The notes under the pieces are model-generated. The model searched no databases, had not been told where the DNA came from, and saw only the letters and a list, made by a program, of their open reading frames with translations. Source: a virus. From it: a stretch of DNA of 38,682 nucleotides. This document shows, piece after piece, positions 1 to 38,682 of the stretch; position 1 is the stretch's first letter; each line of letters opens with the position of its first letter. The DNA lies in the IMG/VR virus record IMGVR_UViG_3300048839_001898, positions 1 to 38,682 of that record; one strand, 5' to 3'. The position numbers and the translations under genes were made by a program.

Positions 1-867
1 GGAGATGATCCGGTTGGAGGTGATTTGCTGCTTGCCCTGGATGTAGTCGTTCAAGTTGAGTCCAGCGCGCTGCAAGGCGGCAAGCCCGCCCTTCGGCATT
101 CGGACCATGCGCACGATCGCTGAGCGGAGCGCAACGCCTGCTTCCGAGCCCACGACCTTGTTCTGCGCGAAGGCCATGGCGATGGCCGTCACGTCGTCGA
201 TGGTGCTTCCGGTCGCACCCGCCGCGCCCGCCACATATTTGAACATTTCGCCCATGTCGCGCAGCGAGGCCGTGGTCCTGACCGCGGCGTATGAAATCCG
301 GTCGGCTACGGTTGTGGTCGAGCGGGTAGCCTGCTCGACGGTTTCCTTCGGCATCTGGAAGGCATTCAGCGAGGCTGCGATGATCGTTGCCACGTCCGAC
401 GGCTTCATGTCCCCCAGGATCGCGGTCGCGAGCGTCGAATCCATGGCGCCGAGCATCTGCTTCCAGTCGAGACCGGCTTTCAGAAGCTCGGTGCCGGTGC
501 GGATAATCTCTGTGGCGCTCTGCGGATATTTCGCATTCAGGACGTTCGCGATCTTCTCGAATTCGTGGCGTTGCGCGGCGGTCGCTTCGCCCAGCGCCTC
601 CAGCATGTTGCCAGCCTTCTCGAACTCGAAGGCGGTTTTTGCCCCGATCGCACCGATGATCGCCATCGGCGCCGAAACAGCGGTTGCCATCGCTTGGGTA
701 TGACGTTGGAGCGCCGTTGCGTTTGCCGCGATCTGCTTGGCGGTGCCGAGCGCGACAGTGGCCCGGCCGGCTGCCTGCAAAGCGGCGAGAGACCGCGCCG
801 CCGTCCGCGCCGGTCCGGACACGCCGTCGATAAGGCGCACGACCAAGCGCGAGGTGAGATCAGGCAT
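1..867 (-). CDS. Phage tail tape measure protein, N-terminal part (runs off window)
   Basis: The minus-strand frame is open from an ATG at 865-867 to the first base of the window, giving about 289 residues without a stop; the rest lies outside. The protein begins MPDLTSRLVVRLIDGVSGPA and continues with long Ala-rich helical sequence. It matches the conserved core of TP901-type tape measure proteins (patterns such as FEFEKAGNMLEALG and LRDMGEMFKYVAGAAGATG). Tape measure proteins set tail length and occupy the tube lumen. Position fits P2-like order: tube, chaperone E/E', tape measure. The start lies 6 bases after the E' stop (874-876) and has no clear Shine-Dalgarno, which suggests translational coupling to the frameshifted chaperone. 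Function is confident from context and sequence; total length is unknown. Confidence 0.88.
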   Translation of the reverse strand, partial: MPDLTSRLVVRLIDGVSGPARTAARSLAALQAAGRATVALGTAKQIAANATALQRHTQAMATAVSAPMAIIGAIGAKTAFEFEKAGNMLEALGEATAAQRHEFEKIANVLNAKYPQSATEIIRTGTELLKAGLDWKQMLGAMDSTLATAILGDMKPSDVATIIAASLNAFQMPKETVEQATRSTTTVADRISYAAVRTTASLRDMGEMFKYVAGAAGATGSTIDDVTAIAMAFAQNKVVGSEAGVALRSAIVRMVRMPKGGLAALQRAGLNLNDYIQGKQQITSNRIIS

Positions 868-873
868 TGCGGG

Positions 874-1328
874 TTATCGTCCGATATTGGCCTTTGCGAT
901 CCGTGCGGCTTCCTCGTGCCAGGCGCAGACCTCGGCCCAGTCCATGTCGAGCAGGTTTGTGATCGGGGTTGCGAGGATATGCGCCGTTTCGGCTATGACG
1001 CTTCGCCATCCTTGCGGCGAAGCTTCTCCGGCAAAAAACCGAGCAGCACTCCCGAAAGCTCCAAGACGTCCTCGGCGTCGAGCTCGTCGATGGCGGCCTC
1101 GGGCAGACCGTTGATCGCAGCAAGGAGGGCGAGTGAAGCGGCAATATCGCCGCCGCCCTCATTCTGGACCCGCTCCAAAAGCCGCATGTCTTTCGCTTTA
1201 GGCCGGCGGAGCTTCAATTCCGCGACCGTGACCTCGCTGCCGGCGGCGTCCCGGTAGGTGACGGGGAACAGGAGCGTGTAGGTTGCGGCCTGCGATACGG
1301 CCTGAGGACCTTGCGTTTTCGCAGTCAT
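874..1328 (-). CDS. Tail assembly chaperone E+E' fusion made by -1 frameshift
   Basis: The zero frame encodes gpE (111 aa). At codons 97-99 the sequence reads T TTT TTG; slipping back one base there enters a frame with no stop for 52 more codons, ending at the TAA at 874-876. The product would be about 151 aa and end in DMDWAEVCAWHEEAARIAKA. That Asp/Trp/His-rich tail is typical of the E' or GpU-like extensions of myovirus tail chaperones. In P2 the same arrangement (E and E+E', slippery T TTT TTG) is established. The E' part lacks its own credible start and would be missed by ordinary gene finding. The two forms probably coat the tape measure protein during tail assembly. Confidence 0.85.
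993..1328 (-). CDS. Phage tail assembly chaperone (gpE-like)
   Basis: This 111-aa protein starts MTAKTQGPQAVS. It contains a beta-rich first half (YTLLFPVTYRDAAGSEVTVAEL) followed by an acidic helical half (LPEAAIDELDAEDVLELSGVLLGFLPEKL). That layout fits the phage tail assembly chaperone family E/41/14. It sits between the tube and tape-measure genes, exactly where P2-like phages keep gene E. Its last 13 codons overlap the alternative frame used for E'. The short form is probably the more abundant product, with a minority of ribosomes shifting to make the long form. Confidence 0.86.
   Translation of the reverse strand: MTAKTQGPQAVSQAATYTLLFPVTYRDAAGSEVTVAELKLRRPKAKDMRLLERVQNEGGGDIAASLALLAAINGLPEAAIDELDAEDVLELSGVLLGFLPEKLRRKDGEAS
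1000..1038 (-). promoter_or_regulatory. Programmed -1 ribosomal frameshift signal
   Basis: On the minus strand a TTTTTTG heptamer (1032-1038) is in the right phase, T TTT TTG, for a -1 slip. It is followed by an 8-nt spacer (1024-1031). A perfect 8-bp stem follows, GCTTCGCC (1016-1023) pairing with GGCGAAGC (1000-1007), around an 8-nt loop. Heptamer, spacer length and stimulatory stem all match the usual bacterial -1 frameshift architecture, and the shifted frame is open and encodes a recognisable chaperone extension. Confidence 0.85.
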
Positions 1329-1343
1329 GAAAAATGTTCCCCC

Positions 1344-1892
1344 TTAGCGCTCGGCGGTCGCGGCGCGCGGAATGCGAAGGATGGTGTTCGTAGTCTGGCC
1401 TTCATCCGCGCCGTTGATGCGCAGCGTGTTTGACCAGAAATCCCAGAACCATTTTTCTTCGGTGTTGAAATAGACCTCGTAATGGGTGACCTCGTGCAGG
1501 GCATAATCGGTCGCCATCAGGTCGCCCCGCTTGAAAGCATCGCTTTCGATCTTGCCGAGGCGGGCCTCCATGACCGCGCGAAGCTCGATCGAGGCGCCGG
1601 TGCGGCGATCGCGGATTTCGCCATAGGCCGTGTAGATGTGTTTGATCCGCGAGCCGAGCCCGAACTGGGTCAGCAATTCCGGGTCGAAGCCGACCAGCTT
1701 GAAGGTCGGCTCCAGCTTCTTGATGCCGACCTCGATTTCGATGCCGACCTTGGAGCCGCCCGGCATGTGGTCCTGATAGTCCGCTTCGAGGGCAGGGAGC
1801 TTCAGCTCCTGCAGGGTCAGGTGCTTGGAATTCTTCGGATCGTGATCACCGCAGAACAGATTGGCGGCTTCGAGAACGTATAGCGTGCTCAC
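1344..1892 (-). CDS. Major tail tube protein (P2 FII-like)
   Basis: The 182-aa product begins MSTLYVLEAANLFCGDHDP and carries the pattern seen in contractile-tail tube proteins: LTLQELKLPALEADYQDHMPGG near the N-terminus, a beta-rich middle, and FKRGDLMATDYALHEVTHYEVYF before the C-terminus. It polymerises into the inner tube through which DNA passes. It directly follows the sheath gene in transcription order (sheath stop at 1937, tube start at 1892) and precedes the chaperone. Length agrees with the roughly 170-180 residues usual for the family. Confidence 0.9.
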   Translation of the reverse strand: MSTLYVLEAANLFCGDHDPKNSKHLTLQELKLPALEADYQDHMPGGSKVGIEIEVGIKKLEPTFKLVGFDPELLTQFGLGSRIKHIYTAYGEIRDRRTGASIELRAVMEARLGKIESDAFKRGDLMATDYALHEVTHYEVYFNTEEKWFWDFWSNTLRINGADEGQTTNTILRIPRAATAER

Positions 1893-1936
1893 GTGGCGCT
1901 CCTATACCGGCAAATGTTGACGAAATGCCGCTGTCG

Positions 1937-3442
1937 TCACGCGGCGAGATCGATCTGTGAGAGCAAGTCGTCGAGGAGGACGTCCAGGGCAGCGCGGTAT
2001 CGCGCCGAGCGAATGCCGAGATGGCGCAGCACCGGCGGCTCTTCCGCGGCAAAGTCCACGGTGAACTTGCCGAGCCGCAATTGCTCGGGCGAATTCTGAT
2101 CGCGGGTGAAGCCGACCTTGTAGTCGATGATGTCGCCGTCCGCTTTGAGGTCGCGCAGGGCAAACCGCATGGTATCGAGCACGTCCTGCACCGTGCCGTA
2201 GTCGATGTTACGCCGGCCGAGAAAACCGCGGAGCGTGCGCAGGAACATCAAGTGGATGAAATCGCGGCCGCGCACGATATGGTAGAATTGCCAAAGCGGA
2301 TCTTCGGAGCAGTTGTCGGTACCGATATAGACGAAGCCGCCGGATGCGATGGCCGTTTCGACGCCCATTTCGCCACGCACCACGATGCCGGCATTTTGCG
2401 AGAGCAGGACCTGGCCTTCGGTCGCTCCGTCAGTGAGCGAGAACTCGATCGGACGGTTCGGGCCGATGATGCCCTGCACCGGCTGGTTCGCCCAGGAATG
2501 AAAGGGCCGGCCGCCGAATTCGTGATCGCGGCGCACCGCAATGCCGATCACCCGGGGCGAGGCCGGTTTTACGATCGGATTGACCCCGACCTTCACCGCG
2601 GTTTCGACCGGGATCAGGCGATGGCTCTGCATCGTCTCTCGCCAGTCTGTATAGGCCTGCTGCGTCGTGGCCGGGCCGTCGAGCGCGGCCACCGCAAGCA
2701 GCTTTTCAAGCACCGGCGTGAGTGCGGCGCAGACCGGGTTGGCAAGGATTTCGATGGCCGCGGTTGCGGTCGGAAGCTCCTTGTCCGGATCGTCGCCGCC
2801 GCCCGAAAACGACACCGTGAGCAATCCGGAGAGATGGGCGCCTGGATTATCGACGATGAGTGAAACTACCTTGCCGTCGTTATCGCCTTCGCCGAGCACG
2901 GCATGGGCTTCTGGCAGGATCTTGCCCGGATCGTTGCCCCCGCCTGAAAATTCGACGGCCGGGGCCTGCGTCAGGTTTGTCCCTTGCGTGCCGAGCACCA
3001 GCGACCCGAGTCCCTGATATTGCTGCGAGGTCAGGCCCGGCACCGCGATCAGGCGCGGGATCACGCCAAGCACGGGACCCGCGAGCGTGAAGGCCCAGAT
3101 GCCGGTTTTTTGAGCGGACGATCCAATCGCATTGGCGATCGTGGCCCAGATATCGGCCCCCTGTTCGATCCGCACGATCACGACCAGTGCCGCGACCTGG
3201 AATTCGCCGAGCTGTGCGTTGATGCCCTCGATGGCGTCGGGGAGCGTTCCGATCACACCGAGCGCGGTGAGCTTTGATTTATCGTCGCTGTAGAGGACGA
3301 CCGGTGTGTTGATCGGAAAGGTGTCCGCGTTGGCCTGCGGGGCGGTGCCGACCAAACCGACCACGGACATGTCGCTGACGATCGCGGGCCGCGGCTGGTT
3401 ATCGACCCGCGTGATCGAAATGCCGAACGTGGGAGAGGACAT
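1937..3442 (-). CDS. Contractile tail sheath protein (P2 FI-like)
   Basis: A 501-aa protein starting MSSPTFGISITRVDNQPRP. The chosen ATG at 3440-3442 has a GGAGA ribosome site 7 bases upstream, and the frame before it is not protein-like. Features of sheath proteins are visible: the N-terminal strand VVGLVGTAPQANADTFPIN, the core GVIPRLIAVPG, and a conserved C-terminal region (DFIHLMFLRTLRGFLGRRNIDYGT..., then DYKVGFTRDQNSPEQLRLGK). Two Gly-rich beta segments with the shared pattern FSGGG.DP.K.LP in the middle look like an internal duplication forming a surface domain. It forms the contracting outer sheath. Confidence 0.92.
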   Translation of the reverse strand: MSSPTFGISITRVDNQPRPAIVSDMSVVGLVGTAPQANADTFPINTPVVLYSDDKSKLTALGVIGTLPDAIEGINAQLGEFQVAALVVIVRIEQGADIWATIANAIGSSAQKTGIWAFTLAGPVLGVIPRLIAVPGLTSQQYQGLGSLVLGTQGTNLTQAPAVEFSGGGNDPGKILPEAHAVLGEGDNDGKVVSLIVDNPGAHLSGLLTVSFSGGGDDPDKELPTATAAIEILANPVCAALTPVLEKLLAVAALDGPATTQQAYTDWRETMQSHRLIPVETAVKVGVNPIVKPASPRVIGIAVRRDHEFGGRPFHSWANQPVQGIIGPNRPIEFSLTDGATEGQVLLSQNAGIVVRGEMGVETAIASGGFVYIGTDNCSEDPLWQFYHIVRGRDFIHLMFLRTLRGFLGRRNIDYGTVQDVLDTMRFALRDLKADGDIIDYKVGFTRDQNSPEQLRLGKFTVDFAAEEPPVLRHLGIRSARYRAALDVLLDDLLSQIDLAA

Positions 3443-3466
3443 CGAACTGTCTCCGCTGCAAAGTCT

Positions 3467-3498
3467 GGAAAAGAAAAGGGCCGCGCTTGGCGGCCCTT
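3467..3498 (-). terminator. Terminator-like hairpin just upstream of the sheath gene
   Basis: Read on the minus strand, AAGGGCCGC (3490-3498) pairs perfectly with GCGGCCCTT (3476-3484) around a 5-nt loop and is followed by a T-rich run, TTCTTTTCC (3467-3475). This is the layout of a Rho-independent terminator. It lies only about 25 bases before the sheath start codon, so it would cut transcripts from the fibre genes before the sheath, tube and tape-measure genes. It may instead act as an attenuator that is overridden late, or as an mRNA processing or stability hairpin. Confidence 0.6.
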
Positions 3499-3599
3499 GC
3501 TGATGCATGCTTGCGCGCGAATTTTGCGCTGTGTTCACAAGAACGTGTGGGTATTGTCTACAGAATTGGGCTTAGCATTCCTGCTAGACGGAAGGCTCT

Positions 3600-3809
3600 A
3601 TGCTTCACCGGATTGAGTACCTGACGAAATTGAGGGCTTTCCTTCAAGCTTCATCGGCGAAGCTTGATGTGGAGGCGTCAAAGAGCGTGGGTTGTGCAGC
3701 CGCGCTTGAACAGTCCCGCCTTGCGGCCGAGTGTAGAAACCTTGACCGCGAAATCGCGAGTCTAGCGACCCGGATTTGGAAGCCGACAAATACGATCCCT
3801 TTCCATTAA
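3600..3809 (+). CDS. Possible small helical protein in the fibre-sheath gap (doubtful)
   Basis: The 3443-3951 interval between the sheath and DUF4376 genes lacks a clear late gene. The best candidate in it is this plus-strand frame of 69 codons, MLHRIEYLTKLRAFLQASSA..., with regular Leu/Ala/Arg spacing suggesting one or two amphipathic helices and a GGAAGG sequence a few bases before the ATG. A minus-strand frame over the same bases (3598-3951) is low-complexity, Ser/Pro/Arg-rich and looks non-coding. I recognise no family. If real, it is a second plus-strand gene inserted in the leftward operon and could be a small cargo or regulatory gene. Bases 3810-3951 show nothing I can name. Confidence 0.3.
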   Translation: MLHRIEYLTKLRAFLQASSAKLDVEASKSVGCAAALEQSRLAAECRNLDREIASLATRIWKPTNTIPFH

Positions 3810-3951
3810 ACGGCGCGGCAATCGTATCGTCTGACCTGCGTGCTTCAGGAGCGCGTGACGCAACCCAGCCAAAAAGGGCGTCTAGATCGCTTGCCGCCGG
3901 TCCTGACGGTCGGCAATCGACTTTAGCGACAGTGCCAGCTCCGCCGCACAC

Positions 3952-4488
3952 TTAGGTTAGCGCGTCGAAGGCGGCATTGATCTGCGCAAAGCTATCGATG
4001 ACGTGATTGTCGATATCCTGGGCGACCTGGGCTTCCTTGGCGAAACACGCCTGAATATGCGCTGAGACGGCGAGCGCTACGGCTTCGATTTCGGTAGCGC
4101 CTATGGTCACGAAGCTGCCCGAGGCGGTTTTCCATTGTGCGGTAAAGGCCGGATCGCGTTGCGCCTGCAGATAGGCGCCCTGGATCAGCGCCTTCGAGCG
4201 GTCGTCGGTCGCGACAGTAAGGCCGCCGATCGTCATGCCGCCATTCTCCTTGCGCCAGCGTGCCGTCGCGGCATAGGCGCGCAAGGCCGCGACATCCGGC
4301 ATGGGCTCCGCGTAGGCATCGACCACAAAGGTGCTGCCTTGCAGCAGCGCGCGGACCTCGTTCGAAAGCGGCGCGTCGTCGTCTGGCGCATAGGTGAAGG
4401 GGAAGGTTTCGCCGTCGTGGGTGACATCCATATCGATCAGCATGCCATGCGGATCGGCATAGCGAAGATTGCCGATGACGATGCTCAT
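3952..4488 (-). CDS. DUF4376-type tail fibre accessory protein
   Basis: A 178-aa protein beginning MSIVIGNLRYADPHGMLIDMD. The C-terminal 110 residues carry the pattern of the DUF4376 family found next to phage tail fibres: ARWRKENGGMTIGGLTVATDD, SKALIQGAYLQAQRDP, then a helix with SAHIQACFAKEAQVAQDID. Members of this group are usually fibre-linked and sometimes called tail fibre assembly proteins, but the biochemical role is not established. The start overlaps the stop of the upstream fibre gene (4485-4488) by 4 bases, so the two are translationally coupled. Confidence 0.7.
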   Translation of the reverse strand: MSIVIGNLRYADPHGMLIDMDVTHDGETFPFTYAPDDDAPLSNEVRALLQGSTFVVDAYAEPMPDVAALRAYAATARWRKENGGMTIGGLTVATDDRSKALIQGAYLQAQRDPAFTAQWKTASGSFVTIGATEIEAVALAVSAHIQACFAKEAQVAQDIDNHVIDSFAQINAAFDALT

Positions 4489-5408
4489 GCCGTCCTCACG
4501 AAATAGCCGACGCCTCGGGTCGTGCTGGTCGTCATCTGGCTGATCTGATGCCCCGACACGTTCACCCAGGTTCCCGATAAGCTGCCGGCGTTAGTGTCGA
4601 TCGTGAAATAGCCGCTGGCGTCAAGCCCGAACAAGACGCGCCGCAAATTCGACCCGGCGATAGATGCGCCGTCGTTGACGCCGCCGGAATTGTTCTTCAA
4701 AGCGAGGATCAGGCTGCCGACGGGATAACTCGAGGACGACGGAATCGGTTGAAACTTGGCATTTCCCTGCGACGTGATGGCTTGCGCGGTGCGCAACGGC
4801 GTCATCGCCTTGGTATTGTCGGTGCCCGCCTCGGCCTCGGCCTGGGCCGCCGCGGGCACGTTGATCGTACGATCGGCCGAAAGATCGCCGCCGCCCGTTG
4901 CAAGGCCCGAGGTTTGAATCTGCCGTGCCGGCGAAACGCCGGCCGGCACCCGGGCACTGATCGCTTGCGCGGTGCGCAGCGCCGTCATCGCCTTGGTATT
5001 GTCAGCGCCTGCCTCGGCCTCGGCTTGGGAGGCCGCTGGCACGCTGATGGTGCGGTCATCGGAAAGACTGCCGCCGCCAGTTACAAGACCAGATGCCGTG
5101 ATGGTTCGCGTTGCCGGCACCTTGCCGGCCAGTGCATTGGCGATGGTGGTTGCGAAATTCGAATCGTTGCCGAGCGCCGCCGACAATTCCTGCAAGGTAT
5201 CGAGCGCGGCGGGCGCGCTGTTCACCAGATCTGCGATCGCCTGGTCGATCTGCGCCTCGATATTGAGGTCGGCAGTACCGACCGTATCGTCGGCCCGCCG
5301 CCAGAACAGCTTGCCGTCGGCTTCGTTGATCGCGATCTGGCCGCTCTCAAGGTATGAGGGGACAGCGCCCGGCGTGGACGAGCGCAAAAGCTTGATCCGT
5401 GCCGGCAT
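4485..5408 (-). CDS. Phage tail fibre or spike protein with internal repeats
   Basis: A 307-aa protein. Residues 1-100 contain a fibre-type N-terminal motif (IKLLRSSTPGAVPSYLESGQ, then IAINEADGKLFWRR) that attaches many phage fibre proteins to the virion, and a helical stretch (LDTLQELSAALGND). Two near-identical 48-residue repeats follow, residues 103-150 and 164-211, each with SGL.TGGG.LS.DRTI.VPAA and a helix ending AMT.LRTAQAI. The C-terminal third is Ser/Gly-rich and probably carries the receptor-binding tip. The adjacent DUF4376 gene supports a fibre role. No catalytic signature is visible. Confidence 0.75.
   Translation of the reverse strand: MPARIKLLRSSTPGAVPSYLESGQIAINEADGKLFWRRADDTVGTADLNIEAQIDQAIADLVNSAPAALDTLQELSAALGNDSNFATTIANALAGKVPATRTITASGLVTGGGSLSDDRTISVPAASQAEAEAGADNTKAMTALRTAQAISARVPAGVSPARQIQTSGLATGGGDLSADRTINVPAAAQAEAEAGTDNTKAMTPLRTAQAITSQGNAKFQPIPSSSSYPVGSLILALKNNSGGVNDGASIAGSNLRRVLFGLDASGYFTIDTNAGSLSGTWVNVSGHQISQMTTSTTRGVGYFVRTA
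4776..5102 (-). repeat. Imperfect tandem duplication inside the tail fibre gene
   Basis: Two 144-bp units, 4959-5102 and 4776-4919, encode the two 48-residue fibre repeats, separated by 39 bp. Stretches such as GTCATCGCCTTGGTATTGTC are identical in both copies on the plus strand. In-frame repeats of this kind can expand or contract by recombination and so change fibre length or tip spacing. Confidence 0.85.
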
Positions 5409-5753
5409 TTAGAATGTTCCGTCGTCGATGATGCCCTGCACGAGATCGTCGATTTGATCCGCAAGCGCCTGAACGGCCTGCACGGACGAGGCGATTTCCG
5501 TCTGCATCGTGTCGAACTGCGCCTCGATCTCGCTCATGCGGTTTGTGGTGTCGGCCAGAAAATTGAGGAACGTCGTGTTGATACGCTCCAGCGCTACTGT
5601 GGTGATCTGATCGACCGCTGTGTCGATCTTCTGGCCGTCGAGTTCACGCGCGTGCAGGCGCAAATCGAGTTCCTGGAACCGCACGTTCCAGAATTCCGGA
5701 TCGCCCAGATTGTCGCCGCGCTTGATCCGGTAAACGTCGTATCGGATCGACAT
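5409..5753 (-). CDS. Small coiled-coil tail-fibre-region protein, unknown role
   Basis: A 114-aa protein beginning MSIRYDVYRIKRGDNLGDPEFWNVRFQ. The N-terminal 30 residues (RIKRGDNLGDPEFWN.RFQDLDLRL-like pattern) recur in phage tail or fibre proteins as an attachment motif. The rest is a long amphipathic helix with heptad-like spacing (TTFLNFLADTTNRMSEIEAQ, then VQALADQIDDLVQGIID), so trimeric coiled coil is likely. It lies between the large DUF4815-like protein and the fibre and could link them. The upstream frame before MSIRYD is Arg-rich and overlaps the preceding gene, so the ATG at 5753 was chosen. Function is not known. Confidence 0.6.
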   Translation of the reverse strand: MSIRYDVYRIKRGDNLGDPEFWNVRFQELDLRLHARELDGQKIDTAVDQITTVALERINTTFLNFLADTTNRMSEIEAQFDTMQTEIASSVQAVQALADQIDDLVQGIIDDGTF

Positions 5754-5754
5754 G

Positions 5755-5940
5755 TCAATCGATCGCTTCCGCCTGCGTGATGGCGTCCTCAATGGCTTGG
5801 GCGATCTTGCCCTTGACCAAATGGGTGTCGAATGGCCGAAGGCGCACGCCGTTGAACTCCACCGTCCGTCTGAGACGAATACGATAGAGCTTTTCGGGCT
5901 CGAACGAAGGTGGCTGCTGCTTCTTTACGGCCTTGCTCAT
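5755..5940 (-). CDS. Small tail-region protein, unknown
   Basis: A 61-aa protein starting MSKAVKKQQPPSFEPEKLYRI. It contains a compact beta-rich core (YRIRLRRTVEFNGVRLRPFDTHLVKG) followed by a short helix (AQAIEDAITQAEAID). The ATG at 5940 was preferred to an upstream start that would overlap the DUF4815-like gene. The short KLYRIRL.R.V...G..LRP pattern is typical of very small phage proteins placed beside fibre genes. I cannot assign a function. Its stop nearly abuts the start of the coiled-coil gene at 5753. Confidence 0.6.
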   Translation of the reverse strand: MSKAVKKQQPPSFEPEKLYRIRLRRTVEFNGVRLRPFDTHLVKGKIAQAIEDAITQAEAID

Positions 5941-5950
5941 GGCTATCCCC

Positions 5951-8200
5951 TTAGAGCGCCCAATGGATGCGCTCGGCGGCATGGAACATCGATGCCGGTG
6001 AATTGGTCGCGCCGTCGATCACGACGGTGAAGCCGGAAACCGCAGTGCCGAGCTGGAAGTTGAAGGTGCGCTCGATCCGCCCGTCGGCTTCACTGACCAC
6101 CCGATCTGTCACCACATCCGGCGTTTCGTCAGCGCCGCCGATGCGGAGCCGGCAGGTGCAATCATGCGGCGTATCGTCGAAATATTCGAGCAGCAGCCGC
6201 ACGAAGATGTTGTTGGATGCCGCGGCAAGCGTAATGGGCGTGGACACGTGCCGGAACGAGGTCTTGGGTCGCGAAACCGAAAGGCGCGATCCGCCGAGCA
6301 TGAGGCCGGGTTGCATATCGCGCGTGCCGATGAAGCGAGCCCGGAACTGCACCAAAGGCGGCGCGCCGTTGAGCGCCGGCGAACCGCCGGGCGCAAGCGG
6401 CGTCCAATCGCCACCCGGCGCCTTGATCTCATAGATGAGCTCGGTCGATTCCGGAGCGATGGTGCCGGCAAGAATATCGATCGCCCGCATGCCGCCGTCG
6501 AGGTTGATGGGTTTCAGCTCGATTGCGACCTGCGGCGCATTGAACCGCGCGCCCCAAAGCTCGATCATCAGGTCCTTGGTGAGATCGCCATAATAATAGG
6601 CGCCGTCGGTCGAGTAGAAGAAGGTGCCGTCGGTGTAGCTCTGTCCATAGGCCATGCCGACGCGGTGCGCGGCGTTCGAGGTGAGGACCAGCGCATAGCG
6701 CCCGCCCGCGCGCAAGAAAGTAGGCGTCACCTGCACGCGGTTCCAGGCATTCTGCAACAGCGCCATATGCGGGACCGAGACCTGCAGGATCGCCTTCGAC
6801 AGATCGGGTACGCCGTTCGTGGTTTCACACAGGGTCAGATGAACCGCTTCATCGGCGCCCTTCGCGGTCAGGTAGAAGCCGACTTTCGTCAGCCACATGT
6901 CGTTTGAGACCAGGAAGCTCTGCGCCACCTGCGCGCCAACGATCTGATGCTCGATGACGATATGGTCCCAATAGCTCTCGTCCCAGGCGTCGATGAACAT
7001 CTCGACCAGGCGGGTTTTCTTGTGCTTGCGCACCTTGTCGGGGTCGAGCACCAGGAAGCTTTCGCCATCCTTCTTGAAGATCCGGGTCGCCGGATCGTAT
7101 TCGCCCGAAAGCCACCATTGCTTGCCGCTCGAGACCTTGAATTGCGCGCCATAGCGGATGCGCTGGCGGGAAATCGTGCGCTGCACAATATCGTGGGTCT
7201 GGAAACCGTATTGGGCGATGCCGAGATCCGAATGCATCGGTCCGACTTGCAACTTGAGCACGTCGATATAGGCCGGGAGGAGGAGCCCGTTGCTCAACCG
7301 CGCGTTCGGGTCGTTTGACGAGAACACGTCCATCTCGGCCGCGCTTTCGTTCGCGGGGGCAAAGCGCAGGCCTTCCTCGATCTTGGCGTCGTAGCCGAGA
7401 CTTTGCGCATTCTGCGCGTCGCTCTCCTCGTCGTCGAGAAATCGGTCAGCGCCATAGGCAGAGGCATCGTCCGGAAGCTCCAGCCGCTCCTTCATGCGGG
7501 CGATATCGACATAGAGGCTCGCGATCTCGGTCATCTCGCCCTTCTGGCGGATCTGATTGGCGAGAGCGGCAAGATCGGACGCGAGCGAGGCAACCCGCGG
7601 CTCAATCTGGCGGCGGAATTCCTCCAGTGTATCAGTGCGCTGGTCGAGGGCTTCGGTCGAGGCGACCGCGTTGTCGGTCAGCATGGTCACCGAGAGAACT
7701 TGCGTCGGATCGAGCAGGACATGCGCCACGGCGACATGTGCGACGGGGATCGCGGGAGGCTGCGGGTCGGGGCTTTCGCTGCCAGCGGTGAAGGCCAGCA
7801 CCGCATCGCGCGCGCGGGTCAGCGCCACGCTGTCCGGTTCGGTCTGATTGGTTTCGACGTTGACGAGGAAATCGCGCTCGGTGACGTCGGTATCGTTTTC
7901 CTGACCGAATACCGACACCGCAACAATGCGCTTCGAGGCTGCCGCAAGATACGGGACCATGCTTTGGGTAAGACTCGAACTGCGTGCGAATACCGCGCCT
8001 CCGGCCTGATAGAATCGGCCCGGAGCGACCGCAATCTCGGCCTGTGCGCTCTTGGTCACGTTGAAGCCAGCATAGCGATGGCTTTTGGTGACCGCGTCAT
8101 CGACGATATGCTCGAACGACGCGCGCGCGAAGGATTGCAGATTGTTGTGATCGGACGCGGTCTGTTCCTGATAATCACGAAAGATGACCTGCTTTTCCAC
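5951..8200 (-). CDS. Large DUF4815-like tail/baseplate fibre protein
   Basis: A 749-aa protein beginning MEKQVIFRDYQEQTASDHNN. The first 200 residues (RDYQE, then GFNVTKSAQAEIAVAPGRFYQ and TERDFLVNVETNQTEPDSVA) match the DUF4815 domain of contractile phages. A helical segment follows at about 200-255 (a long run of Leu/Ala heptads), then a beta-rich C-terminal half with repeated jelly-roll-like strands (SFLVSNDMWLTKVGFYLTAKGADEAV...). It lies directly downstream of baseplate genes V-W-J-I, where P2-like phages place fibre gene H, so it probably attaches to the baseplate and carries the fibres. No enzyme motif is evident. A role in baseplate-to-fibre linkage is inference. Confidence 0.72.
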   Translation of the reverse strand: MEKQVIFRDYQEQTASDHNNLQSFARASFEHIVDDAVTKSHRYAGFNVTKSAQAEIAVAPGRFYQAGGAVFARSSSLTQSMVPYLAAASKRIVAVSVFGQENDTDVTERDFLVNVETNQTEPDSVALTRARDAVLAFTAGSESPDPQPPAIPVAHVAVAHVLLDPTQVLSVTMLTDNAVASTEALDQRTDTLEEFRRQIEPRVASLASDLAALANQIRQKGEMTEIASLYVDIARMKERLELPDDASAYGADRFLDDEESDAQNAQSLGYDAKIEEGLRFAPANESAAEMDVFSSNDPNARLSNGLLLPAYIDVLKLQVGPMHSDLGIAQYGFQTHDIVQRTISRQRIRYGAQFKVSSGKQWWLSGEYDPATRIFKKDGESFLVLDPDKVRKHKKTRLVEMFIDAWDESYWDHIVIEHQIVGAQVAQSFLVSNDMWLTKVGFYLTAKGADEAVHLTLCETTNGVPDLSKAILQVSVPHMALLQNAWNRVQVTPTFLRAGGRYALVLTSNAAHRVGMAYGQSYTDGTFFYSTDGAYYYGDLTKDLMIELWGARFNAPQVAIELKPINLDGGMRAIDILAGTIAPESTELIYEIKAPGGDWTPLAPGGSPALNGAPPLVQFRARFIGTRDMQPGLMLGGSRLSVSRPKTSFRHVSTPITLAAASNNIFVRLLLEYFDDTPHDCTCRLRIGGADETPDVVTDRVVSEADGRIERTFNFQLGTAVSGFTVVIDGATNSPASMFHAAERIHWAL

Positions 8201-8208
8201 GGCCTGTC

Positions 8209-9417
8209 TTACCTTTGGCTGGGGCGGCCGACGACGAACTGATCGATACCGGCCAGGAAAATCGTTCCCGCAATGATCTGCGCCCGTGGCGCGTAGCGGA
8301 TCATGAGGCGGTCGGAAGCGCGCTTGGCTGCGATCAGCGCGCGTCGCGCATTGAGGGTTCGGTTTGGATCGTGCGGCAGCCAGAATTTTGAGCGCCGCGC
8401 CAGAATGCCTTCACCGGCCGTAAAGGCTTTGCGGGTTGCGGGCATCGACACCTGGACATGAGCGGTGTGCGCCGGAAAGCCATAGCGCCCGATGCCCATG
8501 AACTGGATGGCGGGGCGTCTGAAGATGCGGCTGCCGTCGGCAATGGCAAAGCGCCAATAGATGCGCAGTGGCGCAGACGATGGCCGGAAGTATCCTCCAC
8601 CAACATAATGGCCGCAGAACACGCCGGCATCGCGGTGCCCCCCAATCTTGATCCGCTCTGGCTCCGACGTGACCGCCTCGAGATGAGGGCCAACCGGCGC
8701 CCGCCAATGGTCGCGGGTCTTTGGCGCAATCGTCGCGATCCGCTGCCAGGCCTCCGACGGCTGAAAGTAGTGAGCATTGAGAGCGCAGCGCACGAAAACC
8801 CGACGGCCGCCCTGCGCTTTGATATGAAGACGGAACCAGTTGCCGTAATCGCTCACCCGGGTGTCGGTCTCAGTACTGCCCTCCACCCAACGGGCGCGGC
8901 GTTGGAGGCGCTTGAACGCGGTCGAGGGCACCGGGAAGGCCGCCGGAAAAAAGCTTGCGAAATGATAGCCGCCGGCATGTAGTGCGAGCCCGCGATGGCC
9001 GCTCTCGCGCATTCGCCAGGTGCGCACCTGCGGCAGCCCGGACAGCCAAGCTTCGCGCTGCTCGCGCGTGAGACGCGGCCCGGAATAGACGACCTGCGGG
9101 GGTGCGATCACCGCAAGTGGTCGCGCATCCACATAGGGCAGGTAGGAATGGATCGCGGCGAGTGTGCCCTTCTCGCGGTGCATGCGCACCGCATTGGCAA
9201 TGATGCTGCGCTTGCGCGCCACACTCCAGCCCTCCGACCAGAGATCGACCGAAAAGGCGTGTGCCAGCATCGGCAAGAATTGCGGCGGACAGGTCCATGG
9301 GTCCCAGACCTCGCGCGTTGGTGCGTCGATCGCCTCAAGACGCGTCGACAGCGCGGCGAGCGTTTTGTTGAACGGCGTCTCCGAAACTGGAAGGATATGA
9401 TCGTGATAGGGGATCAC
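8209..9417 (-). CDS. Phage tail protein I (gpI-like baseplate protein)
   Basis: Translation is placed at the GTG at 9415-9417, whose last two bases fall in the gpJ stop (4-base GTGA overlap), giving 402 aa. The N-terminal 115 residues carry the gpI family core: LPVSETPFNKTLAALSTRLE, then REVWDPWTCPPQFLPMLAHA, then WSVARKRSIIANAVRMHREK and GTLAAI. The family is normally about 180-200 aa, so this protein has an additional beta-rich C-terminal extension of about 200 residues that may form an extra baseplate or host-contact domain. GpI works with gpJ at the baseplate edge. Confidence 0.85.
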   Translation of the reverse strand: MIPYHDHILPVSETPFNKTLAALSTRLEAIDAPTREVWDPWTCPPQFLPMLAHAFSVDLWSEGWSVARKRSIIANAVRMHREKGTLAAIHSYLPYVDARPLAVIAPPQVVYSGPRLTREQREAWLSGLPQVRTWRMRESGHRGLALHAGGYHFASFFPAAFPVPSTAFKRLQRRARWVEGSTETDTRVSDYGNWFRLHIKAQGGRRVFVRCALNAHYFQPSEAWQRIATIAPKTRDHWRAPVGPHLEAVTSEPERIKIGGHRDAGVFCGHYVGGGYFRPSSAPLRIYWRFAIADGSRIFRRPAIQFMGIGRYGFPAHTAHVQVSMPATRKAFTAGEGILARRSKFWLPHDPNRTLNARRALIAAKRASDRLMIRYAPRAQIIAGTIFLAGIDQFVVGRPSQR

Positions 9418-10340
9418 GGTTCGACCTCGACCGCGATCATGATGTTGGTACAAAACGCGGCCTGAGACGGCCCTATGGCGATGTCATCGGCGGGTACCGT
9501 GCGCCGTACCCGCAGCACATTGCCGACATAGGCGGCGCCTTCGATCGCGTTGGCATAGACGGTCGCGCCGATGGCATAGCGCGCCTCAGTGACCTTGCGC
9601 ACCATCTCCTGCGCCGCCGCTGCGATTACGGCCGGCGCCGGCCCGCGCGGCAGCGTGATCGTCAGCGCAACCTCGTAAGTGACGATGTCCGCCGGCGCTA
9701 CGGTGACGATATCGGTGAGCGGCTTCACATTCGGCGCATGCAGCGCCTCCCGCACGCGATCGCAGATCTCGTCCGCCGCAGGTGCCCCGTCAGGCCCGAG
9801 CAAATAAACAGCAGCGCGCCCGGGAACGCCATGCACGCCCGGCCCGAGCACCGCAATGTCCCGCGCCTGCGGCCAGGCTTTGGCCGCATGATAGACATAG
9901 GCGTCCGGCGATCCGGCCGCGGGGACCGCGAAGGAGGTCAGGTAACGCAGCAGCAGCGCGGCGTCGCTTTCCATCACGGCCGGCGCGTCCGGCGTTGCTG
10001 GTGCGATCACAAGGCGCTGGACGTTCGCCCGGGCGGCGATGGCGTCGAGATCGCTGCCTTGTGAATAGGCCGGAAGCACCGCGCGCACAGCGGAATTCAC
10101 CCGCGCGCGCATTAGGGTTTCGCGATGGGCATGCGCCTCCTGATCGATCTTGATCGGATCGAATTCCAGACCGCCCACGTCATAGGGAAAGCCCGCCTGA
10201 TCGGCGCGAAGCTGGAAGTCCGCCATCCGCGCATCAAGGATCGCTTCCTGATCCAATTCTTCGATGGCGTTGGGCAACGGCAAATGCGCCGGATTGATCG
10301 TCGGCGCAATGAAGCGGTTGACGTTGACAACCACGGTCAT
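9414..10340 (-). CDS. Baseplate J-like protein (wedge component)
   Basis: A 308-aa protein starting MTVVVNVNRFIAPTINPAHL. Family features are the helix VNSAVRAVLPAYSQGSDLDAIAARANVQRL, the motif DAALLLRYLTSFAVPAAGSPDAYVYHA, and the strand AVLGPGVHGVPGRAAVYLLGPDG. These define baseplate J proteins of contractile phages, which form wedges with W and I. The start overlaps the W gene by 4 bases and its stop overlaps I. Length is close to the P2 J protein (302 aa). Confidence 0.92.
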   Translation of the reverse strand: MTVVVNVNRFIAPTINPAHLPLPNAIEELDQEAILDARMADFQLRADQAGFPYDVGGLEFDPIKIDQEAHAHRETLMRARVNSAVRAVLPAYSQGSDLDAIAARANVQRLVIAPATPDAPAVMESDAALLLRYLTSFAVPAAGSPDAYVYHAAKAWPQARDIAVLGPGVHGVPGRAAVYLLGPDGAPAADEICDRVREALHAPNVKPLTDIVTVAPADIVTYEVALTITLPRGPAPAVIAAAAQEMVRKVTEARYAIGATVYANAIEGAAYVGNVLRVRRTVPADDIAIGPSQAAFCTNIMIAVEVEP

Positions 10341-10756
10341 AGCGGATTCTCGGCGGTCACAAGACCGTCCTCGTTGGCAAACAGAATGATGCGCCGCGGC
10401 CCATCGACGGTGAAATCGCCGAGATGCGCCCGCGGGCGATAGACGCCCTGCAGTTCCAGGCGAAGCCGCCCGGTGCGTAACTCGTCGGCTTCCGAAAGCA
10501 CGGCAATCCTGGTCAAAGCGAAGCGTGGCTCGAAGGCAATCGCGGCAAACAGCGCGGTGAAGAAATTCAGCAGCGTCTCCGGAACGAGATTTTCGCCGAG
10601 CAAGTTCGGAATGAGCGAACCGATCCAGCGGCGCATGACACGCGAGCCGAATGGGGTCGAGAAGATCGCTTCGAGACTTAAGATCACATGTCCCCAGCCG
10701 GCGATCGGACGACCGGTCCAGCGATCGAGGCCGGTGCCGACCGGCTTGGCGGCCAT
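10337..10756 (-). CDS. Baseplate wedge protein W (gp25-like)
   Basis: A 139-aa protein, MAAKPVGTGLDRWTGRPIAG. The gp25-like core is clear: GWGHVILSLEAIFSTPFGSRVMRRWIGS (short runs LSLEAIFSTPFGSRVMRR) then LFAAIAFEPRFALTRI. The pattern 'SI..IL.TP.GSR.M.P..G' is the hallmark of gp25/W baseplate proteins that nucleate sheath assembly. Placed between a 64-aa protein and baseplate J, as in P2-like operons where the order is V-W-J-I. Confidence 0.88.
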   Translation of the reverse strand: MAAKPVGTGLDRWTGRPIAGWGHVILSLEAIFSTPFGSRVMRRWIGSLIPNLLGENLVPETLLNFFTALFAAIAFEPRFALTRIAVLSEADELRTGRLRLELQGVYRPRAHLGDFTVDGPRRIILFANEDGLVTAENPL

Positions 10757-10759
10757 GGT

Positions 10760-10954
10760 CTATGTCCGCCGGATCGACCGGCGCGGTGCGGCAGCTTCGG
10801 CACGCTTCTGCGCGCCGGCCTCGCGGATCAAACCGCGCGCAAGCTCGTACTCGGCCTCATCTTGCGTCAGGACCAGGATCTCGCCCGCGCGCACTTTGCG
10901 GCCGGCCACCCATTCACACAAACCAGTTGCCTCGTAAGCCTTGGTGGTCACCAT
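10760..10954 (-). CDS. Small protein between baseplate V and W genes, unknown
   Basis: A 64-aa protein starting MVTTKAYEATGLCEWVAGRK. It has one beta-type core (EWVAGRKVRAGEILVLTQDEAEYELARGLI in short pieces) and a basic Arg-rich C-terminus. The ATG at 10954 is preceded by a plausible GGCGGAA ribosome site. Similar short proteins with a 'G..V..G..L.LT..EA.YEL..G.I' pattern occur in contractile-tail operons, but I know of no function. Its stop lies 3 bases before the W start. Confidence 0.6.
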   Translation of the reverse strand: MVTTKAYEATGLCEWVAGRKVRAGEILVLTQDEAEYELARGLIREAGAQKRAEAAAPRRSIRRT

Positions 10955-11020
10955 ATCGTTCCGCCTTCGCATGCGGCATCGATGCGCGATGCGCCTGGAT
11001 GGTTTTCATTCCGCTGATCG

Positions 11021-11611
11021 TTACGCCACCTTGGCCTCGGTCTGCTTGGCTTCGCCACCGGCGGTCAGGACTTTCGGCTTGATGCTGTCGGCCTCGCCTT
11101 CATCGTCGAGGCCAAGACGGGTGGTCTTGACCGAGTAGACCGCGGAACTCTTGACGCCGAGCTTGGTTTGGCCGACCTCGGCCACGATCTTGTCCGCGGT
11201 CATCAACAGACGCGCTTCATTGCCGACCTTGAATTCGAGCTCGCTCTCCTTGAGCGTGACCCGCACCGAGCCGAAGGTGAGCACGTGCTCGTCAGGCTTT
11301 TCAGACGGCGATTGGTTGCGATCGCTCCATGTGAGCGGTATCGCCACCGCCTGCCGAAAATCTCCGGTCGGGTTCAGCATGGTCATCTGCTGGCCCCTGC
11401 TCGGCGGCGCATGCAGCTTCAAATCGCCCGCGATTTGCGCATACGGAACCCAAGGCCCAATGAACGGCGCACCGTCATCGCCTTCGCCAAGGCGTATTCG
11501 CAGGCGTTGCTTCTTAGCATCGACCTGCTCGACGGTGCCGTGGCGCATCATGTTGGCAAGCCGGCGCTCCAATTCGGCAATGCGCACCACGAGTTCGGCA
11601 AGCTCGCGCAT
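11021..11611 (-). CDS. Baseplate assembly protein V (spike)
   Basis: A 196-aa protein starting MRELAELVVRIAELERRLAN. The order of features is that of P2 gpV: an N-terminal coiled segment, then an OB-type domain at about residues 22-100 (HGTVEQVDAKKQRLRIRLGE, then GPWVPYAQIAGD, PSRGQQMTMLNPTGDFRQAV), then beta-helix-like repeats (HVLTFGSVRVTLKESELEFK, LLMTADKIVAEVGQTKLGV). gpV trimers form the membrane-piercing spike under the tail. I do not see a C-terminal metal-binding HxH motif, so the tip may differ from P2. Confidence 0.87.
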   Translation of the reverse strand: MRELAELVVRIAELERRLANMMRHGTVEQVDAKKQRLRIRLGEGDDGAPFIGPWVPYAQIAGDLKLHAPPSRGQQMTMLNPTGDFRQAVAIPLTWSDRNQSPSEKPDEHVLTFGSVRVTLKESELEFKVGNEARLLMTADKIVAEVGQTKLGVKSSAVYSVKTTRLGLDDEGEADSIKPKVLTAGGEAKQTEAKVA

Positions 11612-11620
11612 CGCTTAGCC

Positions 11621-12430
11621 TTAAGGCTCCTGCGGTCCGAGCGCGTCGTTCGCGCTGTCCTCGTTCGCCACGAACGCCCCGCCCGGAAACGCGAGCGTTG
11701 CGCTTCCGACTGGAGCCGCGTTTTCGTCCGTCGTCGGGTCGTCGAGCATCGGGCCAAGCCCGATGCCCCGAATACCCGTCAGGCCCAGCGCGACCCGAGC
11801 CTGCTGCCAGTCTGGAATGACCGTGCCGGCAATGAGCTGTCGCCAATATCGCGCGATATCGGCGAGTTCGACGTCGGCCTCCATATTGGTGAGGAGATCG
11901 GCCCACACCCCCGTCGGTTCGGCGCCGGGGATCGGCTCGGCAATCGGCTCCACTTTATATACGGCACGCAGCAGCGCCTGGCGGCGGCCCTTGTCGGCGA
12001 TGGCGCCACGGTCCCATTCGCAGAAATCCTGGGGCCCAGTCCGAAACCAGAGCCGGCGAAACAGCTCGGGCCAGATCGATGTTTCGGCCAGGAAGACCTT
12101 CTCGACCTCGTAAGCCAGGCTCCGGAGATAGACCTCGTTACCTTCGTCCGAGGCCGGGATCCGGATCTCGGTCTCGCCGGCATCGACGGTGACCGCCTGC
12201 GCCACGAACATGTCGATCGACAGATCGATGACCTGCGGCGCGCTTAACAGCTCACGTCCCGCGACCTGCCGCTTGCCGCTATCGCAATAAATCACGATCA
12301 CGGGCGCACTCTGGTCGCGCAGCGCATCGAACGGCTCGACCGCGCTGTCGAACACCGCATCCCCAGCCGATGTCCGGCCCTTGAGCGACCGCAGCGCCGC
12401 GATCTTGATGGCCGCAACCGCAAGGCTCAT
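11621..12430 (-). CDS. Phage structural protein of the head-tail region, unknown family
   Basis: A 269-aa protein starting MSLAVAAIKIAALRSLKGRT at an ATG that overlaps the previous stop by 4 bases (12427-12430). The first 145 residues look like a compact alpha/beta domain (FDALRDQSAPVIVIYCDSGK, ELLSAPQVIDLSIDMFVAQA, AGETEIRIPASDEGNEVYLR). The remainder is helical with a low-complexity acidic C-terminus. It lies between the joining protein and baseplate V, where tail-completion or tail-terminator genes sit in mixed lambda/P2 phages, so a connector or tail-terminator role is plausible but not shown. Confidence 0.6.
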   Translation of the reverse strand: MSLAVAAIKIAALRSLKGRTSAGDAVFDSAVEPFDALRDQSAPVIVIYCDSGKRQVAGRELLSAPQVIDLSIDMFVAQAVTVDAGETEIRIPASDEGNEVYLRSLAYEVEKVFLAETSIWPELFRRLWFRTGPQDFCEWDRGAIADKGRRQALLRAVYKVEPIAEPIPGAEPTGVWADLLTNMEADVELADIARYWRQLIAGTVIPDWQQARVALGLTGIRGIGLGPMLDDPTTDENAAPVGSATLAFPGGAFVANEDSANDALGPQEP

Positions 12431-12837
12431 GTCATGATCCGCACAAGCGACAGAAGGACGCGAGCGAGGCCATCGCTTTCGATCGCGGTGATCTCGAAGA
12501 CCGGCGTCTGCGGCCGCTCCAGCGCCACAACCCGGTCGCCGACCTTCGGCCACTCGTCGCCAAGCCTGGCCGCATCGATGCTGGCAACCGTGCCGGCCAT
12601 GACAAACATTCGATCGAAGTCCCGGCCCACGGCGTTGTCGACAGTGCGCGTACGCTCTGGCCTCTCGGTGATGATCGCGAGCACTTGCCGCTCGGCGCGA
12701 TCCGGATCGGGCACAGCTTCGGCATAACCGCCCGGCCGCATCGGCATGAGGCGGATTGTTTCTGCGAAAGCCCGATCGAGCGCCGGCTGGCGGCCGGCCC
12801 AGGTTTCGGAAAACTGCGACATTGGCGCTGGGCTCAT
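12427..12837 (-). CDS. Head-tail joining-type protein (Gifsy-2 gpFII-like family)
   Basis: A 136-aa frame, MSPAPMSQFSETWAGRQPAL; the ATG at 12822 (MSQFSETW) is an equally good start. The middle holds beta strands (QVLAIITERPERTRTVDN, then FDRMFVMAGTVASIDAARLG, WPKVGDRVVAL) resembling small head-tail joining proteins of the Gifsy-2 prophage type. It follows the capsid gene in transcription order, separated only by the toxin-antitoxin insertion. No Shine-Dalgarno is visible before either start: the bases upstream belong to the antitoxin promoter, which suggests that the insertion replaced the original translation signal. Confidence 0.6.
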   Translation of the reverse strand: MSPAPMSQFSETWAGRQPALDRAFAETIRLMPMRPGGYAEAVPDPDRAERQVLAIITERPERTRTVDNAVGRDFDRMFVMAGTVASIDAARLGDEWPKVGDRVVALERPQTPVFEITAIESDGLARVLLSLVRIMT

Positions 12838-12840
12838 CTA

Positions 12841-12887
12841 TTGAAATGTATCCCAATTGTGCTACATAGGGTCGGAGGAGCAAAATC
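12841..12887 (+). promoter_or_regulatory. Promoter, operator dyad and RBS of the toxin-antitoxin pair
   Basis: A TTGAAA (12841-12846) and TACATA (12863-12868) pair with a 16-bp spacer makes a plausible sigma-70 promoter. Between them lies a 20-bp imperfect palindrome (12847-12866), TGTA...CAATTG...TACA, with 8 of 10 symmetric positions matching; it is a likely operator for the antitoxin or its complex. A GGAGGAG ribosome site follows, before the ATG at 12889. Confidence 0.65.
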
Positions 12888-12888
12888 G

Positions 12889-13149
12889 ATGGCTAAGACC
12901 GCAATGATCCGCGCCCGGATGGAGCCGGGCTTAAAAGAAGAGGCTGAGCAGGTTCTGGCCGAGGTTGGGCTGTCGCCCACGGAGGCAATCAGCCTATTTT
13001 ACCGGCAGATCTCGCTGCGGGGCGGCCTACCGTTTGAGGTCCGGTTGCCCAACGCCATGACCCGTGCCGCCATTGCCCAGGCGCGCTCCGGCAAGAAGCT
13101 CAAGAGCTTCAAGACGGCTGCTGACGTCATGCGCACGGCGCGTGCGTGA
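12889..13149 (+). CDS. RelB/DinJ-family antitoxin
   Basis: An 86-aa protein, MAKTAMIRARMEPGLKEEAE. It has the ribbon-helix-helix N-terminus of DinJ antitoxins (TAMIRARMEPGLKEEAEQVL then LGLSPTEAIS-like VGLSPTEAISLFYRQI) and the LPFEVRLPNA segment typical of DinJ. The C-terminal tail is where such antitoxins wrap the toxin. A GGAGGAG ribosome site lies 8 bases upstream of the chosen ATG. It overlaps the downstream toxin by 4 bases (GTGA) and is opposite in direction to the surrounding head genes. By family precedent it represses its own promoter. Confidence 0.92.
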   Translation: MAKTAMIRARMEPGLKEEAEQVLAEVGLSPTEAISLFYRQISLRGGLPFEVRLPNAMTRAAIAQARSGKKLKSFKTAADVMRTARA

Positions 13150-13415
13150 AGGAGATAAAGACTACAAACCGTTTTTTGCGCGACCTGAAGCTGGCGCGCA
13201 GGCGTGGCCAGGACCTCGACAAACTTGAAGCGGTGATTGCTGCACTTGCCCGTGGCGAAAAGCTTTCATCAAGGTATCGTCCGCATCGTCTCCAGGGAGA
13301 GATGAAGGGACTCTGGGAATGCCATGTCGAGCCGGACTGGTTGTTGATCTGGGATGAAATGCCCGACGCAATCATCTTGATCCGTAGCGGCACGCATTCC
13401 GATCTGTTCGACTGA
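13146..13415 (+). CDS. YafQ-family mRNA interferase toxin
   Basis: An 89-aa RelE-fold protein beginning at a GTG within the antitoxin stop. The E. coli YafQ catalytic residues H50, H63, D67, H87 all have counterparts: His47 in RPHRLQG, His60 and Asp64 in HVEPDW, and His84 with Phe88 in SGTHSDLF. The GEMKGLWECHVEPDWLLIW core is diagnostic. All catalytic residues are kept, so it is probably active as a ribosome-dependent RNA endonuclease, neutralised by the upstream antitoxin. Its stop is 9 bases from the capsid gene stop, so the two genes converge. Confidence 0.93.
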   Translation: MKEIKTTNRFLRDLKLARRRGQDLDKLEAVIAALARGEKLSSRYRPHRLQGEMKGLWECHVEPDWLLIWDEMPDAIILIRSGTHSDLFD

Positions 13416-13424
13416 AACCGTATC

Positions 13425-14450
13425 CTAGTGATGAAGCCCTTTGATCAGCGCGCGCGGACGCAGGCAAAGTGACAGCGGATTGCTCTGCATCTCGAGCCGC
13501 ACGGACTTGTTGTTGTCGGACGGGATCGCCTTGGCATAACGCGGCAGACCTAGCGTATTGACGGTTTCGATATAGTCCGCCGGCGCAAAGAACGTCTTGA
13601 ACAAGTTCGGTGTGCCAAGCGGGAAGAAGTGCGCCTCATTGGGATCGATAAACGGGGTCACGGTATCGCCCGTGTCGGTGCCGCCACCGATCCAACCGCG
13701 GTAGTTCTCGAAGGTGACGCCGCCGTATTTAAGCGTGGAGAACACCACGCCCTCGCGCAACCGCACGCCCTCCTGGTAGCGATAGGTATCACGCACCTCG
13801 GCGTGCTCGATCAGGTCGTCCCAGAAGGTGTCACCGCAAAGCGCATATACGCTGGTGAAGGCGACCCCTCCCAGCGTCTGCGACATGGTGCGTACCAGCT
13901 GACTGCACTTCTTGCGGACGGCGGTATTGGCGCTGCCGAGGGCGAAGTTGATCGGCGTGATTGCCGTGACGCCGAACTCTGAGAAGAGATCGTAAATCGT
14001 ATTGCCATCGCGGTCGACGATCAGGCCCTTGATGGCGCCCACCCGCTGGAATTCGGTCGTCGCATCGAGCTGAGCGGTAAACATTTCCATTCGCCCCGAG
14101 AGATAGGTCTCGACCGAGCGCGCCTGCATCTGCGGCCCGAATTCGCGCACGTTCTGCACTTCCTCGGCCAGCACATTGTCGTCAAGTTGATAATGCGGGA
14201 CTTTGAGAACCCGCGCCCGGCGCAGCGGCTTGGGGCGGGTTTCGCCCGGACCGCCGCGCGGCGTCGGGTTGACCAGCGTCAAGATGCCGGACTGCTCTTC
14301 GAGCGCGATCGAGGTCGTCGGTACCGGCGCCTCCGTAAACAGTCCGAGCGCGCCCAGGCGCCCCGGCACGAAGGGAAGCTTGTTAATGTTGTCGGTCAGC
14401 GTGACGAAGTTAAAAGCGTCATTGCTGAACACGTCGAGAATAGGTTCCAT
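13425..14450 (-). CDS. Major capsid protein (lambda gpE-like)
   Basis: A 341-aa protein, MEPILDVFSNDAFNFVTLTD, the usual length for the lambda E family (341 aa in lambda). Landmarks are the N-arm (DNINKLPFVPGRLGALGLF), the E-loop region (SIALEEQSGILTLVNPTPRG), and the P/A-domain patterns GAIKGLIVDRDGNTIYDLFS and ALCGDTFWDDLIEHAEVRDTY. The C-terminus is NPLSLCLRPRALIKG, the conserved ending of this family. An AGGA ribosome site lies 7 bases before the start. It forms the icosahedral shell with the adjacent decoration protein. Confidence 0.95.
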   Translation of the reverse strand: MEPILDVFSNDAFNFVTLTDNINKLPFVPGRLGALGLFTEAPVPTTSIALEEQSGILTLVNPTPRGGPGETRPKPLRRARVLKVPHYQLDDNVLAEEVQNVREFGPQMQARSVETYLSGRMEMFTAQLDATTEFQRVGAIKGLIVDRDGNTIYDLFSEFGVTAITPINFALGSANTAVRKKCSQLVRTMSQTLGGVAFTSVYALCGDTFWDDLIEHAEVRDTYRYQEGVRLREGVVFSTLKYGGVTFENYRGWIGGGTDTGDTVTPFIDPNEAHFFPLGTPNLFKTFFAPADYIETVNTLGLPRYAKAIPSDNNKSVRLEMQSNPLSLCLRPRALIKGLHH

Positions 14451-14496
14451 CGTTTAATCCTGGGGTTTGGATATTGCGGGGGCGCGCGTTTTGAAA

Positions 14497-14871
14497 TCAG
14501 CGGACGACGATTCCGACTGCGCGCAGCTGATCCTGCTTGGCGGATTTCTTGAGGTCGTCATCGACACTGGCGTCGTAGATGAGGCCATGGCGATTGACTT
14601 CGGCGTGGCGCATGAGCCCGACCGCGACCACATCGGAACTGGTGGCATCAACACGGCCGACCAGAATGGCGACGGCAGCCTCCGAACCATCCGCTGCTGT
14701 CTCGGGCGAGGGAGCGAACTTGCTGCTTGCCGTCAGTTTCCCGAGCACCGTTCCTGGCAGCAGCGCTCCGGCGCCGGAGGCGATCACGATATTGTCCCGC
14801 GACAGCCGGCCCTCTTCGTCCTCCGAGAGAATGAAGTTTCCATCATGCGGATTCTCAAGCAGCACGGTCAT
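14497..14871 (-). CDS. Head decoration protein (lambda gpD-like)
   Basis: A 124-aa protein, MTVLLENPHDGNFILSEDEE. Gene D-family features are the N-terminal strand (ILSEDEEGRLSRDNIVIASG), the Gly/Leu-rich turn (LLPGTVLGKLT) and a beta-rich body with an Asp/Ala loop (AVAILVGRVDATSSDVVAVG). A GGGAG ribosome site lies upstream. It caps the threefold axes of the expanded capsid. The order scaffold-D-E is as in lambda. Confidence 0.88.
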   Translation of the reverse strand: MTVLLENPHDGNFILSEDEEGRLSRDNIVIASGAGALLPGTVLGKLTASSKFAPSPETAADGSEAAVAILVGRVDATSSDVVAVGLMRHAEVNRHGLIYDASVDDDLKKSAKQDQLRAVGIVVR

Positions 14872-14937
14872 AAAGCTCTCCCGTTCGCCGGAACGACGGC
14901 GCGGACGTTGGCCATTTCAAAGTGAAGACGCTAAGGG

Positions 14938-15390
14938 TCAGCGCGCAGACGCACCCGAGGCAGCCGCACGGCGGCGGGCATAGATTTCTTCGGTGTTGAT
15001 CACGCGCTGCGGCTCCGCAGAGGATCGATCGCCACCGGCACCCAGTTTAGGCTGCACCTCTCGCGCCATGGCACTGTCGAGATTACTCTTGGCTGCTGGT
15101 GACTTCGCTAGCGCCACAAGCACAAACTCCGCTGCAAGCTCGGTGTCGAAGGCGAAGTAATGCGCAAGCTCTTCGCGACCCTTGGCTGCATCAGCGGTGA
15201 TGATCGCCCTGATGCGAGTGCGTTCAGATGCGCTACCTTGCTTAAGGCCTTCCGCCTCGCCGGCCATGCGTGCTTGTGTCACCCGCGTCGCAATGTCTTC
15301 GCTGGTCTCCACGGAACCCGTATTCTCGTGCGAAGCCAAAGTGGTCACGTCGGCCGCCGCGCCGGCGGCTGCCAGGATTACGTCTCGCAT
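14938..15390 (-). CDS. Scaffold-type protein (C-terminal domain of the S49 protease gene)
   Basis: A 150-aa helical protein. Residues 25-90 (SVETSEDIATRVTQARMAGEAEG then ERTRIRAIITADAAKGREEL and LAHYFAFDTELAAEFVLVAL in short pieces) resemble the C-terminal scaffold part of phage S49 head proteases. There the pattern 'R.RI..I...A.GR..LA..LAFDT' precedes a disordered tail. In lambda this region is the nested gene Nu3. Here it has its own start, with an AGGAG site 6 bases upstream and an in-frame TAG just before it. It is separated from the protease domain by a 1.06 kb insert. Scaffold proteins guide capsid assembly and are then degraded by the protease. Confidence 0.7.
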   Translation of the reverse strand: MRDVILAAAGAAADVTTLASHENTGSVETSEDIATRVTQARMAGEAEGLKQGSASERTRIRAIITADAAKGREELAHYFAFDTELAAEFVLVALAKSPAAKSNLDSAMAREVQPKLGAGGDRSSAEPQRVINTEEIYARRRAAASGASAR

Positions 15391-15402
15391 TGTTGTCTCC
15401 TA

Positions 15403-15590
15403 GGGCTGGACTCAGTAGCGCCTGGTCAAATTCGGATTGATGCGAGTTTGACGAACGCTAGATAGTTGGCTGCAAGCTTGTCGTATCGCATCGCGACACG
15501 CCGGCACTGCTTGATCTTCTGGAAGAACCCTTCGATCAGGTTGCGCGTGCGATAGAGATAAAGGCTAAGGCCATCCAGCGCACTTGAACT
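15403..15590 (-). mobile_element. IS5-family transposase 3' remnant
   Basis: On the minus strand a frame ending at the TGA at 15426-15428 encodes DGLSLYLYRTRNLIEGFFQK followed by KIKQCRRVAMRYDKLAANY and LAFVKLASIRI. This is the conserved C-terminal end of IS5-family DDE transposases ('RN..E..F...K..R.R..RYDK...YL.....AS..IW'). Nothing upstream restores the rest of the enzyme, so only the 3' end of the element is left. A CTAG at 15401-15404, matching a common IS5-type target, marks the probable element edge directly against the scaffold ribosome site. Bases 15591-15755 contain no gene I recognise. Confidence 0.8.
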
Positions 15591-15755
15591 AATGCGTCCC
15601 GTTAAGGTTTAGAATGGTTTGTATTGGCGTTCGATTGTTCAGAGGTATAATCTGTGAATGTCTGCTGTTTGTAGGCCGCGACCTGCTCACTGTCGCGAAT
15701 TGCGAAGCCTCCAGCGCCAATGTCGCCCCCGGCGCTGGAGGCTCTCAACCAATCT

Positions 15756-16007
15756 TCAACGGTCAAGCTTAAAATAAACGCCGACTTTGGACCCCGACTG
15801 CCACGCAATATGGCAGGAGCGCCGTATATATTCCGGCTTGATCACGACGGAAAAGCTCTTCGGCAACACCGGCCGAAATGGGAATTCCAGGCAAGCACCC
15901 GCCATCGACATATTGAGTATCGAACAGTCTACAATCGCCGCGACTCCGAAGCTGACCGAGCCCTGCTTCATCAGGTTCTCTCTCGGAGTCTTGCGTCGCT
16001 CGATCAT
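15756..16007 (-). CDS. Small PilZ-domain protein (second of a tandem pair)
   Basis: An 83-aa protein starting MIERRKTPRENLMKQGSVSF. It consists of a single PilZ domain with both c-di-GMP contact motifs: RxxxR (RKTPR, residues 5-9) and NxSxxG (NMSMAG). The end has the PilZ strand pattern SFSVVIKPEYIRRSCHIAWQ then VGVYFKL. PilZ domains bind cyclic di-GMP; with no partner domain it would act through a bound protein. It lies 3 bases after the other PilZ gene and the two are clearly paralogous. It is not a phage structural protein and lies in DNA inserted between protease and scaffold. Confidence 0.82.
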   Translation of the reverse strand: MIERRKTPRENLMKQGSVSFGVAAIVDCSILNMSMAGACLEFPFRPVLPKSFSVVIKPEYIRRSCHIAWQSGSKVGVYFKLDR

Positions 16008-16010
16008 TTG

Positions 16011-16262
16011 TCAGCAGCCGCTCACAAACCGCACGCCAACGCGATATTCAGATTGCCAAACGATCTGACAGGAGCGGCGTATGCTTTCCGGTCCAATCGC
16101 AAAGGAGAATTCGCTGGGCAATGCGGTCCGTCGATGCGGAAAAACAAGACAGGCGCCGCCGTTGGACATGTTGCGCACCGCGCATTCAATACCACGACCG
16201 TAGCCAATCAATACAGCACCCGCTTTGGGGGTTGTCGTTCGTTCAGTCCGGCGTCGTTCCAT
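16011..16262 (-). CDS. Small PilZ-domain protein (first of a tandem pair)
   Basis: An 83-aa protein starting at ATG 16262, MERRRTERTTTPKAGAVLIG. RxxxR is met by RRTER near the start and NxSxxG by NMSNGG. The C-terminal half, FSFAIGPESIRRSCQIVWQS then YRVGVRF, is strikingly like that of the downstream PilZ protein, showing duplication of one ancestral gene. The minus-strand order makes this the promoter-proximal copy. The 16263-16455 stretch upstream (193 bp, more AT-rich than surroundings) has no gene and may hold their promoter. Role in the lysogen is unknown; c-di-GMP sensing is a family property, not shown here. Confidence 0.82.
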   Translation of the reverse strand: MERRRTERTTTPKAGAVLIGYGRGIECAVRNMSNGGACLVFPHRRTALPSEFSFAIGPESIRRSCQIVWQSEYRVGVRFVSGC

Positions 16263-16455
16263 CGGGTCCGACCTCAAGTGCTCACAAAGCTAGGTATTGC
16301 ATGCCGACTAAGTTAACCTGAACCAACAACCCGTTAAAATGGAAGTTCGGGCAACGCCGCGTTAACGCTAAGGACACGCTGTCCAAGCTGCGCAGGCCTA
16401 TTGTCATATTGGTTTCTACGCGGGCTGCATCCTTAAGGGCCTGAGATCTTCCGAT

Positions 16456-17391
16456 CTATCGGTCACTCAATCTACTTCTGGCGTTGATCGCCCTGACGAA
16501 GCCATCGAAAGCGTCGAGCGCATGGCCAGTGGCATCGGCAAGACCCAACGCGACCGCATCCCGGCCGCGATAGTCCTGCGCCTCGGTTGCCAAGGCGGCT
16601 TGTGCCGTTAAACGCGAGCCACGGTAACGCCCGACGCTCTGAGCGAAGGTCTGCCGTGCCGCTTCGAGATCGCCGACGATCCGCTGTGCGACGTCGTCGG
16701 CCAGGGCCTCGAACGGATTGCCAGCCATTTTTTGTGTGCCCGCCCGCAGCACCGTGACCTTTACGCCCTGCTGCTCAAGCGCTTTCGACCAGTCGGCATG
16801 CAACGTCACCACGCCGATCGAGCCGGCGCGCCCGTGTTCGGGCATGACAATCTGCCGCGCCGCCGACGCCAGCAGGTAGCCGGCCGACAGTGCGTGATCG
16901 GTCAGAATGGCCAGGGTCGGCTTTTCGGCCGACAGCCGGGCGATCAGGTCCGCGGTCTCGAAAGCGCCGGCAAGCTCGCCGCCAAAACTGTCGATCTCGA
17001 ACACCGCGGCCTTGATGGCGGGATTGCGCATGGCGCGCAGCACCTGCGCCTGCAGTCCCTCATAGGAAGTCCGCCCGGACATGGCGCCGACATAAGCACC
17101 TTTGTGCACCAGCGTGCCCTCGATCGGGATCAGTGCGATCCCATCGATCGTGTCGAACATGGCTGACCCGTTGGCGTCATATCGCCGACCCGTACGATCG
17201 CCGATGCGACCAGCCAATGGCCGGCCATTCGCGAACGTCACATGATCGACGCGTTCGCCGACGCCCTCCAGCACCACACCGCCCTCGACGATCCGTCCGC
17301 CGATGCCGGCGAGCGCCGCATCGAGCTTGCCCGGATGCATCAACAGCGGGGTGTTGAACACCCGCGCGGCCAATTCAGGACGCAGGATCAT
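16456..17391 (-). CDS. S49-family head maturation protease (lambda gpC-like)
   Basis: A 311-aa protein with the SppA/ClpP-type fold: IALIPIEGTLVHKG at about residues 85-98, AAVFEIDSFGGELAGAF at 128-144, and the nucleophile Ser169 in DHALSAGYLLASAA. Lys221 in TQKMAGNPFE is the probable general base. It processes scaffold, portal and capsid parts during head maturation. The start overlaps the portal stop by 4 bases. Phage proteases of this family usually continue into a scaffold-like C-terminus. Here the frame ends soon after the protease domain (RAINARSRLSDR) and the scaffold part lies beyond the PilZ/IS insert, so the gene may have been split. Confidence 0.88.
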   Translation of the reverse strand: MILRPELAARVFNTPLLMHPGKLDAALAGIGGRIVEGGVVLEGVGERVDHVTFANGRPLAGRIGDRTGRRYDANGSAMFDTIDGIALIPIEGTLVHKGAYVGAMSGRTSYEGLQAQVLRAMRNPAIKAAVFEIDSFGGELAGAFETADLIARLSAEKPTLAILTDHALSAGYLLASAARQIVMPEHGRAGSIGVVTLHADWSKALEQQGVKVTVLRAGTQKMAGNPFEALADDVAQRIVGDLEAARQTFAQSVGRYRGSRLTAQAALATEAQDYRGRDAVALGLADATGHALDAFDGFVRAINARSRLSDR

Positions 17392-18995
17392 GCCAGCGCC
17401 TTTTGCTGCTTGGCCGGCGATTGATCGTCAGTGTCACCGGATGGCGCGGCCTTACGATCGAACATGGCGTCGGGATCAAGCCCGAGCGCCAGCATCTCCT
17501 TGCGCTCGCGCGCCCGCTGCTGGATGGTCTCGAGATAATCCTCGCCCTGTTCGGCGCATTCACGCTCAAGCGTCGACAAACCCGCCGCCAGGCGCTCGGT
17601 CGCAGCCGTCGCCTCCTTGTGCGGATCGACCCAACCGCGGCCGGGACCAATCCATTTCGCCGCGCAATAGGCGGCCTTGGCCTGTGCAAATTCAGGCGCC
17701 CCCTTCGGTAGCTTGATGATCCCGCGGTCAATCGCCTCCTCCAGCCAGCCGGCATAGATCGGCGCCATGAAGGCTTGCGCGAAGTGCTCCTTGCGGGCGG
17801 TGAAGCCGCGCCAGACCTCGAGCAAAGCCGCGCGGGCCGAGGAATAGTTGACCTGACCCCAGTCCATCGACAGCTGTTCATAGGTCATGCCCATTGCGGC
17901 TGCGACATTGCGCAGGCTTGCGCGCTCGAAGGCTTCGAACACGCTGTTGGGATGGTTCGGTTTGGTCAGCATCACCTTCTCGCCCGGGAACGTAAACGCG
18001 ATCTTGGCGCCGCCAACGTTGATGGGAGCTGCTTGGTAATAGTCGAGCCGCTGCTGCTGGTAGGCCGACAGCTCCTCGCCACCTCCCAGTGCCGATGCGA
18101 ACTGATCATGATCGAACGGGCTTTCGACAAAAGCCGCCATCACGGCGTTGAGGACGGCAGCCTGTAGTTCGGCCTCGTCGTAGCGACCAAGCATTCGCAA
18201 CCGTTTGACGATCGGCGCCAGCACGGAGACGCCACGATACTGGCCGGCGCGCCCCGGCTCGAAGGCGTGCACCACCACCCGGCGGCCGAAGCTGGTTTCC
18301 CGCGGAATGCGCTCCCAGGTCCAGAACATCGGATGAAACACGTTCTGGTCGCCGGGGTGCGACCGACGAATCTGATAGGCGAGGGGCTCGCCGTGCTCGC
18401 CGAGTTCGATGCCCTGCCGACGCCAGTAGGTATCGACCGCATTGTATGGATTCGATAGCCGGTCCGGATCGATGACTTGAACCGCAGTCGCATAGCGTCC
18501 GCCGCGGGGCAGCCAGAGAATGGCGGCGAGCGCCTCGCCATCCATCAGTCGATGCCGGAACGCCAGCGCCAGCAGCCCGCCCATGGTCATGCGCCGGCCG
18601 GCGTCGCACCAGCAATCCGGGTCCTCGGCAAAATCCTTCCAGGCTGCCTCGATGTCGGAGGCCAGATCCGATGCCACGTCCGGATCGATCTTCAGCGAGC
18701 GCGCATTGGGCTTTGACGACAACCGCCAGCCGGCGCCGATCACGGCATCGACTTGCCGGGTGACACCACCCGATGCCCAGCCGTCGTTGCGGGCGAGATC
18801 ATGGATCCGCGCCGCCAGCACCGGACGATCCGGCGACAGCGCCGTCTGCGCCGACCACAAGGGCGGGCGCCAGTGCGCCAGATCCGGATCGGTGACTGAA
18901 GCGCCGGCATAGCCAGCCGCCAGCATGCGCGCCGTGGAACGCGGCCCGGCCGGAATTCTGACCGGACTTCCATCAGGTCCAAGCAGATTGACCAT
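17388..18995 (-). CDS. Phage portal protein (lambda gpB family)
   Basis: A 535-aa protein, MVNLLGPDGSPVRIPAGPRS. The lambda-family signature is present: HDLARNDGWASGGVTRQVDAVIGAGWRLS near residue 70, WKDFAEDPDCWCDAGRRM, GEALAAILWLPRGG, and in the second half ASLRNVAAAMGMTYEQLSMD then NYSSARAALLEVWRGFTARK. Twelve copies form the ring through which DNA enters and leaves the head. Length is normal (lambda B is 533 aa). It overlaps gpW by one base (TGATG) and the protease by 4. Confidence 0.94.
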   Translation of the reverse strand: MVNLLGPDGSPVRIPAGPRSTARMLAAGYAGASVTDPDLAHWRPPLWSAQTALSPDRPVLAARIHDLARNDGWASGGVTRQVDAVIGAGWRLSSKPNARSLKIDPDVASDLASDIEAAWKDFAEDPDCWCDAGRRMTMGGLLALAFRHRLMDGEALAAILWLPRGGRYATAVQVIDPDRLSNPYNAVDTYWRRQGIELGEHGEPLAYQIRRSHPGDQNVFHPMFWTWERIPRETSFGRRVVVHAFEPGRAGQYRGVSVLAPIVKRLRMLGRYDEAELQAAVLNAVMAAFVESPFDHDQFASALGGGEELSAYQQQRLDYYQAAPINVGGAKIAFTFPGEKVMLTKPNHPNSVFEAFERASLRNVAAAMGMTYEQLSMDWGQVNYSSARAALLEVWRGFTARKEHFAQAFMAPIYAGWLEEAIDRGIIKLPKGAPEFAQAKAAYCAAKWIGPGRGWVDPHKEATAATERLAAGLSTLERECAEQGEDYLETIQQRARERKEMLALGLDPDAMFDRKAAPSGDTDDQSPAKQQKALA

Positions 18996-19225
18996 CAGAA
19001 ACTCACCCGGCGCGCAAAGCCGCGAGCGTTCAGTCCGAGCTTGCCACGCAGCTCAGCGATATAGCCGCGCAGCGTACCGACATTCTGCGCGTTCCATTCC
19101 ATGCTCTTGTCACCATGGCGCATCCGCGCGACGCTTCCCTGCACCACGACCGCATGCAGTGCGGCCTCGGCCTCGGTGAGTTGTGCTCGCCAGAGGGTGA
19201 CCTCCGCCGCCGTCGCCATATTCAT
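18995..19225 (-). CDS. Head-tail joining protein W (gpW-like)
   Basis: A 76-aa protein, MNMATAAEVTLWRAQLTEAE. The gpW pattern is clear: an N-terminal helix with LWRAQLTEAEAALHAVVVQG, a small hairpin around SVARMRHGDKSMEWNAQN and a second helix VGTLRGYIAELRGKLG. Lambda W is 68 aa. It plugs the connector after packaging. It sits between terminase and portal genes as in lambda (A-W-B) and overlaps the terminase stop by 4 bases. Confidence 0.88.
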   Translation of the reverse strand: MNMATAAEVTLWRAQLTEAEAALHAVVVQGSVARMRHGDKSMEWNAQNVGTLRGYIAELRGKLGLNARGFARRVSF

Positions 19226-21258
19226 CGGCCCATGTTCAGCCGCGCCAAGGCGGCGACGCTGGTCACAGGCTTCACTTGGCGCACAGCGTCGGTTTGCTCT
19301 GATCTAGCTTTCGGCTTTGGCTGTCGCGGCTGCGCCGTGTCGGCGATGCGTTGCACACCCAGCATGTAAGCCGCCGCATAAGCCATCGCCTCGCAGTCGA
19401 GAAAGTGATTGTCACGCGAGCGGTGGACCCAGGTGTAGCCGCCGGAAGGCTTCTTGACGCGGCCCTCCGACACGATCTGCCGGCAATAGGCCTCCGTGGT
19501 GTCGCCTGGCAGATGCCAGCCGCCGGGCTGATCGTCCGGCCAGCGCACCCGTTCGTGCACCCAGGATTTGAAGAAGTCGCTATCGAGACGAACCAGATCA
19601 AGACCGTACTTGGCAGCCTTGCCCTTGGGCGTCACGTCAATGCGCTTGACCGACAGCGGCTGGTCGCGATGGTCGAACCCCTTCACTGCATAGACAACGC
19701 GCGCGTGCCGCCGGCAGAACTCGTAGACTCGGTGCTCTGGCACCTCGTCTTTCTTGCCGGGGCGGAAGCCTGAATCGATGAAGGCACGGCGGATCAGCAG
19801 ATCGCCGAACGGGCGTGCCAGCATCTCGGCCAGATCGACCCAGACATCGCCGTGCTCGGTCTCGCCCCAGATCTCGTTCTGCTCGATCAACCAGCTTTCC
19901 TGGCGCACGCCCCAGCCGCGGACCACGGTGACAAGCCGGTTCTTCTGCACGTCGATGCCGGCGGTGAGCAGCAGCACACCTGCCGGGATATCGCGCGACC
20001 GATAGGGCAGCTTGAGCCGCGCCACGTCGGCCCATTCCGGTGCATCACCGCCGGCCGGAGCCCAAAGCTCTCCGAACCCCCCATTAATGACGGTCTGGAC
20101 TTCTTCCTGATCGCCCGAGTTCAAGGCCTCGACGTAGCGGCCGGCACGCTCGCCGAACGATACGAAGGGCGACGCCAACCCCGAGACCCAGAAGCTCACG
20201 GTCGTACCATCCGGCGGATCGCCGATCACACGGCCATCCGGTTCGATCCGCTGCCCTGGCGCGACATAGACGCCGTGGGCGTTCATCTCGAACTTGTGCT
20301 TCTCCTCGACGACGCCGTCACAATTGGGGCATTGCAGGAAAGCGAGCCGACGCGCCTCGATCGCGGTCGCGTCGCGTTTGATAGTCTCTTTGCCGCCCTT
20401 CGGTGTGATGTCGATCTTAGGGATCACCAGGCAGTCGAACCGCGGGATGAAATAGTCCTCGCAGTGCGGACACGGCCAGGCCCAGTGATATCGGGTGCCG
20501 CGCTGCCAGAGCTTCCAGATCGGACTGTCGAGGCTCCCGATGTCGTCGTGCTCGATGACAGTCCAGAATTCGAGCCCGGTTGCATCGTCCTTCTCGATCT
20601 CGACCGATCCCTCGGTCGGCGTCGACGTCACCCCAAGCGTAAAGTCGGCATGGGTGTCACCGCGGACCTCGAGGAGGCGCACGGGGTCGCCTTCGCCCTT
20701 GATGTTTTTGGCCATGCCGTCACGTTCGTCGACGATGGCCAGGCCCGCTGGATCCGACTTGAGCTGGTTCGCAGAGCCTGCCCAGGCAAGACGCACCGGC
20801 ACGCCGGAGACGATCTTGCGGGTCTTCTTGTTCTTCTTGCCGCGCGCCAGCTTCACCGACAAGCTTGGCGATCGGTTGAGCGCATCGTCGAACCGCGGCT
20901 CGAACTGGTCGGTGACGAAGTTGCGGTCGGGGCCAGCGTAGATGATCGGCACCGGACGCTGATCAAGCCGCGACAGGATCACGTCGATGACACTATCGGT
21001 TTTGCCCATCTGGCCCCCACAGACGAACACCACGGTATTGTAGCGCGCGTCCTCGAAGGCCCGCATGAACGGGATCATGTAAGGGGTGAGCGCCGGATCC
21101 TTCGGCCCCGGCCGGCCCGAGGAGAGCGGATAGACCCGGTTCTCCCGCGACCAACGATCAGTCGATACCTTCTTCCTCGGCCGCAGGATCCTCGTCACCC
21201 GATCGATAAGAACGGCCGAGTTTTGCGATGCGGTCGGCCACTTCGGAGAGCGCATCAT
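19222..21258 (-). CDS. Terminase large subunit (GpA family)
   Basis: A protein of up to 678 aa. The N-terminus reads STDRWSRENRVYPLSSGRPG. The ATPase motor region contains the variant Walker A VVFVCGGQMGKTDSVIDV and ADFTLGVTSTPTEGSVEIEK. A zinc-like cluster follows (CPHCEDYF and CPNCDGVVEEK), then GDAPEWADVARLKLP and the nuclease region LLTAGIDVQKNRLVTVVRGW with an Asp of the RNase H-like fold. It cuts and pumps DNA into the head. The first ATG (21258) overlaps the small-subunit gene by about 100 bp; the in-frame GTG at 21198 is a plausible alternative start. Confidence 0.94.
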   Translation of the reverse strand: MMRSPKWPTASQNSAVLIDRVTRILRPRKKVSTDRWSRENRVYPLSSGRPGPKDPALTPYMIPFMRAFEDARYNTVVFVCGGQMGKTDSVIDVILSRLDQRPVPIIYAGPDRNFVTDQFEPRFDDALNRSPSLSVKLARGKKNKKTRKIVSGVPVRLAWAGSANQLKSDPAGLAIVDERDGMAKNIKGEGDPVRLLEVRGDTHADFTLGVTSTPTEGSVEIEKDDATGLEFWTVIEHDDIGSLDSPIWKLWQRGTRYHWAWPCPHCEDYFIPRFDCLVIPKIDITPKGGKETIKRDATAIEARRLAFLQCPNCDGVVEEKHKFEMNAHGVYVAPGQRIEPDGRVIGDPPDGTTVSFWVSGLASPFVSFGERAGRYVEALNSGDQEEVQTVINGGFGELWAPAGGDAPEWADVARLKLPYRSRDIPAGVLLLTAGIDVQKNRLVTVVRGWGVRQESWLIEQNEIWGETEHGDVWVDLAEMLARPFGDLLIRRAFIDSGFRPGKKDEVPEHRVYEFCRRHARVVYAVKGFDHRDQPLSVKRIDVTPKGKAAKYGLDLVRLDSDFFKSWVHERVRWPDDQPGGWHLPGDTTEAYCRQIVSEGRVKKPSGGYTWVHRSRDNHFLDCEAMAYAAAYMLGVQRIADTAQPRQPKPKARSEQTDAVRQVKPVTSVAALARLNMGR

Positions 21259-21679
21259 CCACTTCTCGTTGCAGCTGTTCCCGCTGCTCGATGTTGCGGG
21301 TCAAGCGCGCGGGAATCGCATTGATCCGCGCGACCACGGCGCCCGCCACCTCGTCCACCAGCGTCATGGCTTCCACCAGTGGCACGAGCTCGCGCTCGGT
21401 CTGCGCGACCGCCAACTCCTCCTTGCGGGTGCGAATGTCCTGCAGCCGACTGAGCGAAGCCGTCTTGCTCGATCGACGCGCTTCGTCCTTGAGGAAGCGA
21501 ATATAGCCCTGCACCACATCGACGACGCGGTAGCTGCCACGATCGGTCTTCGCGACCCAGCCGTCCTTGGTCAGTCGCCGGACCCATTCCGGCGTGACCA
21601 TCAACAGCTTGGCAGCCACATCCACCGGAATCGTCCCGGAGGCGTCATGGTCGCCGGTCTTTGCTGCGGTTCGCGCCAT
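21158..21679 (-). CDS. Terminase small subunit (Nu1-like DNA-binding)
   Basis: A 173-aa protein, MARTAAKTGDHDASGTIPVD. A winged-helix-type HTH lies at residues 17-65 (VDVAAKLLMVTPEWVRRLTK then GSYRVVDVVQGYIRFLKDEA), matching the Nu1/gpNu1 N-terminal DNA-binding domain that recognises the packaging site. Residues 70-130 form a helical part with LSRLQDIRTRKEELAVAQTE, typical of small-subunit oligomerisation and TerL contact. The acidic tail (SGDEDPAAEEEGID) is unusual. The gene overlaps the start of the large subunit, as is common. Confidence 0.87.
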   Translation of the reverse strand: MARTAAKTGDHDASGTIPVDVAAKLLMVTPEWVRRLTKDGWVAKTDRGSYRVVDVVQGYIRFLKDEARRSSKTASLSRLQDIRTRKEELAVAQTERELVPLVEAMTLVDEVAGAVVARINAIPARLTRNIEQREQLQREVDDALSEVADRIAKLGRSYRSGDEDPAAEEEGID

Positions 21680-21791
21680 AACCACCAAGCTCGATGATTG
21701 GCTAAGCCTTAGGGGCGATCATTTTGCGATCGTTGTACCGGCGAATGAGCAATCAATGATCCGATTATAAACCCAAGGCACTGCGTCAGCG

Positions 21792-22235
21792 TCAGGGACC
21801 ACGATCTGGTCCACGAGCAAGGGCCTTCCGGACATCGGACTGCGAAATTCCAAACTGCCGAGCAATTGCCGATGGCTTTACACCAGCTTTGAAAGCGGCA
21901 CGCACGGCGTTCAGCTTACCCTTCGTCAACCCACTCGCAACCTCTCCAACCGCTGTACGCTGAGCGGCCGGCTTCGCTTCGAGCTGTGGCTGCGGTTTTG
22001 GCAGGCGGCCACGGTGCTCAGCTTCGGTAGTGACTGCCGAAAGAAGTGTATCAATCTCGCTGTTGTCCAGCCGCTTGAGCGCACCGGCCAAATCCTTCGG
22101 CAGCACGTGCCGGGGCTGCGATGCCGGGTCGCCCTCTGCGCCAGCGGCCTGTACAACGGACGGCCCGGGTGCCTTCGGCGAAAGCAGAACCGAAAACATG
22201 TCTGGCGCTGTGTCTGCAGACCGGCGGATTGGCAT
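21792..22235 (-). CDS. Small HTH-domain protein, unknown role
   Basis: A 147-aa protein chosen to start at MPIRRSADTAPDMFSVLLSP. Residues 1-55 are Ala/Pro-rich; a helix (LPKDLAGALKRLDNSEIDTL) follows; the C-terminus, residues 112-143 (GLTKGKLNAVRAAFKAGVKP then SAIARQFGISQSDVRKAL), is a helix-turn-helix like those of Hin-type resolvase C-termini. No catalytic resolvase domain is attached, so it is a DNA-binding protein or adaptor. It lies between the DNA methyltransferase and the terminase small subunit. A role in packaging-site or late-gene control is inference. Bases 21680-21791 upstream of the terminase hold no gene. Confidence 0.6.
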   Translation of the reverse strand: MPIRRSADTAPDMFSVLLSPKAPGPSVVQAAGAEGDPASQPRHVLPKDLAGALKRLDNSEIDTLLSAVTTEAEHRGRLPKPQPQLEAKPAAQRTAVGEVASGLTKGKLNAVRAAFKAGVKPSAIARQFGISQSDVRKALARGPDRGP

Positions 22236-22341
22236 GGTGCCAATTATGCCGCCGGTCCATGTTTGCGGCAACCAGCCTGTGGCCATGCGGGATGGTACCC
22301 GGCGCCTACGGCGTATCGGCGTGGTCGCGATTGGCCGGGCG

Positions 22342-23631
22342 TTATTGGCTGATCTTGCGGTTGGCGGATTGTGCTATTTGGCTTGAGGCACCGAACGGTT
22401 GATCTGTTTCCCCATGCCGGCCTTCTCCCCCCGTCGTTTTCTGCCAGCGCTGAACGATGACGTCGACGTATTTGGGATCGAGCTCGATGAGCCGCGCCCG
22501 CCGTCCAGCCCGCTCCGCCGCAATCAGCGTCGTGCCTGAGCCGCCGAACGGATCGAGCACGATGTCGCGGCTCTTGGACGAATTGCGGATCGCGCGCTCG
22601 ACCAGAGCCACTGGCTTCATCGTCGGATGCAAATCGTTCTTGTGCGGCTTGTCGAAGAACCAGACGTCGCCCTGGTCGCGCGCGCCGCACCAATAGTGAT
22701 CGGTCCCATCCTTCCAGCCGTAGAGAATTGGTTCGTACTGGCGCTGATAGTCAGAGCGACCCAGCGTGAAGCTGTTCTTGGCCCAGATCACAAACGTCGA
22801 CCACTTTCCGCCGGCCTCTCGGAACGCCTTCTGCAGCCGGTCAAGTTCAGACGATGACATGCAGATGTAGACGGCACCCTTGGTGAGCGCGAGGATATTG
22901 ACGCAGGCGTCGTACAGAAGGGCGCCGAAGTCCGCGCCAAGGTTGTCATTCAGGATCGGACGATTCTTGCCGCCTAGCTTGTCCTTTGGGGTGTTGGCGT
23001 AGTCCACGTTGTACGGTGGATCAGTGAACGTCATATCGGCGAGTTCGCCTGCGAGGACCTTCTCGGCATCGGACAGGACCGCGGCGTCGCCACACAACAC
23101 GCGATGCTCGCCACAGATCCACAGATCGCCGGGACGGCTGATCGGCTCCTCTGGCGGCTCGGGTGCCTCGTCGAGATCGCCATCGCCGTCGGCATCGACC
23201 AGCAGTAGCTTGTCGAGTTCATCCCGATCAAAGCCGGTCAGCGTCAGATCGAAACCGGCCTCGCGCAGATCACCGAGCTCAAGCCGGAGCAGTTCGTCAT
23301 TCCACTCACTCGTTTCCGTTAATTTATTGTCGGCGATTGCGTAAGCCTGGCACTGCGTCTCGCTCCAACCGTGCGCGACAATCGTCGGCACTTCGCCGAT
23401 GCCCTCCAGCATGGCGGCCTCAAGCCGGCCGTGGCCGGCGATCAGCATGCCGTTTTCTCGCACGAGAACCGGCATGGTCCAGCCGAATTCCCGGAGCGAC
23501 GCCCGGATCTGCTCGATCTGCTCGGGCCCGTGAACGCGCGCGTTGCGCGGGTTCACGGTCAGCCGCTCCAAGGGCCAGAATTCGATTTTTGCAGCCGGCC
23601 AAGCGGCTGAGGGTTTTTGAGCGTCGTGCAT
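22342..23631 (-). CDS. ParB-like domain / DNA methyltransferase fusion
   Basis: A 429-aa protein starting MHDAQKPSAAWPAAKIEFWP. Residues 15-100 are a ParB/Srx-like nuclease-fold domain (VNPRNARVHGPEQIEQIRAS then MLIAGHGRLEAA). Residues 165-400 are an amino-methyltransferase: DPPY in TFTDPPYNVD (204-207) and DPFGGSGTT (360-368), giving the beta-class order with catalytic motif before the AdoMet motif. This fusion is common in alphaproteobacterial prophages, where it modifies adenine or cytosine in the phage genome and probably protects it from host restriction. No cognate endonuclease is nearby. Target sequence cannot be told from the sequence. Confidence 0.93.
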   Translation of the reverse strand: MHDAQKPSAAWPAAKIEFWPLERLTVNPRNARVHGPEQIEQIRASLREFGWTMPVLVRENGMLIAGHGRLEAAMLEGIGEVPTIVAHGWSETQCQAYAIADNKLTETSEWNDELLRLELGDLREAGFDLTLTGFDRDELDKLLLVDADGDGDLDEAPEPPEEPISRPGDLWICGEHRVLCGDAAVLSDAEKVLAGELADMTFTDPPYNVDYANTPKDKLGGKNRPILNDNLGADFGALLYDACVNILALTKGAVYICMSSSELDRLQKAFREAGGKWSTFVIWAKNSFTLGRSDYQRQYEPILYGWKDGTDHYWCGARDQGDVWFFDKPHKNDLHPTMKPVALVERAIRNSSKSRDIVLDPFGGSGTTLIAAERAGRRARLIELDPKYVDVIVQRWQKTTGGEGRHGETDQPFGASSQIAQSANRKISQ

Positions 23632-23687
23632 TGATATCGTTGGGCTATTCGTCCGCGAAACCAAACCAAACTGAGGTTTTTCGATTT

Positions 23688-23706
23688 GGAAAAACGCGCG
23701 TTTTCC
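23688..23706. promoter_or_regulatory. Palindrome upstream of the methyltransferase gene
   Basis: A near-perfect dyad, GGAAAA / TTTTCC around a CG-alternating centre, lies about 57 bases before the methyltransferase ATG and about 65 bases after the tail-protein-Z-like gene. On the minus strand it also has a five-T run, so it could be a weak terminator of the upstream operon or an operator of the methyltransferase promoter. Confidence 0.4.
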
Positions 23707-23772
23707 GGGCGGCGGCGCCACCGCTTGTGAGGCCCCCGAAGGAAGGACCCGTTGAATTGCCGCGAGCCTGCG

Positions 23773-24303
23773 TCAACGCGGTAGCATGCGTCCGATCTCG
23801 TGGCCCACGCGTGCGATGATGCTAGCGACGCCGCTGTGCCAAGCGGCAGCGCTGTAATCTTTCACAAGCTCGCGTCCAAGATTAGGGCCATAGAGCCAAC
23901 GGATCGGCAGGCGTTTGTTCGACGTGCGAATGAAAGCGCGACCGAAGCGCGGTACAACGAATGCGTGCCGGAAGATGCGGCGCTTGTTCCATGGCGCGGC
24001 CGACACGCCCTTACCGCGCTGCTTGCCACCGAACCAGGCAATGTTGGTTTCCTGTCCGCGCGCCTTGAGCTGGTAAGTCAAGGTCGCCGGTGTCGAGCGT
24101 ATGGTTGCTATTGCTTTGTCAACAGCGCCGTATTTGATGCCGGTCTGCTTGACGAGTGCGCGCTTGACCTGGGTTCGCCCCTTGTCGCCCTCGTGGTTCA
24201 ATGCCCGCGACATGGCGGTGCGCGCCTGTCCGTCGCCCAAAGCGGCGAGCTGATTGCCGTATCGCGCCAGGACTTGGTCGCTGGCGTTGATGACCAATTT
24301 CAT
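23773..24303 (-). CDS. Minor tail protein Z-like (GpZ) protein
   Basis: A 176-aa protein from the ATG at 24303, MKLVINASDQVLARYGNQLA. It matches the pattern of the phage tail protein Z family: ARTAMSRALNHEGDKGRTQV, VKQTGIKYGAVDKAI, then basic strands (RRIFRHAFVVPRFGRAFIRT) and the end LPIRWLYGPNLGRELVKDYS. GpZ proteins help head-tail joining in lambda-like phages. A longer frame from 24471 exists, with a weak GAAGAG site; its extra 56 residues are not family-like, so the start is uncertain. The location, between small unknown genes and the methyltransferase rather than among tail genes, is unusual. Confidence 0.72.
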   Translation of the reverse strand: MKLVINASDQVLARYGNQLAALGDGQARTAMSRALNHEGDKGRTQVKRALVKQTGIKYGAVDKAIATIRSTPATLTYQLKARGQETNIAWFGGKQRGKGVSAAPWNKRRIFRHAFVVPRFGRAFIRTSNKRLPIRWLYGPNLGRELVKDYSAAAWHSGVASIIARVGHEIGRMLPR

Positions 24304-24486
24304 CGCGATGATGTGGAGCGTTTCGACCCGTCGCGCCGTCGGTTCGTTGGCGCATTCGTGGACCGTGGTGAAATAGCTAGACTTGCATCGGACACCCGTC
24401 AATTCGAAATCGAGCGTCCGGTGCATTTTGTCTGCAAGCGGTTGATCCGACTCAGGAATTGCGACGAGCATCGTTTTCTCTTCGCG

Positions 24487-25026
24487 TCACCGCGGGTCTG
24501 TCTCGCGAATGCCGTAGTGCTTCATCAGAACACCGAGGGCTGCGAGCAGAATTCCTTGCGCACTTTCCTGCCGCACCGGTCGTCCACTCCACCCCCGTCG
24601 AAGTGCCCACTCGCGGATCGACGTCTGCATGCCGACGACGTGCCAGACACACGAGCCGGCCGGTGAGCCGTGTCCGCCAAGGGCGTCGAGTGCTTTCGCC
24701 ACCCGTTCGCGTGCGGCAATCTGAGTGTCCGTAAAGTCAGCCGGGCGATATTTGCCCGGAGCTGGTCTTGCCATGAGCATCAGATTGGATCGTGGCATAG
24801 AATCGAAGCAGGCGATCGTGAACGCCGCCTGGAAGTCACGCGCTGCGTCATGCATCGCGGGTGTGATGGTGCCGGAGCGCAGCATGAGCCCGAGCGTGTC
24901 GACGGTCCGGTGATGCGTGACCTCAATGCCGTTGGGATCGAACTCGATCACTTCACGGAGGTTCTGCTGCGCAATTGCTGGACGCGAGGAGCCGCGCTTC
25001 ACTCGTGATTTGAGTTTTCTGTTCAT
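24487..25026 (-). CDS. Conserved phage protein, possibly DUF6456-like
   Basis: A 179-aa basic protein, MNRKLKSRVKRGSSRPAIAQ. After a basic N-terminus it is predicted mostly helical: RTVDTLGLMLRSGTITPAMH, AARDFQAAFTIACFDSMPRS, RPADFTDTQIAARERVAKAL, GSCVWHVVGMQTSIREWALR, then QGILLAALGVLMKHYGI. The 'M...G.IT..M..AA..F...F....D' and 'VWHVVG...SIREWA...' patterns recall DUF6456-type proteins of alphaproteobacteria, which often have a C-terminal DNA-binding-like helix set. Function unknown. It begins 4 bases before the stop of the upstream 69-aa gene. Confidence 0.6.
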   Translation of the reverse strand: MNRKLKSRVKRGSSRPAIAQQNLREVIEFDPNGIEVTHHRTVDTLGLMLRSGTITPAMHDAARDFQAAFTIACFDSMPRSNLMLMARPAPGKYRPADFTDTQIAARERVAKALDALGGHGSPAGSCVWHVVGMQTSIREWALRRGWSGRPVRQESAQGILLAALGVLMKHYGIRETDPR

Positions 25027-25232
25027 TGATTCCTCGTGAGACCGTTCGAAGTTTTGAGGACGCGTGTCCCGTACAGCTTCTCGCCGAGTTGCCGAACGAA
25101 CTCGCGCTCCGGCCAGTTGAGCCGTTGGTCGTCGACCGACACCGCAAGCAGGCCCTGCTCACGCCAGCCGTCCTGCTTGACCTTCTCGGGCGGCCGCCGC
25201 TCGCCGCCGTATCCGGGAAGAGACCACCTCAT
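25023..25232 (-). CDS. Small phage protein, unknown
   Basis: A 69-aa protein, MRWSLPGYGGERRPPEKVKQ. The central stretch DGWREQGLLAVSVDDQRLNW followed by PEREFVRQLGEKLYG is of the kind repeated among alphaproteobacterial phages: a beta segment next to a single helix. It has 4-base overlaps with both neighbours (25229-25232 and 25023-25026), so it belongs to one tightly coupled operon. No function can be assigned. Confidence 0.65.
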   Translation of the reverse strand: MRWSLPGYGGERRPPEKVKQDGWREQGLLAVSVDDQRLNWPEREFVRQLGEKLYGTRVLKTSNGLTRNQ

Positions 25233-25471
25233 CGCGTCACCTCTGGCAGCAGCGCGGCGTAGCCGATGACGTCCGTGGCGCTGTCGCGGTGCGAAGGATC
25301 ATGTGCGAGCCGCACCAGCTTGAGATCGAGCATGCAGAGCACGACCTGCGCCGGCGTGACGCTGTGCCCCAGCGTGAGTGACCAGCGTGCGGCGACTGCC
25401 GCCATGGAGACCGCGGGGTTGCCGTAGGCCGCGTCGCGCTGGGCTTTAACTTTGGCGGCGTGCCGAAGCAT
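25229..25471 (-). CDS. DUF6378-like phage protein
   Basis: An 80-aa protein from ATG 25471, MLRHAAKVKAQRDAAYGNPA. It carries the phage pattern 'R...YG.P...M..VA..WS..LG..VT..QV.LCM..LK..R', then HRDSATDVIGYAALL, as in DUF6378-type proteins. An AGGAG ribosome site lies 8 bases before this ATG; longer starts at 25525 or 25528 lack one. Several relatives sit beside nucleotide-metabolism or replication genes in phages, but the activity is unknown. It ends with a 4-base overlap into the next gene. Confidence 0.75.
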   Translation of the reverse strand: MLRHAAKVKAQRDAAYGNPAVSMAAVAARWSLTLGHSVTPAQVVLCMLDLKLVRLAHDPSHRDSATDVIGYAALLPEVTR

Positions 25472-25524
25472 CGGTGACGCTCCTGTGCGATTGCATCGCC
25501 TTTGCCGTTCAGGAGGTCGTCGCA

Positions 25525-25857
25525 TCACGAGACCTCCTGTTGCATCGGGATGGGTATCGCCTGCGCGACGAGATCGATCACCGCGCCAATTACGGATGCG
25601 GGCTCGGCGTTGCCAAGCCGGCCCATGCTGGCGGCGAGATCAGTCGGCTCGACACCATGCTGCAGTAGCAGCGAGACGACGACGCAGGCGTCGGCCAACA
25701 GCCCATCCATGGTCGATCCGGTTCGCGTGCCATGGGTGAACACTTCGCCCGGTCGGCCGTCGGGATAGAACCCGACGGTGACGGTGAAGCGGCTGCCGGC
25801 ATGCTCAAGGTCTGAGGTCGCGGCGAAACGGCGGTTGGGGAGGCGGGCTCGTGTCAT
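25525..25857 (-). CDS. TSCPD-domain protein
   Basis: A 110-aa protein starting MTRARLPNRRFAATSDLEHA at an ATG that overlaps the resolvase stop (ATGA). The core FYPDGRPGEVFTHGTRTGST followed by MDGLLADACVVVSLLLQHGV and EPTDLAASMGRLG fits the TSCPD domain, which occurs at the C-terminus of some class II ribonucleotide reductases and as separate small proteins in phages. Here it is free-standing and no reductase is in the window. It may modify or pair with the host reductase to raise deoxynucleotide supply; that is inference from the family. Confidence 0.8.
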   Translation of the reverse strand: MTRARLPNRRFAATSDLEHAGSRFTVTVGFYPDGRPGEVFTHGTRTGSTMDGLLADACVVVSLLLQHGVEPTDLAASMGRLGNAEPASVIGAVIDLVAQAIPIPMQQEVS

Positions 25858-26393
25858 CGCACACCTCCCTCGGTCTCGATCGCCCACAGCAGAATGGCGA
25901 TGGCGTCCGCCTCGTTGTCGTCGGCGGGCGTAAATCCACGCGCGCGCACGGCAGCTACCACGGCTTGCTTGTCTGCGTTGCCCTTGCCCGCGATGAAGCG
26001 CTTGAAGGTGCCGACGGGGACGCCTTGGTAGGCGACGCCGCGCTGTTCGCACCAGGACGAGAGCGTCGCCAGCAGACCGCCGAACACATGCGCCGCATCT
26101 GTGCCGACATGCCGGCGCACCTCTTCGAAATGCACAGCGCCCAACGGTCCCACATCGGCGGCCATGCCATCGAGCCAGCTGCGGAAGCGCAGGTAGCGGA
26201 TCCCGCCACCGTCGTAGCGGCTGGGGCGAAACGATACCGTGCCGCTGTTGATGATGCCGGTACTGGTCCGCAGAGCGAATCCGGTAATGGTGCCGAGATC
26301 GAGGGCAAGGATCGAAGCTTGTGCGCGATCCAGAATTTCTGCAGCTGGTGGGATTGCATTGCCGGCAGGCAGAGTCAGAGTCGTCGAAGCCAT
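25854..26393 (-). CDS. RuvC-like Holliday junction resolvase / endonuclease
   Basis: A 179-aa RNase H-fold protein. The first strand ILALDLGTITGFAL gives Asp32; VHFEEVRRHVGTDAAHVFGG gives Glu90/91; the last helix DDNEADAIAILLW gives Asp159 and Asp163. That spacing fits the acidic tetrad of RuvC-family enzymes. A GGAG ribosome site precedes the ATG by 7 bases. It would resolve branched DNA made during recombination-dependent replication before packaging. It lies first in the small-gene operon, after the hairpin region at 26.5 kb. Confidence 0.88.
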   Translation of the reverse strand: MASTTLTLPAGNAIPPAAEILDRAQASILALDLGTITGFALRTSTGIINSGTVSFRPSRYDGGGIRYLRFRSWLDGMAADVGPLGAVHFEEVRRHVGTDAAHVFGGLLATLSSWCEQRGVAYQGVPVGTFKRFIAGKGNADKQAVVAAVRARGFTPADDNEADAIAILLWAIETEGGVR

Positions 26394-26540
26394 GAGTGGT
26401 CTCCGTTCAGGGAATCGTTCGTGGTGGAGGGCGACGGCGGTCTGGTGCTTGGCTGCGCGGGCCGCCGTCGTCTGTTCAGAGGTCTGTCATCACGGCGGAC
26501 CACGGGGCCGTAGAGTTTGCCAGGTCATCTTTCGGGTGAG

Positions 26541-26586
26541 GGCCACGCACCCTTTGGGGCGTGGCCTCTCCCTACGTAGTAGGGAG
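26541..26586. other. Two adjacent strong hairpins between the helicase and resolvase genes
   Basis: GGCCACGC (26541-26548) pairs with GCGTGGCC (26559-26566), with CCC/GGG extending the stem inside the loop. Immediately beside it CTCCCTAC (26568-26575) pairs with GTAGGGAG (26579-26586) around a 3-base loop. No long T-run follows on either strand, so they are not classical terminators. Together with the nearby repeats they occupy most of the 26394-26693 non-coding interval. Confidence 0.75.
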
Positions 26587-26595
26587 GGTTTCGCA

Positions 26596-26766
26596 CCTAA
26601 CTCCTCGACGTTGATCAACATGCTGATTTCCTTTGAGATTTTCAGATGACGGAGGAGTGAGGGAGGAGTTAGGGGCCTAACTCCTCATTTCAGCTAACCC
26701 GTTGATTTCATTGCATCAGGAGTTCGGGAGGAGTGAGGAGTTCGGCCTAACTCCTCAGGAGTTAGG
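26596..26766. repeat. Nine-copy 11-bp repeat, candidate replication origin iterons
   Basis: Nine copies of GAGGAGTTAGG or close variants (Gs or Cs at two positions) lie at 26596, 26652, 26663, 26676, 26717, 26728, 26735, 26746 and 26756. Copies starting 26652/26663 and 26717/26728 are head-to-tail at 11-bp spacing. 26663 with 26676, and 26746 with 26756, form inverted pairs with 1-2 base centres. A stretch clearly richer in A and T (26609-26650) lies among them. Six of the nine fall wholly or partly in the last codons of the primase-helicase or just beyond its stop. This pattern resembles iterons of an origin next to its initiator gene; a repressor-binding array is the main alternative. Confidence 0.72.
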
Positions 26767-29057
26767 TCATTGTCGACGTCCTGTGGGTAAACCCAGACGT
26801 GCGGGTTTTCGACGTTGAGGCAGGCGCCCGACTGCGGACATTTGTAATGACTGGGCAGGACTGACTGCGCGCCAAGGACGATCTCACCGGTCAGCGGATC
26901 GACGCGGTCCTCCGGCATGAAGTGCATGCCTTCGATGCAGAGATAACCGAATCGCGAGCGCATGACGGGATAGCCAAAGGCCGTGCCATCGCGGAGAAAC
27001 TTGACGAAGCCTTTGGTGGCGAGAACGCTGAGACGCTCCCGGATCGTATGCTTGCTTCCGAGGCCGCCCTTGTTCTCGAACGCCTCAGCGAACTGCATGG
27101 TGGAGTAGAGGCGGCCTTGCGCGGCCTCCTCGAAGATCAGTCCGAGAATGACGTCGCCTTTGCGCAGCCGTTCCGCATCGTAACGTTCGCCGACTTCCTT
27201 GCGCACCAGCCGTTCGTTCATCGGGTTCAGCTCAATCCAGCGGCCGTTGACCTTATCGATCAGCTTGGCGGGCAATGCGGGTCCGTTGCGCAACTCGATT
27301 TCGAGTCGTCGTGCGGTACTCGCCTCATCTGGCCGGTGCATCAGTAGCCCTGAGGTGTAGAAGCCGCGGAGCGCGCTTGCGCCCGAGAGCGCGAGGAACG
27401 GATCGTCCTTGACCTGTTGTTTGCCCGCCTTACGAGTGTGATGGACGAGGATCACGCCAGCATCCGCGTTGACCATGTCTCTCAGCACCTCGACACGATC
27501 CTTCAGGAAGAACATCATCGCGTTGTTATCGTTCTCGCCCCCGCCATCGGGTCCGCCGTCGAACAGGTTTCGGATCGGGTCGAGGCAGAGGACGTCGGGG
27601 GCTGCATCGGGAAAGGCGGCACGGATCGCATCCGCAACGCGCGGAACGCCGTTGGCGTCGAGCAGGAGCTTCAGCTTCGGTGTAACGACGAATGTGTCGC
27701 GCGCGGCGGCCATCATCGACGCATCCAGGCGGATGCTCTGCATGCGCTCGCGCAGATAGTGGTACTGGATCTCCGCCTGCAGGTAGAAGACCCTGAGTGC
27801 CCGAGGCGGCGTGAAGCCAAGGAACGACGCGCCGGTTGCCATATGGACAAGCCAGCTGATCAGGAAATCGCTTTTGCCGACCTTGGGCGCGCCGCCAAGC
27901 ACGAGGAGCCCGCCCGGCGTCAATACGCGCGGGCCGATGATGTCGTCGGGCATCGGGCTCGTGTCGTCGAGCAGCGCACCGAGCGTGAAGGCGGGCAGCG
28001 GCGCTTCCGCCGCTGCGGTAGGCTCAGCCCGGAGGAGTGGTGGGCCGTTTCTTTCGACATGGCGGGCCCAGAGGCGATCGGCCTCCCGCTTGAGGCGATC
28101 GAGCGGCCAAGCAGGCCGCAGCATGGCGGCGTTGTACTCACAGATCGCCTCCCATCCGTCGTTGGGACTGATGCGGCCCTCGTGAACCTGACGGATGTAA
28201 TGACCGATGGCGGCGCTGGCGCCCTCGAACCGGGTCCACGCATCATGGCCCCCCTCATGAACGGGCGTCGTCAGAACCCGGCCGATCGACGGCTTTTGAA
28301 GGGCAGCCACAGGCTCGGCGCCGCCGAACGCGAAGGGCGGCATCGCTTCGACCCGGTCGGCAAACTCGCGCAGGTCGACTTCGAGGCGTGCATTGTGCTC
28401 GCGGATCGCCACGACCCGCTGAAAACCTCCTTTGTGGTAGACGGAGCCGGCAACACGGATAGGCTGGTGCGCCGAGCGGAAATGCGTATCGCCGCCGATC
28501 TTGACGGCGATGTCGCCGCGCAAACGGCATAGTTTCGCAAGGTCCTCGCCGACCGCAGGTTCGGTCAGCTTCCACCAGACATGCAGCTTGTCGATGCCCT
28601 CCGGCGTGCGGCCGCCGCTTTCGACGGTCAGGGTGGGTTGACCGAGGTAATCGACAAGGTGCCGGTATTTGCCCGCGATGTCGCCAGCATCGAGATCGAC
28701 GACGATGGCCTGCATCTGCGCCACGTCGGCGGCTTTGGCCTGACCGTTCTGCGCTACGACGCCCGGAATGACATAGACGGCCGCACCCTCGCGCCAGGCC
28801 CATGCGGCGAAGGTGCAGAGCTTGCTGACGGCGTTGGTGTTCGCCTCGATCCAGATGTTGTGTGGCCGGCCGTCGAAACCTTGCCCCTTGTCGACGAAGC
28901 CGCGAACCGGGATCAGGCCCTCGCAATAGCTGAACACGACATCGAGGAAGGCGGCGACCTGTTCGCGGTCGGGCTCGACACCGAACGGATCAGTCATGAT
29001 CGGGGCGTCGTTGAAATCTCGCCAGGGGTTGAAATGAATAAGGTTGTCGTCGGTCAC
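26694..29057 (-). CDS. Phage primase-helicase (RepB-primase-like plus RecA-fold ATPase)
   Basis: A 787-aa protein from the GTG at 29055-29057, which shares four bases with the nuclease stop (GTGA). The N-terminal half resembles AEP-type primases (IVVDLDAGD at 119-126 with the Asp pair, then KIGGDTHFRSAHQPIRVAGS). The ATPase domain has Walker A LGGAPKVGKSDFL (387-398) and Walker B DVLCLDPIRN (about 488-497), as in RepA/DnaB-like helicases. A C-terminal winged-helix region follows (ERLRKGDVILGLIFEEAAQG). It probably primes and unwinds DNA at the phage origin. Its last codons contain the iteron-like repeats. Confidence 0.88.
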   Translation of the reverse strand: MTDDNLIHFNPWRDFNDAPIMTDPFGVEPDREQVAAFLDVVFSYCEGLIPVRGFVDKGQGFDGRPHNIWIEANTNAVSKLCTFAAWAWREGAAVYVIPGVVAQNGQAKAADVAQMQAIVVDLDAGDIAGKYRHLVDYLGQPTLTVESGGRTPEGIDKLHVWWKLTEPAVGEDLAKLCRLRGDIAVKIGGDTHFRSAHQPIRVAGSVYHKGGFQRVVAIREHNARLEVDLREFADRVEAMPPFAFGGAEPVAALQKPSIGRVLTTPVHEGGHDAWTRFEGASAAIGHYIRQVHEGRISPNDGWEAICEYNAAMLRPAWPLDRLKREADRLWARHVERNGPPLLRAEPTAAAEAPLPAFTLGALLDDTSPMPDDIIGPRVLTPGGLLVLGGAPKVGKSDFLISWLVHMATGASFLGFTPPRALRVFYLQAEIQYHYLRERMQSIRLDASMMAAARDTFVVTPKLKLLLDANGVPRVADAIRAAFPDAAPDVLCLDPIRNLFDGGPDGGGENDNNAMMFFLKDRVEVLRDMVNADAGVILVHHTRKAGKQQVKDDPFLALSGASALRGFYTSGLLMHRPDEASTARRLEIELRNGPALPAKLIDKVNGRWIELNPMNERLVRKEVGERYDAERLRKGDVILGLIFEEAAQGRLYSTMQFAEAFENKGGLGSKHTIRERLSVLATKGFVKFLRDGTAFGYPVMRSRFGYLCIEGMHFMPEDRVDPLTGEIVLGAQSVLPSHYKCPQSGACLNVENPHVWVYPQDVDNDLTPEELGRTPHSSRTPDAMKSTG

Positions 29058-29812
29058 GCCGGGAGCTCCCAGCAGCGCTGCGACCAGGGGCAGAGCCGGC
29101 ATTCGTGGAAGTCGCGCTCGCGGGCGATCCGCGGCAGGAGGTCGCCGGCCTCAGTCGCCTGCAGGATGCGCACGGCGCGGTCGCTCATGCGCTGGGCGAG
29201 CGCGGCGTCGAAGGGGAGAAGCTCGTGGTGGAGCTCTGCCGTGTCCTTGTTGATGGCGGTGAATAGCGCCGGATTGGCGCAGATGCCCGGCACGGCCGCG
29301 TCCATGTAGGCTTGATAGAGTGCGACCTGGGCGGCATAGACCGGCTTCGCGATGGCGACGCCCTTGCTGACGGTTTCTCGCCAGTTGCGCGCGTTCATGG
29401 TCTTGCATTCCCACAGCGCCGGAAAGGCGAGGCCCGGTAGCTCGGGACCATCGGCGAGGATGCCATCGACATGGCCGCGGATGCGTCCGCCAGCGACACT
29501 GAACCCGAACTGCTCGCCGTCGCCACGGCGTGTGTAGAGTGCGAAACCGGCGCTGCGCAGCCATCGAATGGCGACATCTTCGAGCGCATGGCCGATGCCA
29601 AAGATGCGCAGGGTCTGACCGTTAAAGTCAGTGCCTTCGTCCTTGGGAGCGCCAGCGAACTCGAATTGAAGCGCTCGCTCGCATGCATGGCCAAGACGCG
29701 AGCCGCCGAGATATTCGCGCGGCGCTATTCCCGCGCGTTCGGCGACAAGCGCGTTGTCGATTGTTTCGTTCACCAGCTCAGCGAACTTCGGACGGGAATT
29801 GTAATCGAGCAT
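29054..29812 (-). CDS. Cas4/RecB-like PD-(D/E)XK exonuclease with Fe-S-type cysteines
   Basis: A 252-aa protein, MLDYNSRPKFAELVNETIDN. PD-(D/E)XK nuclease residues are in order: His75 and Glu78 (GIGHALED), Asp116 (GHVDGIL), Glu135-x-Lys137 (WECKT) and Gln162 (YAAQVALYQ). Four cysteines, Cys44 near the N-terminus and Cys238, 241, 247 near the C-terminus (CRLCPWSQRC), match the iron-sulfur cluster arrangement of Cas4 and AddB-type nucleases. No other CRISPR gene or repeat array is near. With the adjacent Sak4-like protein it may act as the end-resecting exonuclease of phage recombination. One-base overlap with the upstream gene. Confidence 0.87.
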   Translation of the reverse strand: MLDYNSRPKFAELVNETIDNALVAERAGIAPREYLGGSRLGHACERALQFEFAGAPKDEGTDFNGQTLRIFGIGHALEDVAIRWLRSAGFALYTRRGDGEQFGFSVAGGRIRGHVDGILADGPELPGLAFPALWECKTMNARNWRETVSKGVAIAKPVYAAQVALYQAYMDAAVPGICANPALFTAINKDTAELHHELLPFDAALAQRMSDRAVRILQATEAGDLLPRIARERDFHECRLCPWSQRCWELPA

Positions 29813-30216
29813 CAGAATGGCACCTCCGGCGCGGTGGCGGCGATGTCACGCATGGCATCCTGGAAGCCACTGACGGCGACCTCGATCAGCGTCAGCACCT
29901 GGCTCTCGGTAAGGTCTGTGAGCCGCGTCTCCCAGCCGATCTCCTGCATGACCTCGGCCACCGGCTTCAGGGCGGCGAGGATCGCCATGTGCTCATCTTC
30001 GGTGAGATCAATCATGGCCGATGACCTCTGCCGTTCGGTCCAGAAGGTCTGGCAGGGAAGCGAGCAGAACCAGGCGCGCGGCCGCGGCCGGCTCGTTCGC
30101 CACGGATCGGACCATCCGAAGCCGCGCGCCGGGTGGCGGCAGACGGCGCAGAGCTCGTAGCGCGGATGCCAGAGCCGGCGCCGCTGCGATACTGTCTGGG
30201 AGACAGAAGAGTTCAT
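29812..30216 (-). CDS. DUF6511-like small phage protein
   Basis: A 134-aa protein, MNSSVSQTVSQRRRLWHPRY. The N-terminal part carries CAVCRHPARGFGWSDP and a second cysteine near FCSLPCQTFW, together a likely zinc-binding CxxC...CxxxC motif. The C-terminus is acidic and helical (LTEDEHMAILAALKPVAEVM, LTESQVLTLIEVAVSGFQDA). The 'GFGW.DP......R...FCS..CQ' pattern recalls DUF6511. Role unknown; the position between the DEAH helicase and the nuclease suggests a DNA-replication accessory. It starts 12 bases after the helicase stop. Confidence 0.7.
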   Translation of the reverse strand: MNSSVSQTVSQRRRLWHPRYELCAVCRHPARGFGWSDPWRTSRPRPRAWFCSLPCQTFWTERQRSSAMIDLTEDEHMAILAALKPVAEVMQEIGWETRLTDLTESQVLTLIEVAVSGFQDAMRDIAATAPEVPF

Positions 30217-30228
30217 CGCTCGGTCTCG

Positions 30229-31908
30229 TCATGCTGCCCTCGCCAGGCTTTCCTGCTCGGCGCCGAAGACCAGCCCGCGAATGGCAGCTCGATTGAAAGA
30301 GAAGGTGATGAGGGCCGAGGCCTGGTAGCGCGTGAGCCCATAGTCCTGCCGGTAGGCGGGCGGCAGCAATGACAGCTGCTTCTCGGTCGGTGGCAGCTTG
30401 AGCCACCCACGGCTTTTGTGGGCGCTCTCGTCGGTCTCGCTCTCGTTGAGCCAGTCGTCGGCGGCTGCAAGGCAGACGGCGCGCTCACCGACACCCAGGA
30501 GGCGCGGCTTCTGCCGCTGCACGCCGCCCACGCCGTACCAGCGGCCGTTGAGGAAGAAGACGCCGCCCCAGGCGTTGAAGCCGTTGGCGACCAGCGCTGC
30601 ATCGTCGCCGAACAGATCGCACCAGCGAAAACTCGACCGCTTCAGGAGGTCAATCTCGCTCATGATGAAATCGCCGAGCGGCGGCGGAGCCTCGCCCGTC
30701 TTCCGCTCCCACACATATCCGCAGAGCGGGCATTCCGTTGCGGCAAGCGGGATTTCGGCCTCGCATTCCGGGCAGGTTTTGGTGGGTGCGACGCCGTTCG
30801 CCTCGGGCCCGTCGAGATCGATGTCCTGTTCCAGCGTGCCGTGCAACAGCGTCGAGGTGCCGAAATCGAGCACGATGCAGTCGGACTTGATGACGCCGAA
30901 ATGCTCCTGCGGGTTCACCGGGCGTAAACCCCTGCCGACCATCTGGATCATGGTCGACTTGTAGGAACTGGGGCGAAGCAGCACGATACAACTCGTCGGC
31001 GGATGGTCCCAGCCCTCGGTCAGCACCGCTACATTGGCAATCACCCGTGCCTTGCCGGAGGCGTATTCGGCAAGAGTTGTGCGGCGCTCGGCCTCGCTCA
31101 TCTCGCCCGTGACCATCACCGCCGGAACGCCGGCCTGATTGAAAGCGCTGCAGACGTTGCTCGCGTGATCGATGGTCGAGCAAAACACGACCGTCTGGCG
31201 GTCGGTCGCCTTCTCGCGCCAGTGCTCGACCACGGCCTCGTTGATCGGTGCGCGGTTCATGACACGGTCGACCTCGCCCATGTCGAAGTCGGCGGCCGTC
31301 CGCCGCACATTGGCGAGTTCCTCCTGCACCCCGACATCGATCACGAAGGTGCGTGGCGGCACGAGATGACCAGAGGCGATCAGTTCGCCGATCCGGATCT
31401 GGTCGGCAACATTGGAGAAGACGGGCCGCAATCCCTTGCGGTCCCCGCGGTTGGGCGTCGCCGTGACGCCGTAGATCCGGCAGTCGGAGTTCCTGTCCCT
31501 CGCCTGATCGATGATGCGCCGGTAGCTGTCGGCCGCCGCGTGATGCGCCTCGTCGATTACCAGAACATCGAGCGCTGGCATGTTGTCGAGATTTGCCACG
31601 CGCGCCAGCGTCGGCACCATCGCGAAGGTGACTTGGCCCTGCCAGCTCTTGTTCGCGGCATCGACGACGGAGGTTGTGATGCCGGGGTTCACCCGGCTGA
31701 ACTTCGTGCGGTTCTGCTCGGTGAGTTCATCGCGGTGCGCGAGAACGCAGGCCTTCGCCCCGGTGCCGCCGACCATTTCGCCGGCAACCGCGGACAGCAT
31801 GATGGTCTTGCCGGCGCCGGTGGGTGCGACGGCGAGTGTATTGCCGTGCTCGTGCAGCGCAGCGAGGCTGCGCTCCACGAAGCGTTTCTGGCGCGGACGA
31901 AGCAGCAT
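30229..31908 (-). CDS. DEAH-box (SF2) DNA helicase with C-terminal zinc ribbon
   Basis: A 559-aa protein, MLLRPRQKRFVERSLAALHE. SF2 motifs are in order: Walker A APTGAGKT (28-35), DEAH in VIDEAHHA (117-124), GVTATPNR (148-155), VLTEGWDHP (297-304) and QMVGRGLRP (323-331). This is the RAD25/type III restriction-like helicase class used by phages. A CxxC...CxxC zinc ribbon follows (Cys380, 383, 394, 397 in CPECEAEIPLAATECPLCGY) and a 160-residue tail of unknown fold. It probably unwinds or remodels DNA in replication or recombination. It lies 13 bases downstream of the ssDNA-binding-type gene. Confidence 0.9.
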   Translation of the reverse strand: MLLRPRQKRFVERSLAALHEHGNTLAVAPTGAGKTIMLSAVAGEMVGGTGAKACVLAHRDELTEQNRTKFSRVNPGITTSVVDAANKSWQGQVTFAMVPTLARVANLDNMPALDVLVIDEAHHAAADSYRRIIDQARDRNSDCRIYGVTATPNRGDRKGLRPVFSNVADQIRIGELIASGHLVPPRTFVIDVGVQEELANVRRTAADFDMGEVDRVMNRAPINEAVVEHWREKATDRQTVVFCSTIDHASNVCSAFNQAGVPAVMVTGEMSEAERRTTLAEYASGKARVIANVAVLTEGWDHPPTSCIVLLRPSSYKSTMIQMVGRGLRPVNPQEHFGVIKSDCIVLDFGTSTLLHGTLEQDIDLDGPEANGVAPTKTCPECEAEIPLAATECPLCGYVWERKTGEAPPPLGDFIMSEIDLLKRSSFRWCDLFGDDAALVANGFNAWGGVFFLNGRWYGVGGVQRQKPRLLGVGERAVCLAAADDWLNESETDESAHKSRGWLKLPPTEKQLSLLPPAYRQDYGLTRYQASALITFSFNRAAIRGLVFGAEQESLARAA

Positions 31909-31921
31909 GCTGGCCTGCTCC

Positions 31922-32512
31922 TCACTGCGCCCAGGACGGCCGCGGGCTGGCAGCGCGCGGAGCTGCTGCAGGAGCCTGTGCGTGAGGCTGCGGGGCAGGG
32001 GAAGGGGCCGCCGGTACTCCCATCAAGGCTGCATATTCGCGGTGATCGGGCGTCACAGCCGTGCGGATGTCGTTCTTCTCGTCCCCGTTGGTATCGGTTC
32101 CGACGTCGATCCGGGCGACGAACTCGATCCCGTCGAGATCGGCGAACCCCGCAATGCGCCGTGCCGCTTGCGCCTGTGGCGAGTTGTCCTTGTTGGAAAT
32201 GCCACGAGCCGAATTGAGCATGCCACGGATGAGGCCACGTCCCATGTTGCCCCAATCCGGTCCCTTTGGGCTGTAGAGTCCGATCAACGCGAACACCTTG
32301 CGTCGGGCGTAGGGGCCCTCCAGCACCGTGAACTCGCCGTTGAGATACACCGCGCCGCCGGAGCCGCGGGTGGCGTAGCCACCGGTCCATCCCTGCGATG
32401 GATCGTCGAAGCCGCCGGGGCGGATGGTCAGCCGCACCTTGGCGAGCGTTCCCTTTGGAATCAGGTTGGGATTTTGCTGGGCGTCGTTAAAGTCGTTCCA
32501 CGAAGCGGTCAT
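31922..32512 (-). CDS. Probable ssDNA-binding protein (DUF669-like)
   Basis: A 196-aa protein starting at ATG 32512, MTASWNDFNDAQQNPNLIPK. Residues 1-150 have an OB-like core (GTLAKVRLTIRPGGFDDPSQ, GGAVYLNGEFTVLEGPYARR, KVFALIGLYSPKGPDWGNMG) ending with GIEFVARIDVGTDTNGDEKN. The last 40 residues are Pro/Ala-rich and flexible, ending in SWAQ, similar in character to SSB tails. It directly follows a Sak4-like ATPase; such pairs of annealase and DUF669/SSB-like proteins are recurrent in phages. ssDNA binding is inferred from the pairing and the fold pattern. Confidence 0.75.
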   Translation of the reverse strand: MTASWNDFNDAQQNPNLIPKGTLAKVRLTIRPGGFDDPSQGWTGGYATRGSGGAVYLNGEFTVLEGPYARRKVFALIGLYSPKGPDWGNMGRGLIRGMLNSARGISNKDNSPQAQAARRIAGFADLDGIEFVARIDVGTDTNGDEKNDIRTAVTPDHREYAALMGVPAAPSPAPQPHAQAPAAAPRAASPRPSWAQ

Positions 32513-32526
32513 GGCGTGCCTCTCGA

Positions 32527-33429
32527 TCATGCGGGGGTGGATGGAGTGGGGATGGTGGGAGCGGCCGGCCGGCCGAACTCCAGCCTCTCGGTTGCGGGCT
32601 TGACTGGTCCGCGGATCTTCTCGAACAGGCGGCCAAGATGCGGCTCTTCGATCATGTCGAGCCGCCCGCTGCGATCCTTGGCCGGATAGCCCCACGGATT
32701 GAGCGTGTGACAGATGAAAGCGCGTCGAAGCTTGCCGTCTTCCTGCTTGATGGCCGCAAGCGTCAGGACTTCATCGACGATGCCCGGCAGTTCGAGGCCG
32801 GTCTTCGAGCCGTCGATCTGCGGCACGAAAAGCTTGCGATTGAAGTCATCAAGCTTTTCATCGAGGATCCCGACAAAGATCACGTTCTTGAAGCGCGTGT
32901 GCTGCAGGTGGGTCAGCCAGGCGATCATCTCGCGACCGTGCAGGCCATAGGCGCCGCGGAGGTCGGGTTTGCCGGTTTTTTCCGACAGCGCCTCGGGCTG
33001 GCCCTTGCACCACTGGAAGCAGAGCCGCCCCGCGACCGTGATGCTGTCGACGAACACGGTGTCATAACGGTCGAGAACAGCGGGGTCGCCAAAGCGGGTG
33101 CAAACAGCCTCGTAGTGCGCCTGGCTGTATGCCTGCTCGTCACGCAGCGCGGGATTGGGGCCGCCGATGAACACCGCGAAATCACGACATTCGACCCACG
33201 TGCGCGGCCGGATGGTGTCGCCACTCCAGCCCTCGACAGCGAGGTCGCCGGCCTCCAGGTCGTAGAACAGCGTCGTTGAGGCATCCAGCGTCCACAACAG
33301 ACTGGTCTTGCCTTGTCCGCTGCCGCCAAAGATGGCGGCCTTGATGCCTCGGTTTTCCGCCATACGCTGGTCAGCGGAGATGATGGGGAGCGTGGACCTG
33401 GCCATTGTCGATGCGAAAGGACCGGTCAT
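32527..33429 (-). CDS. RecA-fold ATPase, probable Sak4-type single-strand annealing protein
   Basis: A 300-aa protein (AAA_24-like). Walker A is GGSGQGKTS at residues 35-43; TLFYDLEAGDLAVEGW follows; Walker B is DTVFVDSITVAG. A C-terminal part with GYPAKDRSGRLDMIEEPHLG is typical of Sak4-related proteins. Sak4 promotes pairing of single strands during phage recombination and replication. Its start shares 4 bases with the preceding stop (ATGA). The downstream neighbour is the DUF669-like gene, the usual Sak4 partner. A related ATP-binding protein without annealing activity is possible. Confidence 0.82.
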   Translation of the reverse strand: MTGPFASTMARSTLPIISADQRMAENRGIKAAIFGGSGQGKTSLLWTLDASTTLFYDLEAGDLAVEGWSGDTIRPRTWVECRDFAVFIGGPNPALRDEQAYSQAHYEAVCTRFGDPAVLDRYDTVFVDSITVAGRLCFQWCKGQPEALSEKTGKPDLRGAYGLHGREMIAWLTHLQHTRFKNVIFVGILDEKLDDFNRKLFVPQIDGSKTGLELPGIVDEVLTLAAIKQEDGKLRRAFICHTLNPWGYPAKDRSGRLDMIEEPHLGRLFEKIRGPVKPATERLEFGRPAAPTIPTPSTPA

Positions 33430-33911
33430 CGTTCGCCACCCAGCGGCTGAATGGAATAGCTCGGCTTGCCGGTCTTCACTGTGCGCGCCGGCATGAACAG
33501 CTCGCGCAAGGGGCGCGGCCAGTTGGCGAAGGCTGCCTCCGAGACCTCGAGCTTGGTCTTGACGTAATCCGAAGGATCATCGCCCCAGCCGGTGCGGATG
33601 ATTTCCGAAGCGTGCCGGAGCTTGTCCTGATCCCAGCTCACCCGCTTGGGCAGATCGGCAATGACGACAAAGCCGTTGTCCTCAAACCGAACGGTGCCGG
33701 CGTCCTTCCCGGCCTCGGCACGACGTTGCGCCGCGCGGGTGCCATAGCGCCGGTCGAGCGCCGCATCGAGCTTGTCCTCGATCCGTCGCAGCGCCGCCTT
33801 CTGCATGGCAAGGTCATCGAGCAGACATGCAAGCTCTGGCGCGGAGACGAGAGCGAGGTCGGCAACGTCCATGTCGCGGATATGCTCGGTCAGAATGATC
33901 GGAGCGTTCAT
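33426..33911 (-). CDS. Conserved early phage protein, unknown
   Basis: A 161-aa protein from ATG 33911, MNAPIILTEHIRDMDVADLA. Residues 10-60 form a helical pair (VSAPELACLLDDLAMQKAAL then RRIEDKLDAALDRRYG), and residues 75-130 an alternating region (VRFEDNGFVVIADLPKRVSW then DQDKLRHASEIIRTGWGDDP). The end is LPRLRELFMPARTVKTGKPS-like. This resembles proteins found immediately before Sak4 or recombinase genes in alphaproteobacterial phages. I can give no function; partnership with the recombinase is inferred from the 4-base overlap with the next gene. Confidence 0.7.
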   Translation of the reverse strand: MNAPIILTEHIRDMDVADLALVSAPELACLLDDLAMQKAALRRIEDKLDAALDRRYGTRAAQRRAEAGKDAGTVRFEDNGFVVIADLPKRVSWDQDKLRHASEIIRTGWGDDPSDYVKTKLEVSEAAFANWPRPLRELFMPARTVKTGKPSYSIQPLGGER

Positions 33912-33921
33912 GGTGCGGACC

Positions 33922-34281
33922 TCACGCTGCCATCTTGAGCGGGGCGATGCGCGGCGATCGCATCGAGGCCATGCCAAGCCGGCCCAGAGCCCGAACCGCA
34001 AGGTAGAGATAGTCGTGCGGCCCGATGCGCTTCTGCACCGGGAACACCAGGCCCTGTTCCGACGCCACCATCACGCGGTTGGCGACAGTCGCCAGACGCC
34101 GGCGATCGACAGACCTCAGCACGCCAGTGCTCTCGCAACGATCAAGCGCGAGATGGCCTCTGTAATAGGCGATGCAGTCATGTGGCTTGGCATCCACGAT
34201 CCAGTCGACGAGCCGGTTTTCGTCGAGGGGCACGGCATGGCGAGTGATCGTGCCCGTCAGGTGGTTTGAATAAGCTGACAT
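33922..34281 (-). CDS. Small early phage protein, unknown
   Basis: A 119-aa protein with start MSAYSNHLTGTITRHAVPLD at ATG 34281. Predicted to contain a helix-loop segment (NRLVDWIVDAKPHDCIAYYR) and DRRRLATVANRVMVASEQGL, then strand-rich sequence (LVFPVQKRIGPHDYLYLAVR). The last 20 residues are basic. The pattern 'GD.IAYHRG.LA.DR' followed by 'A.A...G.V.L.QR' occurs in other early phage operons but I know no assigned role. A longer frame to 34335 exists, but its N-terminus is Ser/Arg-rich and unlikely to be translated. Confidence 0.65.
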   Translation of the reverse strand: MSAYSNHLTGTITRHAVPLDENRLVDWIVDAKPHDCIAYYRGHLALDRCESTGVLRSVDRRRLATVANRVMVASEQGLVFPVQKRIGPHDYLYLAVRALGRLGMASMRSPRIAPLKMAA

Positions 34282-34510
34282 CGAGCAAAGCTTTCTCGTT
34301 CGGCCCGAGCTTGAAGCTCGGCCGTGAATGGACATCGGATGTGTGTGTGGTGGACCGATCAGCCCGGAGGCGATCGCTCCCTTTACTCTTTAGGTAGCGA
34401 CCGAGACCTCAGATTTTCCCAGAAGGTCGTGACTGCCGGGACGCATTGAATGTGAGTTGGGCGCATCTTGATCCTCCCGTGTTCCTGTCGGGTCCGCGCT
34501 GTGGGCGACA
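34282..34510. other. Non-coding interval with a long dyad upstream of the early operon
   Basis: The 229 bp between the sigma-factor stop and the start at 34281 has no credible gene. A nearly perfect dyad at 34301-34324 (arms CCGAGCTT/AAGCTCGG plus three outer pairs, one bulge) lies about 20 bases before the start codon of the early operon. No T-run follows, so an operator or translational-control hairpin is more likely than a terminator. The rest could hold the early promoter, but I see no convincing -35/-10 pair. Confidence 0.5.
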
Positions 34511-35194
34511 TCACCGACAACGCCTTAGTAGCGATTGAGACTGCTGATCGCTCCCAGGAGGTCCAAGGATTGAGCGATGATCGACGAGTTCTAGCGTGAA
34601 CATGCGGTAACGGATTTCACGAAGCCGCCGATAGAACTCGCTGGTGGACAGGCCCGAACGGCGCTGTGCGGCTGGGAGGTCGCCATCCTCGAAAAGTGAC
34701 AGGCGTGCGACCAGAGCGAGATCCTCAGGCAGCACAGCGATGAAATCGGCAAGCAAGAGTGGGAGCTGCAGCGTCGGCTCGACATCGGGGCCGATCCACT
34801 GCTGTGCCTCGATGAGTTCGCCGAGCGTGGTGGTTCGCACGCTACCGGCCGGCTGATCGGTCGAGCCGCCCCACATCCGGAACTCAGCTCCAATCTTGTC
34901 GGCGACCCCTTGCGCTGCCTGCCGCGCGATGCGGTCCGCGAACGACGACCAAGCGCCTCGTGCAGGATCGAAGAAGCGCCGGCGCTCGATCAGCGCGAGT
35001 AGGATGTCCTGCTCGACGTTTTCGCGGTCCGCCTCCGAGAGCCGCATGGTGCGCGCGACCCGACGGGTGTGATAGGCGGCGGCGCCCATCATGGTGCGCA
35101 GCGACTGTTGATCGAATGACTGGGCGGGTGCCGGGGCTGCTTCGGCACTCCTATCGGAGACGGGCGCTGCCGAACCGATTGGAGGAATAGTCAT
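34511..35194 (-). CDS. Phage-encoded sigma-70-like factor
   Basis: A 227-aa protein, MTIPPIGSAAPVSDRSAEAA. A region-2-like helical segment spans residues 31-100 (AYHTRRVARTMRLSEADREN, VEQDILLALIERRRFFDPAR, WSSFADRIARQAAQGVADK). A region-4-like HTH lies at about 155-200 (LPEDLALVARLSLFEDGDLP, AAQRRSGLSTSEFYRRLREI). Regions 1.1 and 3 are absent, and the N-terminal 28 residues are a disordered leader. The layout fits an ECF-like sigma factor of phage origin that could direct RNA polymerase to phage promoters. A strong AGGAGG ribosome site lies upstream, and the start shares 4 bases with the HTH stop. Confidence 0.78.
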   Translation of the reverse strand: MTIPPIGSAAPVSDRSAEAAPAPAQSFDQQSLRTMMGAAAYHTRRVARTMRLSEADRENVEQDILLALIERRRFFDPARGAWSSFADRIARQAAQGVADKIGAEFRMWGGSTDQPAGSVRTTTLGELIEAQQWIGPDVEPTLQLPLLLADFIAVLPEDLALVARLSLFEDGDLPAAQRRSGLSTSEFYRRLREIRYRMFTLELVDHRSILGPPGSDQQSQSLLRRCR

Positions 35195-35421
35195 TTTTTC
35201 CTCCTATTTCGGACGCTACTTCCATCGGCAGCCTCCAACTGCTCAATAAAGGCGAGGACCTTGTCGGCGGTGGCGAGCGTGGGAGACCGTCCACGCCGCA
35301 GATTGAGGATAAACGACGCATCCCCAATGGCTTGGCGTCCGAATTCGGTCGGCTTGAAGCCCGATACCTGAAGAAAGGCCTCGACCCTGGCGACGAAATG
35401 TTCACTAAATGTTCTTGCCAT
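35191..35421 (-). CDS. Small HTH regulator, Cro-like position
   Basis: A 76-aa protein from ATG 35421, MARTFSEHFVARVEAFLQVS. Residues 18-55 carry a helix-turn-helix pattern (GFKPTEFGRQAIGDASFILN then LRRGRSPTLATADKVLAFIE), where the second helix has the spacing of an XRE-type fold. The C-terminus is basic. Divergent transcription from the S24-type repressor places it where lambdoid phages keep cro. Direct role in lytic switch is inferred from location only. Its promoter appears to start transcription at or near the ATG. Confidence 0.72.
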   Translation of the reverse strand: MARTFSEHFVARVEAFLQVSGFKPTEFGRQAIGDASFILNLRRGRSPTLATADKVLAFIEQLEAADGSSVRNRRKK

Positions 35422-35457
35422 GGGAGGCATAAAAGCGATATGCAGATCGGGCGTCAA
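35422..35457 (-). promoter_or_regulatory. Promoter of the Cro-like/sigma operon, probably leaderless
   Basis: On the minus strand TTGACG (35452-35457) and TTTTAT (35429-35434) are separated by exactly 17 bp, a good sigma-70 promoter. The predicted start, about 7 bases past the -10, falls on or next to the ATG at 35421, leaving no room for a Shine-Dalgarno. The mRNA may therefore be leaderless, as for lambda cI from pRM. Confidence 0.62.
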
Positions 35458-35506
35458 CGAAAAGAAGTTGGCAATTTCCTACATCGATGAATCAAGGGGT
35501 TACTCC

Positions 35507-36223
35507 ATGGATCTCGATCCGATCAGGCTGAAGGTCCTCGATCTCGTCGAGCGCGCTGGCACCGATCTGAAGAAGGCTTCGCTCGCTTGTGGCAAGAACG
35601 CTGCCTACGTGCACCAGTTCATCTATCGCGGCACGCCCAAAATTCTGCCCGAGGACGTGCGCGAGGCGCTTGCCAAGCATCTCGGTGTGCACGATCGCGC
35701 GCTGCGCCATCCCGAGGTGCCGCAGCGGAAGGTCCCGGCGCGCCATGAGGATGAGCAAGATGACCAACTGGAAGCTCGCAAGCGTCCGCGGCGATCGGCT
35801 GCAGGATTCTCACCGATCACCGAGATCGACATGCGCGCGTCCGCAGGACCCGGCGCGTTTCATGAAGGACTCGAGGAGGCCAAGATCACCTGGCTGTTCC
35901 CCGACGAGGTGATCCGCCACGAGTTTCGCGCGCGGCCGGAGGATCTGCATATCGTCACGATCGACGGCGACTCGATGGAGCCCCTGTTGTCGAGCGGCGA
36001 CCGCATCATGGTCGATACCAGCCGGCGCGTGCCGGCCCCGCCTGGCATATTCGTGATCTGGGACGGCATGGGCGTCGTGGCCAAACGCATTGAGCACGTG
36101 GCGCACTCGGATCCAACCAAGATCATCATCAAGTCGCTTAATCCTGAGTACCAGACCTATGAGCGCAATGCCGAGGATGTGAACATCATCGGCCGCGTGG
36201 TTTGGGCCTCGAAGCGGCTGTGA
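35507..36223 (+). CDS. S24-family phage repressor (LexA/cI-like)
   Basis: A 238-aa protein starting at ATG 35507, MDLDPIRLKVLDLVERAGTD. The N-terminal HTH region is LKKASLACGKNAAYVHQFIY (21-40), then a helix to about 62. The C-terminal S24 peptidase domain has Ser156 in IDGDSMEPL and Lys193 in VVAKRI, the catalytic dyad. An Ala-Gly at 113-114 in RASAGPG is a candidate self-cleavage site, about 43 residues before the Ser. It probably keeps the lysogen silent and is released by RecA-stimulated cleavage after DNA damage. Divergent from the Cro-like gene. Confidence 0.9.
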   Translation: MDLDPIRLKVLDLVERAGTDLKKASLACGKNAAYVHQFIYRGTPKILPEDVREALAKHLGVHDRALRHPEVPQRKVPARHEDEQDDQLEARKRPRRSAAGFSPITEIDMRASAGPGAFHEGLEEAKITWLFPDEVIRHEFRARPEDLHIVTIDGDSMEPLLSSGDRIMVDTSRRVPAPPGIFVIWDGMGVVAKRIEHVAHSDPTKIIIKSLNPEYQTYERNAEDVNIIGRVVWASKRL

Positions 36224-36228
36224 GCAAC

Positions 36229-36357
36229 ATGCCCCCTGACGAAATTCTCCGGGACAAACTGCGCAAGATCGAGGCGCTGTTCGCCGGCGCAGCGATACAG
36301 GGAAAGAGCGCTGGCGGCGAACGGCTCGGCCGTCGCCTTACCGGCGGTATTCGGTAG
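36229..36357 (+). pseudogene. Truncated small phage gene next to the repressor
   Basis: An ORF of 42 codons, MPPDEILRDKLRKIEALFAG followed by AAIQGKSAGGERLGRRLTGG. The first 20 residues strongly resemble the start of DUF2786-type proteins (LRDKLRKIEALFAGA), which normally run well over 100 residues. After AG the sequence departs and stops after another 20 residues, so it looks cut short by deletion or frameshift. An in-frame GTG at 36220 overlaps the repressor stop. It might still make a short peptide. Confidence 0.55.
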
Positions 36358-36401
36358 ATTAAGTCGCTGACGAGGACACCGCACGACGGAAAAGGATTAA
36401 C

Positions 36402-36461
36402 ATGTGGTCCGGTGACTTCGAAATGCCGTGGGATTGGCGCGTGCAGCGCCGAAACGATTGA
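36402..36461 (+). CDS. 19-codon leader-like ORF before the RecD2-type gene
   Basis: A very short ORF, MWSGDFEMPWDWRVQRRND, with a strong ribosome site (AAAGGA, 6 bases before the ATG). It ends 13 bases before the helicase ATG, which has no clear ribosome site of its own. It has three tryptophans among its first 12 residues. The spacing and strong start suggest translational coupling or a leader peptide. It may be a chance ORF. Confidence 0.4.
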   Translation: MWSGDFEMPWDWRVQRRND

Positions 36462-36474
36462 AGCGACGATCTCC

Positions 36475-38682
36475 ATGAAGCCTACGCCGGACCCATCAGC
36501 CCAGGACGTGTTGGCCGGCTTGGTTGAGCGCGTCACCTATCACAACGCAGAGAACGGCTTTTGCGTTCTGCGCGCCAAGGCGCGCGGGCATCGTGACATG
36601 GTGACCATCGTCGGCCATTCCGCGACCATTGCCGCCGGCGAGTGGATTACCGCCACAGGCAACTGGATCAACGACCGCACCCACGGCCAGCAGTTCAAAG
36701 CGAAGTTTCTGCGTACCTCGCTCCCCGATTCGGCCGACGGCATCGAGAAATATCTCTCGTCCGGTATGATCCGGGGCGTTGGGCCGGTCTACGCCAAGAA
36801 GCTGGTGCGCGCTTTCGGCGAGAAGGTGTTCGACGTCATCGAAGCGACGCCAGACCGGCTGCGTGAGGTCGATGGTATCGGGCCGGTTCGCGCCGCCAGC
36901 ATTCTCGCCGCCTGGGCCGAACAGAAGGCGGTCCGGGAAATCATGGTGTTCCTGCACAGCCATGGTGTCGGCACGGCGCGGGCGGTGCGGATCTTCAAGA
37001 CCTACGGTTCCGACGCCATCCAGGTCATGACCGAGAACCCGTATCGGCTAGCACGCGATATCCGCGGTATCGGGTTCAAGACTGCTGATGCCATTGCGAT
37101 GAAGCTCGGCATCGAGAAGACCGCGACGATCCGGGTTCGTGCAGGGATTTCCTATGCGCTGACCGAGGCCATGGACGAGGGCCATTGCGGTCTGCCAACG
37201 GAAGAGCTGATGCCGCTGGCCGAAAAGCTGCTTGAGGTGCCGCAGCAGCTCATCCGCACTGCGCTCGATCTCGAACTGCAGGAGGGCAATGTGGTCGCCG
37301 ATCGGGTCGGCGAAACCCCATGTGTGTTTCTGGCCGGCCTGCACCGTGCGGAACGCACCATCGCCGAGCGGCTGACACGGCTCGCAAACGGAATGTTGCC
37401 GTGGCCCTGGATCGATCCGGACAAGGCGTTGCCATGGGTCGAGAAGCATATCGGTCTGGCACTGGCCGAAAGCCAAGTCGCTGCGATCCGGCTGGCGCTG
37501 ATGTCCAAGGTGTTGGTCATGACCGGCGGCCCCGGTGTTGGCAAGACCACCATCGTAAAAGCCATTCTGCGGGTCCTTGCCGCGAAGGGCACTGAGATCC
37601 TGCTGTGCGCGCCGACTGGTCGCGCCGCGAAGCGCATGGCCGAGGCCACCGGGTTCGAGGCCAAGACCATCCACCGGCTGCTGGAGGTCGATCCCAAGGG
37701 CGGCGGCTTCAAGCGGGGCGATGACAACCCGCTCGACTGTGACCTGCTGGTCGTCGACGAGACCTCGATGGTCGACGTCATGCTGATGCAGTCGCTCATG
37801 AAGGCGATACCGGACCGGGCCGCGCTCTCGATCGTTGGTGACATCGACCAGCTCCCGTCGGTCGGACCGGGGCAGGTGCTGGCTGACGTCATCTCATCTG
37901 GCGCGGTGCCGGTGGTGCGCCTCACTGAGGTATTCCGGCAAGCCGCGCAAAGCCGGATCATCACCAGTGCCCATCGTATCAACCAGGGTTCGATCCCTGA
38001 TCTGAGTCCACCCGAAGCCGAGAGCGATTTTTACTTTGTGCAGGCTGACGACCCGGAGGCTGCCGTCGCCCGCATTATCGAGCTCGTAAAGACACGAATC
38101 CCCAAAAGGTTCGGGCTCGATCCGATCCGCGACATCCAGGTGCTGTGCCCGATGAATCGCGGTGGAGTAGGGGCGCGATCGCTGAACATCGAGCTGCAGG
38201 CCGCGCTCAATCCTGCAGGCGATCGCAAGGTCGAACGGTTCGGCTGGACGTTTGCACCCGGCGACAAGGTCATGCAGATCGAGAATGACTACGACAAGGA
38301 GGTCTACAACGGCGATATTGGTTATATCGACGATGTCGACCCCATTGACGGCGAAATCATCGCGGCTTTTGACGGCCGGTCCGTCAAATATGGATTTGGC
38401 GAGCTCGACATGCTGGTGCCCGCTTATGCTGCGACCATTCACAAAAGCCAGGGCTCGGAATATCCCGCCGTTATCATCCCGGTTCTCACCCAGCATTACG
38501 CCATGCTGCAGCGAAATCTGCTCTACACCGGCGTCACGCGCGGCAAGAAGCTCGTGGTGCTGGTCGGGCAGAAGAAGGCCGTCGCCATCGCTGTGCGCAA
38601 TGTCTCGGGGCGCAGGCGATGGTCGAAGCTCAGCGAGTGGTTGGCCACAAGCTCCAATTTGCCACGTGCTTCGACTTTTTGA
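36475..38682 (+). CDS. RecD2-like SF1B DNA helicase
   Basis: A 735-aa protein from ATG 36475, MKPTPDPSAQDVLAGLVERV. It has the RecD2 layout: an N-terminal OB-like domain; helix-hairpin-helix repeats (GIEKYLSSGMIRGVGPVYAK at about 89-108, GIGPVRAASILAAW at 134-147); Walker A GGPGVGKT (351-358); motif II VVDETSMVD (426-434); motif III GDIDQLPSVGPG (455-466); and the late motifs ATIHKSQGSE and LYTGVTRGK. It unwinds DNA 5' to 3' and is usually host-encoded; here it lies in the phage rightward operon. Stop is the last codon of the window, so the gene is complete. Early fragments upstream suggest decay around it. Confidence 0.92.
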   Translation: MKPTPDPSAQDVLAGLVERVTYHNAENGFCVLRAKARGHRDMVTIVGHSATIAAGEWITATGNWINDRTHGQQFKAKFLRTSLPDSADGIEKYLSSGMIRGVGPVYAKKLVRAFGEKVFDVIEATPDRLREVDGIGPVRAASILAAWAEQKAVREIMVFLHSHGVGTARAVRIFKTYGSDAIQVMTENPYRLARDIRGIGFKTADAIAMKLGIEKTATIRVRAGISYALTEAMDEGHCGLPTEELMPLAEKLLEVPQQLIRTALDLELQEGNVVADRVGETPCVFLAGLHRAERTIAERLTRLANGMLPWPWIDPDKALPWVEKHIGLALAESQVAAIRLALMSKVLVMTGGPGVGKTTIVKAILRVLAAKGTEILLCAPTGRAAKRMAEATGFEAKTIHRLLEVDPKGGGFKRGDDNPLDCDLLVVDETSMVDVMLMQSLMKAIPDRAALSIVGDIDQLPSVGPGQVLADVISSGAVPVVRLTEVFRQAAQSRIITSAHRINQGSIPDLSPPEAESDFYFVQADDPEAAVARIIELVKTRIPKRFGLDPIRDIQVLCPMNRGGVGARSLNIELQAALNPAGDRKVERFGWTFAPGDKVMQIENDYDKEVYNGDIGYIDDVDPIDGEIIAAFDGRSVKYGFGELDMLVPAYAATIHKSQGSEYPAVIIPVLTQHYAMLQRNLLYTGVTRGKKLVVLVGQKKAVAIAVRNVSGRRRWSKLSEWLATSSNLPRASTF

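Follow-up and report, generated by a model that had tools for sequence, protein, structure and literature searches.

A candidate iteron origin in a temperate phage, with a repeat word that covaries with the winged helix of the adjoining primase-helicase

The array of short repeats at the 3′ end of the primase-helicase gene in the stretch of viral DNA analysed here (the complete 38,682 nucleotides of IMG/VR record IMGVR_UViG_3300048839_001898, hereafter denoted the window) is, with high probability, a phage replication origin for which the primase-helicase is the initiator; both the binding and the origin activity are inferred. The comparison with relatives supports an arrangement of a known kind, i.e. 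an iteron origin beside its initiator gene, whilst the new element is unusually clear natural evidence for the matched exchange of a DNA-reading domain and the word that it is proposed to read. The proposal of the preliminary description, that iterons lie beside the gene of their own initiator, is strongly supported by this comparison, though by no experiment: the array is kept in place, it contains IHF-consensus sites, its AT content is raised, and its word tracks the winged helix of the primase-helicase.

All nine repeats that had been described at this position are recovered when the window is searched for GAGGAGTTAGG with no more than two mismatches (Table 1). Four of the nine are exact copies (at 26596, 26663, 26676 and 26746), and the copies at 26728 and 26735 share 4 bp. 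The exact 11-bp spacing claimed for part of the array is present in three steps (26652 to 26663, 26717 to 26728 and 26735 to 26746), as are inverted pairs, of which there are two (26663/26676 and 26746/26756). Outside the array, the same search gives four matches in the whole 38.7 kb, approximately the level expected by chance. Five words lie within the primase-helicase reading frame and four past its stop, in agreement with the reported position in and just after the last codons. The further statement that the array is partly coding holds to this extent only, since the reading frame of two close relatives (L005 and L010) ends sooner, inside the array (VDDDLTPQD, then the stop codon); the coding part is thus incidental, and the tail TPEELGRTPHSSRTPDAMKSTG is the array read as protein. 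An adjoining AT-richer segment, also noted previously, corresponds to the spacer after the first word, the AT content of which, 60%, contrasts with 37% for the window (99.8th percentile).

Table 1. Positions in the window of the array and of the features associated with it
Feature	Position	Strand	Basis or remark
Primase-helicase (inferred initiator), 802 aa	26694-29102	-	Fold and domain evidence
Winged-helix codons (residues ~645-725), followed by the array word	26928-27170	-	Recognition region, residues 676-703
Iteron array of nine GAGGAGTTAGG-type words, both orientations	26596-26766	.	Word matches; array in nearly all 280 relatives
Word copy 1	26596-26606	-	
Word copy 2	26652-26662	+	
Word copy 3	26663-26673	+	
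Word copy 4	26676-26686	-	
Word copy 5	26717-26727	+	
Word copy 6	26728-26738	+	
Word copy 7	26735-26745	+	
Word copy 8	26746-26756	-	
Word copy 9	26756-26766	+	
Exact IHF-consensus site AATCAACGGGTTA (WATCAANNNNTTR)	26695-26707	-	Between two word blocks; seen in the identical loci L001/L002
IHF-like site AATCAGCATGTTG, one mismatch	26616-26628	-	79 bp from the exact site, same orientation; sequence
AT-rich spacer, candidate unwinding element	26607-26651	.	60% AT
Hairpin 1, CTCCCTAC-TAC-GTAGGGAG	26568-26586	-	Perfect 8-bp stem with a 3-nt loop; apex CTNCG in most relatives
Hairpin 2, immediately behind hairpin 1 in the direction of the gene	26541-26566	-	8-bp stem with additional inner pairs

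Relatives were collected by scanning contigs of viruses and of genomes, using the protein as well as alignments; in 280 distinct loci the 3′ end and the flank were intact. An array is observed at the same place in nearly all of them, but the word itself differs: within 300 bp around the stop, the best 9-mer occurs in a median of 7 copies, compared with 2.6 in shuffles and 3 in control regions taken from these loci, and the other words found there include CATATGAGT, CTCTGTCAT, GAATCCGG, CAAAACACA and GCGGAACTT. The preliminary description had expected its word to recur at the same locus in relatives; the exact word is absent from most, and another, internally homogeneous word is present there instead. 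The words are concentrated in the arrays (24.7/kb, against 0.25/kb outside and 0.18 for a control word), prefer same-strand spacings of 7-9, 11-12, 17-18 and 20-21 bp, and fall into 26 groups among the 256 loci with at least five copies. Where two such elements could be seen in one genome, their words differ in both cases (CAGATTTCG and CAGTTTCGG in genome G002; CCAACTCCT and AAGTTGGGA in IMG isolate 2920089447), an observation that remains anecdotal with two cases only. In one locus, from Paracoccus mutanolyticus, the primase-helicase copy is decayed, with internal stops, and no clear array word is left.

The exact IHF-consensus site of the window overlaps the primase-helicase stop codon. In the relatives, the 260 bp after the stop contain 142 copies of WATCAANNNNTTR on the gene strand and 7 on the opposite one, where shuffled sequences give 1.15 on each; elsewhere there are only 26 in 2.23 Mb (0.012/kb). 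Approximately half of the relatives lack an exact site, while 75% have one when up to one mismatch is allowed. The enrichment of the consensus is thus observed, whereas the binding of IHF in the array is inferred from it. The AT content of the array region is likewise raised in the relatives, to 43-50% from about 36% around it. DnaA boxes are absent from the window and show no useful enrichment in the relatives, and DnaA is therefore probably not needed. GC skew is weak support for an origin at best and was not relied upon; in the window, its sign changes some 3 kb downstream from the array.

A search of PDB sequences with the primase-helicase gave no credible match, and its assignment therefore rests on folds. 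The order of domains is an AEP primase fold (residues ~43-292), a helical part, a RepA-like helicase (AAA_25, 378-560) and a winged helix (~645-725). The full-length AlphaFold2 model, made from a 30-sequence alignment, has a mean pLDDT of 70 and a pTM of 0.39; in Foldseek it retrieves the RSF1010 RepB′ primase first (3h20, E 3.7e-8) and RSF1010 RepA next (1olo, E 1.3e-5). VIA-align gives Z scores of 18.4 to the AEP domain of S-2L PrimPol, 15.4 to the RepB′ catalytic domain with initiator DNA (3h25) and 13.8 to the RepA helicase (1g8y). The predicted protein thus resembles the RSF1010 RepB′ primase fused to the RSF1010 RepA helicase and a winged helix. Folded alone, the C-terminal domain is predicted as a winged helix with better scores (pLDDT 85, pTM 0.79); Foldseek finds no specific relative for it (best E 0.027), and its structural matches are to generic winged helices only (Z of at most 7.0), without a specific family.

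By a motif rule, the N-terminus is of AEP type in 188 relatives and of TOPRIM type in 76. Both types alike carry the helicase, the winged helix, the array, the IHF sites and the hairpins. Pfam Toprim matches are weak in the TOPRIM-type relatives and above the cut-off in L039 and L052; in these and other loci of this type, including L035 and L054, the primase is replaced and the unit of helicase, winged helix and array is kept.

Behind the array, the window has the twin hairpins with 8-bp stems that had been described (Table 1), and the DNA folding z-score of this region is -3.7. A hairpin with arms of 6 bp or longer is present in 59 of 63 non-redundant loci (shuffles: 10.8), and in 53 a second hairpin follows it immediately (shuffles: 4). 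The arms comprise 43 different sequences, and CTNCG forms the apex in 183 of 239 cases. A reading of the hairpins as ssi sites of the RepB′ type, like the ssiA and ssiB priming hairpins of an IncQ replicon, was considered and lowered, because relatives with TOPRIM primases have them as often as those with AEP primases; the CTNCG apex also fits an RNA loop of the UNCG type. An intrinsic terminator seems unlikely, as no T-run followed the hairpins in those sequences that were inspected by eye. In a number of loci (L006, L063, L112 and others), a three-arm arrangement is present some 150-220 bp after the primase-helicase stop; in these loci, as in the closest group, hairpin 1 has a 3′ arm that can pair either with the 5′ arm opposite it or with a third copy lying beyond hairpin 2, an arrangement reminiscent of an RNA switch. 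The hairpins may serve for priming, as a structural part of the origin or as an RNA element, and we do not choose between these. A conserved GC-rich inverted element (CGACGGCGG...CCGCCGTCG, window 26432-26509; GACGGCGGCCGGTACCGCCAAGCATCAACCGCCGTC in many relatives) lies between the hairpins and the start codon of the RuvC-like gene, and has no Rfam match. Over 25.8-27.0 kb of the window, Rfam returned nothing credible and one match at chance level.

The conserved tandem hairpins with the CTNCG apex, which could be an RNA element, are one of two points in favour of an autoregulatory array, in which the winged helix would bind the words in order to control transcription into the RuvC-like operon downstream or to silence its own message; the other is the place of the array, with the primase-helicase on one side of it and the next gene of that strand on the other. 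A protein-bound array could indeed be regulatory only, and there are no footprint, binding or replication data. Nonetheless, at least seven words together with IHF sites, in DNA of raised AT content beside a primase-helicase, exceed the usual needs of an operator, and the AEP and TOPRIM versions of the protein are both followed by the same array. We therefore consider autoregulation alone to be unlikely.

Evidence for the identity of the reader comes from the covariation of the word with the winged helix. Two relatives rarely share a word (word sharing 0.01-0.10) when their identity exceeds 90% over residues 60-620 and falls below 70% in the C-terminal domain, whereas pairs only 70-80% identical in the N-terminal part but more than 90% in the C-terminal domain mostly do (0.82). 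A sliding window along the protein predicts the same word best at residues 660-704 (AUC 0.93), with at most 0.84 for windows within 60-644, and 77 swap trios were found, for example L018/L010/L071. Since word pairs are not independent, it is the permutation test of word against domain, and not the number of pairs, that carries the claim; it gave P 0.001, also inside groups with similar N-terminal parts, within which rho was 0.65 against a permuted maximum of 0.25. The analysis was exploratory, in that word length, thresholds and domain borders were picked while viewing the data. A further swap statistic is weaker, with word sharing of only 0.49 for pairs below 0.75 in the N-terminal part and above 0.9 in the recognition region; this may in part be due to the CCTnACTCATATG and GAGGAGTTAGG groups, which have a common recognition helix and a common CCTnACTC half but a different wing. 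The specificity of the array word thus matches the winged helix of the inferred initiator by statistical covariation, without binding data.

The C-terminal domain adjoins the array, and part of the covariation may therefore be linkage. At its extreme, this would mean that there is no functional link at all and that array and winged helix covary only through recombination of neighbouring DNA. The gene end next to the array does predict the word well (AUC 0.891), and some linkage effect therefore remains; however, the amino acids of the recognition region do so better (0.943), and far better than the winged-helix third codon positions (0.781) or the RuvC-like gene across the array (0.769), and the arrays remain internally homogeneous. 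Linkage as the sole cause is accordingly most improbable.

The same covariation bears on whether the array could be a packaging (cos) or partition site, with words for the terminase small subunit or a ParB-like protein and IHF acting as in lambda cosB. The window has a large terminase of the lambda type (GpA) as well as the IHF-like sites, and a ParB-methylase fusion is nearby, but the gene for the terminase small subunit is 5 kb distant and the covariation localises to the winged helix of the primase-helicase (the terminase was not part of this comparison), leaving very little room for such a site. The fusion (22342-23721, minus strand) joins a ParB-N domain to an N6/N4 DNA methylase (phrog_498) and lies between the replication and packaging genes. 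An operator array for a new repressor had been put forward as the alternative. We give next to no credence to the array being the operator of a separate repressor, such as the CI-like S24 protein (35420-36223): the phage has this gene and short inverted repeat arrays are typical of operators, but no word copies occur near the repressor gene or elsewhere beyond chance, and the word covaries with the winged helix of the primase-helicase. The phage is temperate; the repressor gene is adjoined by that of a RecD2-like helicase (36412-38682, plus strand; HHH_RecD2, OB_YrrC) at the edge of the record.

The most likely reading is hence an iteron/IHF origin that is read by the fused primase-helicase itself, without DnaA. 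In the mechanism that we propose, the GAGGAGTTAGG words would be bound by the C-terminal winged helix, and IHF, at one or two sites between the words, would bend the DNA and compact the array into a complex. The neighbouring AT-rich DNA would then open and the RepA-like hexameric helicase domain, brought in by this one polypeptide, would be loaded, after which the fused primase would make the first primers for extension by a host polymerase. Opening, helicase loading and priming are all inferred, as are the binding of the words and the occupancy of the IHF sites.

By analogy, the best reading of the protein is as an all-in-one counterpart of RSF1010 RepA/RepB′/RepC. In RSF1010, the iterons are bound by RepC, RepA unwinds, and RepB′ primes at hairpins (PMC4234260, PMC4538821). 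Its IncQ oriV has, as here, iterons with an initiator, a hexameric helicase of the RepA family, a primase of the RepB′ fold and hairpins close to the iterons; RSF1010, however, is a plasmid that encodes three distinct proteins, whereas here the three activities are predicted as domains of one 802-aa phage protein. In addition, the words here are about 11 bp long, occur in both orientations and have IHF-consensus sites between them, and the hairpins have not been shown to prime. An IncQ replicon calls for a RepB′-fold primase with a RepA-family helicase, which is met by fold only, and for separate RepA, RepB′ and RepC, which is not met; the array is not filed as one because the protein is a single fused polypeptide.

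Proteins with AEP, RepA and winged-helix domains have been catalogued in mobile elements, with the winged helix proposed to find origins, and a flange arginine (motif IV) has been described for the PrimPol-PV1 supergroup; in this supergroup, primases like PrimQH/all3500 run from AEP through PriCT and the RepA helicase to the winged helix, the same domain order as in the window protein, which by fold unites an AEP primase, a RepA helicase and a C-terminal winged helix (PMC5862659). The word 'iteron' is absent from the main text of that paper, and what the present comparison provides beyond it are the DNA partners and the natural swaps. Phage P4 alpha likewise combines primase, helicase and an origin-repeat-binding winged helix in a single protein (PMC4234260), but its primase is TOPRIM; the N-terminus of the window protein matches AEP structures, not the TOPRIM domain of a P4 alpha-type initiator, and its helicase is of the RepA type, although the N-terminus is TOPRIM-like in 76 relatives. 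The RepA region of Wolbachia phage WO has a relative of the helicase and winged helix, followed, as here, by an array, there of AAGATGGCA words, and by an IHF-consensus site; this RepA has a TOPRIM-like N-terminus and is only 23% identical overall to the window protein. In lambda, the iterons lie in the middle of O, which has no primase or helicase of its own. The lambdoid O initiator binds its own origin, with iterons that overlap or adjoin the initiator gene, as they do here (PMC7466680).

As winged helix and array lie side by side, they would be exchanged together between phages, and each lineage would thus have its own word. Beyond this, we can place only even odds on the wider idea that the winged helix and the downstream iteron array form an exchangeable 'origin identity' cassette, swapped as a unit regardless of primase type (AEP or TOPRIM) and yielding dozens of mutually exclusive specificities, by which related prophages could share a cell without cross-firing or titrating each other's origins.

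The analysis pairs candidate origins with their cognate reader domain in a widespread and mostly uncultured group of phages that comprises several hundred IMG/VR relatives as well as isolates and a Wolbachia phage. DNA partners are thereby also given for a winged helix whose proposed role as an origin reader had lacked a known site (PMC5862659). The 26 word groups matched to recognition-region sequences are a data set for learning how winged helices read DNA and how an initiator and its origin change together, and offer orthogonal origin-initiator pairs to test.
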